From contig NZ_QWET01000011.1 of NCBI RefSeq assembly GCF_003573545.1, forward strand, positions 62,001 to 126,000: a DNA stretch of 64,000 bases. Reading direction: 5' to 3'. Shown one piece after another: positions 1-64,000 of this stretch. This DNA is from Mariniphaga sediminis. GTDB taxonomy: Bacteria > Bacteroidota > Bacteroidia > Bacteroidales > Prolixibacteraceae. The translations under genes and the position numbers were made by a program. The first letter of the stretch is position 1. Each line of letters starts with the position of its first letter. The notes under the pieces are model-generated. The model was not told the DNA's origin. It worked only from the letters and a program-made list of their open reading frames with translations, and did not search any database.

Positions 1-3000
1 CTATGAAATCACACAAACCGACCTGAATAACGGTTCGTTTACCAACACAGCAGAGGGAAGTGGTTCCGCCGACACCGACGGCGATTCTGTGGGCGACACC
101 CCTGTTTCGGGTAACGACAGCGAAACGGTAACCGCGGTTCAGGATGCTTCCATTGCAGTGTCGAAAACACTTTCTCCTGCCGGTCAGACTTACGATGCTG
201 TTGGCGATATTATCACCTATGAAATTACCTTGAGCAATACCGGGAACGTAACGGTTTACTCCCCGGCAGTGACAGACAATGACGCCACCAGCGGCCCGAC
301 TTACCAAAGTGGTGATACAAACACCAACGGAATTCTGGATGTGGGCGAAGCGTGGGTTTATTCTGCAGGATATGAAATCACACAGGCCGACCTGAATAAC
401 GGTTCGTTTACCAACACAGCAGAGGGAAGCGGTTCAGCCGACACCGACGGCGATTCCGTTGGCGACACTCCTGTTTCGGGCAACGATAGCGAAACAGTGA
501 ACGCGGTGCAGGATGCTTCCATTGCAGTGTCGAAAACACTTTCCCCGGCCGGTCAGACTTACGATGCCATTGGGGATATTATTACCTATGAGATTACCTT
601 GAGCAATACCGGGAACGTAACAGTTTACTCCCCGGCGGTGACAGACAATGACGCTACCAGCGGCCCGGCTTACCAGAGCGGCGATACTAACACCAACGGA
701 ATTCTGGATGTGGGCGAAGCGTGGGTTTATTCTGCAGGATATGAAATCACACAGGCCGACCTGAATAACGGATCGTTCACCAACATAGCAGAGGGAAGTG
801 GCTCGGCTGACACCGACGGCGATTCCGTTGGCGACACTCCTGTTTCGGGCAATGACAGCGAAACAGTTAACGCGGTGCAGGATGCTTCCTTGGTTGTAAC
901 CAAATCGGCTGCTCCGCAAACATATTCTTCCGTTGGGGAAGAGATTGCCTATACCATTGTGGTTGAAAACACAGGCAACGTAAGTATCACAGATATTTTG
1001 GTGACAGATCCCCTTACAGGGCTAAATGCCAATATTCCCAGCCTTGTGCCGGGAGCTTCGGATACCTTCAATGAAAACTATACCATTATTCTATCCGATT
1101 TGGAGCAGGGAAATGTTGTGAATGTGGTTTCGGTTACAGGAAATGCGCCTGATGCAAGTGCGGTGCAAGCAGAAGATACCGAAACGGTTATTGCATTGGA
1201 TCCTCCAACGGCCACCGACGACGCAAACGCTGATAATCAGGCAGGAGAGTCCGTAATAATTAACATCCTGGCAAATGACCTCTTACATGACGGCTCGCCT
1301 GCTTTACCGGGGTTGGTGACAGTTGATTTGAATCTTCTGGAAGGAGGTATTCAAACGGAGTTGATTGCGGAAAATGAAGGTACATGGACTTATAATTCAG
1401 CAACAGGTGAAGTAACATTCACGCCTCAGGCGGGTTTCACAACCGACCCGGGAGTGATAACCTACGAATTGACAGAAAACCTGACCGGTCGCAGCGACAA
1501 CGCAAATATCAGTGTTGACTATAATGAAGGGAATCCTTATGCCATCGATGATATCAGTACAGGCAATTCACCGGGTGATGTTGCGATAGTGAATATAATC
1601 GACAACGACAAATTAAGTGATGGCTCCCTGGCATTGCCGGCTTTGCCATTGTTGGTAACGCTCGATCTCGATCCGGAAACGGACGGACTTCAGAATGAAT
1701 TTATTGTATCCGGTGAAGGTGTTTGGAGCTTAAACTTTTTGACCGGGAATGTAACTTACACTCCCGAACCGGGATTTACCACTGATCCGACGCCAATAAC
1801 CTACGTACTCCGTGAAGTGCTGACAGGCCTTAGCGATAATGCTACTATTACAATTGAATACGATGAAGTGCCGCCGAAAGCAAATGATGACAGCATGTTG
1901 GGTATTGAACCCGGCGAAAGCGGAACAGTCAACATCCTGACGAATGACTTATTAAGTGACGGAACTTCTGTTCAACAGGATCTGGTTACGGTGGATATTG
2001 ATTCACTGACGGCAGGAACACAGGCTGAATTTATTGTTACAGGAGAGGGAGCCTGGACTTATAATCCGGCAACCGGAGAGGTAACATTTACCCCTGAACC
2101 GGGTTTTACTATTGCGCCCGAGCCGATGAATTATTCTTTAACTGAAAACCTGACAGGCCTGAGCGACAGTGCCACCGTTACAATGGGCTATACTGAAAAA
2201 CCACCGGTGACTGCTAACGACAATAGTACCCAAAACGTGCCCGGAAAGATTGTGGTCGTTGATATTCTTTCCAATGACGTGTTAAGTGACAATTCCCAGG
2301 TATTGCCGGCTCTGGTGGATGTTGATCTCAACCTGCAGGAGGATGGTATTCAGTCTGAATGGATTGTAGCTGGAGAAGGTACCTGGACTTATAATCTGGC
2401 AACAGGAGAGGTGACATTTACTCCGGAACAGGGGTTCACCACCGATCCGGGCCCGGTTGACTATCAATTGACAGAAAGCCTGACAGGGCTCAGCAGCAAT
2501 GCCACCATCAGCGTGGATTATGATGAAAGGGAACCTTATGCTGTGGATGATATTAGTAACGACAACGTGCCTGGCGAAGCTGTAGTTATTGCAATTCTTT
2601 CCAATGACTTGTTAAGCGATAGTTCGCAAGTGTTGCCTGAACTGGTGGATGTTGACCTCAACCTGCCCGCAAATGGTATTCAGCATGTATGGACTGTTGC
2701 TGGCGAAGGTGCCTGGGTTTACAATCCTGCTACGGGAAAGGTGACATTCACTCCGGAACAGGGGTTTACCACCGATCCTGGAGCAATCACTTATGAATTG
2801 ACAGAAAATCTGACAGGCCTCAAAGATATTGCTGATATCAGTGTTGATTACAATGAAGGCGATCCGTATGCAGTAAATGATATCAGTACGGGAAATGTTC
2901 CCGGTAATGCTGTAACAATTAACATCCTTTCCAACGACAGGTTAAGTGACGGGTCGCTTGCATTGCCGGCATTGTCTGTGTTGGTAACAATTGATCTCAA

Positions 3001-4849
3001 TCCGCAAGCCGGTGGAAACCAGAATGAATTTATTGCTGCCGGAGAAGGAAAGTGGAGTTTTAATACATTAAACGGAAACGTGACGTTTACTCCCGAACCC
3101 GGTTTTACCACCGATCCTGCGCCAATAACTTACATCCTTCGGGAAATTCTGACAGGCCGGAATGATGATGCCACCATCACAATTGAGTACGATGAAGTTC
3201 CCCCCGAGGCGAATGATGACAGTATGTCGGGTATTGAACCCGGAGAAAACGGAACCATTGACATTCTGGTTAATGACAGGTTAAGCGACGGAACCTCGAT
3301 TCAAATAAACCTGGTAACCGTGGACCTCGATTCACAAATGGCGGGGATACAGGATGAACTTGTTGTGTCGGGGGAAGGAACCTGGAGTTTCAATCAGGCA
3401 ACCCGGGAGGTAACTTTTAATCCGCTGCAGGGGTTTACTTCCGATCCGGCACCGTTGAACTATATTTTAACAGAAAAACTGACCGGCCTCAGCGACAATG
3501 CCTCCGTTACCATGAATTACGACGAAGGGTCGCCTGTTGCTGCAGACGACAGTCGGAATGACGTCACGCCGGGTGAAGTGGTGGTTATCGACATTCTGAC
3601 CAATGACATTTTAAGTGATGGTTCACCGGCATTGCCGGAATTGGTAGAACTCGATATTGATTTGCAGAATCAGGGGGTGCAGAATGAACTGACAGTTGAA
3701 AATGAAGGAACGTGGAATTATAATACAAATACAGGTTCGCTTACATTTACTCCCGAGTCTGGTTTTATCTCTGATCCAACTCCTCTGAATTACAGATTAT
3801 GCCAGGGTGTTAATTTTTCGTTCTGCGATGAAGCAGTGGTGACGATAAGTGTGGATCAATCCGTGCTACTATCTTCTGTTGCCCTGGTAAAGACAGCATT
3901 GTATTCTCCTGAAAACGGAGTTGTTGCGTACACTTTCGAGGTGACAAATACAGGGGAATTAAAAATTGAGGATTTAACCATTGATGATGAGCGGATTGGC
4001 GTGGACAACCTTGCGGTAACTCCCGGTGCTTTGCAACGGGGTGAAACCGGAACTGCAACAGCTATTTACACCGTAACACTGGCAGATTCGGATGCCGGGG
4101 TTATTACCAATTCAGCCAGCGTAAGTGGATTCGATGTACTGAACCGGCCTGTTAGTGATCAGTCGGGGAGTAATGTGGGAAATGATGAGCCAACTGTGAC
4201 AATGTTGGTTCAAACGCCGTCCATTTTAATAGAAAAAGAGGCTGTTCTTTTTACGTCAACGGTTTCGTTGGACGAAGTGGTCGATTTTACGTTGGTAGTT
4301 ACCAATAACGGAAATGTTACCCTGAACAATGTTGTGGTGAAGGACTCTCTGACAGGTTTTGAACAGGAAGTAGAAGAACTACATCCGGGAGGGACCATGA
4401 ATTATTCCACAAGCTACACTGTTCAGAGTTCGGATGAAATAAACGGGCAATTTAAGAATAAAGCCACAGTAACAGGCACCTCGCCGGATGGTGTCAGGGT
4501 GGAAAGCAGCAGCACTGTGACGGTTCCGGTTGAACAGTGCGATCTGATTCTGCCCACCGGGTTCTCGCCCAATAATGATGGCATCCAGGATTTTTGGAGA
4601 ATTAAGTGTTTGGAGAAATACCCGGATGCTGAAATTGAAATATACAACCGTTGGGGAAATCGGGTATTCGAAAAGCAGAATTTCGGGAATATCGATATTC
4701 ATGGAACTACCGATGCCTGGTGGGACGGGCATTCTACTCACAAGTGGAGTTTCGGCAATGAAAAACTTCCAACAGGTACTTATTATTACATTCTTGATTT
4801 GAAAGACGGCAACGAACCCCTGACCGGATTCATATTTCTGAACAGGTAA
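1..4849 (+). CDS. Giant repeat adhesin with T9SS type B (gliding-motility-associated) C-terminal domain; 5' end outside window
   Basis: The reading frame is open from base 2, so the protein starts upstream; at least 1615 residues are seen. Domains in order: two complete DUF11/DUF7507-like beta repeats of exactly 369 bp (plus the tail of another at the window edge), a divergent third one (about 880-1200), eight CshA-type fibril modules (about 1200-3850), two further DUF11-like modules (about 3860-4540), and a C-terminal domain beginning ILPTGFSPNNDGIQD with the IYNRWGNRVFE motif (about 4545-4846). The last is the CHU_C/TIGR04131 type B sorting domain of the type IX secretion system. By family this is a secreted, surface-attached adhesin. 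The PorP/SprF gene lies 14 bp downstream. The 369-bp repeats carry an EF-hand-like loop, suggesting calcium stabilisation (inference). Confidence 0.9.
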   Translation, partial: YEITQTDLNNGSFTNTAEGSGSADTDGDSVGDTPVSGNDSETVTAVQDASIAVSKTLSPAGQTYDAVGDIITYEITLSNTGNVTVYSPAVTDNDATSGPTYQSGDTNTNGILDVGEAWVYSAGYEITQADLNNGSFTNTAEGSGSADTDGDSVGDTPVSGNDSETVNAVQDASIAVSKTLSPAGQTYDAIGDIITYEITLSNTGNVTVYSPAVTDNDATSGPAYQSGDTNTNGILDVGEAWVYSAGYEITQADLNNGSFTNIAEGSGSADTDGDSVGDTPVSGNDSETVNAVQDASLVVTKSAAPQTYSSVGEEIAYTIVVENTGNVSITDILVTDPLTGLNANIPSLVPGASDTFNENYTIILSDLEQGNVVNVVSVTGNAPDASAVQAEDTETVIALDPPTATDDANADNQAGESVIINILANDLLHDGSPALPGLVTVDLNLLEGGIQTELIAENEGTWTYNSATGEVTFTPQAGFTTDPGVITYELTENLTGRSDNANISVDYNEGNPYAIDDISTGNSPGDVAIVNIIDNDKLSDGSLALPALPLLVTLDLDPETDGLQNEFIVSGEGVWSLNFLTGNVTYTPEPGFTTDPTPITYVLREVLTGLSDNATITIEYDEVPPKANDDSMLGIEPGESGTVNILTNDLLSDGTSVQQDLVTVDIDSLTAGTQAEFIVTGEGAWTYNPATGEVTFTPEPGFTIAPEPMNYSLTENLTGLSDSATVTMGYTEKPPVTANDNSTQNVPGKIVVVDILSNDVLSDNSQVLPALVDVDLNLQEDGIQSEWIVAGEGTWTYNLATGEVTFTPEQGFTTDPGPVDYQLTESLTGLSSNATISVDYDEREPYAVDDISNDNVPGEAVVIAILSNDLLSDSSQVLPELVDVDLNLPANGIQHVWTVAGEGAWVYNPATGKVTFTPEQGFTTDPGAITYELTENLTGLKDIADISVDYNEGDPYAVNDISTGNVPGNAVTINILSNDRLSDGSLALPALSVLVTIDLNPQAGGNQNEFIAAGEGKWSFNTLNGNVTFTPEPGFTTDPAPITYILREILTGRNDDATITIEYDEVPPEANDDSMSGIEPGENGTIDILVNDRLSDGTSIQINLVTVDLDSQMAGIQDELVVSGEGTWSFNQATREVTFNPLQGFTSDPAPLNYILTEKLTGLSDNASVTMNYDEGSPVAADDSRNDVTPGEVVVIDILTNDILSDGSPALPELVELDIDLQNQGVQNELTVENEGTWNYNTNTGSLTFTPESGFISDPTPLNYRLCQGVNFSFCDEAVVTISVDQSVLLSSVALVKTALYSPENGVVAYTFEVTNTGELKIEDLTIDDERIGVDNLAVTPGALQRGETGTATAIYTVTLADSDAGVITNSASVSGFDVLNRPVSDQSGSNVGNDEPTVTMLVQTPSILIEKEAVLFTSTVSLDEVVDFTLVVTNNGNVTLNNVVVKDSLTGFEQEVEELHPGGTMNYSTSYTVQSSDEINGQFKNKATVTGTSPDGVRVESSSTVTVPVEQCDLILPTGFSPNNDGIQDFWRIKCLEKYPDAEIEIYNRWGNRVFEKQNFGNIDIHGTTDAWWDGHSTHKWSFGNEKLPTGTYYYILDLKDGNEPLTGFIFLNR
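131..868 (+). repeat. Two tandem 369-bp coding repeats (123 aa, DUF11/DUF7507-like)
   Basis: The anchor aggatgcttc recurs at 141, 510 and 879, so the period is exactly 369 bp twice. The two units differ at scattered sites that are mostly synonymous third positions, so the protein repeat is almost invariant. Each unit has a DTNTNGILDVGE loop (314-349 and 683-718). The window begins inside a further copy, so the array extends upstream. Confidence 0.92.
1200..3850 (+). repeat. Eight CshA-type modules arranged as two copies of a four-module block
   Basis: The Asp-Asp or Asn-Asp pair near each module start falls at 1217, 1547, 1886, 2216, 2546, 2876, 3215 and 3545. Spacings are 330, 339, 330, 330, 330, 339 and 330 bp. 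Modules 1-4 map onto 5-8 with a constant offset of 1329 bp (443 codons). Each module carries the CshA pattern: a PG..V.I.IL.ND segment, GEG.W.(Y/F)N, then TFTPE.GF. and an ITY.L.E.LTG strand. Confidence 0.85.
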
Positions 4850-4863
4850 AATCGATACACAAA

Positions 4864-5823
4864 ATGAGAAAGAGAGAAATTATGAGATTTGAATTGAATA
4901 GTGTAAAGGGATTGGGAGTTTTATTTCTGTTTTTGCTGATTTTTAGCGAAGGCCGGGCACAACAGGATCCCATGTTCACACAATACAATTTTAACACGCA
5001 AACCATTAATCCCGCTTACGCCGGTACATGGGATAATATCGGTTTTTTGGTGCTGGGGCGTCACCAGTGGATGGGAATGGAAGGAGCTCCCCAAACGTAC
5101 ACTTTTTCCATGCAAACTCCCACAAAGTTTAGGAATGTAGCCGTCGGATTCAATGTAATTTCGGACAGGGCAGGTTTTGAAAAACGTTTGATGGCAAATT
5201 TCGATTATTCTTACCAGCTGAAACTAAACAGGGAAACTTCCCTTCGCCTGGGCCTGAAGGGAGGTATTAATCATTACACAAATAACCTGGCTGATTACAC
5301 AGGGTATCCCGGCGATCCGGCCGACCCGATGTTTATGAGTGATACCGATTCGAAGGTGATCCCTAATTTTGGAATCGGTGCATTTCTATATCATGAGAGA
5401 TATTATATCGGGTTATCGTCGCCGAAGATTTTAAAAACGAAATTTCTGAATAACTACAATAATTATTCGTCGTGGGCTGAATTCCGGCATTTTTTCCTGA
5501 TTGGAGGGTATGTATTCAATCTCTCCCGGAGCCTGCAATTTAAGCCTACATTTTTGGCAAGATCCATTTGGGGCTCTTCAACCGTGATTGACTTTTCTGC
5601 CAATTTTTTACTGGGAGAAAAGGTGTGGCTGGGAGGGAATTACCGCACAGGTGATTCTTTCGGGTTTATAGCTCAATGGATATTTGACCATCAGCTACGG
5701 ATAGGATACGGGGTGGACTATTCCACGTCCCGCCTGCAATCGTTTCACAGCGGTTCGCATGAAATAATGGTGTCGTATGAGCTTGGCGTAAGGCGCAGGT
5801 GGAGTACGCCCAGAATGTTTTAA
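4864..5823 (+). CDS. PorP/SprF family type IX secretion system membrane protein
   Basis: Outer-membrane beta-barrel of the PorP/SprF family, which pairs with proteins bearing type B sorting domains. The 319-residue product has a hydrophobic signal peptide ending near GRAQQ, then the family hallmark QDPMFTQYNFNTQTINPAYAG and the conserved RHQWMGMEGAPQTYTF. It follows the adhesin by 14 bp and precedes the OmpA/PD40 gene by 25 bp, so the three are probably one operon. ATG codons at 4864 and 4882 are both possible; the second sits after a purine-rich stretch and gives a tidier signal peptide. Inferred role: anchoring or export partner of the adhesin. Confidence 0.9.
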   Translation: MRKREIMRFELNSVKGLGVLFLFLLIFSEGRAQQDPMFTQYNFNTQTINPAYAGTWDNIGFLVLGRHQWMGMEGAPQTYTFSMQTPTKFRNVAVGFNVISDRAGFEKRLMANFDYSYQLKLNRETSLRLGLKGGINHYTNNLADYTGYPGDPADPMFMSDTDSKVIPNFGIGAFLYHERYYIGLSSPKILKTKFLNNYNNYSSWAEFRHFFLIGGYVFNLSRSLQFKPTFLARSIWGSSTVIDFSANFLLGEKVWLGGNYRTGDSFGFIAQWIFDHQLRIGYGVDYSTSRLQSFHSGSHEIMVSYELGVRRRWSTPRMF

Positions 5824-5848
5824 TGCTGTGAAATAAAGAAGAGGTAAT

Positions 5849-7636
5849 ATGAAACGAAAAACGACGACCATACTTTTGTTATTTATAACGCTGGCAAGCA
5901 CGGTGAATGGACAGCAATACAATTTTTTTGACCTGGTGGATTACAAGGTCAGGCTTTTGCCGTCGGTAAATACTGTTGAAAGCGATATCTCACCCGCCTT
6001 TGTAAAAGGTGAATTGTATTTTTCTTCCATCCGGGAAGAATATTTTGGGAACGAAAGGCTTCAGCAGCGGAATATGTCTTTTTATGATGTGTACAGTACG
6101 GAGATCGATAGCGTCGGGAATCCGGTCTCATTGAGAAAGCTGGTTCCGGGATTTGGTAACTTGTACCACGAAGGACCGGTATCGTGGTGTGAGGCTACCG
6201 GCGAACTGTTTGTTACCCTGAGCAACGTAATAGATGGCGACACCATTCATCACGGAATGATAAATGAGGAACATGTCCGGTTACGTCTTGTTATTATGAA
6301 GGAGACAGACGGGAAATGGACAGTAACAGAAGAACTACCGTTTAACCGGGATAACTACCATTTTGCCCATCCAGCGGTTAGCGTCACCGGCGATACGCTG
6401 ATTTTTTCCAGTGACATGAGAAGGGGATACGGAAAATCTGACCTCTACATGTCTGTGAGAGAGGATGGAAAGTGGAGCAGGCCTCAGAATTTGGGAGAAA
6501 TGATCAACACTCCCGGGAACGAAATGTTTCCGACGTTTGGCCCGGACGGCCTTCTGCTGTTTTCATCTGACGGGCATGAAGAAAATTACGGGCAGATGGA
6601 TATCTATTATACAAACTTTCCTCACCATATTTCTCCGGTGAATGCGGGAAGAAAGCTAAATACGGCTTTTGACGATTTTGGCTTGGTTGTTCACCCGTCG
6701 AAAGAATATGGCTATTTTTCTTCCAACCGGCCTGGCCGGGGGAATGACGATATTTATCACATAGAATTTATTCCTGTTACTGAAACGCTTAACGGGAAAG
6801 TTTCAACCCGTTACAATGGGGAACCTGTTTCGGATGCTATCGTTTATTTGCAGGATTGTAATGGCAATGTGATTGAAACCAAACAATCCGGTATTCTGGG
6901 CAATTTCGAATTCGAAATACAAAAGGGGCTTTGCTACCGGTTAATGGCTGAGAAGGAAGGTTTCCAATCCGATTTGGAAAACCTCGCAGGTCGGAATATT
7001 GTGGAATTACAGTTAAAACAAATTTTGAAATACCAGATCCAGGTGTTGGATTTTGGCGATGGAAAATCATTGCCTGAGGCAGATGTGTTATGTCTTGAAG
7101 AAAAATGGGAAACGGACACATCGGGTTTGGTGCGTATTCAGTTTGACAGTTTGATGGTGTACAATGTCCACGTGATTAAAGAGGGGTATTTCGATTATTC
7201 GAAGAATGTAGATTCGACCTATTTTACGATGGGGGCAAATGTGGTCGATACAATTCAGCTTTTCAAAAAAGAGAGGAATAAAAACTTTCTGCTTAAAAAT
7301 ATCAATTATTATTTCGACAGATGGAGAATTATGCCTGAATCGGAGCCTGAATTGCAAAAGCTGATAAAGCTGATGAAAGATAATCCTTCTTTGAAAGTGG
7401 AATTAGAAACGCATACCGACAGCAGAAGAGAAGATGAGTTCAACCTGTGGCTGAGCCAGAAACGCGCAGACTCCATTGTGGAGTATCTTGTTGAAAACGG
7501 AATTGAAAAAGAACGTTTGACGGCAAAAGGTTACGGCGAAACCCGGTTGCTAAACCGTTGTGCCAATGGGGTTAATTGTTCCGAAGCCGAACACCTGGTG
7601 AATCGCCGGGTTGAGTTTAAAATACTTGGATTTTAG
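5849..7636 (+). CDS. PD40/carboxypeptidase-regulatory/OmpA protein (PorE-like)
   Basis: 595-residue envelope protein. A Sec signal peptide ends around VNGQQ. Next comes a region of WD40-like PD40 beta-propeller blades (about residues 40-300; repeated LIFSSD, LLFSSDG and GYFSSNRPG blades), a CarboxypepD_reg-type beta domain (about 310-390), and a C-terminal OmpA peptidoglycan-binding domain (about 480-595; HTDSRREDEFN, LSQKRADSIVEYL and NRRVEF). PorE of the type IX system has TPR-PD40-CRD-OmpA order; the TPR segment is not evident here. It probably tethers the PorP/SprF-adhesin system to peptidoglycan (inference from family and operon). Confidence 0.85.
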   Translation: MKRKTTTILLLFITLASTVNGQQYNFFDLVDYKVRLLPSVNTVESDISPAFVKGELYFSSIREEYFGNERLQQRNMSFYDVYSTEIDSVGNPVSLRKLVPGFGNLYHEGPVSWCEATGELFVTLSNVIDGDTIHHGMINEEHVRLRLVIMKETDGKWTVTEELPFNRDNYHFAHPAVSVTGDTLIFSSDMRRGYGKSDLYMSVREDGKWSRPQNLGEMINTPGNEMFPTFGPDGLLLFSSDGHEENYGQMDIYYTNFPHHISPVNAGRKLNTAFDDFGLVVHPSKEYGYFSSNRPGRGNDDIYHIEFIPVTETLNGKVSTRYNGEPVSDAIVYLQDCNGNVIETKQSGILGNFEFEIQKGLCYRLMAEKEGFQSDLENLAGRNIVELQLKQILKYQIQVLDFGDGKSLPEADVLCLEEKWETDTSGLVRIQFDSLMVYNVHVIKEGYFDYSKNVDSTYFTMGANVVDTIQLFKKERNKNFLLKNINYYFDRWRIMPESEPELQKLIKLMKDNPSLKVELETHTDSRREDEFNLWLSQKRADSIVEYLVENGIEKERLTAKGYGETRLLNRCANGVNCSEAEHLVNRRVEFKILGF

Positions 7637-7730
7637 CAGGTTGTTTCGTAATAAATAAATAAATTTACACATTCAGGATTTGTACTGAACAATAATTTTA
7701 TTTTTTTATAACCAGTTTAAACAATAAATC

Positions 7731-9212
7731 ATGGATTTAAAATCGAACCTAAAATCTTCCCGGCGCAGTTTTATCGGAACTACTGCAGCGGCCGTTGCAG
7801 GTTTCAGTGTGATTCCAAGCCATGCTGTGGCGGGACTCGGGCACACTCCTCCCAGTGATAAATTAAATATTGCCGGTATTGGTATTGGTGGAAAAGGAAA
7901 AGTTAACCTCGACAATATGCCCGGACAAAATATTGTGGCGCTGTGTGATGTGGATTGGAATTATGCCGATAGGGTATTTAAAGCTTACCCAAAGGCGAAG
8001 AAGTGGAAAGATTTCCGTGAAATGCTGGAAAATCAGAAAGATATTGAGGCCGTGGTTATTGCCACTCCCGATCATACGCATACTCTGCCTGCTGCGGCTG
8101 CCATGGAATTGGGCAAGCACGTTTACCTGCAAAAGCCGCTCACTCATTCGGTTTGGGAATCGAGGTATTTAACGGAACTGGCCCAAAAAACAGGGGTCGT
8201 TACACAAATGGGGAACGAAGGGCACTCAAACGATACGGTGTATGAAGTAGCCGAAGTAGTGCATAGTGGCTGCCTTGGCGATATAAAAGAAGTCCATGTA
8301 TGGACAAACCGGCCAATATGGCGGCAGGGGATGCCTAAGCCGCTGAAAGAAGTGAAGGTGCCAAATACCCTGGACTGGGATTTATTTATTGGCCCGGCTG
8401 AAATGCGGCCTTACAACCCGGAATATCATCCGTGGATTTGGAGAGGCTGGTGGGACTTTGGAACAGGGGCCCTTGGCGATATGGGATGCCATTTATTGGA
8501 TGTTCCTAATTATGCATTGCACCTTGGAGCACCCAAGGCTTTTCAGGCAAGTTCTTCTTTGGTGAATACAGAAAGCGCTCCGGTTTCGGCGCAGGTTACT
8601 TACTTGTTTCCGGCCCGCAAAAACCTGGATTATTGCGCATTTCCTGAGTTGGAATTAACCTGGTATGACGGAGGGTTGATGCCTGCGCGTTCGTTTGATT
8701 TACCAGTTGATGCCCCTATGAATCCGGGAGGCGGATTTATGTTCATTGGCTCAAAGGCAACACTTATTGCAGAAGCTTATGGGGGCAAATGGAAAGTCTA
8801 CAAAAACGGGCAGGAAGTAGTTCCAGAGACCCGGGTGAACATCGACAGAATTCCGGACGATCCAATGGGCGGAGGCCGTCATGAAATGCATTTTGTGAAT
8901 TGCTGTAAAAACGGAGGAAAACCAGCTTCCAGTTTTGAATATTCCGGTCCATTTAATGAAATGGTTGTTATGGGTAATCTGGCGGTGAGGATGCAGTCGC
9001 TTCAGAAAACTTTATTGTGGGATAGCGAAAATATGAAAGTTACCAATATTTCTCCTGATGAAACACTGGTGACAACCAAACTGCTGCCTTTCTCTTCCGA
9101 TATAGTTACCCGGAAAGTGGAAGGGGAATCGAAACAGAGTGTAAAGTGGAACGCTCAGGAGATGTGTGAAGAATGGGTAAAACATACCTATAAGAATGGC
9201 TGGAGTTTGTAA
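7731..9212 (+). CDS. Gfo/Idh/MocA family oxidoreductase with Tat signal
   Basis: Predicted NAD(P)-dependent sugar or cyclitol dehydrogenase, 493 residues. The N-terminus holds a twin-arginine motif (SRRSFIG) and a hydrophobic stretch, so the protein is probably exported folded with its cofactor. The Rossmann segment is IAGIGIGGKGKVN, and the family Lys is in KHVYLQKPLTHS, where the usual EKP is QKP, as is common in secreted members. The GALGDMGCHLLDVP segment is the conserved C-terminal-domain motif. The gene stands alone between the OmpA gene and a bidirectional terminator. The substrate cannot be told from sequence. Confidence 0.88.
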   Translation: MDLKSNLKSSRRSFIGTTAAAVAGFSVIPSHAVAGLGHTPPSDKLNIAGIGIGGKGKVNLDNMPGQNIVALCDVDWNYADRVFKAYPKAKKWKDFREMLENQKDIEAVVIATPDHTHTLPAAAAMELGKHVYLQKPLTHSVWESRYLTELAQKTGVVTQMGNEGHSNDTVYEVAEVVHSGCLGDIKEVHVWTNRPIWRQGMPKPLKEVKVPNTLDWDLFIGPAEMRPYNPEYHPWIWRGWWDFGTGALGDMGCHLLDVPNYALHLGAPKAFQASSSLVNTESAPVSAQVTYLFPARKNLDYCAFPELELTWYDGGLMPARSFDLPVDAPMNPGGGFMFIGSKATLIAEAYGGKWKVYKNGQEVVPETRVNIDRIPDDPMGGGRHEMHFVNCCKNGGKPASSFEYSGPFNEMVVMGNLAVRMQSLQKTLLWDSENMKVTNISPDETLVTTKLLPFSSDIVTRKVEGESKQSVKWNAQEMCEEWVKHTYKNGWSL

Positions 9213-9267
9213 ATATTAGTTGCCCGAAACGGTACTGAAAGTTTCCTTCGGTTTTTTTTGAAAGAGT

Positions 9268-9305
9268 AACAAAACCTATTGACAATTAAGTTAATAGGTT
9301 TTGTT
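9268..9305. terminator. Bidirectional intrinsic terminator between the oxidoreductase and maeB
   Basis: Perfect 13-bp inverted repeat (9268-9280 with 9293-9305, arms aacaaaacctatt and aataggttttgtt) with a 12-nt loop, lying between two convergent genes. Confidence 0.75.
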
Positions 9306-9323
9306 GTTTATGCACCTCCCATT

Positions 9324-11600
9324 TTATTCTTCCGGTACCGACTGTGCATCCACCACGGCTATGGCCACCATATTGATAATTTCACGAACCGAACTGTCGC
9401 GCTGCAAAATATGGATAGGTTTTTTCATACCCATCAGAATAGGCCCAATGGCTTCCGCCGTACCAATAGACTGTAACACTTTATACGTGATGTTTCCTGA
9501 ACTCAGGTTGGGAAATATCAGGGTATTGGCATCGTGATCCCCTAATTTATTGAAAGGGTACCGTTTGTAACGAAGTTTTCCGTTCAGTGCATAGTTGGCC
9601 TGCATTTCGCCATCTACCATTAAATCGGGATGTTTTTCATGCAATATCTGTACAGCCTCTTTTACCCTTACCGGGCTTCCCAGTCCTTTAAATGCGCCGA
9701 AGTTAGAGTAGGAGAGGAGGGCAATTTTAGGCTCAATATTGAAACGCTTAACCTCCCGGGCAGTCAGAAGCGTTGTGTCTACAAGCGTTTGAGAAGAAGG
9801 ATTCATGTTTACAGTTGTATCGGCCAGGAAAATGGGACCTTGCTTTGTAATCATCATGTACATGCCAGCAATATGATTGCAGTCTTCTTTCACGCCAATC
9901 ACCTGCAATGCCGGACGGATAGTATCGGCATATTTTCGGGAGAAACCGGAAATAAATGCATCGGCCTCGCCGGTTTCCACCATCAGCGCACCAAAGTAAT
10001 CGCGGTTATATGTATTTTCCAATGCTTCGTCATACGTCATTCCTTTCCGTTTCCTTTTTTCGTAAAGCGTTTTGGCCAGCTTGTGCCTTTTGTCTTCAGT
10101 AACCGTCCTGAATATGTCAATAATCTCTACATTGCCAAGTTCAAGTTGATTCTCTTTAATTAGCATCCTTATTTTTTCTTCGTTGCCGAGAAGTATGGGA
10201 TGGGCAATTTTTTCGCGGGTGACGTATTGGACTGCTTTGAGAATTTTAAAATCGTTTCCTTCAGCAAAAACAACCCTTTTGGGATTCTGGCGTGCTTTGT
10301 TGCGAATACTCATGACCTGTTTACCACTTATTCCCATCCGGTTGCTAAGCTCCTGTTTGTATGCTGTCCAGTTTTTTATCGGATTTTGTGCTACTCCGGT
10401 ATCCATTGCAGCTTTGGCAACGGCGGTTGAAACAGTTATGATAAGCCTGGGGTCTAAGGGCTTCGGAATAATATAATCACGACCGAAAACAATATTTTGT
10501 TTGTTGTATGCGCGGGCAACTATTTCGGGAACATACTCTTTTGCAAGGCCAGCCAGCGCTTTGGCAGCCGCAATTTTCATTTCTTCATTGATTTGAGTAG
10601 CCCTTACATCAAGAGCCCCCCGGAAGATGAATGGAAAGCCCAGTACATTGTTTATTTGGTTGGGATAATCACTGCGTCCGGTAGCCATAATGACATCGCT
10701 ACGGGCCGCGGTTGCATTTTCGAATGAAATTTCAGGATTGGGATTGGCCATGGCAAATACGATGGGATCCTTCGCCATTGATTTAATCATTTTTTTGGAA
10801 ACCAGACCGCCTACTGAAAGACCCAGAAAAACGTCCGCTCCTTTCATCGCTTCCTCCAGGGTATTCACTTTCCGTTTTGTCACAAATTCCTGCTTGTAAG
10901 GGTTCAGGTCTGTGCGCCCTTCATTCAGTACGCCTTTGCTGTCGCACATCACAACATTTTCGGAGTTTACTCCCAGGCTGACGTATAACCGGGTGCAGGA
11001 AATGGCTGCAGCCCCGGCTCCGCAAATTACCACTTTGATATCTTCAATCGATTTGCCGTTCAGTTCCAGCGCATTCAGTAATCCTGCAGCAGAAATAATA
11101 GCTGTTCCATGTTGATCGTCGTGAAAAACCGGAATCTTTAGCTCCTTTTTCAGGGCCGCTTCAATTTCAAAACACTCCGGCGCTTTGATATCTTCCAGGT
11201 TAATGCCTCCAAAAGTAGGAGAGATGGCTTTCACCACTTCGATAAATTTTTGAGGTTTTTTTTCATTTACTTCGATATCAAATACATCTACATCAGCAAA
11301 AATTTTGAAAAGCAACCCCTTGCCTTCCATCACCGGTTTCCCGGCTTCAGGGCCAATATCACCCAAACCAAGAACTGCCGTGCCGTTGGAAATAACTGCT
11401 ACCAGATTTCCTTTGGCCGTGTATTTGTAAACATTGTCCGGCTCTTTTTCAATTTCGATACACGGCTGTGCTACGCCCGGTGTATAAGCCAGCGATAAGT
11501 CGTATTGTGTGTTATGCGGTTTGGTTGGGACTACTTCAATTTTTCCGGGGCGGTTTTTTTCATGATACTTTAATGCATCTAATCGACTGATTCTAGGCAT
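9324..11600 (-). CDS. maeB: NADP-dependent malic enzyme with C-terminal phosphotransacetylase-like domain
   Basis: Oxidative decarboxylation of malate to pyruvate with CO2 and NADPH. The 758-residue length matches the MaeB fusion type. The malic enzyme part covers about residues 1-430: YTPGVAQPC, the catalytic/metal region [10 protein letters not shown], and the NAD(P)-binding GAGAAAISC. The phosphotransacetylase-like part covers about 430-758 ([13 protein letters not shown], then [12 protein letters not shown] near the end); in characterised MaeB proteins it is regulatory (acetyl-CoA sensing) rather than catalytic. Monocistronic, convergent with the oxidoreductase and divergent from the DUF486 gene. 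Confidence 0.95.
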
Positions 11601-11764
11601 CGGATTTGATTTTATTGGTTCTACTATAAAGATAAAAAAAAATGAGGAGAATGGTTTTATAATATCTGTCTGATTTTGGGAAAATAATTGGATTTGGGAG
11701 AAGCCAATGTATCCGAAAATGCATTAATATTGCGCAATTTTTTTGTAATTATCATCGCATATAT

Positions 11765-12133
11765 ATGAAATCGGTTTATACTATTCTCCTGCTTGTAATG
11801 TCTAATATTTTTATGACGTTTGCCTGGTACGGGCATTTAAAGTTTAAGGAATTCAAGTGGTTTGGAGCATTGCCACTGGTAACAGTTGTATTGATAAGTT
11901 GGGGAATGGCTTTGTTCGAATACTTTTTCCAGGTACCGGCCAATCGTATTGGGTTTAAAGAAAATGGCGGACCTTTTACACTGGTTGAATTAAAAGTAAT
12001 CCAGGAGGTGACAACGTTGGTCATCTTTATGCTGTTTACACTCTTATTCTTTAAAAACGAAACGTTCCGTATAAATCACTTTATTGGTTTCATTTTTTTG
12101 ATTCTGGCGGTCTATTTTATTTTTAAGAAATAG
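11765..12133 (+). CDS. DUF486 / DMT family small membrane protein
   Basis: 122 residues with four hydrophobic segments (about 5-22, 33-53, 85-100 and 105-120). The segment FEYFFQVPANRIG is the signature of the DUF486 family, a relative of drug/metabolite transporter half-proteins. Function is unknown. It ends only 4 bp before the stop of the convergent GH15 gene and has its own 164-bp upstream region shared with maeB. Confidence 0.85.
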   Translation: MKSVYTILLLVMSNIFMTFAWYGHLKFKEFKWFGALPLVTVVLISWGMALFEYFFQVPANRIGFKENGGPFTLVELKVIQEVTTLVIFMLFTLLFFKNETFRINHFIGFIFLILAVYFIFKK

Positions 12134-12137
12134 GAAT

Positions 12138-13931
12138 TTAGAATTTACTTTTCAGCTCAATATCCTTTGAAAACAGCATCGCCGTTTCAATGAGTGCCAG
12201 ATGCGAATATGCCTGTGGAAAATTACCCAAAAGCCGTTTGGTTTCAAAGTCGATGTCTTCGCTGAACAGTCCCAGGTGGTTACTGTAAGTAAGCAACTGG
12301 TCAAAAAGTTTCTGAGCCTGTTCTCGTTCCCCGATTTTGTCCAGCGCCTGTATCAACCAGAATGTACAGATAGTGAACGAGGAGGTAGGCAGTCCAAAAT
12401 CGTCGCGGTTTTTGTAGCGATACATCAGCCCATTGCGTCCCAGTTCACGTTGTATAGCTTTTACCGTACTGACAAACCGGTAGTCGGTTGCATCGATAAA
12501 ACCATAAGCCTCCATCAACAGGTTCGAGGCGTCAAGGTCTTTCAATCCGTAAGCCTGGGTAAATGCCTGCACTTCTTCGTTCCATCCTTTTTCTAAAATA
12601 TCTTTTGAAATGGTTTCCCTGAGTTTTCCCCATTTTTGGAGATACTCATCCCGTTTTATCAACTCCGCTACTTTTATAGCCCTGTCAATAGCCACCCAGC
12701 AGAGCAGTTTGGAAAAAACAAAATGCCGGTGTTCTGTACGGATTTCCCAGATTCCACGATCAGGCTTTTTCCAGTTTTTACGCACAATACGAACGATACT
12801 TCTGGTGATGGTCCAGAGCTCTTCACTGTTTTGTAAGGATACTTCGAAAAGGCTGAATTGTTGATAGATAACATCCATCAATATGCCGTAAATATCGTGC
12901 TGTTTCTGTTTGTAGGCAGCATTACCGATACGGACCGGCGCGCTGTCCTCATAACCGGAAAGATGGGTAAGAATGCGTTCCCTGAGGTTCTTTTCCCGGT
13001 TAATGCCGTACATAATCTGAATTTTTTCATCCTTGTCAGAAACAACATCAATGATAAAATTCAAAAAACGCTCGGCGCTTTTCCAGTGTCCTATCTGGGT
13101 CATTATTTTAATAACCATTGAAGCATCGCGTAGCCAGCAGAACCGGTAATCCCAATTTCTGATTTCACCAATGGTTTCCGGTAGTGAGGTGGTAACAGCT
13201 GCCAGTACCGCGCCTGTTTTATCAAAACTCAGCAGTTTAAGGACCAGGGCGCTGCGGATTATTTCTTCGTTGTAGCTTCTGAACCGGTGGGTTTCTTCTG
13301 ACCAGTTGAGCCAGTAAACCTTGGTGCGCTGAAGTTTAAGGTAAGCACGTTCGATAGTTTGTTTTAAGAGTTTCTGGTTATAGCTAATCAGGAAAAAAGT
13401 ATCCTTTTCCAATTCAACCTCCTCTCCACTTATCACTTTCCCCATTTCAATATCGGTGTAAAGATAGAGTGAATCGTAAGCGCCGGTACGCGTAAAACTT
13501 TTTACAAACTCTTTGCGCACTTCGGTAATGGTTTTTCTTTCTGCATATTCCAGCCGGGGGTCGTAATGAATTCTGAAACGAGGCCTGCCTGATTTTAGCT
13601 TGATATAGCGAATAACATCAGGAGGGGAATAAACTTGTTCCCTGCCATTATGATAGTGGTAGCGGGGCATAAAATCGATAACCTCGAAACTGTCAGTTCC
13701 GTTGGAATATTTTGTTGATAATATATTTGTTTTGGGTAAGTAGCGCTGAGTTGAGTGATAGTCGTCACCGGTAATAAATTCAAAACTTCCCCCTTTTTTC
13801 CTGTCCAGTATTTTAGCGAAAACCGAGGCAGAATCAAATACCGGAAGGCAAAGCCATTCCAATGCACCCTTTTTCGATATCAGTGCTGCACTCTTGCAGT
13901 TTCCTATAATCCCATAATCCAAATTTGCCAT
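12138..13931 (-). CDS. Glycoside hydrolase family 15 protein (glucoamylase/trehalase-like)
   Basis: 597-residue GH15 enzyme. The start at 13931 (MANLDYGIIGNCKSAALI) is chosen because the family begins there; the 58 extra residues available upstream are hydrophobic and low-quality and run over the divergent trehalose gene. A beta-sandwich domain covers about residues 1-230 and an (alpha/alpha)6 barrel about 245-590. The general-acid Glu lies in PDRGIWEIRTEHRHF and the C-terminal conserved segment is GNFPQAYSHLALI. GH15 includes glucoamylases and trehalases. Being divergent from the trehalose synthesis gene favours a trehalase or related alpha-glucosidase, but the substrate is not proven. Cytoplasmic: no signal peptide. 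Confidence 0.88.
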   Translation of the reverse strand: MANLDYGIIGNCKSAALISKKGALEWLCLPVFDSASVFAKILDRKKGGSFEFITGDDYHSTQRYLPKTNILSTKYSNGTDSFEVIDFMPRYHYHNGREQVYSPPDVIRYIKLKSGRPRFRIHYDPRLEYAERKTITEVRKEFVKSFTRTGAYDSLYLYTDIEMGKVISGEEVELEKDTFFLISYNQKLLKQTIERAYLKLQRTKVYWLNWSEETHRFRSYNEEIIRSALVLKLLSFDKTGAVLAAVTTSLPETIGEIRNWDYRFCWLRDASMVIKIMTQIGHWKSAERFLNFIIDVVSDKDEKIQIMYGINREKNLRERILTHLSGYEDSAPVRIGNAAYKQKQHDIYGILMDVIYQQFSLFEVSLQNSEELWTITRSIVRIVRKNWKKPDRGIWEIRTEHRHFVFSKLLCWVAIDRAIKVAELIKRDEYLQKWGKLRETISKDILEKGWNEEVQAFTQAYGLKDLDASNLLMEAYGFIDATDYRFVSTVKAIQRELGRNGLMYRYKNRDDFGLPTSSFTICTFWLIQALDKIGEREQAQKLFDQLLTYSNHLGLFSEDIDFETKRLLGNFPQAYSHLALIETAMLFSKDIELKSKF

Positions 13932-13957
13932 TATTAGTACAGTTTTTTTTAATTTTG
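13924..13957 (+). promoter_or_regulatory. Candidate promoter of the otsA-otsB fusion
   Basis: TTTG at 13924-13927 and TAATTTTG at 13950-13957 fit the Bacteroidetes -33/-7 consensus, with a 22-nt gap, slightly long. The -33 box overlaps the GH15 start codon. The predicted start point near 13964 supports ATG 14008 over ATG 13984. Confidence 0.45.
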
Positions 13958-13991
13958 AGAATTGGCATATTTTACGTATAATAATGACGAA

Positions 13992-13999
13992 CAAATATA
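13992..13999 (-). promoter_or_regulatory. Candidate -7 element for the GH15 gene
   Basis: Minus-strand TATATTTG is an exact match to TAnnTTTG about 60 nt upstream of the GH15 start. It lies inside the leader of the divergent trehalose gene, so the two transcription units overlap head to head. No clear TTTG is seen at the expected -33 spacing. Confidence 0.35.
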
Positions 14000-14007
14000 G
14001 AAAAACT

Positions 14008-16221
14008 ATGAGTCGATTTCTAATTATTTCAAACCGATTACCGGTGCAGATAAGTATCTCTGAAAATGATATTGGTGTTGAACCAAGTGTCGGAGGGCTT
14101 GCCACCGGGATGATGTCAGTGAGTAAATCTTTTAACAGTTTATGGATAGGCTGGTCTGGAGTCGACTTTAACGAATTGACAAACAGTCAGGTAAAAAAGG
14201 TTAACTCTGCATTAAAAAAAGAAAAATGTGTGAGCGTAAACCTGACGCAGGAAGAAGTCGAACTTTACTACGAAGGATTTAGTAACAAGACCATCTGGCC
14301 CTTGTTCCATTATTTTAACCAGTTTGTGGAATACGAAGATGAACAATGGCAGGCTTATAAAAGGGTAAATCAAAAATTTGCCGATGTAATTGCTGAAAAT
14401 ATGGAGGGGGTGGATAAAATATGGATACATGACTACCACCTGCTTTTGTTGCCCCAAATGATAAAAGAAAAGTTTCCGGATGTTACCATCGGATTTTTCC
14501 TGCACATTCCCTTTCCTTCTTACGAACTTTTTCGCATTCTGCCCTGGCGTAATGAGATTATCCAGGGAATGCTGGGTGCCGATTTACTCGGGTTTCACAC
14601 ATTCGATTACGAACGCCATTTTATGAGTGCCGTACGCCGGCTGTTGGGTTACGATATCAATATAAATGAAATTCATTTGCCCAAACGGATTGTTAAGGTA
14701 GACAATTTTCCCATGGGCATCGATTACGATAAATTTCAAGATGCGGCCCTTGATTCTCAAAAAAGATCGGTACGCGATAAATCGGAAATACGGAAAGAGC
14801 TGGAACGTTACTACCTGCTCTATCCTGAAACGAAATTTGTCCTTTCAATTGATCGCCTGGATTATACAAAGGGGTTGATTAACAGGTTGGAAGCTTTTGA
14901 GTATTTTCTTGAAAATTATCCGGAATACCGGAATAAGATAACATTGGTGCTACTGGCAGTCCCGTCACGTATTGGAGTGGATCAATATCAACAAATGAAA
15001 AGTGAAGTGGATGAGATTGTGGGCCGGATTAATGGGACGTATTCTTCCATAAACCGCAACCCTATTTGGTATTTTTACCGTTCCCTTCCTTTTGAAAACC
15101 TGGTGGATTTATACAATTACTGCGAAATTGCCCTGATTACACCCATTCGCGACGGAATGAACTTGGTAGCCAAAGAATTTATTGCCTCCAAAACTGATGG
15201 CCGGGGAGTGCTGATTCTGAGCGAAATGGCCGGAGCTTCCAAAGAGATGAGTGAGGCGCTGATTATTAATCCCAACGATAGAGCACAGATTGCGGAGGCC
15301 ATAAAACGAGCCATTGAAATGCCGTTGGATGAACAGATTGAACGAAATACAGTACTTCAAAAGCGGCTTAAACGATACAATATCGAAAAGTGGGCTACCG
15401 ATTTTCTGAACAGTCTGGACAAAGTGCTGCAAAATGAGCAACAATACCTGGCCAAGAAGTTGACAAATTCAACCAGAAATAAGATAATTAAAGAACTTTG
15501 CCAATCGGACAACCGTATTTTTTTTCTCGACTATGATGGTACCCTTACCGGGTTTAAGGACAATCCTAAACATGCAAGGCCCGACAAAGAGTTGTATGAA
15601 TTGCTGGATAACCTCGCCAATAATCCGAAGAACAGGGTAGTACTTATTAGTGGCCGCGACAAAAATACTTTTGAGGAATGGTTTGGTGACAAGCCCTATA
15701 CGCTGATTGTTGAACACGGTGTATGGTACAGGGAGGCTGGAGGCCAATGGGAAATGATTGAACCGCTGGACGATTCATGGAAGGAGAGCATTCGTTCTTC
15801 CCTTGAGTTTTATGTGGATCGTACCCCGGGTTCATTTATTGAAGAAAAAAACTACAGTTTAGTATGGCACTACCGGAAATCTGACCCTGAATTGGGGCTG
15901 AACCGGGCTATTGAGCTAAAAGATGAAATGACCAGTTTGGTGTCGAATTTGAACCTCGAGATTATGGAAGGGAACAAGGTTCTGGAGATTAAAAACAGGG
16001 GTATCAACAAAGGACGTGCTGCCCTGAAAGTATTGCATTCCAGACCTGCCGATAAAATTATGGCTATTGGAGACGACTGGACCGACGAGTTCCTGTTTTC
16101 TGATCTGCCCAATGAAGCCATTACCATAAAAGTGGGGATGGCCCATACCGTTGCCGGATACAAAGTGGAGAACTTTGAAGAAGTGCGCGGGTTGTTGCAG
16201 CAAATGGCTTGTGAGGAGTAG
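14008..16221 (+). CDS. Bifunctional trehalose-6-phosphate synthase / trehalose-6-phosphate phosphatase
   Basis: Joins UDP-glucose (or another NDP-glucose) to glucose-6-phosphate, then dephosphorylates to trehalose. The GT20 synthase domain covers about residues 1-475: FLIISNRLPV, GGLATGM, WIHDYHLLLLPQM, SIDRLDYTKGL and the nucleotide-sugar-binding DGMNLVAKEF. A HAD-family phosphatase covers about 500-737: FFLDYDGTLTGF with the nucleophile Asp near 508, LISGRD, VEHG and IGDDWTDEF. ATG 14008 begins at the conserved family start; ATG 13984 is in frame but lies almost on the predicted promoter. Fused OtsA-OtsB enzymes are common in Bacteroidota. Trehalose protects against osmotic and desiccation stress. 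Confidence 0.94.
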   Translation: MSRFLIISNRLPVQISISENDIGVEPSVGGLATGMMSVSKSFNSLWIGWSGVDFNELTNSQVKKVNSALKKEKCVSVNLTQEEVELYYEGFSNKTIWPLFHYFNQFVEYEDEQWQAYKRVNQKFADVIAENMEGVDKIWIHDYHLLLLPQMIKEKFPDVTIGFFLHIPFPSYELFRILPWRNEIIQGMLGADLLGFHTFDYERHFMSAVRRLLGYDININEIHLPKRIVKVDNFPMGIDYDKFQDAALDSQKRSVRDKSEIRKELERYYLLYPETKFVLSIDRLDYTKGLINRLEAFEYFLENYPEYRNKITLVLLAVPSRIGVDQYQQMKSEVDEIVGRINGTYSSINRNPIWYFYRSLPFENLVDLYNYCEIALITPIRDGMNLVAKEFIASKTDGRGVLILSEMAGASKEMSEALIINPNDRAQIAEAIKRAIEMPLDEQIERNTVLQKRLKRYNIEKWATDFLNSLDKVLQNEQQYLAKKLTNSTRNKIIKELCQSDNRIFFLDYDGTLTGFKDNPKHARPDKELYELLDNLANNPKNRVVLISGRDKNTFEEWFGDKPYTLIVEHGVWYREAGGQWEMIEPLDDSWKESIRSSLEFYVDRTPGSFIEEKNYSLVWHYRKSDPELGLNRAIELKDEMTSLVSNLNLEIMEGNKVLEIKNRGINKGRAALKVLHSRPADKIMAIGDDWTDEFLFSDLPNEAITIKVGMAHTVAGYKVENFEEVRGLLQQMACEE

Positions 16222-16299
16222 TCAGTATTTTGATTTTTAATGAATATTTTCGACATTTGCGCCTAAATAAACTATGTAAAACGAATTGAACTTAATCTG

Positions 16300-16887
16300 T
16301 TGATAGTAAATTCTTTAGATATAGAGAGAAAGCTGGTTGAGCAATTCCGTCAAGGCAATGAAATGGCCTTCGAGTTGATTTTTCATAAAACGAAAGGAAA
16401 AGTAAAAGGCTTTCTTACAAAGGTTTTACCCGCAGGAGAAGATGCGGAAAGTATTTTACAGGAAATTTATCTCAAACTTTGGTCGAACAGAAAATCGGTA
16501 AAAGCAGATAAAAACTTTGAAACCTATCTTTTTGCTATAGCGCGGAATATGGTGGTGGACGTCATGCGAAAAAGGTTTCATAAACAAAAGTATCTTGAGA
16601 ATTTATACAATCAGCTGAAAGAAGGGAGTAATAACAGTATGGATACGCTGGCCAACGTGGAATACTCCGAACTGGAACGGCAGATTTTTTATTTGATTGA
16701 GCAATTACCCGAGCAGCGGCAAATTATTTTCAAACTTAACAGAATAAACGGATTGACGTATAAAGAGGTTGCTGCAGAACTTAATATTTCTGAAAACACA
16801 GTCGATATGCAAATGCGAAAGGCACTGTTTTTTTTGCGTACGGAAGTAAAGCATTTTTTGACCTTGCTGATTTTGGCCCAGCTATAA
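16300..16887 (+). CDS. RNA polymerase sigma-70 factor, ECF type (Bacteroides expansion family)
   Basis: 195-residue ECF sigma factor. Region 2 spans about residues 10-80 (GNEMAFELIFHKTKGKVKGF through NMVVDVMRKR), with a linker and region 4 at about 125-190 (LPEQRQIIFKLNRINGLTYK, AAELNISENTVDMQMRKAL). No ATG lies before the conserved domain; TTG at 16300 is the best start, so initiation is weak or non-canonical. Members usually precede a FecR-type anti-sigma gene and SusC/D genes. Here the next 200 bp are non-coding and rplS follows convergently, so this is an orphan with unknown regulon. Confidence 0.85.
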   Translation: MIVNSLDIERKLVEQFRQGNEMAFELIFHKTKGKVKGFLTKVLPAGEDAESILQEIYLKLWSNRKSVKADKNFETYLFAIARNMVVDVMRKRFHKQKYLENLYNQLKEGSNNSMDTLANVEYSELERQIFYLIEQLPEQRQIIFKLNRINGLTYKEVAAELNISENTVDMQMRKALFFLRTEVKHFLTLLILAQL

Positions 16888-17044
16888 CAGCCTTCAACTG
16901 AAAATAAACTTTAGGACAACTTGCATTTTTTATTCCCCGTTAAATATTCTGACGAATGAGGGAGCATTTACAATATATAAGTTATTGTTGAAAGAGTGTT
17001 TCATTGGAGTGCTTTGAGATTTTAGAGGAAAGGTCAGGAAACAA

Positions 17045-17070
17045 AAAAGGCCTTCGCGAGAAGACCTTTT
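17045..17070 (-). terminator. rplS intrinsic terminator
   Basis: Minus-strand 11-bp stem (17045-17055 with 17060-17070, one G-U pair) with a 4-nt loop followed by a T run, 20 bp after the rplS stop. The sigma-factor gene converges on it from the other side. Confidence 0.8.
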
Positions 17071-17089
17071 GTATAAATGAACTGTAGCA

Positions 17090-17437
17090 TTAGAATCTTT
17101 TTTCTTTGATACGGGCTTTTTTCCCGGTAAGGCCACGCAGGTAAAACAACCTTTTGCGACGTACTTTTCCTTTTTTATTCACCTCAATATTTTCAATGAA
17201 AGGCGAGGAAAGCGGGAATATACGTTCAACACCAATACCCCCTGACATTTTACGAACTGTGAAGGTTTTGGTACTTTCTCTTCCTTTAATCTGGAGGACT
17301 ACCCCACGGAAATTCTGAACACGCTCCTTGTTTCCTTCCCGAATCAAATAACTAACGGTTATGGTATCTCCCGCAGAAAATTTAGGGTGCTCTTTTTCTA
17401 CCTTAAACTCGTTTTCTACAAATTTTATTAAATCCAT
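17090..17437 (-). CDS. rplS: 50S ribosomal protein L19
   Basis: 115 residues, normal length for bL19. It begins MDLIKFVENEFKV and contains the conserved FSAGDTITVSYLIREGNKER, FRGVVLQIKG, TFTVRKMSGGIGVERIFP and RRKRLFYLRGLTGKKARI segments. Monocistronic here, with a consensus promoter, a structured leader and an intrinsic terminator. In many bacteria rplS sits with rpsP-rimM-trmD; that context is absent. Confidence 0.97.
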   Translation of the reverse strand: MDLIKFVENEFKVEKEHPKFSAGDTITVSYLIREGNKERVQNFRGVVLQIKGRESTKTFTVRKMSGGIGVERIFPLSSPFIENIEVNKKGKVRRKRLFYLRGLTGKKARIKEKRF

Positions 17438-17470
17438 CTCTGATATTATTTAATTAATGTTGGCAATATA

Positions 17471-17488
17471 TTCCACCATCCGGTGGAA
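17471..17488 (-). promoter_or_regulatory. Hairpin in the rplS leader (candidate L19 autoregulatory element)
   Basis: A 7-bp perfect stem (ttccacc/ggtggaa) with a 4-nt loop lies in the roughly 70-nt untranslated leader between the rplS promoter and its ATG. Ribosomal-protein leaders upstream of L19 genes are known in other groups. Assignment here is inference. Confidence 0.35.
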
Positions 17489-17510
17489 AAGAGATTGCTT
17501 AAAGCCGGCG

Positions 17511-17540
17511 CAAAAATAATACTTTTTTTTACAAGTCAAA
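17511..17540 (-). promoter_or_regulatory. rplS promoter
   Basis: On the minus strand TTTG (17537-17540) is followed after 18 nt by TATTTTTG (17511-17518), a close match to the Bacteroidetes -33/-7 consensus, about 75 nt upstream of the rplS ATG. Confidence 0.6.
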
Positions 17541-17799
17541 TGAAACACTATTCATTTTTAATTGATTGTCATATATATTAATAGAATTAAAACGAAGCCG
17601 GTTTTTAATTCCCTTTTAAAGGATGCATGTGCCGTGGATATGTTGTGTTATTATTTTTTAACATTATAACTTATTAGACCCCGTTCATATTGAATATATT
17701 TAGAGGTTGTAATGAACAGACGGAAGGTATATGTTTTATTATTGCACCTAAAATGTGTCTTTTAACAATGGCTAATATTGATCTTTCAAATGATTTTTA

Positions 17800-18453
17800 A
17801 TGGGAGAAAAAATGGATTTAAAAGATTGGTTATTCTGGAATGTCGATACGCAGATTGATTTCGTCTATCCCCGGGGGAAATTGTATGTTCAGGGAGCTGA
17901 AGAGTTACGTCCACAATGGAAAGAATTGACCATGCTGGCCAAAGAGAAGGTGATTCGGGTAATTAATACAGCCGATTATCATTATGCTAATTCAGCTGAA
18001 TTAGATGCCTCTCCTGATTTTATCAATACATTTCCGGAACACTGTATGGCCCATTCCCGTGGAGCCGATTACATCAGAGAGACTGAGCCGGAAGACCCGG
18101 TTGTTTTTGATTGGGACAAGGAATACCTTATTACCCCCGAATTATTTGAGGAAGGAAAACACCGGAATTTTGTTATCCGTAAAGATGCATTCGATGTTTT
18201 TTCCGGAAACCCTTTGACTGATACTATTCTGAAACAGTTAAAACCCACAACCGTTGTTGTTTATGGTGTAACGACCAATGTGTGTGTGGATGCTGCCGTG
18301 AAAGGGCTCAGTAAAAAAGTGAAAAATGTGTATGTGATTAAAGATGCCATTAAAGAACTTCCCAATATTCCATTGCCTTTTGAAAACTGGGAGAAAAAAG
18401 GCGTAGAGATGATTACGCTAAAAGAGTTGAAAAAAATGCTCAGTAAAAATTAG
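17800..18453 (+). CDS. Isochorismatase-family cysteine hydrolase (nicotinamidase-like)
   Basis: 217 residues. The catalytic triad of the family is visible: Asp in FWNVDTQIDF, Lys in VIRKDAFDVF and Cys in TTNVCVDAAVKGL, with the cis-peptide VT segment before it. The DYHY segment and PEHCMAHSRGAD resemble the metal-binding and substrate loops of nicotinamidase, making nicotinamide deamidation in NAD salvage a plausible but unproven activity. ATG codons at 17800 and 17812 are both possible. It converges on trmH with a 4-bp overlap of the two 3' ends. Confidence 0.8.
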   Translation: MGEKMDLKDWLFWNVDTQIDFVYPRGKLYVQGAEELRPQWKELTMLAKEKVIRVINTADYHYANSAELDASPDFINTFPEHCMAHSRGADYIRETEPEDPVVFDWDKEYLITPELFEEGKHRNFVIRKDAFDVFSGNPLTDTILKQLKPTTVVVYGVTTNVCVDAAVKGLSKKVKNVYVIKDAIKELPNIPLPFENWEKKGVEMITLKELKKMLSKN

Positions 18454-19154
18454 CGGATTGTTTTTGTTGCTGTTCCGGTTGAGCCCTGTTCCTTTAGAAA
18501 ACGTTGTTCCAGTAAGTTGCTTCTCTTGATCGAGTTGCGCAGCCACTGTAATTTTATAGTATCTTTTTCCTGTTCGGTAAGCTGCCAGAAAATTTCATTT
18601 TGTTTTTTGATTTTTTCAGACAACTGGTATAATACAATAGCCGCAGAAACCGATATGTTGAAGCTTTCAGTAAATCCTGACATGGGTATTTTAAGAAATT
18701 CATCTGCTTCGTTCTGTATCGTTTCAGAAATTCCGGGGAGTTCAGAACCAAAAACAATAGCCGTTTTTCCTTTGGTAAGATCGAATTCAGGTAACAACTG
18801 ATCGTTTTTATGTGGTGTAGTGGCAACAATCCGGTACCCCGATTCTTTTAATGATTTTATTGCCTTCAGGCTATTTTGTTTTTTTTCGTTGTATTTATGA
18901 AGGCTCAGCCATTTGGAGGCTCCCAAGGCTACTTCACGGTCCACTGTAAATTTATTCCGGTTTTCGATGATATGAACATGTTGAATGCCAAAGCAGTCGC
19001 AAGTGCGTAAAACGGCGCTGGCATTCTGGGGTTGGAAAATATCTTCCAACACGACGGTAATGTAAGCCGTACGTTGTTCCAGTACTTTTTCAAACAACAG
19101 AAGTCTTTCGGGGGTAATAAATCCGGATAAATGTTCAATCAGTTTTTTTTGCAT
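18450..19154 (-). CDS. trmH: tRNA (guanosine-2'-O-)-methyltransferase, TrmH/SpoU family
   Basis: 234 residues. SPOUT-fold 2'-O-methyltransferase with motif 1 NASAVLRTCDCFGI, motif 2 VFGSELPGIS and motif 3 IPMSGFTESFNISVSAA, which form the knotted SAM-binding site. The N-terminal ITPERLLLFEKVLEQRT and the C-terminal extension fit TrmH, which modifies G18 of tRNA, better than RlmB. The gene lies 78 bp downstream of HU on the same strand, with the HU terminator between. Confidence 0.85.
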   Translation of the reverse strand: MQKKLIEHLSGFITPERLLLFEKVLEQRTAYITVVLEDIFQPQNASAVLRTCDCFGIQHVHIIENRNKFTVDREVALGASKWLSLHKYNEKKQNSLKAIKSLKESGYRIVATTPHKNDQLLPEFDLTKGKTAIVFGSELPGISETIQNEADEFLKIPMSGFTESFNISVSAAIVLYQLSEKIKKQNEIFWQLTEQEKDTIKLQWLRNSIKRSNLLEQRFLKEQGSTGTATKTIR

Positions 19155-19179
19155 TTTTTTATTTTGTTGAATAGCAACA

Positions 19180-19207
19180 ATAAAAAAGGGGAGTTTCTGC
19201 TCCCCTT
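19180..19207 (-). terminator. HU gene intrinsic terminator
   Basis: An 8-bp GC-rich perfect stem (19186-19193 with 19200-19207) and 6-nt loop, followed on the minus strand by a T run, 25 bp after the HU stop. Confidence 0.8.
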
Positions 19208-19232
19208 CAATTTCTTTGTATCCACCCTTCAG

Positions 19233-19505
19233 TTAGGATACTGCGTCAGACAGGTCGGCACCTGCTTTGAATTTTACCACTTTTTTAGCAGGGATTTTAA
19301 TTTCTTTCCCTGTTTGCGGGTTTCTGCCCGTACGAGCGCCACGTTCACTTACTGAAAAAGTACCAAATCCGATCAGTGCTACCCTGTCTCCACCCTTTAA
19401 GGCGTCAGTAGTTGCTCCGATAAAAGCGTCGAGCGCTTTTTTTGCATCAGCTTTCGTCAGGCCGGCTCCGGCGGCCATTGCATCAATTAATTGTGCTTTG
19501 TTCAT
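19233..19505 (-). CDS. HU family DNA-binding protein
   Basis: 90 residues, the usual HU length. It begins [21 protein letters not shown], with the core [22 protein letters not shown] and the DNA-binding arm [22 protein letters not shown]. Nucleoid-associated dimeric protein that bends DNA. Monocistronic, with its own terminator and a 270-bp upstream region. The symbol is left empty because several HU paralogues are usual in this phylum. Confidence 0.95.
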
Positions 19506-19739
19506 AAATTTAAAAATTTAAATGAAAAACTAAATTATTGTAAATAAGCAAGTTGCGTCACTTCTCTTTTGTCTTACTTCTCGTTACTACCGGGCAATTC
19601 CTTCCGGAATGCCTGTAAAATCAGTAGTTTCAGAGAACCTCATTTTTTGTTTTAGCTAAATTCTGAAATAACTTTTAAAAAAACAACCCTGAACACCCTT
19701 TTTTTTCAGCATTTTCTAATTTTTTTTAACCGCAAGGTT
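19506..19739. other. Non-coding region between HU and tRNA-Ser
   Basis: About 230 bp of AT-rich sequence with no open frame of note and no recognised RNA. It must hold the HU promoter, but no exact TAnnTTTG box was seen on the minus strand. A short inverted repeat (attccttccggaat, 19598-19611) is present; meaning unknown. Confidence 0.4.
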
Positions 19740-19769
19740 TTTGGAGATTAAAAAAAAGTTCTACTTTTG
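19740..19769 (+). promoter_or_regulatory. tRNA-Ser promoter
   Basis: TTTG at 19740-19743, an 18-nt gap, then TACTTTTG at 19762-19769: both boxes match the Bacteroidetes consensus. The tRNA starts 9 nt later. Confidence 0.65.
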
Positions 19770-19777
19770 TCGCGCCT

Positions 19778-19863
<86 letters not shown>

Positions 19864-19864
19864 A

Positions 19865-19897
19865 AAAAAATCATCGGGAAACCGATGATTTTTTTTT
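19865..19897 (+). terminator. Terminator after tRNA-Ser
   Basis: Perfect hairpin aaaatcatcgg-gaaa-ccgatgatttt with a long U run, immediately after the tRNA 3' end. Confidence 0.85.
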
Positions 19898-19997
19898 GTT
19901 TAATAGCCTGTTGATAACTTTTTGTCTCCGCGCTTAATTTGGGAGGCTAATGGTTGAAAAACTGTTATTTATGCAATTACTGAATCGGTAAATAATT

Positions 19998-21035
19998 CTA
20001 CATTTTGTATCTCCACCGGTTTGCCAGCGCCACCAGAGAAAGCATTACCGGTACTTCTACCAATACACCAACTACGGTAACCAGTGCAGCCGGCGATTGT
20101 AACCCGAATAGAGCAATGGCCACTGCCACAGCCAGTTCGAAAAAATTACTTGCACCAATCATGGCAGCTGGTGCACAGGTTTGATGAGGAAGCTTTAACT
20201 TTTTACCTCCAAACCAGGCCAGGAAAAAGATAAAATAGGTTTGAATAACAAGCGGTATGGCCGTGAGAAGAATAATCAGCGGATTATTCAGAATATTTTG
20301 GCCCTGAAAAGCAAATAAAAGCACTAAGGTTACAAGTAGTGCAACAATACTCCACGGTTTTAGTCTGGGGATAAAGTTATTTCTAAACCAAACTTTTCCA
20401 TGTCTTTTTATCAGTACCCGCTGGGTAATTACACCCGCAACAAGCGGAATAACAACAAAGATTATAACACTGGCTATGAGTGTGTCATACGGAATCGTAA
20501 TATTTGTTATTCCAAGTAGCAACCCTACAATTGGTACAAACGCAATTAAGATAATCAGATCATTTATTGAAACCTGTACCAGCGTATAACTGGGATCCCC
20601 ATCCGTTAAGTAGCTCCACACAAAAACCATGGCTGTACAGGGCGCGGCCCCCAAAATAATGGCGCCGGCAATGTATTCGCCTGCCAAGGCAGGGTCAATC
20701 CAGGCAGAATATAATTTGGAGAAAAAAATCCATGCAAAAAAGGCCATGGTAAAAGGTTTAATGGCCCAGTTAATAATAACGGTCCATATAATTCCCCGGG
20801 GCTTTTTACCTACTTGCTTTACACTGGTAAAATCTACCTGTAGCATCATAGGATAGATCATCAGCCAAATCAGAATGGCAACCGGAATATTTACCCGGGC
20901 AATTTCCAGGTTGCTAATATGTTCCATTCCATCACCGAAAAGAAACCCCAGGCCAATACCAGCCAGTATGCAAAGAGCCACCCATATGGTTAAATATTTT
21001 TCAAAAAAACCAATCCTCTTTTTTCTTTTTTCCAT
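19998..21035 (-). CDS. acr3: ACR3 family arsenite efflux permease
   Basis: Exports arsenite As(III) across the inner membrane. 345 residues with about ten transmembrane helices. The conserved essential cysteine is in GAAPCTAMVFVWS, and the conserved NDLIILIAF and GASNFFELAVAVAI segments of ACR3 are present. Last gene of the arsC-arsM-acr3 unit, 5 bp after arsM. ACR3 rather than ArsB is judged from these motifs. Confidence 0.95.
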   Translation of the reverse strand: MEKRKKRIGFFEKYLTIWVALCILAGIGLGFLFGDGMEHISNLEIARVNIPVAILIWLMIYPMMLQVDFTSVKQVGKKPRGIIWTVIINWAIKPFTMAFFAWIFFSKLYSAWIDPALAGEYIAGAIILGAAPCTAMVFVWSYLTDGDPSYTLVQVSINDLIILIAFVPIVGLLLGITNITIPYDTLIASVIIFVVIPLVAGVITQRVLIKRHGKVWFRNNFIPRLKPWSIVALLVTLVLLFAFQGQNILNNPLIILLTAIPLVIQTYFIFFLAWFGGKKLKLPHQTCAPAAMIGASNFFELAVAVAIALFGLQSPAALVTVVGVLVEVPVMLSLVALANRWRYKM

Positions 21036-21040
21036 GTTGC

Positions 21041-21829
21041 TTATTTATTTCCGGATACAGTGATACTGAGAATTGCGGTGCCGGATTGTTTATACATTTC
21101 CATTTTACTTTCAGTTAAGTAGTTTGATAGAACAGAATCCGGAATGTTAATGGATTTTTCCTTTTTAATTTCGATGCCTGAAAATCCCTGCTCTTGAATA
21201 ATTGCCAGGTATTTTTCTTTTAGAAGAGCTCCTGCCACGCATCCGGCATACATTTCGGCAGCCTTTTTCAATGCTGCAGGAAGTTCGTAGTTTAATACAA
21301 CGTCTGAAATACAAAAATGGCCACCCGGTTTCAGCACGCGGAAAATTTCTGAAAATGCTTTATGCTTGTCAGGTACCAGGTTTAAAACACAATTGCTGAT
21401 AATTACATCGAAATTTGAATCGGGGAGTGGCATATTTTCAATATCTCCCTGCACAAATTGAATATTTTTGAACCCTGTTTTTTCAAGGTTCATCTGTGCC
21501 TTTTGTACCATCTCTTCCGTAAAATCAAGACCAGTTACTTTTCCGTTTTTACCAACAAGGGCCCGGGCTATAAAACAGTCGTTTCCCGCACCACTACCTA
21601 AATCGAGTACGCTGTCGCCGGTTTTGATTCCGGCAAATTCCGTAGGAATCCCGCAACCTAATCCAAAATCCGCATCCGGGTTGTAACCGGTCACATTGAG
21701 GTATTCATCGTTGATCATGCTGACCTGCAGTTCTCCGCAGCATCCCTTTTGCTGCACTAACAGGCTTTTCTGCCTGGCAACCATGCCGTATTTCTCTTTT
21801 ACAATTCGCTTTAGGTTTTCCGCTTTCAT
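21041..21829 (-). CDS. arsM: Arsenite S-adenosylmethionine methyltransferase
   Basis: 262 residues. Methylates As(III) to mono-, di- and trimethyl species. Rossmann SAM site VLDLGSGAGNDC (about residues 74-85) and LKPGGHFCISD. The cysteines typical of bacterial ArsM are at 30/31 (KGCCG), 59 (GLGCGIP), 147 (SNCVLNL) and 197 (YAGCVAGAL). Its start overlaps the arsC stop by 4 bp, so translation is probably coupled. Because methylarsenite is more toxic than arsenite, the nearby ArsP-like permease is a meaningful partner. Confidence 0.93.
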   Translation of the reverse strand: MKAENLKRIVKEKYGMVARQKSLLVQQKGCCGELQVSMINDEYLNVTGYNPDADFGLGCGIPTEFAGIKTGDSVLDLGSGAGNDCFIARALVGKNGKVTGLDFTEEMVQKAQMNLEKTGFKNIQFVQGDIENMPLPDSNFDVIISNCVLNLVPDKHKAFSEIFRVLKPGGHFCISDVVLNYELPAALKKAAEMYAGCVAGALLKEKYLAIIQEQGFSGIEIKKEKSINIPDSVLSNYLTESKMEMYKQSGTAILSITVSGNK

Positions 21830-22254
21830 GGCAATTGGGATTTTATTTCTTCCTCGTACAGGTTGAAAAAAGCTTCTTTTATTTCATCCCGCACCCGGTA
21901 ATATTCATTTTGGATAAATTCCGGTGTTCCGGTAGCCTGGGACGGATCTTCAAATGCAATGTGTAAGCGTTTTTTTACCTTCCCCGAAAAAGTAGGACAG
22001 GTTTCATTGGCATGGTCGCAAACGGTGATTACATAATCCCATACTTCAGTCAAATATTTATCTACCATCTGAGGTTTGTGATGACTAATGTCAATACCTG
22101 CCTCACTCATAACCTCAACCGCTTTTTGATTTACCTGTAACGTTGGATTTGTGCCTGCCGAAGCCACTTCCATCCTGTTGTCAAACGACTTCAGGAAACC
22201 GTGTGCCATCTGGCTTCGGCAACTGTTGCCGGTACATAAAATGAGTATTTTCAT
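21826..22254 (-). CDS. arsC: Arsenate reductase, thioredoxin-coupled LMW-phosphatase type
   Basis: 142 residues. Reduces arsenate to arsenite. P-loop CTGNSCRS (residues 7-14) and the redox pair in CDHANETC (Cys79 and Cys86) give the Cys7/Cys79/Cys86 relay of the Staphylococcus-type ArsC, regenerated by thioredoxin. Downstream arsM overlaps by 4 bp and acr3 follows. A 188-bp gap upstream suggests a separate promoter from the arsR-led unit. Confidence 0.93.
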   Translation of the reverse strand: MKILILCTGNSCRSQMAHGFLKSFDNRMEVASAGTNPTLQVNQKAVEVMSEAGIDISHHKPQMVDKYLTEVWDYVITVCDHANETCPTFSGKVKKRLHIAFEDPSQATGTPEFIQNEYYRVRDEIKEAFFNLYEEEIKSQLP

Positions 22255-22442
22255 AATTACTTGTGGTTAAAAATGCTAAACCGGATAATTGTTAAATGGT
22301 TCGTATCCTGTTAGGTATAGAATATTGTTCCATTAATCATTCACCCACTTTAGCATTTGGTATATAAAATTCTTTGCCGGTTCAATTCCTTAAAAAAGAA
22401 TAAGAATCATTTATTATTTTTTCAATGTAACTCTATGGTTTA
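22255..22442 (-). promoter_or_regulatory. 188-bp spacer upstream of arsC with a separated 10-bp inverted repeat
   Basis: Perfect arms aaatgctaaa (22271-22280) and tttagcattt (22349-22358) lie 68 bp apart upstream of arsC. No exact TAnnTTTG box was found. It may be a regulatory site or mRNA structure for the second arsenic transcription unit; no terminator-like hairpin with a T run was recognised after the dihaem gene. Confidence 0.35.
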
Positions 22443-23276
22443 TTACTCCTTCATAAATTTATAGTGAATATCTGCAAATGCTTTGTGTGCAACAGATTCC
22501 GTGTGGCACGGCTCGCAGCTCATTTTTACGGAAGTATTTTTAACTTTCCCTTCTCCCCCGTGACATGCCAAACAGGAGTTTACATCTTCATTGGCATGGA
22601 CATTGGCAACATACGTTTGTGTAAAAATGTCGTTTAATGCAGTGGTTACTTTTTGGGCCACATCGCCGGTTAAACGGCGGCACCTTTCTTTTCTTTCATT
22701 ACTGTTCACTTTAAATCCGGACGCCTTGCACCAGTTCGTATTGGATGCATGACATAAAACGGAGTTGGAAGTACTTGTCGGGGGCGAAAATTCAAATACA
22801 GGTTTTTGGGGGCTAAAAACCGGCAGGGATGCTTTCTCATACCATTGAAAAAGGTCGGTTATCATTTTATTTTGCACATTTTTATCGGTAATGAGTAATC
22901 CGATAAGAGCTGCTGCACCGTTTAATGTTCCGCATATCGATCCATAACCTCCCACACCGCCGTGTCCGTATTTAAACAGGTGAACGGGAAATGAAGTAAA
23001 AGGCTCACCAATCTTTTCTGCCAGTTGGGAAATAATACTTGATACCGTGGCATACATACAGCTTCCCTCGCTGTATTTATCGTAGGCTACCTGTGCCGAT
23101 ACTTCAGGATCTAACTGAATGTATTCCCATTTACTCTCCGGGGGAGTATATTCCAGTTTGGAAGGTTCTACAAGTGGTTGTTTTTTTGGTTTGAATGCGG
23201 TTGTTAAGGTAAAAAAGCCGGCTCCGCCTGCTGCGATGGCGCCTGCTGCTACTTTCATTGCTTTTCTTCTATCCAT
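22443..23276 (-). CDS. C_GCAxxG_C_C family protein with two C-terminal haem c motifs (split-Soret cytochrome c-like)
   Basis: 277 residues. The N-terminus MDRRKAMKVAAGAIAAGGAG looks like a Tat signal (a pair of arginines followed by a hydrophobic stretch), so it is exported. The middle has the C_GCAxxG_C_C pattern: SEGSCMYATVSSII, GGYGSICGTLNGAAALIG and later Cys at LCHAS, WCKAS and RCRRL. The C-terminal 45 residues carry two CXXCH haem-attachment motifs (235-239 and 254-258). This order matches the split-Soret cytochrome c of sulfate reducers, a dihaem protein with an Fe-S cluster. It sits 25 bp after the permease gene in the arsenic island. An electron-transfer role in arsenic redox chemistry is only an inference. 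Confidence 0.75.
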   Translation of the reverse strand: MDRRKAMKVAAGAIAAGGAGFFTLTTAFKPKKQPLVEPSKLEYTPPESKWEYIQLDPEVSAQVAYDKYSEGSCMYATVSSIISQLAEKIGEPFTSFPVHLFKYGHGGVGGYGSICGTLNGAAALIGLLITDKNVQNKMITDLFQWYEKASLPVFSPQKPVFEFSPPTSTSNSVLCHASNTNWCKASGFKVNSNERKERCRRLTGDVAQKVTTALNDIFTQTYVANVHANEDVNSCLACHGGEGKVKNTSVKMSCEPCHTESVAHKAFADIHYKFMKE

Positions 23277-23301
23277 TTTATATATTATTTATTCATTATT
23301 C

Positions 23302-24621
23302 TTAAAAGAACATTCCGTAAATCAGGCCTGAGATGGTTGCCAGGACCACCACTAATACGACGTAAACAATTGTTTTTTGAGTGCCAATTACATCGCGGAT
23401 GACCAGCATATTGGGCAACGACAATGAAGGACCTGCCAGCAAGAGCGCTAATGCCGGACCTTTTCCCATTCCGGCAGCAATAAGCCCCTGCAATATGGGT
23501 ACTTCTGTGAGTGTGGCAAAATACATAAAAGCGCCTGCAACAGAAGCAAAAAAGTTCGCGAATATAGAATTTCCGCCGACCAGTCCGGCCACCCATTTGT
23601 TGGGAATAATTCCGGCAAGTTGGGTATCCCCGTGTGTGGAGCCCAACAGGAAACCTGCGATTAAAACACCAACAGCCAGCAAAGGTATAATCTGCTTGGC
23701 AAAATCCCATGAGGAAAGTGTCCATTCCCGGTTTTCAGGGTCTTTTTTATCGAGAAGGGTGACCAGGCTTAAGCCTGCAATCCCGACTACCATTGGAACA
23801 AGTGGTGAGGGACTTAAAAATCCTGAAACGGTAGTAGCTAAAACGGCAAGAATAACATGCTGCCATTTTATTTTCAAAATGAATATCAACGAATAAACCA
23901 GGAGGATTCCAAAGGCCGAAGTAAGGTGCCATTTATGGGTCCAAATCCAAAACCAGGTGCCGCTGGTAACATCGTCTCCCGGTTTGCCCCAGTTGGCAAA
24001 AACCAGGATAAGCACCAGTGTAAGAAAGTGAATTCCCGTTTGCCACACCGGACGCTTTTCGGGCATCTCCGGAAAATTTACTTGTTCTTCCCGTTTTGCT
24101 TTTTCTTCTTTGCGGTATATGAGCGACATAACAGAGCCAATAACAATGGCAAAAACGACCGCCCCTACAATGCGGGCCACACCCATTTCCAATCCTAAAA
24201 TACGTGCGGTAAGGATAATGGCCAGAATGTTGATTGCAGGTCCGGAATACAGGAATGCAATAGCCGGGCCTAATCCGGCGCCCCGTTTGTGGATGCTGGA
24301 AAATAATGGAAGAATGGTGCAGCTGCATACCGCCAGGATGGTTCCGGAAACCGAAGCTACTGAATAGGCCAGCCATTTTTTCGCTTTGGCACCAAAATAT
24401 TTCACCACCGCTCCCTGGCTTATAAATACGGAAATAACACCGGCTATAAAAAATGCAGGAAGCAGGCACAAAATTACATGTTCGCGCGCATACCATTTGG
24501 TGAGGTCGAACATGGCAAAGAGGGCTTCGCTGAACCGTTCCGATTCAAGCGGTACAAAGAAGAAGATAACAAATACTGAAATCATCCAAAGCAGTATCTT
24601 AATCTCTTTTTTCCAACTCAT
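23302..24621 (-). CDS. PF03773 (DUF318) permease, ArsP-like
   Basis: 439-residue polytopic membrane protein with two symmetric halves of about four to five helices separated by a charged loop (about 180-200). Family motifs: CSCTILPLFSSIHKRGAGLG and FLYSGPAINILAI in the first half, FATLTEVPILQGLI and LLLAGPSLSLPNML in the second. The family includes ArsP, which exports trivalent organoarsenicals such as methylarsenite, and unrelated SoxR-associated permeases. The ars context and the presence of arsM favour ArsP function (inference). Confidence 0.8.
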   Translation of the reverse strand: MSWKKEIKILLWMISVFVIFFFVPLESERFSEALFAMFDLTKWYAREHVILCLLPAFFIAGVISVFISQGAVVKYFGAKAKKWLAYSVASVSGTILAVCSCTILPLFSSIHKRGAGLGPAIAFLYSGPAINILAIILTARILGLEMGVARIVGAVVFAIVIGSVMSLIYRKEEKAKREEQVNFPEMPEKRPVWQTGIHFLTLVLILVFANWGKPGDDVTSGTWFWIWTHKWHLTSAFGILLVYSLIFILKIKWQHVILAVLATTVSGFLSPSPLVPMVVGIAGLSLVTLLDKKDPENREWTLSSWDFAKQIIPLLAVGVLIAGFLLGSTHGDTQLAGIIPNKWVAGLVGGNSIFANFFASVAGAFMYFATLTEVPILQGLIAAGMGKGPALALLLAGPSLSLPNMLVIRDVIGTQKTIVYVVLVVVLATISGLIYGMFF

Positions 24622-24669
24622 AATTAGTATTGTATAGTCGTAAAAAACTGAATAATGGTTGTAATCTTT

Positions 24670-25371
24670 TTAGAAGAACACTGTAACTATGTAATAGATA
24701 CCAACTCCAATGAAAAGTACAGAAATCATTCTGCGAAACCAGATTTCAAAAACTTTTATCCGGTTGTAAACAGTGCCTACTCCTGAAACAGTATAGGCTA
24801 TTAACCAGGCAAAAATTATGACTGGAATCCCCGTAGCAATGGCAAAAACTACCGGCAGATACAACCCAGATGCGCTACCGATCGTCATAGGAATCAGAAT
24901 TCCGAAATAGAGCACCCCGCTGTACGGGCAAAATGCCAGGGCAAATAAGATTCCGAGCAACAGCACATCCCAGTAATTTTTGGTGTCTTTTTTTTCAAAC
25001 CGTTGAGAGAGCTTACTCAGACCGGGAAATTTGATTTTCAGAATGTCAAGCATAAACAATCCAATGATGAATAACAACGGCCCAATAATTTTCTCTCCAT
25101 ACCTCTGGAATACTCCGGAAAGGGTAAATTGGTCGGCGCCCAGGAAAATGATAAAAGCCAGCAAGGTATAAGCAATTACCCGACCAAGGGTATAAATCAA
25201 TCCGTTGTAAAATACCCGGTTCCGGTTTTCCAGATTTTTCCCGATAAAACCAATAGCCGTAATGTTTGTGGCCAAAGTGCAGGGACTGATGGTAGTCATC
25301 AATCCTAAAATTAAAGCAGTTACAATCGGTAGAGAACTGTTCTCGAGCAATCTGTTTAACAAACCTTCCAT
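24670..25371 (-). CDS. arsG: CcdA-like permease, ArsG family
   Basis: 233 residues with six hydrophobic segments and the CcdA/DsbD-type cysteine motifs TTISPCTLATNITA and ALAFCPYSGVLYFG. In the arsEFG system a CcdA-like protein (ArsG) accompanies thioredoxin-like ArsE and ArsF in reduction and export of nitroaromatic arsenicals. Here the three lie in that arrangement (E-F-G in transcription order) with gaps of 16 and 1 bp. An alternative is simple thiol-electron transport across the membrane to ArsF. Confidence 0.75.
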   Translation of the reverse strand: MEGLLNRLLENSSLPIVTALILGLMTTISPCTLATNITAIGFIGKNLENRNRVFYNGLIYTLGRVIAYTLLAFIIFLGADQFTLSGVFQRYGEKIIGPLLFIIGLFMLDILKIKFPGLSKLSQRFEKKDTKNYWDVLLLGILFALAFCPYSGVLYFGILIPMTIGSASGLYLPVVFAIATGIPVIIFAWLIAYTVSGVGTVYNRIKVFEIWFRRMISVLFIGVGIYYIVTVFF

Positions 25372-25372
25372 A

Positions 25373-25780
25373 TTACAGAAGGGAATTGATTTTTTCTTCT
25401 ATTACTTTTTTAAATTTTTCAGGGGCGGTGCGGGCATACATAAATCCTTCTTTCGTGATATTGATTATTGTATCCTCTTTTACCACAATCAAGCATTGAC
25501 TGTTAACCCCTAATTCTTTGCCCTTCGCTTCACCAGCCGGGTTGTCGAGGTTGTAAGAAGCAAAACGGGCCTCTTTGCCAAAGAGGTCTTCCACATTCTG
25601 CCTGGCTTCCGATTCAACGGTACGGCAGGTGGCACAGCGGGTATTGAAATGAAAGTAGTAAACATTCACTTTGGCTTTTCCTTTTTCCTGATTCTGTTTA
25701 GCCGGTTGGGCAGATATACTTAACCCTGCCAGCAGGGAAAAAATCAGGACGAAGAATGTGGCATTGATTTTTGTTTTCAT
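25373..25780 (-). CDS. arsF: Exported thioredoxin-like protein, ArsF family
   Basis: 135 residues. A Sec signal peptide (hydrophobic core FFVLIFSLLAGLSISA) is followed by a thioredoxin-like fold with the motif RCATCRTVE. The family is known as the nitrophenyl compound nitroreductase subunit ArsF of the arsEFG system. Probably a periplasmic redox partner of the CcdA-like ArsG, whose start follows the arsF stop by 1 bp. Confidence 0.72.
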   Translation of the reverse strand: MKTKINATFFVLIFSLLAGLSISAQPAKQNQEKGKAKVNVYYFHFNTRCATCRTVESEARQNVEDLFGKEARFASYNLDNPAGEAKGKELGVNSQCLIVVKEDTIINITKEGFMYARTAPEKFKKVIEEKINSLL

Positions 25781-25796
25781 AACAACGGAATTTAAA

Positions 25797-26030
25797 TTAT
25801 TGGGTTAATAGAGTTTTGAGTTCCTCGTCGTTAGGCAACCTGCCGCTTAAAACCACTTTGCCATCAATTACCAATGCCGGTGTACGCATTACACCATATT
25901 GCATAATTTGCATGATGTCTTCCACTTTACTTACATTAGCATCGATTTTTAATTCTGTAAGAGAGCTGTGAACTGCTTTTTCAAGTGCCTTGCATTTGGG
26001 ACACCCGGTTCCTAAAACTTTAATATCCAT
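25797..26030 (-). CDS. arsE: Small redox-active disulfide (thioredoxin-like) protein, ArsE-like
   Basis: 77 residues of the TM0996/MTH895 glutaredoxin-like family. The active-site motif is GTGCPKCKALE, with the cis-Pro segment MRTPALVIDGKVV. Cytoplasmic, no signal. Lies between arsR and arsF. In arsEFG-type loci this small protein supplies electrons; here the function is inferred from family and order. Confidence 0.75.
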   Translation of the reverse strand: MDIKVLGTGCPKCKALEKAVHSSLTELKIDANVSKVEDIMQIMQYGVMRTPALVIDGKVVLSGRLPNDEELKTLLTQ

Positions 26031-26087
26031 CGTTCTAAAGATTAATTGTTCGTTGTTCGCAAAAATACGAACATTGTAGTAAAAAAA

Positions 26088-26384
26088 CTACTTTTTCAAT
26101 AAATTTTTAAAAAGATCCTGCGCCAGTTCCCAGTTTTTTTGGTTGATGCAATATTTTATTTTCGGAACTTCAATTTCTCCTTGAATTAACCCGGCGGTTT
26201 TCAATTCTTTCAGATGTTGCGAAAGGGTTGATTTGGCAATAGGCAGTTCGTCTGAAAGGTCGCCACTGTAACAACATGATTGCTGCGATAGCAATTCCAT
26301 AATGTAAACTCTTACCGGATGCCCCAAGGCCCTTGCAATCCGGGCAAGCTGTTTTTGATCGTCTGTAAAAACTTCTTTTTTCAT
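26088..26384 (-). CDS. arsR: ArsR family winged-helix repressor
   Basis: 98 residues with the ArsR/SmtB fold: LARIARALGHPVRVYIMELL, then the recognition region with SKSTLSQHL-type residues (AKSTLSQHLKELKTAGLI). A vicinal Cys pair (QQSCCYSGDLSDEL) just before the DNA-recognition helix is a plausible As(III) site, as in Bacteroidota-type ArsR. First gene of the arsenic run. Its upstream region holds a -7 element overlapped by a dyad. Confidence 0.9.
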   Translation of the reverse strand: MKKEVFTDDQKQLARIARALGHPVRVYIMELLSQQSCCYSGDLSDELPIAKSTLSQHLKELKTAGLIQGEIEVPKIKYCINQKNWELAQDLFKNLLKK

Positions 26385-26399
26385 CTCTTAGACACAACA

Positions 26400-26419
26400 C
26401 ACAAATATAGTAAATTGTG
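26400..26419 (-). promoter_or_regulatory. Candidate arsR promoter -7 box and operator dyad
   Basis: Minus-strand TATATTTG (26402-26409) is an exact -7 box 18 nt from the arsR ATG. It lies in a dyad CACAA-N10-TTGTG (26400-26404 and 26415-26419), a plausible ArsR operator for autorepression. Confidence 0.4.
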
Positions 26420-26473
26420 ATTGGTTAAGTTCGGCTTTTTTGCCACTTTTGTGCCTTCGGAATATATGAAGAA

Positions 26474-27520
26474 ATGGAAAAGTTTATCAAATTGCTTAAG
26501 AAGCTGATTTCTACCCCGTCTCTTAGTAAAGAAGAAGAGAATGCTGCTGCTGTGATCCGGCAGTTTTTAACAAATGGAGATATTCCATATCGGGTTAAAA
26601 GGAATAATACCTGGGCATGTAACAAATATTTTGTAAAAGAGAAACCGACCCTGTTATTGAATTCGCATATCGACACAGTGAAACCGGCCAAAGGCTATAC
26701 GCATGATCCGTTTTCGCCGCTGGAAGAAGGTGATAAACTTTACGGGCTCGGAAGTAACGATGCCGGAGGTCCCCTGGTGGCGTTGCTGGCAGTGTTTATG
26801 CATTTTTATGAGCGGGATGATTTATCATACAACCTTGTTTATGCCGCCACAGCAGAAGAAGAAATTTCTGGCCGGCAGGGGCTCGAAATCGTTTTGCCGG
26901 AGATTGCACCTGTGGATTTTGCCATCGTAGGAGAGCCCACCCGCATGGAGTTGGCTATTGCTGAAAAGGGGTTGCTGGTACTTGATTGTTATGCTCACGG
27001 GAAGTCGGGACATGCTGCCCGGAATGAAGGCGAGAATGCTCTTTACAAAGCGCTGGAAGATATTCAAACATTACGGAATTATACGTTTGAAAATCAGTCG
27101 GAATTGTTGGGAGATGTTAAAGTAACAATAACTCAGATTGAGGCTGGCTTTCAGCACAATGTTATTCCCGATATCTGCCATTTTGTGGTGGATGTACGTA
27201 CGAATGAACATTATTCCAATAAAGAAGCTGCCCTGATTATTGCAGGATTAATAGAATCGGAAGTTAAGCCTCGTTCTTTTCGGTTGAATTCATCGGGTGT
27301 CAGCATCGATCATCCGTTTGCAAGAAAGGTGAAAGAAAAAGGAATACGGATTTATGGTTCGCCCACTACGTCAGATCAGGCCATCATGCCTTTCCCTTCT
27401 GTGAAAATGGGACCCGGGGATTCAGCCCGTTCTCATACAGCCGATGAGTTTATTTTTAAAAGTGAAATTATTGCCGGAATTGACCAGTATATCAAACTGC
27501 TGGAAGGGTTACGGATTTAG
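26474..27520 (+). CDS. M20 family metallo-hydrolase (ArgE/DapE-type deacylase)
   Basis: 348 residues. Di-zinc amidohydrolase with the metal-binding residues in LLNSHIDTVKP, GLGSNDAGGP, the catalytic-base region TAEEEISGRQG, VGEPTRMELA and the C-terminal His in SHTADEF. The dimerisation (lid) domain is at about residues 160-265. Closest in form to N-acetyl/N-succinyl-ornithine (or -citrulline) deacylase of Bacteroidota arginine synthesis, but no other arg gene is nearby, so the substrate is uncertain. Divergent from arsR with an 89-bp gap. Confidence 0.85.
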   Translation: MEKFIKLLKKLISTPSLSKEEENAAAVIRQFLTNGDIPYRVKRNNTWACNKYFVKEKPTLLLNSHIDTVKPAKGYTHDPFSPLEEGDKLYGLGSNDAGGPLVALLAVFMHFYERDDLSYNLVYAATAEEEISGRQGLEIVLPEIAPVDFAIVGEPTRMELAIAEKGLLVLDCYAHGKSGHAARNEGENALYKALEDIQTLRNYTFENQSELLGDVKVTITQIEAGFQHNVIPDICHFVVDVRTNEHYSNKEAALIIAGLIESEVKPRSFRLNSSGVSIDHPFARKVKEKGIRIYGSPTTSDQAIMPFPSVKMGPGDSARSHTADEFIFKSEIIAGIDQYIKLLEGLRI

Positions 27521-27604
27521 GCGGGCGTGATTGCAGTGCGGGGTTACGGTTTCTGAATCGCCCGTTTGGAAGTACTGGGAATTCCCTGCTCCCAAATAGC
27601 CAAA

Positions 27605-27642
27605 AAGACGAAAGAAGCTTTTCAGTATAACCTTTTCGTCTT
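27605..27642. terminator. Hairpin between convergent M20 and OstA-like genes
   Basis: Perfect 9-bp arms aagacgaaa (27605-27613) and tttcgtctt (27634-27642) with a 20-nt loop. The right arm overlaps the stop codon of the OstA-like gene. Confidence 0.5.
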
Positions 27643-29191
27643 ACTTATTTTGTAATTCAGAACCTGCTTCGGGTTCTACAGAGGATTCCGGCTCAGGGGG
27701 GACAGTTTTGTGCCAGAAGATATCCTGTTTTGAGAGTGGGCGCTGATCTATTTTCCAGTCAAAACCGCTGAGTGTTTTTTCTTCCCTGGTAAGGCTAAAA
27801 AGCGGTTTAAGTACTCCCACGGGAGCCTTTAAAAAAGAAATAATATGAATTTTTCCTTCATTGAAATGGATGGAAATTTTGCTGCTTTCCACCCGGTTCA
27901 ACCCGATAATTTCTTCGTCCTGCCGGGCATAATAAAGCGTTTGCCCGTTCCCGTCCACATTTATTTTATTCAGTTCGTTGTTAACAACATACCCCACCAT
28001 CTCTTTCCCTTTAATTTGATCAAACATTCCCGAATCGAGTTTTGAAATAATAAAGCCATTGTTTCTGAGGTGCATTTCATCCGGAGCATCGGTATTTTGT
28101 TTCATTTCAATCAGGTCGGCGCTCATCTGGTGATTGTCTGACCAAACAACCGGGTTATGAAACAGCTGTACTACTGAATCCTTGGTGAAGTAAATCAATG
28201 AATCGCACAATCCTTGCAGATCGGTACGAAAGAAACGGGTTCCGTAATAAGCCATCACCAGCTTTTCTCCTTCAACCGTGTCGGGAACAGTGCGCAGCGT
28301 ATCGGCATGAAGAAACAGCGTATCTTTTTCTGAGTACATAATAAAAACGGCTGAATCGGTAACAGTGGCAATTTCCTTTTCGTCATTGTACTCGGCCGTG
28401 TTTCCTGTTACAATCATTTGGTTTTCAAAATCTTCTATATGAACATTTCCCAATGCCCGTCCCTTGCCATCGTCTTCATTGTATTTTATGTATTTGGCCT
28501 TTAATTGCTGGGTTTCGTTTGAAACCGCCGGATTTTTCAGTAACTCTGCTTCGCCGGTTTTGGTATCGTACCATCCATCTTCGGCATATAGTGTGTTGGC
28601 TGAATCCTGTATGGTAGTGGGCCCCACAATAAATACCCGGCCTGTTGTTGTGTTGTACACAAGGGTGTCACTTTTAAGGGTATAATTATCGTTGTAGGCA
28701 ACTACATCCTTGTAAAAATGGATAAGGTCTTCATCGATAAAATATTTCCCAACAATGCTTGTAAGGGTGTTGGTACTGTCTATTATCTTTCCGAAATTGT
28801 CATAATACCCTACGTTGGCTGACATATCAAAATCGAGTGTGTCTGTATAAAGTGTGGTGTTTTTATTTAGCAGGCGCACATCCTGGTAAGCGCTGGCAAA
28901 GTTATTATCTCCGTTATATAATATTTTTCGGGCGTAAAGATCCAGTGTGTCGCCCTGGTTAATATGTACGTTTCCAAATGCATCTACCCTGTTGGTACCC
29001 GTGTAGTTGTATGCACTGTCGCACCACATCAGTACATCCTTGTGTCTAATCCGTACATTACCTACCAGGCGCTGGGCGTTGGGGGCAATATTATCGTCTG
29101 CTTCCAGAAAATCAGCCTGTTCAATATCCACCCGCTTTTTTTGTTGAGAAAAGGTAAGCATTGAGCTGAATAACAGGATGGTTACCATCAT
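27641..29191 (-). CDS. OstA/LptA-like LPS-transport protein
   Basis: About 516 residues from ATG 29191, which gives a signal peptide (MVTILLFSSMLTFS). The frame stays open to 29386, overlapping the MoxR stop, but the added 65 residues are Asn/Lys-rich and unlike a signal. The body consists of repeated OstA-type beta motifs (LVGNVRIRHKDVLMWCDSA, DAFGNVHINQGDTLDLYA, ALGNVHIEDF), as in the periplasmic bridge of lipopolysaccharide transport. Long OstA-like proteins with a Pro/Glu-rich tail are typical for Bacteroidota. It follows MoxR and the SurA-like genes in an envelope-biogenesis run. Confidence 0.82.
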   Translation of the reverse strand: MMVTILLFSSMLTFSQQKKRVDIEQADFLEADDNIAPNAQRLVGNVRIRHKDVLMWCDSAYNYTGTNRVDAFGNVHINQGDTLDLYARKILYNGDNNFASAYQDVRLLNKNTTLYTDTLDFDMSANVGYYDNFGKIIDSTNTLTSIVGKYFIDEDLIHFYKDVVAYNDNYTLKSDTLVYNTTTGRVFIVGPTTIQDSANTLYAEDGWYDTKTGEAELLKNPAVSNETQQLKAKYIKYNEDDGKGRALGNVHIEDFENQMIVTGNTAEYNDEKEIATVTDSAVFIMYSEKDTLFLHADTLRTVPDTVEGEKLVMAYYGTRFFRTDLQGLCDSLIYFTKDSVVQLFHNPVVWSDNHQMSADLIEMKQNTDAPDEMHLRNNGFIISKLDSGMFDQIKGKEMVGYVVNNELNKINVDGNGQTLYYARQDEEIIGLNRVESSKISIHFNEGKIHIISFLKAPVGVLKPLFSLTREEKTLSGFDWKIDQRPLSKQDIFWHKTVPPEPESSVEPEAGSELQNK

Positions 29192-29369
29192 GAACCGGAA
29201 AGAAAAAATAAACTGTCCGGTCTTTCTAAATACATTTGAAAGAAAAGCAGAGAGGTGAAAATCGTTTTTATTTATTCTTTTGAAATTCAATTTTTTATTG
29301 TTGTTACCTGATGGCAATTTCCTGTGAATGTTATTCTTATCAAATAAAAGCCCTTTTTGTTTCCAAAAA

Positions 29370-30332
29370 TTACAGCAACTTTTCAATTATTTGCTCAATG
29401 GAAATACTTTCAGCTTCCGCTTTGTAGTTTTTGATGATCCGGTGTCTTAGGATGGATGGGGCAACTGCTTTTACATCCTCAATATCGGGCGAATATTTGC
29501 CGTGAAGAACGGCATGTGTTTTGGCGCCTACCACAAGGTATTGCGAAGCCCTGGGGCCTGCTCCCCATTTCAGGTACTGGTCTGCAACTTCAGCGGCCAT
29601 CCCGTTTCCGGGCCTGGTTTTTGCTGCCAGTGTCACTGCATAATTCAATACATTATCGTTGATAGGTATTTTTCGAATCAAATCCTGGAAATAGATAATT
29701 TCCTTACTGGAAATCACCGGTTTTAATTCAAATTGAAGCGTAGAGGTGGTGTTTTTTACAATGGTAATCTCGTCTTCATACTTCGGATAGTCGAGCCAAA
29801 CCGAAAACATAAAACGGTCGAGCTGCGCCTCGGGGAGGGGATAGGTCCCTTCCTGTTCTATCGGGTTTTGCGTGGCCAAAACAAAGAAAGGCCTTTCCAG
29901 CTCAAACCGTTGTCCTGCGGCTGTAATGGCACGTTCCTGCATGGCTTCAAGTAAGGCAGACTGGGTTTTGGGTGGTGTCCGGTTAATTTCGTCGGCCAGA
30001 ATGATATTGGCAAACAATGGTCCGCGTACAAATTTAAACTGGCGCTCTTTATCGAGAATTTCGGTACCTATTATGTCGGATGGCATTAAATCGGGCGTAA
30101 ACTGAATGCGGTTGTATTTTAGTCCCAGTATTTGGGCAATGGAAGTTACCAGTAAGGTTTTGGCCAGTCCCGGTACCCCGATTAAAAGTACATGTCCGCG
30201 GCTAAAAAGGGAAACCAGTACCTGTGTAATGACTTCGTCCTGTCCGTAAATAGCCCGGGTAATTTCCTTTTTTAATTCGCCGAATTTATCGCGCAGTGCA
30301 TCCAGCGCTTCCACATCGTTTTTAAAAGTCAT
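29370..30332 (-). CDS. MoxR family AAA+ ATPase
   Basis: 320 residues. Walker A GVPGLAKT, Walker B IILADEINR, sensor 1 FVLATQNPIEQEG, arginine-finger region EAQLDRFMF and the C-terminal lid GPRASQ. MoxR ATPases act as chaperones, usually with VWA-domain partners. Here no VWA gene is present; the neighbours are parvulin-type folding factors upstream and the LptA-like gene downstream, so a role in envelope assembly is suggested by context only. Confidence 0.93.
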   Translation of the reverse strand: MTFKNDVEALDALRDKFGELKKEITRAIYGQDEVITQVLVSLFSRGHVLLIGVPGLAKTLLVTSIAQILGLKYNRIQFTPDLMPSDIIGTEILDKERQFKFVRGPLFANIILADEINRTPPKTQSALLEAMQERAITAAGQRFELERPFFVLATQNPIEQEGTYPLPEAQLDRFMFSVWLDYPKYEDEITIVKNTTSTLQFELKPVISSKEIIYFQDLIRKIPINDNVLNYAVTLAAKTRPGNGMAAEVADQYLKWGAGPRASQYLVVGAKTHAVLHGKYSPDIEDVKAVAPSILRHRIIKNYKAEAESISIEQIIEKLL

Positions 30333-30376
30333 TTCTGTACGTTATTTCTTTTTGTTTTGAAGGATACAATCTGGTA

Positions 30377-31735
30377 TTATTTTATCCAGTTGTCGAATTC
30401 AAAATTGCAATTGGCATACGTATCGTCAATCCGAATATAGGTCTGTGCCTGCTTGTCTGCAATCCACTTCTCCAATGTTTTTTCCCTTTTATCCGCGAGG
30501 AATAAATCGGACAGATGCTGGTAGTCATTTTGAAGGTTGGCTTTATGCGCTTCTACTTTGCTTACCAGTTTAATTATTTTCAGAACGGCTTGCCTGCTTT
30601 TTTGATCCATTGTTTCAAACGGATCTGAGATTTCATTAATTTTCATTTCTGAAAGTACTTTACTTGTGTTTCCTTCCAGCTCTTCCGCCGTAAATTTTGA
30701 TGAAAGAGTGTTGGGATTAATGGCCAATCCTCCGTTGGCACGGGTATCTTTATCCGAAGAAAACCGGGCGGCCGCAGCGGCAAAGGGGATTTCCTCTTTG
30801 CGTATCAAATTAGCTAGGCTGTCTAACCTGCTTTTGGCTGTCTCTTTGGCTTCCGGAGAAACCTTTGCTGTCATTAGAATATGCCGTGTTTTCACTTTAT
30901 CTGCCCTCCGGTCAACAAGTTGGATAATATGATAACCGAATTCACTCTTAACCACATTTGAAATTTTGTCGCCTTTCAGGTTAAAGGCCGCAGCGGCATA
31001 CTCCGGATCCAATTGTGCCTTACCCTGGTAATCTATTTCACCGCCATTGCCGGCAGATGGTCCTTCCGAGTACATAATGGCCATGGCGGCAAAACTGGAA
31101 CCTTCTTCGATCCGCCGTTTCAGATTACGTAATTCTGCTTTCACACGGTTTTCCTCTTCCAGCGAAATCTCAGGCTGCATGGTAATCTGGGCATATTCGT
31201 ACTGGGTGGGAATGGTCGGGATTTCCTCTTCCGGAAGGGTGCGGTAAAACTGGCGTACTTCAGAAGGGGTAACGGTAATGTCCTGCATAATTTTGTTTCG
31301 CATTTGCGAACTCAGCAGTTGGTTTTTAATGGCCAGTCGCATTTCGGCGCGGATTTCTGCAATCGGCTTTTTGAAAAAACCTTCTACAGCCTGCTCCGAA
31401 CCAAAATGTGCCAGGTACATTTGAATCTGGCTATCCATTTGTTGATTCACCTGGCTGTCGGTAACCTCAATCAGGGTATCCATTTCCGCTTCCGCAATGA
31501 GTAGCTTATCAATGAGAAGATTTTCAAGTATTTCGCATTTCATGTCTCCATCAGAAGTGACCCCCTGAGCCTGCTGGTCCATGTACATTTTTTCGATGTC
31601 TGACTTCAGTATAATATTACCTCCTACAATGGCCACAATCTGATCCACTACCTTGTCCTGAGCAACTAATTCAGCTGATATAAAAATGGTTAATAAGGCC
31701 ACAATAGTTATTCGTAATACTTTATTCCGTTTCAT
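30377..31735 (-). CDS. Peptidyl-prolyl isomerase, SurA-type (two parvulin domains)
   Basis: About 452 residues from ATG 31735, which begins a signal peptide (MKRNKVLRITIVALLTIFIS). The alternative ATG 31819 lies deep in the preceding gene. SurA N-terminal chaperone domain at about residues 30-170 (VDQIVAIVGGNIILKSDIE), two parvulin-like domains at about 175-270 and 280-390 (FGYHIIQLVDRRADKVKTRHIL). Periplasmic folding of outer-membrane proteins. Its start overlaps the preceding lipoprotein gene by 14 bp. Confidence 0.9.
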   Translation of the reverse strand: MKRNKVLRITIVALLTIFISAELVAQDKVVDQIVAIVGGNIILKSDIEKMYMDQQAQGVTSDGDMKCEILENLLIDKLLIAEAEMDTLIEVTDSQVNQQMDSQIQMYLAHFGSEQAVEGFFKKPIAEIRAEMRLAIKNQLLSSQMRNKIMQDITVTPSEVRQFYRTLPEEEIPTIPTQYEYAQITMQPEISLEEENRVKAELRNLKRRIEEGSSFAAMAIMYSEGPSAGNGGEIDYQGKAQLDPEYAAAAFNLKGDKISNVVKSEFGYHIIQLVDRRADKVKTRHILMTAKVSPEAKETAKSRLDSLANLIRKEEIPFAAAAARFSSDKDTRANGGLAINPNTLSSKFTAEELEGNTSKVLSEMKINEISDPFETMDQKSRQAVLKIIKLVSKVEAHKANLQNDYQHLSDLFLADKREKTLEKWIADKQAQTYIRIDDTYANCNFEFDNWIK

Positions 31736-32600
31736 TCGTATCTGTGTTATAAATTTTAAAACTCTTTTTATTTTCTGCTTCTTTGTAAATATTGTTTTCC
31801 AATTCCCGGAGGAACTCAATTTTCCTGCGGTTCAAAATTAAACTTTTAATGTTATCACTTACATATTCTACCGGGGCTTGTTCATTTTTTAACTTGTAAT
31901 CGTGAATGGCAACCAGGTAATAGGCCGTGGAATCGGTATGTTCGATAAACTGGTTTCTGCGTAAAAAGTACTCCGGGTTTTCGATGGAAACGGGTACGTT
32001 TTTTAGTACCAGGTCTAAATCAGTCCAGCGATCGGTAAAAATATCAAAACCTTTGGCATATTGCAGGCAATAGTCACGGAGCCCGTTAATTCCCTCTCTC
32101 GATGTGTCGGAAGTCATTTCCTTGAGCAGATCGGGATTGGCAAAGTCGGCGGGAATTTTTATGAATGCAGCCTTTACAATGGGTTTGTTCAATTTAAAGT
32201 TTTCTGTGTTTTGCGTATAATACTGCAATATTTCTTCATCGCTTACTGTGGTATCCATGCGCTGGGCCATCAGTTCATTTTTATACCTGAAGATGATGAG
32301 AGAATTCCGGTATTCCTCCAATTCGCGCGATACATCTTTTAACGAACCCGAAAGGTTGTCTTCTGCTTTTTGCAACACCAACTCATGCCTCACCCATTTT
32401 CGTATATAATCGTCAGCCATTACAGTACTGTCTGCTTGTCCCAGGTTATTGGGAATAACGGCAGAAACATCAGAGAGGTATAACTTTCGTGTCCCCACCT
32501 CTGCCACTACTTTCCCGTTGGTTTGGGTCGTGTTTTCACACCCTGCAAAAGCGAAGGCAGCCCAAATAAACAGACAGTATTTAAAGAGTTTTTGAAACAT
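31722..32600 (-). CDS. SurA/PpiC-like lipoprotein
   Basis: 292 residues. Lipoprotein signal with lipobox FAGC (Cys near residue 20). The rest resembles the helical chaperone region of SurA/PpiC proteins (VGTRKLYLSDVSAVIP, then SDEEILQYYTQNTENFKL) but a convincing parvulin catalytic domain is not evident, so it may be a chaperone-only partner. It overlaps the gene on each side (20 bp upstream, 14 bp downstream), showing a tight operon of three folding factors. Confidence 0.75.
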   Translation of the reverse strand: MFQKLFKYCLFIWAAFAFAGCENTTQTNGKVVAEVGTRKLYLSDVSAVIPNNLGQADSTVMADDYIRKWVRHELVLQKAEDNLSGSLKDVSRELEEYRNSLIIFRYKNELMAQRMDTTVSDEEILQYYTQNTENFKLNKPIVKAAFIKIPADFANPDLLKEMTSDTSREGINGLRDYCLQYAKGFDIFTDRWTDLDLVLKNVPVSIENPEYFLRRNQFIEHTDSTAYYLVAIHDYKLKNEQAPVEYVSDNIKSLILNRRKIEFLRELENNIYKEAENKKSFKIYNTDTNETE

Positions 32601-34485
32601 GCGGTATTGTTTTCAGCAATTTTTTATTCACCCTGATTTTGTATTTTTTTCGTAAATCCTTAATCCAGCGTTTTTCCAAATAATTTTGATAGTCAGAAAT
32701 ATACATTCCACGGGCTTCCTCCAGCGTTTTGGATTGGGGTTGAATTTTTTCCCCGCGAATGAAAGTCAGCTCAGAATCGAATCCATCCGGCGCCTGACTG
32801 TTCCAAACGTAATAATCCACAATGGGGTTCGCTCCTTTTTCCCATGCACCTTCCGTTATCTCAATCATTTTCTCCTCCTTGTTCAGAAGGTCTTCCACTT
32901 CACTGGCGGGCATTTCTGTCGCAAAATATTTTTCTGCTTCAGTACGGGTTTTCTCATTTTTACAAACGACTACCAACCCTTTAAAACGTTCTTCCCAGGA
33001 ATATTGCCCTTTATTTTTTTTGTAAAATTCATTAAGCCCCAGGCTGTCTTCAGGAGCAAAATTCCAGATTTTCTTTTCCATGATATTGAATAGCAATAAT
33101 CCGTCATGGTATTCCTGCATCAGATACCTGAATTCAGGGTACTTCTTTTCAAGCTTAGAATCCTCCAGGTCAATAATTTCAGCCGTAGTCCAGTCTTCAT
33201 AAAGGGAAGAAAGTGTACCCCTGTTAATTTTTTTTTCGTCAATGTGTTTTTTGAAATCTTCCAGGGAAAAATGCCGGTTGTCGATGGAAAAAAGTTCCGG
33301 GTTTCCCGAAAAATTCACATCTGTTGTCAGCGAGGCTATTTTTTCCAAATTCTCCCGGTTTTCTTCAAACCCGTATTCCTTTTTTAGCTTTTCAACCAGG
33401 GCTTTTCTTGTGCTGCTGCTGCGCTGCGGATCTTTTTTTATCCTTTCCACAATGTTGGCACGGGCTTCCTCAAATGATGGTACGGGTCGGTGCTCAATCT
33501 TTTTGATGATATGATAACCGAAATCTGTTTCAACAGGCGGCGATAAATCTCCGTTGTTTTTTAATGCAAATGCAGCCTGCGAAAATTCAGGAACCATGCG
33601 GCTTGCCGAAAACCACGGCATTTCGCCTCCCTTTGCGGCAGAACGTTTATCCTCAGAATATTTATGGGCCATTTCGGCAAAATCCGCCCCGTTAAGAAGT
33701 TTTTCGTAAACAGAATCTATTTCCGCTTTCAGTTTGGATTTATCGAAATTTTCGTCTCCCTTTGGAAACATCTTCATGATGTGGGCTACTTTTATCTCCC
33801 CTCTGTTTTCCCGCACACCATGCACCTTGATCAGGTGGTAGCCAAATGAGGTGCGCACCGGTTCCGATATTTCGCCTTCCCGGGTATTGAATACGGCATT
33901 TTCAAAAGGGGTTACCATTTGAAACGCTGTAAAATATCCCAGGTTCCCTTTGTTGGTTTTTGCCGAAGGATCTTCACTGTATTGAAGTGCTGCTGCATTA
34001 AAGTCCATACCGGCGAGTATTTCTTCCTTCACCTTACTGATTTTTTCGAGAACCGCTTTTTCCCGTTCCCGGTCGGCATTTTTTTCAATCAGGAACAGAA
34101 TATGGCTGGCATTTACCTCCATTTTCATTCTCCGGTACATCTCCTGCAGTAATGCCTCATCATATTTCATATCGGTAAGGTAGGGAGCAGCCAACTCCTT
34201 TCTGTAACCGGCCAATTCATTTCTAAAGGTACTTACCGTGTCCATTTTTTGGTTCATGGCTTCCATCACCTTTAGTTTGAAATTGATAAATAATTCGAGG
34301 TATTCTTCGGGCGATTTGATATCCGCTTCTTCTGACAGGTTTTGGTTATTTTTCCGGTAAATCCTTTCAAACTCCGCTTTGGAAATTTCGGCGTCGTCAA
34401 TTGTAAGAAGCACTTCATTTTTTTGGGCCGAAAGAGAACCAACACAAATTAAAAACAGAATAAATAACGGAATTATTTTTCCCAT
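32581..34485 (-). CDS. Periplasmic peptidyl-prolyl isomerase with two parvulin domains
   Basis: 634 residues. Signal peptide ends around SLSAQ. SurA-like N-terminal helices cover about 20-120. Two parvulin domains follow: first at about 125-225 (ASHILFLIE, YSEDPSAKTNKGNLGYF, TSFGYHLIKV), second at about 230-335 (AHIMKMFPK, YSEDKRSAAKGGEMPWF, TDFGYHIIKKIEHR). A roughly 290-residue C-terminal part has no recognised domain. First of three consecutive folding-factor genes, 14 bp after guaB on the same strand. Confidence 0.9.
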   Translation of the reverse strand: MGKIIPLFILFLICVGSLSAQKNEVLLTIDDAEISKAEFERIYRKNNQNLSEEADIKSPEEYLELFINFKLKVMEAMNQKMDTVSTFRNELAGYRKELAAPYLTDMKYDEALLQEMYRRMKMEVNASHILFLIEKNADREREKAVLEKISKVKEEILAGMDFNAAALQYSEDPSAKTNKGNLGYFTAFQMVTPFENAVFNTREGEISEPVRTSFGYHLIKVHGVRENRGEIKVAHIMKMFPKGDENFDKSKLKAEIDSVYEKLLNGADFAEMAHKYSEDKRSAAKGGEMPWFSASRMVPEFSQAAFALKNNGDLSPPVETDFGYHIIKKIEHRPVPSFEEARANIVERIKKDPQRSSSTRKALVEKLKKEYGFEENRENLEKIASLTTDVNFSGNPELFSIDNRHFSLEDFKKHIDEKKINRGTLSSLYEDWTTAEIIDLEDSKLEKKYPEFRYLMQEYHDGLLLFNIMEKKIWNFAPEDSLGLNEFYKKNKGQYSWEERFKGLVVVCKNEKTRTEAEKYFATEMPASEVEDLLNKEEKMIEITEGAWEKGANPIVDYYVWNSQAPDGFDSELTFIRGEKIQPQSKTLEEARGMYISDYQNYLEKRWIKDLRKKYKIRVNKKLLKTIPHVSKTL

Positions 34486-34499
34486 ACCGGTTTCCCTTT

Positions 34500-35990
<1,491 letters not shown>

Positions 35991-36003
35991 TTAAATTATG
36001 GCG

Positions 36004-36011
36004 CAAAACTA
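36004..36011 (-). promoter_or_regulatory. Candidate guaB -7 element
   Basis: Minus-strand TAGTTTTG matches TAnnTTTG exactly 32 nt upstream of the guaB ATG. No TTTG is seen at the -33 position. The 183-bp divergent region is shared with recQ. Confidence 0.4.
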
Positions 36012-36155
36012 CAAAAAAATAGGTTATTGCTCATTATCTAAAACAGTTATTGCCCGCATTCGGTCTGATAAAAATTGTTAAACCTGCAAATCAGGAGATA
36101 ATATTATTTTTACCGGGAAATGCGAAGCCATTGAGATAAGTTTAATTAGGGTATA

Positions 36156-38057
36156 ATGGAAGATTTTAGTCAAATACTTAACCGCTACTGGGGATTTTCC
36201 GAATTTCGCCCGCTACAACTGGAGATTATCGAGTCAGTAGCCTCGGGAAAAGATACGCTGGGACTGATGCCTACCGGTGGAGGAAAATCTGTCACTTTCC
36301 AGGTTTATTCGCTTTCGCGGGAAGGGATTTGTATTGTTATTACGCCGTTGATTGCCCTGATGAAAGACCAGGTGGAAAACCTGCACCGCAAAGGAGTGAA
36401 AGCCTTAAAAATACACAGCGGCATGTCGCAAAACGAGATAAAAATAACGCTGGACAATGCGGTATGGGGCGATTATAAATTTCTTTACATTTCACCGGAA
36501 CGCCTGAATTCACAATATTTTAAAGAACGGCTGGCTAAAATGAAGGTGAACCTGGTGACAGTGGACGAAGCACATTGTATTTCACAGTGGGGATACGATT
36601 TTCGGCCCAGCTATATGAATATTGTCCAGTTGCGGGAACTGTTGCCCGGAGTCCGGTTTCTTGCCCTTACAGCCACCGCTACCCCAAAAGTTGCCGAAGA
36701 TATTCAGGATAAACTGGGATTTGAAACGCCGCATGTTTTGCAAATGTCATTTCAACGCGAAAACCTGGCTTACCTTGTTCGGCACCGCGAAGAAAAAATG
36801 GGTTACCTGCTGGAAACATTGCGGCGGGTAAAAGGCTCCGGAATTGTTTATGTGCGTAGCCGGAAAGGCACCCGGGAGATTGCTTCGGAGTTGCGTAAGA
36901 ACGGGATTTCCGCTGATTTTTACCATGCCGGGTTAAGTACGGGCGTGCGCCATGAAAAACAGGACGAATGGATTTCGGGAAAAACCAGGGTGATTGTGGC
37001 GACCAATGCCTTTGGAATGGGGATTGATAAGCCCGATGTGCGGTTTGTGGTGCATGTTGACCCGCCCGACTCGCTGGAAGCTTATTTTCAGGAAGCCGGA
37101 AGGGGAGGCCGCGACGGGAAAAAGGCGGCCGCTGTGCTTTTGTTCAGCAATGCCGATAAAACAAAACTGAAAAAGCACGTAACTGTCGCTTTTCCCGAAG
37201 TTGAAAATATTAAACGTATTTACCAGGCATTGTGCAATTACCTGCAGGTGGCCGAAGGGTTTGGAAAAGGACAGGTTTATGAGTTCAGTCTTCAGCAGTT
37301 TGCACAGGCGTTTAAATTTCAGCAGGCGATGGTATACAACAGCCTGAAAATTTTACAGATTGAAGGTTATCTCGAATTTACTGAAGAAGTGGATAGCCCT
37401 TCGCGTTTATTTTTTGTTGTTTCGCGCGATGATTTGTACAAGTTTCAGGTAGCCAATGCTGCATTTGATGCTTTTATTAAACTTATCCTGCGTTCCTATA
37501 CCGGGCTTTTTAACGGGTATGTAAACATTGACGAAGCGCTGTTGGCAAGGCGGGCAGGCATCGATCAGGAGGCGGTCTATAATTTTCTGAAACACCTGCG
37601 AAAGTCGAAAGTAATCGATTATATTCCTCAAAATAATACCCCATTCATCTATTTCAGCAAAGAGAGAATTGGTTTGGACAGGTTAAAAATTTCAAAGGAA
37701 AATTACGATTTCAGGAAAAAAGATTTTCTGGAACGGGTACAGGCCGTCATTCATTATGCGACCGATACTTCCGTTTGCCGCAGCCAGTTACTTTTGCAGT
37801 ATTTTGGAGAGACTGACTCGTCTGAGTGTGGCGTTTGTGATGTATGCCAGTCCTTCAGAACAATGGGATTGAGTACTTTTGAATTCAATGAAATCAGCAA
37901 GCAGGTAAAAAAAATTCTTGCAACACCCTGTACCTATGAAAACCTTCTGCTTAAATTGAAAGGAGATCGTGAAAAAATGATGGAAGTAGCCAAATGGCTT
38001 ATCGACAATAAAAATATTGTTTCTCGGGTTGACAGGAAGCTGGAGTGGAAAGAGTAA
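36156..38057 (+). CDS. recQ: ATP-dependent DNA helicase, RecQ family
   Basis: 633 residues. Superfamily 2 3'-5' helicase: Walker A MPTGGGKS (38-45), DEAHCISQWGYDFRPSY, motif III LTATATP, motif V/VI VATNAFGMGIDKPDVRFV and QEAGRGGRDG. RecQ-Ct zinc site with CRSQLLLQYFGE and CGVCDVC. A winged-helix-like region follows, but no clear HRDC domain is seen. This is the shorter Bacteroidota form; a second, HRDC-bearing RecQ may exist elsewhere. Confidence 0.93.
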   Translation: MEDFSQILNRYWGFSEFRPLQLEIIESVASGKDTLGLMPTGGGKSVTFQVYSLSREGICIVITPLIALMKDQVENLHRKGVKALKIHSGMSQNEIKITLDNAVWGDYKFLYISPERLNSQYFKERLAKMKVNLVTVDEAHCISQWGYDFRPSYMNIVQLRELLPGVRFLALTATATPKVAEDIQDKLGFETPHVLQMSFQRENLAYLVRHREEKMGYLLETLRRVKGSGIVYVRSRKGTREIASELRKNGISADFYHAGLSTGVRHEKQDEWISGKTRVIVATNAFGMGIDKPDVRFVVHVDPPDSLEAYFQEAGRGGRDGKKAAAVLLFSNADKTKLKKHVTVAFPEVENIKRIYQALCNYLQVAEGFGKGQVYEFSLQQFAQAFKFQQAMVYNSLKILQIEGYLEFTEEVDSPSRLFFVVSRDDLYKFQVANAAFDAFIKLILRSYTGLFNGYVNIDEALLARRAGIDQEAVYNFLKHLRKSKVIDYIPQNNTPFIYFSKERIGLDRLKISKENYDFRKKDFLERVQAVIHYATDTSVCRSQLLLQYFGETDSSECGVCDVCQSFRTMGLSTFEFNEISKQVKKILATPCTYENLLLKLKGDREKMMEVAKWLIDNKNIVSRVDRKLEWKE

Positions 38058-38135
38058 GAGTAGAGAGATCCTTTTGTAGAAAAAGTAGCACCCTCTGGTA
38101 TGTTTTAAAAAGATGGCTCCCTAAAAAATCTTTAT

Positions 38136-38143
38136 TACTTTTG
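38136..38143 (+). promoter_or_regulatory. Candidate -7 element for the DUF5063 gene
   Basis: TACTTTTG matches TAnnTTTG 25 nt upstream of the ATG at 38169. No TTTG at the expected -33 spacing. Confidence 0.4.
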
Positions 38144-38168
38144 CAGCGTTTCTCAGTTTCAGTAAATA

Positions 38169-38801
38169 ATGAGTGAAGCGAATTTACATCCGTTGGTTTA
38201 CTCCAAAAATGTGGTTGAGTTTGTTACGGTAGCCAGTGAGTTTTGCGGGTTGATTGAAAAAGTTCACCGTATTCCGGTTGAGCAGAATCTAAAGAGCCTG
38301 CAAAAGGTATTGCCGTTGCTTTATCTGAAGGCCGCCTTACTCCCCAAAACGGAAAAGATGTTGGAGGAGGAGTTGGAAAAATATGTATCCGAGTTGGATT
38401 ACAATGTGTGGCAGCAACGTTGGCTTGAAGCGTTGGGAGAATACGACAGCTACTACGAAGTATTTGATCCCGACATTCAGTTTGGGGAAGAGATGGTGAC
38501 AGCCAGCATTTCGGAAAGCCTGATGGATATTTACCAGGACTTAAAGGACTTTATAACAGCTTACAGCCTTGGAAATGAAGAAATAATGAATGATGCTTTG
38601 TATGACAGCGTTTTTCATTTTGAAGATTTTTGGGGTCAGAGGCTGGTCAATGTGCTGAGAGCTGTCCATAAGCTGATAACGGATGCCGTTGAATTTCCGG
38701 GCGATGGCGGGACTGGGAGAGAAGATGATGAAATAAAACCGGGAACGGGCAATCCGGAATGGCTTGATAAGTTTTGGGGAACCCAGTCCGATGAAGAGTG
38801 A
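38169..38801 (+). CDS. DUF5063 domain-containing protein
   Basis: 210 residues, mostly helical and acidic, with the DUF5063 pattern (VEFVTVASEFCGLIEKVH, LPLLYLKAALLP, ISESLMDIYQDLKDFI, FHFEDFWGQRLVNVLRAVH). Function unknown. It overlaps the start of the 3'-5' exonuclease gene by 11 bp and is followed by a methyltransferase, a pairing with the exonuclease that appears widespread in the phylum. A role with the exonuclease in RNA metabolism would be inference. Confidence 0.85.
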   Translation: MSEANLHPLVYSKNVVEFVTVASEFCGLIEKVHRIPVEQNLKSLQKVLPLLYLKAALLPKTEKMLEEELEKYVSELDYNVWQQRWLEALGEYDSYYEVFDPDIQFGEEMVTASISESLMDIYQDLKDFITAYSLGNEEIMNDALYDSVFHFEDFWGQRLVNVLRAVHKLITDAVEFPGDGGTGREDDEIKPGTGNPEWLDKFWGTQSDEE

Positions 38802-39378
38802 AAAGATGTTTAAAGAAAGTATATCCAAAGAAGAATTGACCGATTTGCCGTTGCGGTGGTTCGAAGGGGAAATTTATGTGATTGACAAGCCAGAGCAGGT
38901 GAACGATGTGGCCGAATTCCTTTCAACGCAATCATTGATTGGTTTTGACACCGAAACAAGGCCGTCTTTTAAAAAAGGAGTTATTAATAAAGTGGCGCTT
39001 TTACAGCTCTCCACACCCAACGAAGCTTTTTTAATCAGGGTCAACAAACTGGGGCTTCCCCAGGAAATTCGAAATATATTGTCTGATCCGGGTATCATTA
39101 AGCCCGGTGTGGCTATTCGGGACGATATTAAAGGCCTGCAGGAGATTTCCCCATTTAACCCACATGGGTTTATTGAATTGCAGGATACTGCAAAAGAGAT
39201 TGGTATTCAGAATTTCAGCCTAAAAAAACTTGCGGCCATTGTATTGGGATTTCGTATTTCAAAATCGCAGCAGCTTTCCAATTGGGAGGCGCCCGATCTC
39301 ACAGAGGCCCAGCAAATATATGCGGCTACCGACGCCTGGACAGCCCTGCATATTTATCAAAATTTTTCCGATAATTGA
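38791..39378 (+). CDS. 3'-5' exonuclease (DEDD/RNase D-like)
   Basis: About 195 residues. Exo I FDTETRPSF (DxE), Exo II with IKPGVAIRDDIKGL, and Exo III TDAWTALHIY (the Tyr/Asp pattern of RNase D-type enzymes is approximate). No HRDC domain, so shorter than RNase D. ATG codons at 38791 and 38806 are both possible; the first overlaps DUF5063 and suggests translational coupling. Confidence 0.88.
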   Translation: MKSEKMFKESISKEELTDLPLRWFEGEIYVIDKPEQVNDVAEFLSTQSLIGFDTETRPSFKKGVINKVALLQLSTPNEAFLIRVNKLGLPQEIRNILSDPGIIKPGVAIRDDIKGLQEISPFNPHGFIELQDTAKEIGIQNFSLKKLAAIVLGFRISKSQQLSNWEAPDLTEAQQIYAATDAWTALHIYQNFSDN

Positions 39379-39380
39379 TT

Positions 39381-40571
39381 ATGGCAGAAGACTACATTAA
39401 AATTGTTTTAAAATCAGGGAAAGATCAGTCGCTGAAACGGTTTCATCCCTGGGTGTTTTCAGGCGCCATAAAAAAAATATACGGACAGGTTGCCGAAGGT
39501 GATTTGGTGGCCGTCTTCTCCAATAAAGATGAGTTCCTGGGAATCGGCCATTATCAAATAGGTTCCATCGCCATTCGCATTATCTCTTTTGAAGAGATAA
39601 AACCTGATTTTGCCTTTTGGAAAAGTAAAGTTCAAAAAGCGTGGGATTACCGGAATAAGTTGGGATTTGGCGAAAGTGCTTCCACCAATGTATTCCGGCT
39701 CATTCATGCCGAAGGAGATGGTTTGCCCGGTCTGATTGTGGATTTTTACAATGGCACGGCCGTAATGCAAATGCATTCGATTGGAATGTACTTCATGCGG
39801 GATGAACTGGTAAAAGCGCTACAGGAAGTGCTCGGAGACAAGTTGAAAGCCGTGTATGATAAAAGTGAAAAAACACTTCCTTTTAAAGCGGATATTCAGC
39901 CAACTGATGAGTTGATTTTTGGAGAACCTGAAAGTAATGAGGTGCTGGAGCATGGTCTCCGTTTTAATATCGATTGGGAAAATGGCCAAAAAACCGGCTT
40001 CTTTATCGATCAGCGGGAAAACCGGTTGCTGGTTCAAAAATATGCCTCGGGTTGCGAGGTGCTTAATATGTTTGGATACACTGGCGGGTTTTCTGTTTAT
40101 GCCCTGCAAGGAGGCGCCCGGTTGGTGCATTCAGTTGATGCTTCTGCAAGGGCCATTGACCTGACCAATGAAAATGTTCATCTGAATTTTCCCGGTGATG
40201 GAAGGCACGAGGCATTTGTTGCAGATGGATTTGAGTTTCTGAAAACCATTCAGGATAAATACGACCTGATTATTTTAGACCCCCCTGCATTTGCCAAACG
40301 CCGCAACACACTGCCCCAGGCTTTAAAGGGCTACAAACGAATCAATACCCGTGCTTTTGAGCAGATCCGGAGTGGCGGCATTTTGTTTACTTTTTCCTGT
40401 TCGCAGGTAGTTTCAAAAGACCGTTTCCGCGAAACCGTTTTTTCGGCTGCGGCCATTGCCGGCCGCTCGGTGCGCATCCTGCACCAGCTTTCACAGCCCG
40501 AAGATCATCCTGTGAATATTTATCATCCTGAAGGAGAATACCTGAAAGGACTGGTTTTGTATGTGGAATAA
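39381..40571 (+). CDS. Class I SAM-dependent rRNA methyltransferase (RlmI-like)
   Basis: 396 residues. N-terminal PUA-like RNA-binding domain (about 1-75; IVLKSGKDQSLKRFHPWVFSGA split over its strands), central domain with RLIHAEGDGLPGLIVDFYNG, then a Rossmann methyltransferase: GFFIDQRENR, VLNMFGYTGGFSVYAL and the catalytic DLIILDPPAFAKRR. RlmI makes m5C in 23S rRNA; the presence of FSCSQ supports a Cys-dependent m5C mechanism. ATG 39381 is preferred to TTG 39375. Cotranscribed with the exonuclease (2-bp gap). Confidence 0.88.
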   Translation: MAEDYIKIVLKSGKDQSLKRFHPWVFSGAIKKIYGQVAEGDLVAVFSNKDEFLGIGHYQIGSIAIRIISFEEIKPDFAFWKSKVQKAWDYRNKLGFGESASTNVFRLIHAEGDGLPGLIVDFYNGTAVMQMHSIGMYFMRDELVKALQEVLGDKLKAVYDKSEKTLPFKADIQPTDELIFGEPESNEVLEHGLRFNIDWENGQKTGFFIDQRENRLLVQKYASGCEVLNMFGYTGGFSVYALQGGARLVHSVDASARAIDLTNENVHLNFPGDGRHEAFVADGFEFLKTIQDKYDLIILDPPAFAKRRNTLPQALKGYKRINTRAFEQIRSGGILFTFSCSQVVSKDRFRETVFSAAAIAGRSVRILHQLSQPEDHPVNIYHPEGEYLKGLVLYVE

Positions 40572-40583
40572 TCTTTCAGTAAA

Positions 40584-40616
40584 CTTGGCGTTGAGGAAAT
40601 TGATTTTTTATATTTG
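40584..40616 (+). promoter_or_regulatory. Candidate promoter of the APS reductase gene
   Basis: CTTG at 40584-40587, a 21-nt gap, then TATATTTG (40609-40616) fits the Bacteroidetes consensus. The start point would leave a leader of about 55 nt. Confidence 0.5.
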
Positions 40617-40679
40617 CTGAGTATATGATTTTGGAAGAAAGATAGAGAAAAATACGTTTAAAAATCAAGGATAATTTGG

Positions 40680-41390
40680 ATGGAAGGATTGAAAGCAGCT
40701 CAAAATATAAGTGATAGTTTAGAAGGGAAGTCGATTGTAGAAAAATTGAAATACCTTGCTGAAAGGTACGAAGGGAAGGTCATATTTACTACCAGTTTTG
40801 GTTACGAAGACCAGGTAATAACTGACCTGATTTTCAAAAACGAAATACCTGTCCGGGTTATTACGCTTGATACGGGCCGAATGTTTGAAGAAACCTATAA
40901 GGTGTACCGCACTACCCTTGAAAAGTATGGCAAACCCATTCATGCATATTTCCCGCCGACCGATAAAGTAGAGAAATTATTGCGGGAAAAGGGAACTTTC
41001 AGTTTTTATGAGTCGGTGGAAAATCGCAAAGAGTGCTGTTATATTCGAAAAGTAATTCCGTTGAAACGGGCGTTGGAAGGGAACCAGGTTTGGATTACAG
41101 GGATTCGTGCTGCCCAATCGGCCAACCGTAGTAACCTGGCCGAATTCGAATGGGACGAGGGCAACCATATTGTAAAATACAACCCATTATTAGACTGGAG
41201 CCTGGATGAAGTTAAACAGTATGTCAAAGAAAATCATGTTCCGTATAATATATTGCACGACAAAGGATTTGTTAGTATTGGCTGCGAGCCCTGTACGCGT
41301 GCAATAAAGCCAGGCGAAGATTTTCGTGCAGGACGCTGGTGGTGGGAGCAAAACACAGGAAAAGAGTGTGGGTTGCACGAGTCGAAGTAA
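40680..41390 (+). CDS. cysH: Adenylyl-sulfate (APS) reductase, [4Fe-4S] assimilatory type
   Basis: 236 residues. Reduces activated sulfate to sulfite with thioredoxin. PP-loop-like FTTSFGYEDQVI and LDTGRMFEETY. The Cys119-Cys120 and Cys202-x-x-Cys205 pairs are the [4Fe-4S] signature of APS-using enzymes, absent from E. coli PAPS reductase. The catalytic Cys230 is in the C-terminal KECGLHES tail. cysD/cysN and sulfite reductase are not in the window. Confidence 0.93.
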   Translation: MEGLKAAQNISDSLEGKSIVEKLKYLAERYEGKVIFTTSFGYEDQVITDLIFKNEIPVRVITLDTGRMFEETYKVYRTTLEKYGKPIHAYFPPTDKVEKLLREKGTFSFYESVENRKECCYIRKVIPLKRALEGNQVWITGIRAAQSANRSNLAEFEWDEGNHIVKYNPLLDWSLDEVKQYVKENHVPYNILHDKGFVSIGCEPCTRAIKPGEDFRAGRWWWEQNTGKECGLHESK

Positions 41391-41450
41391 CTCAAAACGG
41401 AATTTGTGGTTGTAAACTAACCGCGGGGATTGGCCGAGAGATTAGCTATC

Positions 41451-41804
41451 CTAAAGTTTTTTCAGGTAACCGGATAATTCCTTTGAAGCATTTGCCAAAT
41501 CTGTTTCCACTTCGTTAATCAAAGATGGAATTTGCTCTGTGCTGTTCTTTTCTGCCAAAAGTTGGATTTGTTTTAGCATTTTTCCCGTCTTTTCCATCAT
41601 AAAAATTAACACCGAAGATTTAGCCGTGTGGGCTTCCTTTGCCAGATCCCCAATTTCATTTTTAGTTAAAAACCGGTGCATATTCGTAACAAACTCCGGA
41701 ATCTGGGTAAGGAAAATTCCAATTAATTCCTTTTTAAAACTGACGTCTCCGCCAGATATTTCCTCCAGATAGCTTAGGTCAACGTAATCAAATTGTTCAT
41801 TCAT
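41451..41804 (-). CDS. Orphan HPt (histidine phosphotransfer) protein
   Basis: 117 residues from ATG 41804 (an ATG at 41816 adds four). Four-helix HPt fold. The phospho-acceptor His is in KEAHTAKSSVLIF, and the preceding YLEEISGGDVSFKKELIGIF is the typical HPt first helix. No hybrid kinase or response regulator is adjacent, so it must serve a remote phosphorelay. Confidence 0.82.
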   Translation of the reverse strand: MNEQFDYVDLSYLEEISGGDVSFKKELIGIFLTQIPEFVTNMHRFLTKNEIGDLAKEAHTAKSSVLIFMMEKTGKMLKQIQLLAEKNSTEQIPSLINEVETDLANASKELSGYLKKL

Positions 41805-42014
41805 CCTCCATTCCATAAAAATAGCGCTGCAATTTAAGGAAATAATTGAACATTCAATTTATAAAAACGATGATAAAATTCATGTCTTAGGGAAAGCGTA
41901 ATCCATAGTTTTGCATATTTTAGTCATTTTTTAGCAATTATAGAACTTGAAACGAGCCGTGAGTATGATATTTACACACTGCCGGATTTTCATATAGGTG
42001 AGTTATCTGTCTGG

Positions 42015-42043
42015 CTTGCATAACCAGGCATGATTTACCTTTG
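42015..42043 (+). promoter_or_regulatory. Candidate gcvT promoter
   Basis: CTTG (42015-42018), a 17-nt gap and TACCTTTG (42036-42043), 20 nt upstream of the gcvT ATG. The predicted leader is too short for a glycine riboswitch. The preceding region back to the HPt start (41817-42014) shows no gene. Confidence 0.5.
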
Positions 42044-42063
42044 AAAACTAACAATTATAAAAC

Positions 42064-43146
42064 ATGAAATTAACTGCATTAAACGAGGTACACAAAAAAG
42101 CAGGTGCCAAAATGGTTGAGTTTGCCGGGTATGAAATGCCCGTTGAGTACAGTGGAATAAAAGACGAGCATTTTACTGTACGCGATAAGGTAGGGGTTTT
42201 TGATGTTTCCCATATGGGCGAATTTTGGGTGAAAGGCCCCCAGGCGCTTGAACTGGTAAAAAAAATTTCGTCAAATGACCCTACCATTCTCAGGCCCGGG
42301 CAGGCACAATACACTTGTTTTCCTAATGGCAAGGGAGGTATTGTAGACGATTTTCTGGTATATTTTTTCGAACCCGAAAAATATTTAATGGTAGTGAATG
42401 CTGCTAACATTGAAAAAGATTGGGAGTGGGTGAACAGTCAGAACGATTGTGGGGCCGAACTGGAAAATGTATCTGACAGTATAAGCCAGTTGGCTGTGCA
42501 GGGGCCCAATGCCCTCAGTACATTGCAAAAACTTACGGATGTAAATTTGAACGAGATTCGGTTTTACAGTTTTGTCGTCGGAAAAATGGCCGGTCTGGAC
42601 GATATTATAATTTCTGCCACAGGTTATACCGGAGCCGGCGGATTTGAACTTTATTGCAAAAATGAAGATACAGTCAAATTATGGACTGCCGTTTTTGATG
42701 CGGGAGAAGAATTTGGAATCAAGCCGGTAGGTCTGGGAGCCCGGGATACCCTCCGCCTCGAAATGGGGTATTGTCTTTACGGAAATGATATTGACGATAC
42801 AACTTCACCCATTGAAGCCGGGTTGGGTTGGATAACAAAGTTTAACAATGACCGCCGGTTTATTGATCGAGATTTTCTGATGATGCAAAAAACCGAAGGG
42901 ATTTCCCGCCGGCTTAGAGGGTTTGTAATGCTCGAAAGAGGGATTCCTCGTCAAGGGTATGAATTGGTTGATTCCAGTGGATTAGTGATAGGAAAAGTAA
43001 CTTCGGGAACACAGTCGCCTGTTCTTGGAAAAGGAATTGGAATGGGATATGTAGCGCGTGAATATTCCGCTTTCGGAACAGGAATATTTGTGAAAATCAG
43101 AAATAAAACCATTCCGGCTGAGATTGTAAAACTGCCTTTTATTTAA
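42064..43146 (+). CDS. gcvT: Glycine cleavage system T protein (aminomethyltransferase)
   Basis: 360 residues, normal length. Transfers the aminomethyl carbon from the H protein to tetrahydrofolate. Typical segments: [73 protein letters not shown] and [13 protein letters not shown]. gcvH and gcvP are not nearby. The serine genes downstream link it to one-carbon metabolism. Confidence 0.96.
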
Positions 43147-43214
43147 ATATTCTTTAAATAACTGTCGTTTCATTTTTTTCTTTTCAAAAAATAGCTTTCT
43201 TTTTCAGAATCGAA

Positions 43215-43222
43215 TAAATTTG
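43215..43222 (+). promoter_or_regulatory. Candidate serC -7 element
   Basis: TAAATTTG matches TAnnTTTG exactly, about 50 nt upstream of the serC ATG. Only a weak TTTC-like sequence is at the -33 position. Confidence 0.4.
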
Positions 43223-43273
43223 TAGCCCTGATGACCAATTGATTTTATAAAGTTCACCTAAAAAGTTACAGGA

Positions 43274-44344
43274 ATGAAAAAGCACAATTTTTATGCAGGG
43301 CCTTCTATTTTGCCCGAATTTACTAAAGGAAAGACAGCCGAAGCTGTTACAAATTTTGCTGGTACCGGCCTTTCGGTAATGGAAGTTTCGCACCGGAGCA
43401 AAGAGTTTGTTGCCGTTATGTCTGAAGCGCAGGCTTTGATTAAGGAATTGCTCCAGGTTCCCGACGGATATTCGGTACTTTTCCTGCAGGGAGGCGCCAG
43501 TACCCAGTTTTTAATGGTACCTTACAATTTGATGGGTAAAAAATCAGCTTATCTGAATACCGGATCCTGGGCTTCGAAGGCCATTAAAGAAGCTAAACTT
43601 TTTGGTGATGTGGTGGAGGTAGCCTCTTCAAAAGACGCAAACTTTAATTATATTCCCAAAGATTATGTAGTTCCTGCCGATGCCGATTATTTTCATATCA
43701 CTTCCAACAATACGATTTACGGAACCGAATTGCTGAGCGACCCTGACGTAGGTATACCGCTGGTTGCCGACATGTCGTCGGACATTCTCAGCCGCCCCAT
43801 TGATGTTGCCAAATACAATTTAATTTATGCCGGGGCGCAAAAAAATCTGGGGCCATCGGGCGCTACGGTAGTTATTGTTAAAGATGAGGCACTGGGTAAA
43901 GTTGACAGACCCATTCCGACAATGCTTAACTACAAAACGCATATTGACAAAGAATCCATGTTCAATACACCGGCTACTCTGCCCATATTTGCATGCCTGC
44001 AAACATTGCGTTGGCTGAAGGAAAACGGTGGGGTGGAAGCCATGGAAAAAACAAATATCGAAAAGGCAGCTCTGCTTTATAATGAACTTGACCGGAATAA
44101 ACTGTTCGTGCCAACAGTAACTGATCCTAATGACCGTTCGCGCATGAATGTTACGTTTGTGATGGCACCTGAATATACAGAACTTGAAAAAGATTTTCTC
44201 GACTTTGCCACTGCAAAAGGAATGGTGGGGATTAAAGGACACCGATCGGTCGGAGGATTCAGGGCATCCATTTATAATGCCATGCCCGCTGAGAGTGTAA
44301 AAGCGCTGGTAGAGGCCATGCAGGATTTTGAAAAGAATAAATAG
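43274..44344 (+). CDS. serC: Phosphoserine aminotransferase
   Basis: 356 residues. PLP-dependent second step of serine synthesis (also pyridoxal synthesis). Starts [15 protein letters not shown], with [11 protein letters not shown], the PLP lysine 190 in [12 protein letters not shown] and the C-terminal [17 protein letters not shown]. First of the serC-serA-DUF1015 set; an intrinsic terminator lies between it and serA. Confidence 0.96.
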
Positions 44345-44345
44345 A

Positions 44346-44379
44346 AAAAAATGCAGGGCAGGGACCCTGCATTTTTTTT
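44346..44379 (+). terminator. Strong intrinsic terminator between serC and serA
   Basis: Stem of about 13 bp (aaaaaatgcaggg with ccctgcatttttt) and a 6-nt loop followed by a T run, wholly within the 48-bp serC-serA gap. Confidence 0.8.
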
Positions 44380-44392
44380 AAAATAACGGGTA

Positions 44393-45319
44393 ATGAAAAA
44401 AATACTGATCGCAACCGAAAAACCATTTGCCCCTGTTGCTCTGAAAAAAATAGAAAAGGTTTTTGACAAAGCAGGGAAAAACTATCAACTCGTTTTGCTC
44501 GAAAGTTATAAAGAGCGGAAAGAATTGCTTCAGGCTGTTGCTGATGCGCAGGCACTAATCGTTAGAAGCGATAAAGTGGACGCAGAAGTGTTTGAGGCTG
44601 CTTCTAACCTTCAGGTTGTGATCAGGGCAGGAGCCGGGTATGATAATGTGGATTTGGAAGCAGCAACTGCTAGGGGAGTGGTGGTGATGAATACACCCGG
44701 ACAAAACTCCAATGCTGTGGCAGAGTTGGCGATTGGACTGGCTATTTTCGGATTACGCGAATTATTTAGTGGAAAACCAGGGGGCGAATTGCGTGGCCGT
44801 ACACTCGGCCTGCACGGGTTTGGTTATGTAGCCCGGAATGTTTTTCGCATTGCCCGCGCATTCGGGATGAAAGTAATTGTTTATACCCGCTACAGTAAAG
44901 GCGCCGCAGCAGCTATCGGACTGAAAGTTACCCATTCGCTTGAACAGCTTTACGCGAAAAGCGATGTGGTTTCCATTCATGTGCCGGCCCGTGGCGAGCA
45001 TATTAAGTCAGTAAGCTACGAAATATTAAATGAGCTGAAGGATGGAGCTGTTCTGGTTAATACCGCCCGGAAGGAAGTGGTAAATGAACCTGACCTGGTG
45101 CGGATTATGGAAGAAAAGCCGAATTTTAAGTATATGTCGGATATTACACCCGACTGTGAAAACATTTTTAAAGAAAAATTTGAGGGACGTTACTTTTTTA
45201 CGCCGAAAAAGGCCGGCGCTCAAACTGCCGAGGCAAACATTAACGCCGGGGTGGCAGCAGCCGAACAGATTGTAGCCTTTTTTGAAAAAGGTGATCGTAC
45301 GTTCCAGGTGAATAAATAA
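44393..45319 (+). CDS. serA: 3-phosphoglycerate dehydrogenase (short form)
   Basis: 308 residues. First step of serine synthesis. Substrate-binding IRAGAGYDNVDLEAA, Rossmann GLHGFGYVARNVFRIA, and NTARKEVVNEPDL with the conserved Arg. There is no ACT or allosteric domain. Where most family members have the catalytic His (TPH), this protein has Lys272 (FTPKKAGAQTAEAN). A Lys at this place is known from the short Bacteroidota-like and Entamoeba-type enzymes, so it is likely active. The gene starts 13 bp after a terminator. Confidence 0.92.
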   Translation: MKKILIATEKPFAPVALKKIEKVFDKAGKNYQLVLLESYKERKELLQAVADAQALIVRSDKVDAEVFEAASNLQVVIRAGAGYDNVDLEAATARGVVVMNTPGQNSNAVAELAIGLAIFGLRELFSGKPGGELRGRTLGLHGFGYVARNVFRIARAFGMKVIVYTRYSKGAAAAIGLKVTHSLEQLYAKSDVVSIHVPARGEHIKSVSYEILNELKDGAVLVNTARKEVVNEPDLVRIMEEKPNFKYMSDITPDCENIFKEKFEGRYFFTPKKAGAQTAEANINAGVAAAEQIVAFFEKGDRTFQVNK

Positions 45320-45323
45320 TAAT

Positions 45324-46574
45324 ATGGCAAAAGTAAAACCATTCAGGGGGCTGAGACCTCCGCAGGAAATAGCAAAAGAACTGGCGTGCCTTCCTTACGA
45401 TGTAATGAATTCGGAAGAGGCAGCGCAAATGGCAAAGGGTAAAGAAACATCGTTGTTGCGTATTACACGCGCGGAAATTGAATGTCCCGGTGTGGATGAC
45501 ATTCATTCTGAAGCAGTGTACAATAAAGCGCTGGAGAATTTCAGAATGTTTCAGGAAAAAGGATGGCTTGTTCAGGACGATACCCCCCGTTATTATATTT
45601 ATGCCCAAACCATGAACGGGCGCACACAATATGGAATTGTGGGTGGAGCAGCATGTTCCGATTATGAAGAAGGGTTGATAAAAAAACATGAACTCACCCG
45701 GCCTGAAAAAGAAGAAGACCGGATGGTGCTAACACGTTACCTGGATGCCAATATCGAACCCGTATTTTTTTCTTACAAAGCAGTACCTGAAATCGATGCC
45801 ATTGTGGAGGAGGTAGTAACCAATAATACTCCCGACTATGATTTTACTGCGGAGGATGGCTTCGGTCATCATTTTTGGGTAGTGTACGATGCGGATAAAA
45901 ATAAGGCCATTGAAACACTTTTTGAAGAAAAAGTACCCTGTACATATGTGGCTGACGGGCATCACCGGACTGCCGCTGCTGCGAGAATAGGCATTGAAAA
46001 AACAGCTCAGAACCCAAATCATACAGGGGAAGAAGAATACAACTTTTTTATGGCAGTTCATTTCCCTGACAACCAGTTGCAGATTATAGATTACAACCGG
46101 TTGGTTACCGATCTGAACGGCCTTTCAGATAATGCATTTCTGGCAGAACTCAATAAAGCTTTTGAGGTGGAGAATATGGGGACTGAAATTTACAAACCGG
46201 GCCGATTGCATGAATTCAGCCTTTATCTTTCCGGAAGCTGGTATAAACTTACTGCGCGCCAGGGTACTTTTAATGATGAGGATCCTATCGGTGTGCTCGA
46301 TGTTACTATTTTGTCGGAGCAGGTATTGGGGCCCCTTTTGGATATTACCGATTTGCGTACCTCAAAGCGTATCGATTTTGTGGGCGGTATCCGTGGCTTG
46401 GGCGAGTTGAAAAAACGTGTGGATTCCGGTGAAATGAAAGCTGCCTTTGCGTTGTACCCTGTTTCGATGCAGCAACTTATTAATATTGCCGACAGTGGAA
46501 ATATCATGCCACCTAAAACTACGTGGTTCGAACCGAAACTTCGTTCCGGGCTCTTAATTCATAAGCTTGGATAA
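45324..46574 (+). CDS. DUF1015 family protein
   Basis: 416 residues of the DUF1015 family: PFRGLRPPQEIAKELACLPY at the start and CTYVADGHHRTAAAARIG in the middle, the latter resembling a catalytic or ligand-binding core. Commonly found next to serA/serC in Bacteroidota and Clostridia. Some family members have been proposed as serine kinases (SerK-type); the DGHHR segment fits that family, but activity here is unproven. 4 bp after serA, so probably translationally linked. Confidence 0.85.
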   Translation: MAKVKPFRGLRPPQEIAKELACLPYDVMNSEEAAQMAKGKETSLLRITRAEIECPGVDDIHSEAVYNKALENFRMFQEKGWLVQDDTPRYYIYAQTMNGRTQYGIVGGAACSDYEEGLIKKHELTRPEKEEDRMVLTRYLDANIEPVFFSYKAVPEIDAIVEEVVTNNTPDYDFTAEDGFGHHFWVVYDADKNKAIETLFEEKVPCTYVADGHHRTAAAARIGIEKTAQNPNHTGEEEYNFFMAVHFPDNQLQIIDYNRLVTDLNGLSDNAFLAELNKAFEVENMGTEIYKPGRLHEFSLYLSGSWYKLTARQGTFNDEDPIGVLDVTILSEQVLGPLLDITDLRTSKRIDFVGGIRGLGELKKRVDSGEMKAAFALYPVSMQQLINIADSGNIMPPKTTWFEPKLRSGLLIHKLG

Positions 46575-46575
46575 A

Positions 46576-49551
46576 ATGGACATTGATAAAATAACGCTGG
46601 CCAGCATATACAAACGAACCAAAAACGACCGTGATATTTTCCAGGAGCTAATGCCTACCAAAATAAAGGAGGTATTGCTGGTTGCTACGTTGTACGACTC
46701 TTATACTATTGTAAGGGAAGGACAGTTCAGCGATAAAATTTTTGGAGAATACCTGCAACTTAACCTGTATGCTGCCCCGCGTTTTACCAGTGTAAACTCT
46801 ACGGATGATGCTCTGCTGGCGCTCGAACATCGCGATTTCGACCTGATAATTGTAATGGCCGGTCTCGACAAGAATACGGCGGTGAAAACCGCCCGTGCCA
46901 TTGGAAAACTGCGTCCCCGGGTCCCGCTGTTGTTGCTGGCGAATAATAATTCCGATTTGCGATACTTTCAGGCGGAAGGTCGAAAGCTGGATTTTATCGA
47001 TCGTATTTTTGTCTGGAATGGTAACTCCAATGTTTTTCTTGCCATGATAAAATACATCGAAGACAAGAAGAATGTGGAGCGGGACACGCAAAACGGAAAT
47101 GTGCGGGTAATTTTGCTGGTGGAAGACAGTATCCAGTATTATTCGCGTTACCTGCCGATGCTTTACACAACCATTATGACCCAAACCCAGATTTTGGTTC
47201 AGGAAGATGCGAAAGATGAGCTGCACAAAATATTAAAAATGAGGGCGCGGCCAAAAGTAATTTTGGTTGATAGTTATGAAGACGCTGTTAGGATTATTAA
47301 CAGTTACCGCCGGTATATGCTTTGCGTTATTTCCGATGTAAAATTCGAAAAAGAGGGAAAAGAAGATGGGGATGCAGGCATTGAGCTTTTAAAATATGCC
47401 AAAAACACATTAAAATATCCTATCCCGGTGTTACTTCAGTCACAGGATATTGCCAATGCCAGCAGGGCAAAAGCCATTCAGGCCGATTTTATCAATAAGA
47501 ACTCGGAAAGCCTCTCGATGGATATCCTGAACTTTTTGTACCGGAAACTGGGGTTTGGAAATTTTATTTTTAAAGGCAAGGACGGAAAACCCATTGCAGA
47601 AGCCCGTAACCTGCTGGAGTTTCAGGATAAGTTTAAAGATGTGCCCGGTGAAGTATTGTCCTATCACGGCAGGCGGAATTCCTTCTCCACCTGGCTGATG
47701 GCGCGGGGGGAAATAAACATGGCAGAGCAGTTACGCTCTGTAAAAACAGAAGATTTTGAATCGACTGAAGAGCTGCGCCGGTTTTGCCTGGATGTTTTTA
47801 AAACAGTACGGTTTGAAAGGCTGAAAGGGACAATTGTAAACTTCGACTCTTTTTTGCTTAACTCCAACCGGCTGATTGTTCGTTTGGCCAAAGGCTCGCT
47901 TGGTGGGAAGGGACGTGGAATTGCCTTCATGTGCAATTTTATGGAAAACATCGATTTTCATACTTTGATCCCGGAAATGAACATTCGTATTCCGGGCACA
48001 GCGGTAATTGGAGCCCTGGAGTTTGATAGATTCGTGGAAGGCAATAATTTATACGAGGATATTTATTCCCTGAATGACTATAAGTCCATCCGGCAACATA
48101 TTTTGGAGTCGGAATTGGATGAGAAAATCAGGGAGCGGCTAATGGAATATGTGAAATGTGTTGACAAACCGCTTGCCGTTCGCTCTTCCGGATTGTTTGA
48201 GGATTCTCTTCTTCAGCCTTTTTCCGGGGTTTATGCCACGTATCTTATTCCCAATAATCATCCGGATATCCAGGTGCGTTACAATCAGTTGGAGACAGCC
48301 GTTAAATTGGTTTATTCCAGTATTTTTACTGAGTCGGCCCAGGCTTATTTCGATGCCGTTCATTATAAAATTGAAGAAGAAAAAATGGCCGTTGTAATTC
48401 AGGAGGTAGTCGGACAAAATTATAACAACAAATTTTACCCGACCATATCAGGGGTAGCACAGTCATACAACTATTATCCTATTTCTTACATGCAGCCGGA
48501 AGATGGCTTTTCTGTGGCTGCTGTTGGGTTGGGGATGTATGTGGTAGGTGGGGAGAATTCCTTCCGGTTTTGTCCCAAATATCCGTCTATTAACCATACA
48601 ACTGTAGGGGATTTAATGCGTGACTCCCAAAAAAGCTTTTATGCCATCGATCTTTCCATGTCAGATATTGACCTGGTCACCGGTGGAGAAGATGCCGCCA
48701 TTAAAAAGTACAGGATACGGGAGGCTGAGAAGGATGGAACCCTGGAGCATTCCGCTTCTTCGTATTTAATGGAAAACGATGATTTGGTACCTGGTATCCA
48801 GGGACACGGGCCAAAAGTGATCAATTTTGCCAATATTTTAAAGTATAATTATCTGCCCCTGGCAGAAACCCTTCAGTTATTACTGAAGCTTTTCAAAGAG
48901 GCCATGGGATCGCCTGTAGAGATCGAGTATGCTCTTGATCTTGAACCGGCGGAAAATGGGTTACCTACATTTTATCTTTTGCAAATAAAGCCCCTGATCA
49001 GGGTTGAACAGCAGGTAAATATCGATTTGGGACAAAAGGACGATACCAATGTTTTTTTATATGCCGAGCGGGGAATGGGGAATGGTAAGGTTAAAACCAT
49101 TAAAGATGTCGTGTATGTAGATACCGAAAAGTTTGATAGAATGAAAACCCGCCAAATGGCTGCCGAAATTGGTAAGCTCAATCAGTATTTTGAGCGGAAA
49201 CAGAAAGAATATATTCTGATTGGCCCGGGCCGCTGGGGGTCGCGCGATCCATTTACCGGAATTCCCGTTTTGTGGGCGCATATCTCAAAAGCGCGGGTTA
49301 TTGTAGAAATGGGCCTGCCGGGCTTTCCGCTGGATGCCTCGCTTGGTTCACACTTTTTTCACAACGTTACCTCAATGAATGTAGGGTACTTTTCAGTACC
49401 CCATCAGTCGAACAGTGCAAAACTGAATATGGAAGTTTTGAGTAGTCAGAAGTTGGTGAATGAAACGGAGTTTATTAAACATGTTGAATTCGAAAAACCC
49501 CTGACTGTTTTGATGAACGGAAAAGAACGGCGGGCATTGATTCATTATTAG
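46576..49551 (+). CDS. Receiver-like / PEP-pyruvate-dikinase N-domain fusion protein
   Basis: 991 residues from ATG 46576 (TTG 46567 is also in frame). Two receiver-like domains come first: about 20-165, lacking a clear phosphorylation site, and about 175-330, with LLVEDS, the acceptor region CVISDVKF, PVLLQSQ and FINKNS. A PPDK/PEP-synthase ATP-grasp N-domain follows at about 430-820 (LAKGSLGGKGRGIAFMCNF, PLAVRSSGLFEDSLLQPFSG). The C-terminal region has IGPGRWGSRDPFTGIPV. The mobile phospho-His and PEP-binding TIM-barrel domains of real dikinases are missing, so it is not PEP synthase. Function unknown; possibly a phosphotransfer-controlled ATP-dependent kinase. Confidence 0.8.
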   Translation: MDIDKITLASIYKRTKNDRDIFQELMPTKIKEVLLVATLYDSYTIVREGQFSDKIFGEYLQLNLYAAPRFTSVNSTDDALLALEHRDFDLIIVMAGLDKNTAVKTARAIGKLRPRVPLLLLANNNSDLRYFQAEGRKLDFIDRIFVWNGNSNVFLAMIKYIEDKKNVERDTQNGNVRVILLVEDSIQYYSRYLPMLYTTIMTQTQILVQEDAKDELHKILKMRARPKVILVDSYEDAVRIINSYRRYMLCVISDVKFEKEGKEDGDAGIELLKYAKNTLKYPIPVLLQSQDIANASRAKAIQADFINKNSESLSMDILNFLYRKLGFGNFIFKGKDGKPIAEARNLLEFQDKFKDVPGEVLSYHGRRNSFSTWLMARGEINMAEQLRSVKTEDFESTEELRRFCLDVFKTVRFERLKGTIVNFDSFLLNSNRLIVRLAKGSLGGKGRGIAFMCNFMENIDFHTLIPEMNIRIPGTAVIGALEFDRFVEGNNLYEDIYSLNDYKSIRQHILESELDEKIRERLMEYVKCVDKPLAVRSSGLFEDSLLQPFSGVYATYLIPNNHPDIQVRYNQLETAVKLVYSSIFTESAQAYFDAVHYKIEEEKMAVVIQEVVGQNYNNKFYPTISGVAQSYNYYPISYMQPEDGFSVAAVGLGMYVVGGENSFRFCPKYPSINHTTVGDLMRDSQKSFYAIDLSMSDIDLVTGGEDAAIKKYRIREAEKDGTLEHSASSYLMENDDLVPGIQGHGPKVINFANILKYNYLPLAETLQLLLKLFKEAMGSPVEIEYALDLEPAENGLPTFYLLQIKPLIRVEQQVNIDLGQKDDTNVFLYAERGMGNGKVKTIKDVVYVDTEKFDRMKTRQMAAEIGKLNQYFERKQKEYILIGPGRWGSRDPFTGIPVLWAHISKARVIVEMGLPGFPLDASLGSHFFHNVTSMNVGYFSVPHQSNSAKLNMEVLSSQKLVNETEFIKHVEFEKPLTVLMNGKERRALIHY

Positions 49552-49601
49552 TCAGTATTGTTAATTTTTTTTCAACCTATTGTTTAACAGGTCACCAAAC
49601 C

Positions 49602-49631
49602 TTTATCATTTCATTTTTAAAATTATCTTTG
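49602..49631 (+). promoter_or_regulatory. Candidate hppA promoter
   Basis: TTTA (49602-49605), an 18-nt gap and TATCTTTG (49624-49631). It leaves a leader of about 115 nt, which contains two hairpins (49637-49652 and 49726-49740). Confidence 0.5.
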
Positions 49632-49752
49632 CTTGCTGGAAAAAAGTTTTTCCAAGGAACCAAAATCAAGCTGAGTAGAAAAAAATCTCTTGTAATAGCA
49701 TAATTGTATGTAATCTAAACCGTAACAATGTGTTACATAAAAAATTTGTCGT

Positions 49753-52080
49753 ATGAGTAACATTTTCTTATTAGTTCCATTAGCCTCCATTTTAGCTTTG
49801 GTTTTTGCATGGATATTCTTCAAATCGATGATGAAGAATTCGGAAGGTACAGATCGCATGAAGGAAATTGCGCAGTACGTTCGGGAAGGTGCAATGGCTT
49901 ATTTACGCAGGCAGTACAAAGTCGTAGCACTCGTATTTATTGTTTTGGTCATACTGTTAACTGTTATGGCCTATTTTAAGGTTCAGAACCCGTTTGTTCC
50001 TGTGGCATTCCTTACCGGCGGATTTTTCTCCGGGCTTTGTGGTTTCCTGGGGATGAAAACGGCTACTTTTGCCTCTGCACGTACCGCACACGGTGCCTCT
50101 CAATCGCTTAACAAAGGATTGCAGGTTGCTTTCCGGAGCGGCGCGGTAATGGGGTTGGTTGTGGTAGGTTTTGCCCTGCTCGACATTGCAGCCTGGTTCC
50201 TCGCTTTGGACAACCTGGTTTACACCCCGGAAAATATGGCAAACGGCCTTCATTTTTTAGGGCTTGATTTTGTTCATGCTCATCCGGAATATGTATTGAA
50301 TGGTGAGTTAACCGAGGCTGGTACACGAACCAAACTGGTAGAAATTACCGTTACTATGCTTACTTTCGGTATGGGAGCATCCACTCAGGCATTATTTGCA
50401 CGTGTGGGGGGTGGTATTTACACCAAAGCTGCCGATGTGGGAGCTGACCTGGTGGGAAAAGTGGAAGCTGGTATTCCGGAAGATGACCCGCGTAACCCTG
50501 CAACCATTGCTGACAACGTAGGTGATAATGTGGGAGATGTAGCCGGTATGGGTGCCGACCTCTATGAATCGTACGCCGGTTCTATTCTGGCAACGGCCGC
50601 TTTGGGAGCTTCATTGCCTGCCCTGGTGATGAAGGATGCCGGACTGACGGCATACCAGGCTGTACTTGCCCCGATGATGGTGGCTGCCATTGGTATTATC
50701 CTTTCTATTCTCGGTATTTTTATGGTACGTACCAAAGAAACGGCTACACAGAAAAACCTGCTCAATGCATTACTCTTGGGAACAGGCGGTAGTTCTCTGC
50801 TTATCCTGATTGCTATGATTGGACTTGTTTTCCTTGGTTGGGTAACCTGGGGTGTGTTCTGGGCTGTAGTTATCGGTTTGGCTGCCGGTGTTATTATCGG
50901 CCAGGCTACTGAATATTTTACTTCGGACGAATACAAACCAACAAAAGGTATTGCCGGGCAGGCACAACAAGGACCCGCAACTACTATTATTGACGGACTT
51001 GCAGTGGGAATGTATTCTACCTGGATTCCGGTGGTAACCATTGTGTTGGGTATCATGGGTGCCTTCTGGGCTGCCGGAGGCGGACAACATTTTGCAATGG
51101 GAGTTTATGGTATCGGTTTTGCCGCTGTGGGGATGCTTTCCACTTTAGGAATTACGCTTGCTACAGATGCTTTTGGACCGATTGCTGACAACGCCGGAGG
51201 TAATGCTGAAATGGCTGAGCTTGATCCTAAAGTACGTGAACGTACCGATGCGCTGGATATGCTGGGTAACACTACGGCTGCTACAGGTAAAGGTTTTGCC
51301 ATTGGTTCGGCTGCGCTGACTGCCATGGCCCTTATTTCCGCTTATATGGAAGAAGTGCGCCTGTGGTTTGATAAAATTGCCAAGGCAGGTGAAGGATTCG
51401 TTACAAAAGGTGGTTATGTTTTTTATAATGACGTGGTACCCGCTGTGGAAGAAGGTGTAAAAGTGGTCAAAATATCGACTGCTTCTGTGAAAGATTTTTC
51501 TGCAGCTTACGATATAACATTGTTTAACCCGTTATTCCTGGGAGGTATTTTCCTGGGAGCAATGATGGCATTTGTATTTAGCGCAATGACAATGAAAGCT
51601 GTTGGGCGTGCCGCTGGTGCAATGGTTGATGAAGTACGCCGGCAATTTCGTGAAATTAAAGGAATCCTGGAAGGGAAAGCTGTTCCTGAATATGCCAAAT
51701 GTGTTGAGATTTCAACCAAAGGAGCCCAGAAAGAAATGCTGTTGCCTTCGTTGGTAGCGATTGCCGTTCCTGTAATTGTTGGAGCAACCATGGGAGTTGC
51801 AGGTGTTGTCGGACTGCTTGCAGGCGGTTTGACTTCTGGTTTTACCCTGGCTGTTTTTATGAACAATGCCGGTGGTGCCTGGGACAATGCTAAAAAGTTC
51901 ATCGAAAAAGGAAATTACGGAGGAAAAGGCGGTGAAGCGCACAAAGCCAGTGTAGTAGGAGATACTGTTGGTGACCCGTTTAAGGATACCTCCGGGCCTT
52001 CACTGAATATCCTGATAAAACTGATGACAATGGTTTCAGTGGTAATGGCAGGTTTAACCGTTACCTTGAGTTTATTATAA
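49753..52080 (+). CDS. hppA: Membrane-bound ion-translocating pyrophosphatase
   Basis: 775 residues with about 16 transmembrane helices. Hydrolyses PPi and pumps H+ and/or Na+. The active-site loop [31 protein letters not shown] and [17 protein letters not shown] are typical. The segment [18 protein letters not shown] has Ala where K+-independent enzymes have Lys, so it is of the K+-dependent type. Such enzymes in Bacteroidota can pump Na+ or both ions; sequence reading alone does not settle the ion. It saves energy in anaerobes, fitting the hydrogenase nearby. Confidence 0.96.
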
Positions 52081-52101
52081 GATTTTATTTCTAAAATACT
52101 T

Positions 52102-52138
52102 AAAGCCATCTGTTAATTTAGCAGGTGGCTTTATTTTT
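52102..52138 (+). terminator. hppA terminator
   Basis: 11-bp stem (aaagccatctg with caggtggcttt, one G-U pair), 9-nt loop and T run, 22 bp after the hppA stop. Confidence 0.8.
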
Positions 52139-52231
52139 TGATAAAAATCAACCTCATTAAAACTGGTTCATGAACAAAATCTTTTTATATTTAGTTATTT
52201 AATTCAGATTAATAACTAAAAAATCAACACT

Positions 52232-53245
52232 ATGGCAGATCTTTCAACTACCTATATGGGTATAAAATTAAAAAATCCTCTTATCCTTGGTTCATGTAAT
52301 CTGGTAATGAAGCCTGGAATGGCGGCGCAACTGGAGGAGGCCGGAATAGGAGCCATTGTTTACAAATCGTTGTTTGAGGAACAGATTCAACTGGAGAATC
52401 TGGAAATGTCGGAATTTTTAGCCGAGTATGAATACCGGAATGCGGAGATGGAACATTTGTTTCCCAGTATCGAGCATGCCGGACCAAAAGAGCATCTTTT
52501 TAATCTGGAGAAGCTTAAAAAGAGCGTCAATGTTCCGGTTATTGCCAGCCTGAATGCTATTTATGAACCTACCTGGATTGAATATGCCAAGGAATTGGAA
52601 AAAACAGGAGTAGACGGCCTGGAGCTCAATCTATATTCTGTACCGGGCTATTTTGAAGTATCCGGCCAGTCAATAGAAGAAAAGCAGGTGCAGATAGTGG
52701 AAGCGGTTAAGCGGGCTGTAAATATTCCTGTGAGTGTGAAGATTGGATTGTTTTATACGAACCCATTGAATTTTATCAAGCAAGTAGATGAAGCAGGTGC
52801 CGATGCATATGTACTTTTCAACCGGTTTTTCCAACCCGATGTTGATGTGGAAGACAAAGAATTTTATTTTCCATGGAATTTGAGTAACCGGAAAGATCAT
52901 TTGCTGGCGCTCCGTTTTGCAGGATTACTCCATGGAAACCTTGATGGAAGTATCTGCGCTTCTCGCGGAATTTATAATGCCAAAGATGTAATTAAAATGA
53001 TTATGGCGGGGGCTGATGCCGTTCAGGTGGTAAGTACCGTTTACAAAAATAAACCGGAAGTAATTTCTGATATATTGATTGATCTGAACAAGTGGATGGA
53101 TGAGCATGAATTTAAATCGCTGAATGACTTCAGGGGTATGCTTTCGCGGAAGAGTATGAAAGATCCGTTTGTATACCAGCGCGGACAGTATGTAGATATT
53201 TTGATGAAGTCGGAAGATGTATTTAAAAAGTATCCGATGGTTTAG
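52232..53245 (+). CDS. Dihydroorotate dehydrogenase-like flavoprotein
   Basis: 337 residues, TIM-barrel FMN-binding fold related to class 1 DHOD. NPLILGSCNLV, the central GLELNLYSVPG and PVSVKIGLFYTNP, then the phosphate-binding ICASRGIYNAKDVIKMIMAGADAV. Differences from true PyrD (no canonical NCPN active-site stretch) point to a separate anaerobe-associated family whose substrate is not known. Monocistronic with its own terminator. Confidence 0.8.
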   Translation: MADLSTTYMGIKLKNPLILGSCNLVMKPGMAAQLEEAGIGAIVYKSLFEEQIQLENLEMSEFLAEYEYRNAEMEHLFPSIEHAGPKEHLFNLEKLKKSVNVPVIASLNAIYEPTWIEYAKELEKTGVDGLELNLYSVPGYFEVSGQSIEEKQVQIVEAVKRAVNIPVSVKIGLFYTNPLNFIKQVDEAGADAYVLFNRFFQPDVDVEDKEFYFPWNLSNRKDHLLALRFAGLLHGNLDGSICASRGIYNAKDVIKMIMAGADAVQVVSTVYKNKPEVISDILIDLNKWMDEHEFKSLNDFRGMLSRKSMKDPFVYQRGQYVDILMKSEDVFKKYPMV

Positions 53246-53270
53246 TTGAATTAAAAATGAAACAGTTATA

Positions 53271-53308
53271 AAAAGAGAGGGGTTGTTCAGCCCCTCTCTT
53301 TTGTTTTT
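53271..53308 (+). terminator. Terminator of the DHOD-like gene
   Basis: Perfect 12-bp stem aaaagagagggg/cccctctctttt with an 8-nt loop and T run, 25 bp after the stop. Confidence 0.85.
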
Positions 53309-53647
53309 TATCTGATAACTTTTATACCCAGGTTAACCCTGTTTCTTAGATGGAAGTTCTGTATTCTTTTCTTTCCGGGTAGGTAACTTTGAACCGGACT
53401 TTCAGAAAATGTAACCTTGCTTATCAGTTTCCGGAATTGGTTGTATATCAATTATTATGGTTTAATTTGTTATGTGATTAACAAATAGAAAACACGATAA
53501 AAAAATATTAAAAATACGATGAAGGGAAACTCAATTCAGTAATTAATTTTCCATTACAAACCCTAAGAATGGTGAAGTTGAATGAGCGAGCCTGGGAAGG
53601 TAAAATAAGAAGGATTCGTGAGAGAAGGTAAGGGCGCTTAAAAAAAG
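53304..53647. other. 340-bp intergenic region, no recognised gene
   Basis: It lies between two terminators. An AT-rich half (to about 53560) has a small hairpin (atttgtta/taacaaat near 53470), then a purine-rich stretch to 53640. A 20-codon frame at 53569-53631 is open but unsupported. A non-coding RNA ending at the 53648 hairpin is possible; no known RNA family was recognised. Confidence 0.4.
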
Positions 53648-53677
53648 AACTACCGTAAAATTTGCGGTAGTTTTTTT
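53648..53677. terminator. Terminator at the end of the SpoIIE phosphatase gene
   Basis: 8-bp perfect stem aactaccg/cggtagtt with A and T runs on both sides, so it can act in both directions. It ends 4 bp before the stop of the minus-strand gene. Confidence 0.7.
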
Positions 53678-53680
53678 GTG

Positions 53681-54880
53681 CTACAAATATTCTACTTCTA
53701 CGTGCTTGAAAAATTTGTTGGTCAGGATTTTGACAATACGTTTGACCACAAATTTCCGAAGTTCCAGTTCAAGCGGTTGTTCCGGATCCTGATGGGCCCA
53801 GTTGATACGGGTTCCCAGGATAATCTCAATGCTGTCGTGCTGAAGCAAAAGTTTTACCACCTTTTCTGCCGGACTATCCTGCAACCGGGTGTCGCTGTTG
53901 TAGTTTTCCAGTATCTCTTCTACTTTTCCCAGCGTGAGTATCCCTTCTGTTACCATTTCAAAACCGTCCATATTGGCCACAGGGGGCAACATTTCCGGAT
54001 TTTTTGCAATGTGCTGGATCTCAACTTCGATGTCTAATTCGCGAGCAATGATTTCGGCAGTGGTTCCACCGCAGATAATTTTTTTTCCGTTAAAGCTTTT
54101 GATCCGGTCAGCAAAATCATAATCTTTTATTTTGTAAAATGGAGGTCCGGTAATTAGCATAAACTTTCGCGGTTCCCTGAAATAAATAACTCCGCAGGTG
54201 GTGTCATCTTTCATCTCGAAATTATCGTTTATTACTGCCTGGTTGATAATTTTCCGGCCCAGTTTTGCCGCCGAAATATCAGGCATGCGGTTAACCTGGT
54301 TCAGGGCAAAATCATAAATATTTTCAACTCCCCAGCCCATCGGATATCTTTTGTTTCCGAGCCCCGATTGTACCACACCATCGCTCAGAAATACTATCCT
54401 GTCTTCTTTGCGAGCAATAAATTCCCGGCATCTCAGAAGTTTACCCACATTTTCCCGGCCTCGTATTTCCAGTTCGTATTCGCGTGGTTCAAAAAGTTGT
54501 CCGTTTCTAATGATGAGTACCGGTGGATTGTCATAATTAATGATGCGCACCCGTCCGTCGGTTTCCAGTTCAATAATAGTAAACGTGGCGTAGCTTTCTT
54601 TTCCGTCACTGCTTTTAGGAAGTGCCTCCATAATAATTTTCGCTGAAATTTCCGGCTTGGTATGAAAGCGGGTATATTTCAGCGCCATGGTAGCGGTAAG
54701 TGTAGCCAAAACACTGGCCTTTATCCCATGCCCGATTCCGTCACTCAAAACCAGAATGGTGCGACCTTCTTCTTTAAAAATATCGGACATAAAAACATCT
54801 CCGCAGGCAATTTCGCCTTTGGGACGTTTTTGCTGAACGTCTATTTCAACGTGGTAATTCAGGTTAGTGGTCGTTACCAT
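53681..54880 (-). CDS. SpoIIE (PP2C-type) serine phosphatase of the hydrogenase island
   Basis: 399 residues. PP2C/SpoIIE phosphatase domain at about 1-235 with metal-binding LVLSDGIGHG, YATFTIIELE, FLSDGVVQSGLG and KDDTTCGVIYF. A further 165-residue C-terminal part (FMLITGPPFYKIKD, IICGGTTAEIIARELDIEV) matches no domain I know and could be a ligand-binding or interaction module. It overlaps the PAS gene by 17 bp. By family it would dephosphorylate a Ser/Thr phosphoprotein in a partner-switch; the ATPase and DRTGG proteins across the divergent promoter are the obvious candidates. Confidence 0.85.
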   Translation of the reverse strand: MVTTTNLNYHVEIDVQQKRPKGEIACGDVFMSDIFKEEGRTILVLSDGIGHGIKASVLATLTATMALKYTRFHTKPEISAKIIMEALPKSSDGKESYATFTIIELETDGRVRIINYDNPPVLIIRNGQLFEPREYELEIRGRENVGKLLRCREFIARKEDRIVFLSDGVVQSGLGNKRYPMGWGVENIYDFALNQVNRMPDISAAKLGRKIINQAVINDNFEMKDDTTCGVIYFREPRKFMLITGPPFYKIKDYDFADRIKSFNGKKIICGGTTAEIIARELDIEVEIQHIAKNPEMLPPVANMDGFEMVTEGILTLGKVEEILENYNSDTRLQDSPAEKVVKLLLQHDSIEIILGTRINWAHQDPEQPLELELRKFVVKRIVKILTNKFFKHVEVEYL

Positions 54881-55790
54881 ATCGGTATGATTCTACAATT
54901 GAGTTAAGTAATTCTTCTGTTTCGGCTGCATTTTCACCCAGCAGGTAGGCAATTTTTTGTACGGTTTCAATGTTTTGTTCCTTAATACGCTGGGCCCGGT
55001 TAATAATCTCATCGCGTACCAGCAGTGGTGCCGACATGTCGCGGATAACCGCCCCCACCACTTTTTGTTTGTAAAGGGTAACTACCGAAACATGCAGCAG
55101 TTTTTCGCTGTATTTAATGTCGCGTTCCAGTATATCTTCTCCCGAGGAGAGGATGCTTGAGAGCATTTTGAAAATAACCTCCGGCACAAGCTCTTCCACG
55201 TCAGCGCCTTTCAGTCCGGGAATTGTATCGAAAAGTTCTGCTGTTTCTTCACCCATCAACCGGGCAAAACTTTCGTTGGAGTCGACCACCTTTTGGTTTT
55301 CGTCCATCATTAAAATACCCACATTTATTTTATGTAACATGTGCGATGAAATTTCCATCGACTCCTGGGCTTTTTCCAGCCTCTTTTCGGTTTTTTTCAA
55401 TTTGGTTACATCGTTTATGGAACCAACAATTCCAACAATTTTGCCGTCATTATTCCGGATAACTGCCTTGTTGATTACCACATCCAGTCGCGACCCGTCT
55501 CTTTGTTTTACCTTTGTTTCATAAATTTGAATGTCAGGGTTGGCCAGCAGATCCTGATCTTTGTGATAATAAATTTCAGCCATGTGTTTTGTGTGAATTT
55601 CAAATACTGACTGGCCAATGATTTGCGCTCTTGGCCTTCCGGAAAATTCTTCGTGGGCTTTATTACACATTTGGTAAACGCCTTTTAAGTCCCGGTAAAA
55701 TATAGGAATCGGCAATGCATCGAAAATTTTCTGATAAAATTCCGGATCTTCGATATTCCCGGGCAGGAAAGATTTTTTGTCGTAAATCAT
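54864..55790 (-). CDS. Two-PAS-domain sensor protein
   Basis: 308 residues, no transmembrane segment. First PAS at about 18-130 (FYQKIFDALPIPIFYRDLKG, followed by the PAC strand GIVGSINDVTKLKKTE). A coiled linker follows, then a second PAS at about 150-260 (GILMMDENQKVVDSNESFARLMG). The C-terminal helical tail VQKIAYLLGENAAETEELLN has no kinase domain. Output is presumably through the overlapping SpoIIE phosphatase. The ligand or cofactor of the PAS domains cannot be read. Confidence 0.85.
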   Translation of the reverse strand: MIYDKKSFLPGNIEDPEFYQKIFDALPIPIFYRDLKGVYQMCNKAHEEFSGRPRAQIIGQSVFEIHTKHMAEIYYHKDQDLLANPDIQIYETKVKQRDGSRLDVVINKAVIRNNDGKIVGIVGSINDVTKLKKTEKRLEKAQESMEISSHMLHKINVGILMMDENQKVVDSNESFARLMGEETAELFDTIPGLKGADVEELVPEVIFKMLSSILSSGEDILERDIKYSEKLLHVSVVTLYKQKVVGAVIRDMSAPLLVRDEIINRAQRIKEQNIETVQKIAYLLGENAAETEELLNSIVESYRYGNDH

Positions 55791-55919
55791 TTTTATTTTT
55801 TTTCAGGAATACAATCAGTCCGAAATGTAATGAATAAAAACCTTATTTACATTCATTTTAAATCTATTTAAAAACAGGATTTTTTGATATTTGACAGTAT
55901 ATGGGTTTGAATCTTCCTG

Positions 55920-55927
55920 TATATTTG
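55920..55927 (+). promoter_or_regulatory. Candidate -7 element of the hydrogenase operon
   Basis: TATATTTG matches TAnnTTTG exactly 37 nt before the GTG start at 55965. No TTTG is at the ideal -33 spacing. The 174-bp region is divergent and shared with the PAS gene. Confidence 0.45.
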
Positions 55928-55964
55928 CTGAAAAGATTTCAAAAATCAATATCAACTACCGACC

Positions 55965-56309
55965 GTGAAGATCAGTGAAATTATTAAATATACCGAAGCA
56001 TCTGTTGTTACAGGTAACCCGGAAAATGACAAGGACCTGGAAAAAGGTTTCAGTTCCGACTTAATGAGCGATGTGCTTACCCTCGACGAAGAAAATATTT
56101 TATTAATTACCGGGCTTTCAAACCTTCAACTGGTTCGTACGGCCGAAATGGCCGATATCCAGGCGGTACTGCTTGCCCGCGGAAAGCAGGCTTCTCCGGA
56201 AATGATTGAGCTGGCAAACGAAAATAATCTCATTATTCTGGAAACTCCTTTTTCTATTTATAAAGCCAGTGGCATACTGTATTCTAATGGATTAAAAGAA
56301 GTTTACTGA
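55965..56309 (+). CDS. DRTGG domain protein (first copy)
   Basis: 114 residues from a GTG start. The start is supported by alignment with the second copy (MKISEII against MKVSDLV). DRTGG-type fold with the shared core GFSSDLMSDV and AVLLARG, no catalytic residues known. Homologous to the gene at 58079, the two flanking the HydS-like gene. The stop overlaps the ATPase start by one base (TGATG). The family is small and poorly characterised; ligand or phosphate binding is possible. Confidence 0.82.
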   Translation: MKISEIIKYTEASVVTGNPENDKDLEKGFSSDLMSDVLTLDEENILLITGLSNLQLVRTAEMADIQAVLLARGKQASPEMIELANENNLIILETPFSIYKASGILYSNGLKEVY

Positions 56310-56728
56310 TGGCACTCGAATTGGTTTTTCAAATAGAAGGAGGTGATTTTTCCAACGCTGGAAAAGCTTCGAGCCAGATAAAAAAGGTGTTGAAACAATT
56401 GAATATTGACACGCGGATCATAAAACGGGTTGTTGTTGCCGTGTACGAAGCGGAGGTAAATGTGGCGGCTCATGCTCACCGGGGGCAGGTGAAGGCGCTG
56501 TTTGGTGAAACGGAAGTTGAGGTAGTTGTTACCGACCAGGGACCTGGTATCGAAAATATTGAACAGGCTATGCAACCTGGTTATTCCACCGCTTCGAAAG
56601 AGGTGCGGGAAATGGGGTTTGGAGCGGGAATGGGATTGTCCAACATAGCAAAAAACACAGATAATTTACATATTGAAAGTGAAGTGGGAAAAGGGACAAT
56701 TTTAACGTTCAGGTGCAATTATTCATGA
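56309..56728 (+). CDS. RsbW/RsbT-like ATP-binding (HATPase) protein
   Basis: 139 residues. GHKL ATPase with N box YEAEVNVAAHAHRG, G1 DQGPGIENIE and G2 FGAGMGLSNI. It has no histidine-kinase dimerisation domain, so it resembles serine kinases of partner-switching systems (RsbT, RsbW, SpoIIAB). Such proteins act opposite SpoIIE phosphatases, one of which lies across the promoter. No STAS-domain antagonist is present in the island; the DRTGG proteins may take that place (inference). Confidence 0.85.
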   Translation: MALELVFQIEGGDFSNAGKASSQIKKVLKQLNIDTRIIKRVVVAVYEAEVNVAAHAHRGQVKALFGETEVEVVVTDQGPGIENIEQAMQPGYSTASKEVREMGFGAGMGLSNIAKNTDNLHIESEVGKGTILTFRCNYS

Positions 56729-58092
56729 AAGGGAAAACAAAATATCATGCATTGAAAGTGGATACCGAAAAGTGTTTTGGCTGTACCCATTGTATGAAGA
56801 TTTGTCCTACCGAAGCCATCCGCATTGTGGACGGGGTTGCTACCATCGATCAATACCGTTGTGTAGATTGTGGAAACTGTTTGCGTGCCTGTCCGGTAGA
56901 TGCGTTTTATGTTGAACAGAATCAACTGAGCCATATTGAAGATTTTAAATACCGCGTGGTTTTGTTTCCCTCGGTTTTTATCGGCCAGTTTTCCGAGATT
57001 TATTCAGAAGGGCGTATTTATGAGGCGTTGCTTCGTTTGGGATTTACACATATTTTTGAAGTGGAGCAGCCTGCCTTATGGCTAATGGAATCAATCAAGG
57101 AAAGCAGTCAGGAGTTGGCCGAAGGGCCACTTATTTCTTCCTTCTGTCCGGCCATCGTACGGTTGATTCAATCCAAATATCCTTCGCTGACCCGGAATAT
57201 TGCCCCGCGAAAAGCCCCTCATGATTTAGCGGCTCATTTTGCCATAGAGCAATTAAAAATGCAGGGAGCCAACGAAAGTGAAATCGGTATTTTTTATGTT
57301 TCACCGTGCTCGGCAAAAATGGCGGCTGTTAACCAGCCGGTAGCCGAAAAGGAATCGATTGTTACCGGAGTTATTAATATGAAGGATTTGTATAACCGGA
57401 TAATGAGGCTGCTTCCGGCAAATGAAACAACTGACACTTCCGGTTTCAGGCAGTACCTGAGCCGGGAAGGCATTTTGTGGAGCCTCCCACGTGGCGAAGC
57501 TTCCTGGTTCAAAAAACGATCGATGGCTATCGACGGCATTCATAATGTGGTGAAGTTTCTGGAACGCCTGGAAAATGATGAGGTTCCAAAACTCGATTTT
57601 CTGGAGTTGAAGTCGTGCAACCAGGGTTGTGCCGGGGGAATTCTGCTTACCGGTAACCGGTTTCTTACCGTGGAGCGCTTGCAAAAAAGAGCATTACGGT
57701 ATCCCAAAGCTTCTCAAATCAATCCCGAAGGAGTCAGGAAGGAAACTGTGCAGAAAAAGCTGATCTCGGATAATGTAGAGCCACGTCCTGTTTTTGTTTT
57801 GGATCAGGATCGCACCCGCGCCCTGGAAAAGATGAAGAAGATTAATAACATTCTTTGCCATTTGCCGGGTATTGACTGTGCCGGGTGCGGGGCGCCAAAC
57901 TGCCACGCATTGGCAGAAGATATTGTGCAGGGAAAAGCCCGGATGACAGATTGTATTTTCCTTCAGAATAAATTTATAAAAGAACTAAAAGTAAAACCGG
58001 ACAAGGCTTGCGCTAACCTGGAAAGAATCTGGGGTAAAAAGCGTTTTGAGGCCGATTGCAATAAGAAAGGAGGAAGAAATGAAGGTTTCTGA
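56725..58092 (+). CDS. HydS-like [FeFe] hydrogenase homologue (putative sensor)
   Basis: 455 residues from ATG 56725, overlapping the previous stop as ATGA. Two [4Fe-4S] ferredoxin sites at the N-terminus (CFGCTHCMKICP and CVDCGNCLRACP). The H-cluster domain keeps the four ligand cysteines: Cys141 in SFCPAI, Cys195 in SPCSAK, and Cys298/Cys302 in SCNQGC. Catalytic enzymes have TSCCP, MPC and a GGGQP tail; here the proton-relay Cys is Phe140, the Met is Ser and GGGQP is absent. A C-terminal [4Fe-4S] site has Cys385, Cys388, Cys393 and Cys410. This matches putative sensory hydrogenases (groups C/D) and suggests little or no turnover. Confidence 0.85.
   Translation: MKGKTKYHALKVDTEKCFGCTHCMKICPTEAIRIVDGVATIDQYRCVDCGNCLRACPVDAFYVEQNQLSHIEDFKYRVVLFPSVFIGQFSEIYSEGRIYEALLRLGFTHIFEVEQPALWLMESIKESSQELAEGPLISSFCPAIVRLIQSKYPSLTRNIAPRKAPHDLAAHFAIEQLKMQGANESEIGIFYVSPCSAKMAAVNQPVAEKESIVTGVINMKDLYNRIMRLLPANETTDTSGFRQYLSREGILWSLPRGEASWFKKRSMAIDGIHNVVKFLERLENDEVPKLDFLELKSCNQGCAGGILLTGNRFLTVERLQKRALRYPKASQINPEGVRKETVQKKLISDNVEPRPVFVLDQDRTRALEKMKKINNILCHLPGIDCAGCGAPNCHALAEDIVQGKARMTDCIFLQNKFIKELKVKPDKACANLERIWGKKRFEADCNKKGGRNEGF
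58066..58073 (+). promoter_or_regulatory. Unusually strong Shine-Dalgarno sequence before the second DRTGG gene
   Basis: AAAGGAGG lies 5 nt before ATG 58079, inside the 3' end of the HydS-like gene. Such sites are rare in Bacteroidota genes, and it fixes the start at 58079 rather than the upstream ATG 58046. Confidence 0.5.
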
Positions 58093-58417
58093 TTTGGTTG
58101 AAAAATATGGCTTGAAGGTATTTGCGGGCCAGGAAAGCCTGGGAAAAGAGATTTCCGGAGGCTATGTTTCCGACCTTTTAAGCGATGTGATGGGGCATGC
58201 CAAAGAGAATGAAGTTTGGATAACATTGCAGACCCACCAGAATGTAATGGCCATTGCTTCCTTGAAAGACCTGGCGGCGGTTATCCTGGTGAAAGGCCTG
58301 GAACCGGATGATGACACATTAGCGCGGAGCAGGGAAGAAGGTATTCCGTTGCTTGGGACAAACAGGGGAACTTTTGAAATGGCCGGAGTGCTATTCAACG
58401 AGTTAAAATCATCATGA
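58079..58417 (+). CDS. DRTGG domain protein (second copy)
   Basis: 112 residues. Paralogue of the gene at 55965: it shares MKVSDLV, GGYVSDLLSDVMG (GFSSDLMSDV in copy one), AAVILVKG and a Gly-rich C-terminal MAGVLF segment. It overlaps the HydS-like gene by 14 bp and the PHP gene by 4 bp, so it is translated in one coupled chain. Function unknown; two diverged copies in one operon suggest either different ligands or a hetero-oligomer. Confidence 0.82.
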   Translation: MKVSDLVEKYGLKVFAGQESLGKEISGGYVSDLLSDVMGHAKENEVWITLQTHQNVMAIASLKDLAAVILVKGLEPDDDTLARSREEGIPLLGTNRGTFEMAGVLFNELKSS

Positions 58418-59154
58418 AAAAATACAGGGCTGATTTACATATCCATACTTTGTTGTCGCCCTGTGCTGATTTGGAAATGACCCCCAATAACATTGTGAAA
58501 AAGGCCCGGGCAAGCGGTTTACATATTATTGGCATTACGGATCATAACGCTACAAAACATGCTTTGCTGGTAAAAAAAATAGCGGAAGAAACAGGAATTT
58601 TTACGCTGACCGGGGCTGAAGTCACTACGAAAGAAGAGGTACATTGCCTTGCTTTTTTTGCCGAACAGGAACAACTGCACCAATTTCAGGATTTTATCGA
58701 TGAAAATATAACCCGTATTCCGAACACTGAAAATTATTTTGGTTACCAACCGGTAATTGATGAACAGGAGAATATCCTCGAGCTGGTGCCATACTATCTT
58801 CCGGCGGCGCTTAAAACCGATATCCACTCCCTTCAGCAAACGGTGGAAAAGCTGAATGGCATTTTTATCCCGGCCCATATCGACCGGCCGGTGAATGGAA
58901 TAATAAGCCAGTTGGGCTTTATCCCGCCAGGTTTAAAATACGATGCGTTAGGCCTTTCAAGACATGGTTCAGAAAAACATGTTAAAAAACAATATGTTTT
59001 ACAAAATAAAACGACCCTTATTCGCAATTCTGATGCCCATTTTCTGGAACAAATTGGCGACATTTACACTGTCTTTAACATGGAAGAAATCAGCTTCTCT
59101 GAAATAAAAAAGGCGCTGAATCAACAGGATAAACGATTTTGTGAAATAGTATGA
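58414..59154 (+). CDS. PHP domain protein
   Basis: 246 residues. Metal-binding PHP motifs: ADLHIHTLLSPCADLEMTP, ITDHN, GAEVTTKEEVH, PAHIDRP and RNSDAHFLEQIGD. PHP proteins are metal-dependent phosphoesterases or nucleases; this type regularly accompanies DRTGG and HydS genes in anaerobes. Starts as ATGA over the preceding stop. A substrate, perhaps a phosphorylated signal, is unknown. Confidence 0.85.
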   Translation: MKKYRADLHIHTLLSPCADLEMTPNNIVKKARASGLHIIGITDHNATKHALLVKKIAEETGIFTLTGAEVTTKEEVHCLAFFAEQEQLHQFQDFIDENITRIPNTENYFGYQPVIDEQENILELVPYYLPAALKTDIHSLQQTVEKLNGIFIPAHIDRPVNGIISQLGFIPPGLKYDALGLSRHGSEKHVKKQYVLQNKTTLIRNSDAHFLEQIGDIYTVFNMEEISFSEIKKALNQQDKRFCEIV

Positions 59155-59699
59155 AAACCATCTCTGAGCATGTACTTGATATTGTGCAGAATTCAGTGAG
59201 GGCAAAGGCAACATTGATTGAAGTCATGGTTGATGAGGACAAAAAGAATAACCTTTATACCTTGTCGGTAAACGACAATGGAGAAGGAATGAGCAGGGAG
59301 GTTTTGGAGCAGGCAGTTAATCCGTTCTTTACATCCCGAACTACCCGGAAAGTAGGCCTGGGATTGCCCCTGTTAAAACAAAATGCGGAAACGGCGGGCG
59401 GTTCGTTTCAAATTCAATCAGAGCCGGGGAAAGGGACGCAGGTGCGGGCTGTCTTTCAGCTTGAACACCTGGACCGGCCACCGCTGGGAGATGTTTGGGA
59501 CAGTTGGCTGTTAATTCTTTTGAGTAATCCCGGAATTCGACTGATATACCGTCATCGGGTGGGGAAGGACTCATTTGAAATAGATTCACAGGAAATAAGG
59601 GAGATGTTTGAAGGGGTTTCCCTTCAACACAAAGAGGTGAGAAAGGCCCTTGTTGAGATGATGAAAAACAATCTTGTCGAGATAAAAGCAAGCAAGTAA
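59151..59699 (+). CDS. ATP-binding (HATPase) protein, second copy
   Basis: 182 residues. GHKL ATPase: N box HVLDIVQNSVRAKATLIEV, G1 VNDNGEGMS, F/G2 FFTSRTTRKVGLGLPLLKQ and GKGTQVR. Closer to the histidine-kinase ATPase shape than the first copy, but without a phospho-His domain. The extra 65 residues at the C-terminus (DVWDSWLLILLSNPGIRLIY) resemble no known domain. Starts as ATGA over the PHP stop; the next gene follows after 23 bp. Confidence 0.83.
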   Translation: MKTISEHVLDIVQNSVRAKATLIEVMVDEDKKNNLYTLSVNDNGEGMSREVLEQAVNPFFTSRTTRKVGLGLPLLKQNAETAGGSFQIQSEPGKGTQVRAVFQLEHLDRPPLGDVWDSWLLILLSNPGIRLIYRHRVGKDSFEIDSQEIREMFEGVSLQHKEVRKALVEMMKNNLVEIKASK

Positions 59700-59722
59700 C
59701 CAAAATAAAAACCGTTTCAACT

Positions 59723-60118
59723 ATGACAAAAATAAAGACACTGGCAGATCTCCGAAAAATAAGGGATGAGGTTCAGTCCAAAATCAGATTACGTGAAAAC
59801 AGCGACCATCCTGAGCAGGTGGTCCAGGTTAAGGTCGGCATGGCAACTTGCGGGATTGCTTCCGGTGCCAAAGAAACCATGAAGTATTTTATGGACGAGC
59901 TGGAACAGCAGGCCATTGACGCTGTGGTAACGCAAACCGGATGTATGGGATACTGTTATGCCGAACCAACTGTGGAGATTACTCTCCCGGGAAAGGAACC
60001 TGTGATTTTTGGCTTCGTGGATAAAGAAAAAGCGGAAGAAATTATTGATGTTTACATCAAACGGGGGGAACTTATTGATGGCGTTATCCCATTGACTTTT
60101 AGGACAATTGACGATTAA
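59723..60118 (+). CDS. Thioredoxin-like [2Fe-2S] ferredoxin domain protein
   Basis: 131 residues. [2Fe-2S] ligands in MATCGIASGA and TGCMGYCYAEP, the pattern of NuoE/HndA-type thioredoxin-like ferredoxins. The N-terminal helix (TLADLRKIRDEVQSKI) is typical of the HydD/HndB-like subunit found just before hydB. Predicted to be an accessory electron carrier or subunit of the hydrogenase complex. Confidence 0.88.
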   Translation: MTKIKTLADLRKIRDEVQSKIRLRENSDHPEQVVQVKVGMATCGIASGAKETMKYFMDELEQQAIDAVVTQTGCMGYCYAEPTVEITLPGKEPVIFGFVDKEKAEEIIDVYIKRGELIDGVIPLTFRTIDD

Positions 60119-60138
60119 GAATATTCAACTGATCAATT

Positions 60139-61932
60139 ATGACCGACTATAAAATACACCTTCTGATTTGCGGCGGGACAGGCTGTAAATCATCAGAGAG
60201 TGATGAAATTAAAAAATCGTTGAAGTACTGGATTGATGAGGCAAACCTGAAAGAAGAAGCTCAGGTGGTACTTACCGGCTGCTTTGGCTTTTGTGAAAAA
60301 GGACCCATCGTTAAAGTGTTGCCCGACAATACCTTTTATGTAGAGGTTAAGCCTTCTGATGCCGAGGAAATTGTAAAAGAGCATTTGCTGAAAGGGAGAC
60401 CGGTTCAACGGTTGCTTTACAAAGATCCGCATACCAATCAGCAAATCAGCGATTCCAAAGGAATGGATTTTTACAAGAAACAGATGCGCATTGCCTTGCG
60501 GAATTGTGGTTTTATTAACCCGGAAAGTATTCATGAATATATTTCCCGTGACGGGTACATGGCATTAGGAAAATGTTTGACGGAACTAACTCCCGAAGAG
60601 ACGATAAAGGAGGTAAAGGATTCCGGTCTTCGCGGGCGCGGAGGCGGCGGTTTTCCAACCGGTTTGAAATGGGAAATTACCCGTAATTCAGAGGCTGATC
60701 AAAAGTATGTGGTTTGTAATGCAGATGAAGGGGATCCCGGCGCTTTTATGGACCGTTCAATTTTGGAAGGCGATCCGCATTCTGTAATCGAAGCCATGGC
60801 CATTTGCGGTTATTGTATCGGTGCAGATAAAGGCCTGGTTTATATCAGGGCTGAATACCCCCTGGCTATCGAGCGCCTGACAACAGCTCTCAGACATGCA
60901 CGGGAATACGGACTTTTGGGCAATGACATTTTGGGTACTGGTTTTAATTTTGAAATTGACATTCGGCTCGGAGCCGGAGCGTTTGTGTGTGGTGAAGAAA
61001 CAGCGCTTATCCATTCCATGGAAGGGTTGCGGGGCGAACCAACTTTTAAGCCGCCATTCCCGTCGGTGGCCGGTTACCTGGGTAAACCCACCAATGTGAA
61101 CAATGTAGAAACCTTTGCCAATATTCCGGTCATCATAAACAAAGGCGCTGCCTGGTTCAGTGAAATAGGGACTGAAAAATCGAAAGGTACCAAGGTTTTT
61201 GCCCTGGCCGGAAAAATCAATAATGTAGGACTGATTGAAGTTCCGATGGGAACAACGTTGCGCGAAGTGATTTACGATATTGGTGGCGGCATTAAAGACG
61301 GGAAGGAGTTTAAGTCTGTTCAGACCGGAGGCCCTTCGGGGGGATGCCTTACCAAAGATTTTCTGGATACACCCATTGATTACGATAATCTTCTGGCTGC
61401 GGGTTCAATGATGGGGTCGGGCGGTATGATTGTGATGGACGAAGACGACTGTATGGTTTCCATTGCCAAGTTTTACCTCGAATTTACGCTGGAAGAATCC
61501 TGCGGAAAATGTTCGCCCTGCCGTATTGGAAACAAACGGTTGCATGAGATTCTTGAAAAAATTACCAAAGGATATGGTGAGGAGAAGGATATCGAACGTT
61601 TGAAACTGTTGAGTAACGTAATTAAAGATACCTCTTTGTGCGGCCTCGGGCAATCGTCGCCCAACCCGGTTTTGTCTACCATTGCCAATTTTGAAGATGA
61701 ATACCTGGCCCATGTACAGGAACAAAGATGTCCGTCGGGACAGTGCAAAGCGCTACTGAAATATGAAATCATCGAAGATTTGTGCACCGGCTGTACGTTG
61801 TGTTTCCGCAACTGTCCGGTGGGCGCTATTACGGGCGAGCGAAGGCAACCGCATTACATCGACCAGTCGCTTTGTATTAAGTGCGGCGCGTGTTACGAGA
61901 AATGCAAATTCAATGCAATTAAACTTTCATAG
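60139..61932 (+). CDS. hydB: [FeFe] hydrogenase NAD(P)/FMN subunit (HydB/HndC, NuoF-like)
   Basis: 597 residues. N-terminal thioredoxin-like [2Fe-2S] domain (CGGTGCKSSES and CFGFCEKGP). NuoF core with NADH/FMN site GLRGRGGGGFPTGLKW, NADEGDPGAFMDR and GAGAFVCGEETALI, and [4Fe-4S] at SCGKCSPCRIGNK. Two C-terminal [4Fe-4S] ferredoxin sites (CTGCTLCFRNCPVGA and CIKCGACYEKCKFNA). This domain order is that of HydB in trimeric electron-bifurcating hydrogenases, which couple NADH and reduced ferredoxin to H2. Confidence 0.93.
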   Translation: MTDYKIHLLICGGTGCKSSESDEIKKSLKYWIDEANLKEEAQVVLTGCFGFCEKGPIVKVLPDNTFYVEVKPSDAEEIVKEHLLKGRPVQRLLYKDPHTNQQISDSKGMDFYKKQMRIALRNCGFINPESIHEYISRDGYMALGKCLTELTPEETIKEVKDSGLRGRGGGGFPTGLKWEITRNSEADQKYVVCNADEGDPGAFMDRSILEGDPHSVIEAMAICGYCIGADKGLVYIRAEYPLAIERLTTALRHAREYGLLGNDILGTGFNFEIDIRLGAGAFVCGEETALIHSMEGLRGEPTFKPPFPSVAGYLGKPTNVNNVETFANIPVIINKGAAWFSEIGTEKSKGTKVFALAGKINNVGLIEVPMGTTLREVIYDIGGGIKDGKEFKSVQTGGPSGGCLTKDFLDTPIDYDNLLAAGSMMGSGGMIVMDEDDCMVSIAKFYLEFTLEESCGKCSPCRIGNKRLHEILEKITKGYGEEKDIERLKLLSNVIKDTSLCGLGQSSPNPVLSTIANFEDEYLAHVQEQRCPSGQCKALLKYEIIEDLCTGCTLCFRNCPVGAITGERRQPHYIDQSLCIKCGACYEKCKFNAIKLS

Positions 61933-61950
61933 AGAAGAAATTCAGAAACG

Positions 61951-63702
61951 ATGGATACAGTACAATTAACCATAGATAATAAACCGGTAGTCGTAAAAAA
62001 AGGGATTACCGTTCTGGAAGCGGCAACAAGTGCGGGGGTTCATATTCCAACACTTTGCCACATGAAACTGGATGACCTGAACATTGAAAACAAACCCGGA
62101 GGGTGCCGCATTTGTGTGGTGGAGGTAGAAGGTCGGAGAAACCTGGCGCCTGCCTGCTGTACGGAAGTTGCTGAGGGGATGGTTGTTAATTCCCATTCAA
62201 TCCGGGTGATAAATGCCCGGCAAACCGTGTTGGAATTAATTCTTTCAGACCATCCGGCGGATTGTCTGATATGTGCAAAGTCCGGTAATTGCGAATTGCA
62301 GGATATGGCTCATCAACTCGGAATACGGGAGATTCATTATAAAGGAGAACAATCTACTTACCGGGAAGATACTTCGCCGGCCATTATCCGCGATGTGGAC
62401 AAGTGTATTATGTGCCGTCGTTGCGAGATGATGTGCAACGAGGTGCAAACAGTGGGCGTTCTGTCTGCCATTAACCGTGGGTTTAATGCCGTGGTTTCAC
62501 CGGCTTTTGAAATGAACCTCGACCACTCGGTTTGCACTTATTGCGGGCAGTGCGTTGCTGTTTGTCCTACCGGGGCTTTAACCGAAGTGGATCAAACGGC
62601 TCATGTTGTTCGCGCGCTTTCAGACCCGGATAAAACCGTGATTGTACAAACGGCACCAGCTGTGCGTGCTGCTTTGGGAGAAGAGTTTGGGCTGGAACCC
62701 GGAACGCTGGTTACCGGTAAAATGGTTTCAGCATTGCGGCGCCTTGGGTTCGATTATGTATTCGATACTGATTTTGGAGCCGACCTGACCATTATGGAGG
62801 AAGGAACTGAAATGCTAAACCGGCTGTCGCGCTTTTTGGAGGGGGACGAAAGCGTAAAATTGCCCATTCTGACTTCATGCTGCCCGGCCTGGGTGAAATT
62901 TTTTGAACACCAGTTTCCGCAACTGAAAGATATTCCTTCTACAGCGCGTTCGCCACAGCAGATGTTCGGCAGCATTGCCAAAACCTATTTTGCTGAAAAG
63001 ATGGGGGTGGAACGTGACAATTTGATTGTGGTTTCCATTATGCCCTGTGTGGCAAAAAAATATGAATGCGGGCGGGATGAGTTTAAAGTGGATGGAAATC
63101 CCGATGTGGATTATGCCATTACTACCCGCGAGCTGGCGAATCTGATCAAACTGGCCAACATTAGTTTTGACCGGCTGCCTAATGAAGATTTTGATATGCC
63201 CTTAGGTGAATCTACCGGCGCGGCGGTTATTTTTGGTACCACCGGCGGGGTCATTGAAGCTGCAGTGCGTACCGCTTATGAATTGTACACCAAAAAACCG
63301 TTACCAAAGCTTGATTTCCATGAACTGCGCGGCATGGATGGCATCCGGCAGGCAACCATCGATTTTGCAGGGTTTCCATTAAAGATTGGTATTGCACACG
63401 GTTTAGGGAACGCACGCCGTCTGCTTGAAAAGATAGAATCGGGCGAAAGTGAATTTCATGCTATTGAAATAATGAGCTGTCCCGGTGGATGTATTGGTGG
63501 CGGAGGTCAACCTTATCATCATGGAAACGCGGAAATTCTGAAAAAACGTCAGATGGCCCTTTACCAGGAAGACAGCAACAAAAAAATTCGCAAGTCGCAT
63601 GAAAATCCATTCATCATTCAGTTATATGAAGAATTTTTGGAAAAACCAATGAGCGAAAAAGCTCACCATTTGCTGCATACCAAGTATTTTGACAGAACTT
63701 GA
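61951..63702 (+). CDS. hydA: [FeFe] hydrogenase catalytic subunit
   Basis: 583 residues. Plant-type [2Fe-2S] at about 35-75 (GGCRICVVEVEG), the His/Cys-ligated [4Fe-4S] (DHPADCLICAKSGNC), two ferredoxin-type clusters (CIMCRRCEMMCNEV and CTYCGQCVAVCPTG), then the H-cluster domain with complete motifs: TSCCPAW (308-314), MPCVAKK (364-370) and EIMSCPGGCIGGGGQP (starting at 507). The C-terminal small-subunit-like tail is LYEEFLEKPMSEKAHHLLH. All residues for catalysis are present, in contrast to the HydS-like protein 5 kb upstream. HydE, HydF and HydG maturases are not in the window. Confidence 0.95.
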   Translation: MDTVQLTIDNKPVVVKKGITVLEAATSAGVHIPTLCHMKLDDLNIENKPGGCRICVVEVEGRRNLAPACCTEVAEGMVVNSHSIRVINARQTVLELILSDHPADCLICAKSGNCELQDMAHQLGIREIHYKGEQSTYREDTSPAIIRDVDKCIMCRRCEMMCNEVQTVGVLSAINRGFNAVVSPAFEMNLDHSVCTYCGQCVAVCPTGALTEVDQTAHVVRALSDPDKTVIVQTAPAVRAALGEEFGLEPGTLVTGKMVSALRRLGFDYVFDTDFGADLTIMEEGTEMLNRLSRFLEGDESVKLPILTSCCPAWVKFFEHQFPQLKDIPSTARSPQQMFGSIAKTYFAEKMGVERDNLIVVSIMPCVAKKYECGRDEFKVDGNPDVDYAITTRELANLIKLANISFDRLPNEDFDMPLGESTGAAVIFGTTGGVIEAAVRTAYELYTKKPLPKLDFHELRGMDGIRQATIDFAGFPLKIGIAHGLGNARRLLEKIESGESEFHAIEIMSCPGGCIGGGGQPYHHGNAEILKKRQMALYQEDSNKKIRKSHENPFIIQLYEEFLEKPMSEKAHHLLHTKYFDRT

Positions 63703-63780
63703 AAGATTGGCGCTGGTTGCCGTTCTTTTGAATAATATTATCAAACTTTTTTAAACGAGAGACATATAAAAACATAGGTC

Positions 63781-64000
63781 ATGCCAAAAATAAAACTTGC
63801 AGAAAATACCATTCAGATTATAAAAGATATTTGTTCCGAATTTAACCATAGTGAAGGTGAATTGATAAATGTGTTGCATAAAGTTCAGCATACGTTGGGA
63901 TATTTACCGGCGGAGGTGCAGGAAGTAATTGCCAGGGAGCTGAAAACCTCGGTGGCTAAAGTGTACGGGGTAGTTACATTTTATAGCTTTTTTACCATGG
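63781..64000 (+). CDS. hydC: NuoE-like [2Fe-2S] subunit of the hydrogenase (HydC); 3' end outside window
   Basis: 73 residues are seen. It reads MPKIKLAENTIQII, then LINVLHKVQHTLGYLPAEVQ and KTSVAKVYGVVTFYSFFTM, the helical N-terminal half and the start of the thioredoxin-like fold of NuoE/HydC. The cysteine ligands lie beyond the window edge. 78 bp after hydA and in the same direction, completing HydB-HydA-HydC. Confidence 0.88.
   Translation, partial: MPKIKLAENTIQIIKDICSEFNHSEGELINVLHKVQHTLGYLPAEVQEVIARELKTSVAKVYGVVTFYSFFTM

What the first reader, a model, noticed from the sequence alone, without database searches (positions are those of the whole stretch)
53681..64000. Regulatory island of HydS, SpoIIE, PAS, two HATPases, two DRTGG proteins and PHP joined to a catalytic bifurcating-type [FeFe] hydrogenase
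Seen: a divergent PAS-SpoIIE pair, a chain of overlapping genes (ATGA, TGATG and 14-bp overlaps) and then HydB-A-C. Known: SpoIIE phosphatases and RsbW/T-like ATPases act as partner switches, normally with a STAS-domain antagonist, which is absent. Inferred: DRTGG proteins may replace STAS as the phosphorylated switch, and HydS feeds H2 or redox state to it to control the hydrogenase.
Basis: partly seen in the sequence, partly recalled or inferred. Interest (0 to 1): 0.78.

Follow-up and report, generated by a model that had tools for sequence, protein, structure and literature searches.

The report
STAS-free switch around a hydrogen sensor
Next to a hydrogen-making enzyme sits a gene cassette, shared by many bacteria, that looks like a kinase switch built round an unusual hydrogen-sensing protein and that may tell the cell how much hydrogen or reducing power is present.

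Summary
The genes are there as described. They are two regulatory modules, not one.

Core cassette: DRTGG1-HATPase1-HydS-DRTGG2-PHP-HATPase2. HydS looks like a group D (M2e) [FeFe]-hydrogenase. In 83 HydS-baited loci, DRTGG precedes HATPase1 in 81 of 82. The cassette also lies beside HdrA and Rnf genes. Natural fusions join DRTGG1-HATPase1, HydS-DRTGG2 and PHP-HATPase2. Both DRTGG proteins carry one serine in 157 of 157 copies; canonical DRTGG domains have it in 4 of 21.

Second module: PAS-SpoIIE. The PAS protein's C-terminal half is homologous to the tail of group C (C3, phosphatase-linked) sensory hydrogenases. In 14 of 14 stretches that I chose elsewhere, this SpoIIE family sits beside a full group C HydS. 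Here a PAS domain stands where the hydrogenase domain should be.

SpoIIE as its phosphatase is not supported: 3 of 40 cassette genomes show neither SpoIIE nor a free STAS protein. The PHP protein is the better candidate. Phosphorylation and output remain untested.

The parts
53681..54880 (-). SpoIIE-type PPM phosphatase (399 aa) with a C-terminal domain of about 160 aa for which no PDB relative was found by sequence
   Evidence: Pfam SpoIIE 7.8e-15 over residues 38-232; C-terminal part: best PDB hit E 0.093, taken as chance; same family lies beside group C HydS elsewhere
54864..55790 (-). PAS protein (308 aa): N-terminal PAS domain plus the C-terminal PAS-and-tail region of group C HydS
   Evidence: Pfam PAS 1e-20 at 17-128; its C-terminal half (from residue 123-137 on) aligns with the C-termini of five group C HydS, i-E 1e-47 to 3.1e-38
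55965..56309 (+). DR1, small DRTGG protein (114 aa), candidate phospho-acceptor, S35
   Evidence: Pfam DRTGG 5.1e-07; S35 and T49 81 of 81; AF2 pLDDT 95.1, nearest solved fold 2ioj
56309..56728 (+). ATP1, SpoIIAB/RsbW-like GHKL kinase (139 aa)
   Evidence: TIGR01925 4.2e-18, 65.6 bits, below its cut-off of 135; nearest PDB SpoIIAB; ten of eleven ATP-site positions looked at 82 of 82, the eleventh (G122) 71 of 82
56725..58092 (+). HydS, group D (M2e)-like [FeFe]-hydrogenase, putative H2 sensor (455 aa)
   Evidence: Pfam and NCBIfam; H-cluster cysteines 83 of 83, C-terminal Cx2Cx4Cx16C, no PAS
58079..58417 (+). DR2, second small DRTGG protein (112 aa)
   Evidence: Pfam DRTGG 2e-06; S35, T49, Y29, N55 76 of 76; fused to HydS in L149 and L166
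58414..59154 (+). PHP-family metal-dependent phosphoesterase (246 aa), candidate phosphatase of the cassette
   Evidence: Pfam PHP 5.2e-09; predicted metal ligands 74-76 of 76, the rest gaps
59151..59699 (+). ATP2, GHKL ATPase with a C-terminal alpha/beta domain (182 aa), possibly the counterpart of HydE of A. woodii
   Evidence: Pfam HATPase_c 2e-17; AF2 pLDDT 93.5, nearest MutL, topo VI-B and histidine kinases
59723..60118 (+). HydD-like small thioredoxin-like [2Fe-2S]-type protein (name by recall)
   Evidence: open frame and place; recurs before HydB in related loci
60139..61932 (+). HydB, NuoF-like subunit (name by recall)
   Evidence: open frame; its model scores over 300 bits in 54 of 83 loci
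61951..63702 (+). HydA, catalytic group A [FeFe]-hydrogenase subunit (TSCCP and MPC motifs, recalled)
   Evidence: sequence read directly
63781..64000 (+). HydC, NuoE-like subunit (name by recall), cut by the window end
   Evidence: open frame running off the window

Best explanation
A portable signalling cassette built round a group D-like sensory [FeFe]-hydrogenase. Shown: the cassette is conserved; DR1 goes with ATP1, HydS with DR2 and PHP with ATP2 (natural fusions); HydS can be missing while ATP1 carries an N-terminal extension (CBS domains in the one case scanned); the neighbours include three ferredoxin-linked complexes (HydABC, HdrA, Rnf). Inferred: ATP1 is a SpoIIAB-like serine kinase that phosphorylates DR1 at S35, a STAS-free partner switch; HydS reads H2 or low-potential redox state and acts through DR2; the PHP protein removes phosphate; free or bound ATP1/ATP2 then sets the amount or activity of HydABC. 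The PAS-SpoIIE pair is a second, separable input: a group C3 phosphatase module whose hydrogenase sensor domain has been replaced by a PAS domain.
For: Order, in loci baited with HydS: DR before ATP1 in 81 of 82, HydS after ATP1 in 82 of 82, DR after HydS in 69 of 83, PHP after that DR in 69 of 69. Second bait: of 47 stretches chosen by DRTGG in the phylum of a Bacillota genome, 43 have ATP1 and 40 of these have DR before it. Fusions: DR1+ATP1 in L142 and L168, HydS+DR2 in L149 and L166, PHP+ATP2 in L169, L174 and L070; identities. Pair DR1-ATP1 alone within the 10 kb of L156. S35 157 of 157 in the first set and 85 of 85 in the second (three loci shared) against 4 of 21 in canonical DRTGG. ATP1 and PHP site residues kept. 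Rnf and HdrA neighbours. C3 origin of PAS-SpoIIE.
Against: No phosphorylation has been shown; invariance of S35 and T49 also fits a ligand pocket. DR1's fold is DRTGG, not STAS. ATP1 scores far below the SpoIIAB equivalog cut-off (65.6 against 135 bits). No sigma factor or DNA-binding family was hit among the eight proteins scanned, so the output is unknown. Whether PHP acts on protein or on a nucleotide is unknown. [quoted passage not shown] A free STAS protein exists elsewhere in this genome, and 32 of 40 cassette genomes have a STAS match in a frame smaller than transporter size.
Confidence: 0.5

Rival explanations
1. One reading: ATP1 and/or ATP2 phosphorylate DRTGG proteins and the PAS-regulated SpoIIE removes the phosphate, so that all eight genes form one circuit.
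For: SpoIIE lies in the fetched stretch in 14 of 83 loci, in three arrangements: divergent with PAS, co-directional after a group C HydS, and downstream of hydC. 37 of 40 cassette genomes have some SpoIIE match.
Against: SpoIIE has no match in 3 of 40 cassette genomes that also show no free STAS; in 14 of 14 chosen stretches it lies beside a group C HydS, and 12 of these 14 show no DR or ATP1 gene.
Confidence: 0.15
2. The DRTGG proteins are ligand-binding (for example nucleotide) regulators or scaffolds. The conserved S35/T49/D32 face binds a small molecule, and the HATPases sense ATP charge without phosphorylating a protein.
For: Nearest folds are AF1212 and the CBS-DRTGG region of a pyrophosphatase; a CBS pair is fused to ATP1 in a locus without HydS (L136), and similar extensions are seen by eye in three more; the conserved residues lie at strand ends and a helix start in the model.
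Against: S35 is not conserved in canonical DRTGG domains; the partner is nearest to SpoIIAB rather than to a plain ATP-binding protein.
Confidence: 0.3
3. The cassette is an assembly or maturation aid for ferredoxin-linked complexes, with HATPases and PHP acting like chaperones rather than signalling parts.
For: A. woodii HydE 'may be involved in assembly or signalling' (PMC3315566, passage); ATP2 resembles MutL and topo VI-B folds; frequent linkage to such complexes.
Against: Short cassettes without such a complex in the 9-10 kb held in L131 and L156; Rnf and Hdr have no H-cluster to assemble (established knowledge).
Confidence: 0.15
4. The PAS-SpoIIE pair acts on the conventional switch of this genome (STAS on C10, HATPase_c_2 on C9) and has nothing to do with the cassette beside it.
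For: Those parts exist; a second SpoIIE protein lies on C27. L011 and L013, of related bacteria, have the cassette without the pair in the stretch held.
Against: PAS and SpoIIE together stand beside the cassette in nine loci of this clade: window, L007-L010, L012, L014, L015, L033.
Confidence: 0.3

Closest known systems
TamHydS, group D (M2e) [FeFe]-hydrogenase of Thermoanaerobacter mathranii (PMC8163306 and PMC13104023, passages)
   Same: Domain layout, C-terminal Cx2Cx4Cx16C, loss of the proton-relay cysteine, hydroxyl residue in place of M353, histidine-kinase-like ATPase gene next to it, bifurcating hydrogenase downstream.
   Different: The passages read name an AraC-type regulator as the other flank, mention no DRTGG, PHP or second ATPase gene, and say that no PAS domain is found in the operon; here PAS-SpoIIE is next door and no AraC gene is in the cassette.
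Group C3 phosphatase-linked [FeFe]-hydrogenases (HydDB, PMC5037454, passages)
   Same: SpoIIE phosphatase gene beside a protein with the same C-terminal PAS and tail.
   Different: Here the H-cluster domain is missing and a PAS domain takes its place.
HfsB/HydS of Thermoanaerobacterium and Ruminococcus (PMC5707799, passages)
   Same: Hydrogenase-like protein thought to sense H2 and to signal to a Ser/Thr kinase; deletion of hfsB changed adhE transcript and ethanol yield.
   Different: Sensor with its own PAS domain; the passages read name no DRTGG or PHP partner.
SpoIIAB/SpoIIAA and RsbW/RsbV partner switches
   Same: Small GHKL kinase of the SpoIIAB type; the gene before it encodes a small alpha/beta protein with an invariant serine.
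   Different: DRTGG fold instead of STAS; no sigma factor seen; two DRTGG and two HATPase genes; PHP phosphoesterase.
CBS-DRTGG regulatory region of family II pyrophosphatase (PDB 3l2b, 3l31)
   Same: DRTGG fold; CBS domains pair with DRTGG.
   Different: There in one polypeptide and without kinase; module DRTGG carries S35 and T49.
HydE of Acetobacterium woodii (PMC3315566, passages)
   Same: Histidine-kinase-like ATP-binding protein in the bifurcating hydrogenase operon; several Bacillota loci here show HydC-ATP2-HydD-HydB-HydA, which is the hydCEDBA order as I recall it.
   Different: Not aligned to the A. woodii protein itself; the five-gene operon described there has no HydS or DRTGG gene.

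Membership tests
Group D (M2e) [FeFe]-hydrogenase | H-cluster cysteine ligands kept | tested here: met
   four ligand cysteines 83 of 83 each
Group D (M2e) [FeFe]-hydrogenase | proton-relay C299 lost and M353 replaced by Ser/Thr (CpI numbering as in PMC8163306; mapping by motif, partly recalled) | tested here: met
   C299 place F/Y/A/S 83 of 83; M353 place T/S 83 of 83
Group D (M2e) [FeFe]-hydrogenase | C-terminal Cx2Cx4Cx16C and no PAS domain | tested here: met
   cysteines 81-82 of 83, the rest gaps; no PAS in the Pfam scan of P0005
Group D (M2e) [FeFe]-hydrogenase | placement in a tree with reference group D proteins | not tested
   no reference set of named groups was aligned
Group C3 phosphatase-linked module (PAS-SpoIIE pair) | SpoIIE-type phosphatase gene adjacent | tested here: met
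Group C3 phosphatase-linked module (PAS-SpoIIE pair) | C-terminal PAS and tail of group C HydS | tested here: met
   i-E 1e-47 to 3.1e-38 against five group C HydS
Group C3 phosphatase-linked module (PAS-SpoIIE pair) | [FeFe] H-cluster domain | tested here: not met
   absent from P0002; no match with both H-domain and tail in this genome or 5 relatives
SpoIIAB/RsbW partner switch (DR1-ATP1) | GHKL serine kinase of the SpoIIAB/RsbW type with intact ATP site | tested here: inconclusive
   TIGR01925 best NCBIfam hit but below cut-off; SpoIIAB best in PDB; ATP-site positions kept; kinase activity not testable
SpoIIAB/RsbW partner switch (DR1-ATP1) | STAS-domain antagonist | tested here: not met
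   DR1 is DRTGG by sequence and fold; no STAS gene in the cassette; free STAS only on contig C10
SpoIIAB/RsbW partner switch (DR1-ATP1) | PPM phosphatase that resets the antagonist | tested here: inconclusive
   SpoIIE beside the cassette here but in 14 of 83 loci overall, and without match in 3 of 40 genomes
SpoIIAB/RsbW partner switch (DR1-ATP1) | reversible Ser/Thr phosphorylation and release of a bound target | not testable with these tools
   needs biochemistry
DRTGG domain family (DR1, DR2) | Pfam PF07085 above gathering score and DRTGG fold | tested here: met
   29.9 and 28 bits against 25.2; 2ioj TM 0.83 for DR1; DR2 was not folded
PHP phosphoesterase | metal-binding motifs of the PHP domain (motifs by recall) | tested here: met
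   74-76 of 76, the rest gaps

The most novel reading that the evidence does not exclude
Bacteroidota and Bacillota use a STAS-free partner switch: a SpoIIAB-like kinase paired with a DRTGG protein phosphorylated on S35, reset by a PHP phosphatase. Interchangeable sensors (a group D [FeFe]-hydrogenase reading H2, or CBS domains reading adenylates) plug into it, and it controls the ferredoxin-linked energy complexes Hyd, Hdr and Rnf.
Probability: 0.35. Interest if true: 0.85.

Novelty: new variant of a known kind. Interest (0 to 1): 0.64.

Why it matters
[quoted passage not shown] The conserved cassette and its natural fusions name the likely partners (DR2 for HydS, DR1 for the kinase) and one residue (S35) to test. 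If right, it links H2 sensing to energy-conserving complexes in fermenters and their relatives, and adds a second kind of antagonist to partner switching.

Tried and rejected
Rejected: SpoIIE as a constant part of the cassette. Rejected: DRTGG as a hidden STAS fold (no STAS protein among the 50 Foldseek hits shown). Considered and set aside: a free STAS protein as the missing partner; 8 of 40 genomes show none outside transporter-size frames, though completeness was not given for these genomes and most are draft or MAG records. Led nowhere: PDB relatives of the SpoIIE C-terminal domain; sigma-70 promoter scan, 21 found against 20.3 in shuffles; the second structural aligner. Tree of the DRTGG proteins: first and second copies each group apart (81 of 81, 76 of 76) but with weak support, 0.38 and 0.63. 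Literature, ten searches of an open-licence PMC library: no paper with DRTGG + hydrogenase + SpoIIE (14), DRTGG + anti-sigma + hydrogenase (25) or DRTGG + HATPase (83); DRTGG + hydrogenase gave one paper, on another protein (82, 85). Passage searches of PMC5626996, PMC6288185 and PMC8924675 showed no sensory or DRTGG context, and PMC3582634 none for sensor or phosphatase. Zheng 2014 was not held; the Sieber 2010 and Moorella HydABC papers were not looked for by id.
Full report
WHAT IS THERE. The window lies in a 5.8 Mb genome of 70 contigs; the closest HydS proteins in named records are those of Draconibacterium, Maribellus and Sunxiuqinia, so I take the host to be a Bacteroidota of that kind. 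All genes of the finding are present. SpoIIE and PAS are in tandem on the minus strand and overlap by 17 bp; 174 bp away on the plus strand start DR1, ATP1, HydS, DR2, PHP and ATP2, each overlapping the next by 1, 4, 14, 4 and 4 bp, followed by HydD, HydB, HydA and a HydC cut by the window end. HydD, HydB, HydA and HydC are named by layout and recall.

THE CASSETTE IS REAL. With L005, L006 and the window that makes 83 loci, all chosen by HydS. My own profile models, built from the window proteins by up to three rounds of search, give: ATP1 in 82, DR directly before ATP1 in 81 of 82, HydS directly after ATP1 in 82 of 82, DR after HydS in 69 of 83, PHP after that DR in 69 of 69, ATP2 within three domains of PHP in 61 of these 69. 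Many loci are cut by contig ends. Of the 14 without DR after HydS, six carry the block DR2-PHP-ATP2 upstream instead (L055, L058, L059, L062, L063, L064), L066 carries it on the other strand, and seven have none in the stretch held (L027, L040, L044, L048, L065, L067, L086; L048 and L086 end at or just after HydS). The units DR1-ATP1-HydS and DR2-PHP-ATP2 thus move as blocks. In a sample of the window's own phylum, 3 of 296 genomes matched HydS at 1e-30, the window's own included.

A SECOND BAIT. Searching Pfam DRTGG in 119 genomes of the phylum of G328 (the genome of L079, a Bacillota record by title) matched 71. I fetched 50 stretches round matches that I chose from that list, mostly small frames; three (L150, L177, L178) were dropped before counting as other kinds of protein. 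Of the 47 left, 3 had no ATP1 or HydS anchor (L129 and L140 with broken frames, L157 at a contig end) and L173 had HydS without ATP1; 43 had ATP1, 40 of these with DR before it and 38 with HydS after it; the five others are L130, L131, L132, L136 and L156. L159, L175 and L176 repeat L083, L079 and L080. So the small DRTGG genes looked at there mostly belong to this cassette.

FUSIONS TELL THE PARTNERS. DR1 and ATP1 are one frame in L142 (Pfam finds both domains) and L168; the two are 69% identical. HydS and DR2 are one frame in L149 and L166, 66% identical. PHP and ATP2 are one frame in L169 and L174 (95% identical, one lineage) and, at 41% identity, in L070 of Bacteroidota. L156 holds DR1-ATP1 alone within 10 kb.

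EXCHANGEABLE SENSORS AND TARGETS. In L130, L132 and L136 HydS is missing and ATP1 carries an N-terminal extension; in L136 Pfam names it CBS (two stretches), and in L130, L132 and L143 (which has HydS) I read the same kind of extension by eye. L136, L143 and L158 hold rnfC near the cassette, with HydD between in L136 and L143; L005 lies beside hdrA (L006 by eye); 54 of 83 loci hold HydB. L131 and L156 stand near genes with Mur-ligase domains (folC-like) and a valS-like gene, without such a complex.

THE INVARIANT SERINE. In the first set S35 and T49 are kept in 81 of 81 DR1 and 76 of 76 DR2; in the second, 85 of 85 and 84 of 85. In canonical DRTGG domains (30 loci; 21 alignments of at least 90 letters) S35 is serine in 4 of 21 and T49 threonine in 4 of 21; the alignment in that region is uncertain. 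The model of DR1 (pLDDT 95.1) puts S35 in a short helix (34-38) after a strand. The nearest solved folds are AF1212 (TM 0.83), CBS-DRTGG of a pyrophosphatase, a pseudomurein ligase and HPr kinase; no STAS protein is among the 50 listed. DR1 would thus be an analogue of STAS, not a relative.

KINASE AND PHOSPHATASE CANDIDATES. ATP1 is nearest to SpoIIAB (TIGR01925 4.2e-18, under its cut-off; PDB 1til and others); ten of eleven ATP-site positions looked at are kept in 82 of 82, the eleventh in 71. PHP keeps its predicted metal ligands in 74-76 of 76, the rest gaps. Since PHP is in the cassette and SpoIIE mostly is not, PHP is the likelier counter-enzyme; that is inference. ATP2 resembles MutL, topo VI-B and histidine kinases and perhaps corresponds to HydE of Acetobacterium woodii, which is not part of the enzyme and 'may be involved in assembly or signalling' (PMC3315566, passages).

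STAS AND SpoIIE ELSEWHERE. I gave 40 of the 80 loci to the genome searches, mainly those on longer contigs. STAS: 38 of 40 genomes match; those of L026 and L070 do not, and in six more (L029, L032, L037, L043, L045, L057) the only match is a frame of 532-590 aa, of transporter size; the other 32 have a smaller STAS frame as well or alone. SpoIIE: 37 of 40 match, 36 over the cut-off; L029, L043 and L045 do not. These three have the cassette with hydB, hydA and hydC and show neither SpoIIE nor a free STAS; completeness of these genomes was not told. The window genome itself has a free STAS on C10, a second SpoIIE on C27 and an RsbW-like HATPase on C9.

PAS-SpoIIE IS A REBUILT C3 MODULE. The C-terminal half of the PAS protein aligns with the C-termini of five group C HydS proteins (L016, L017, L018, L053, L060; i-E 1e-47 to 3.1e-38), each beside a SpoIIE of the same family. 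From the SpoIIE matches I chose and fetched 14 stretches round frames of about 400 aa; all 14 have a protein with both HydS and PAS-tail matches beside SpoIIE (L187 and L189 are the loci of L018 and L017 again, and the other 12 show no DR or ATP1 gene). In the window genome and five relatives only the C-terminal part is found, at the PAS gene, apart from matches to other hydrogenases. HydDB calls group C3 'phosphatase-linked (putative)' (PMC5037454, passages). So in this clade an ordinary PAS domain has taken the place of the H-cluster domain; that group C came first is inference. L011 and L013 have the cassette without this pair in the stretch held.

KNOWN AND NEW. Group D HydS, its putative sensor role and an adjacent kinase-like ATPase are published (PMC8163306, passages). 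[quoted passage not shown] Deletion of hfsB, a HydS homologue, changed adhE transcript and ethanol yield in Thermoanaerobacterium (PMC5707799, passages). I found no paper that names the DRTGG and PHP partners or a DRTGG-HATPase pair, within an open-licence library only. The gene set is therefore filed as a new variant of sensory-hydrogenase systems; a STAS-free phospho-switch would be new, but is untested.

Noticed in passing
window 53681-55790: PAS-SpoIIE looks like a sensor swap: the [FeFe] H-domain of a group C sensory hydrogenase replaced by a PAS domain in the Draconibacterium/Maribellus/Sunxiuqinia clade.
   Followed up: yes
L002 1468-1821 (G000:C10): Free STAS protein (117 aa) with a DSSGL motif beside an rnz-like gene; with the HATPase on C9 and the SpoIIE on C27 it may form the ordinary partner switch of this genome.
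   Followed up: partly
L136 4160-9001, L143, L158: DRTGG-HATPase cassettes near Rnf genes, in L136 with CBS domains fused to the kinase and without HydS.
   Followed up: partly
L131 3450-5123, L156 3716-4616: Short cassettes without HydS near folC-like and valS-like genes, with no redox complex in the stretch held.
   Followed up: partly
L005, L006: Cassette directly after an HdrA-like gene in two genomes of the window's phylum.
   Followed up: partly
L129, L140, L145, L148, L170: HydS and/or PHP fall into two or more frames or fragments here: decay, frameshift or sequence error, not told apart.
   Followed up: no
window 53271-53302: Terminator-like hairpin (14 pairs, T tail) on the plus strand after the dihydroorotate-dehydrogenase-like gene (name by recall) and before SpoIIE; 15 such patterns in the region against 13.5 in shuffles.
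   Followed up: no
window 49753-52080: A membrane protein of 775 aa that looks like a pyrophosphate-energised ion pump (by recall) lies just upstream, another ion-coupled energy enzyme.
   Followed up: no
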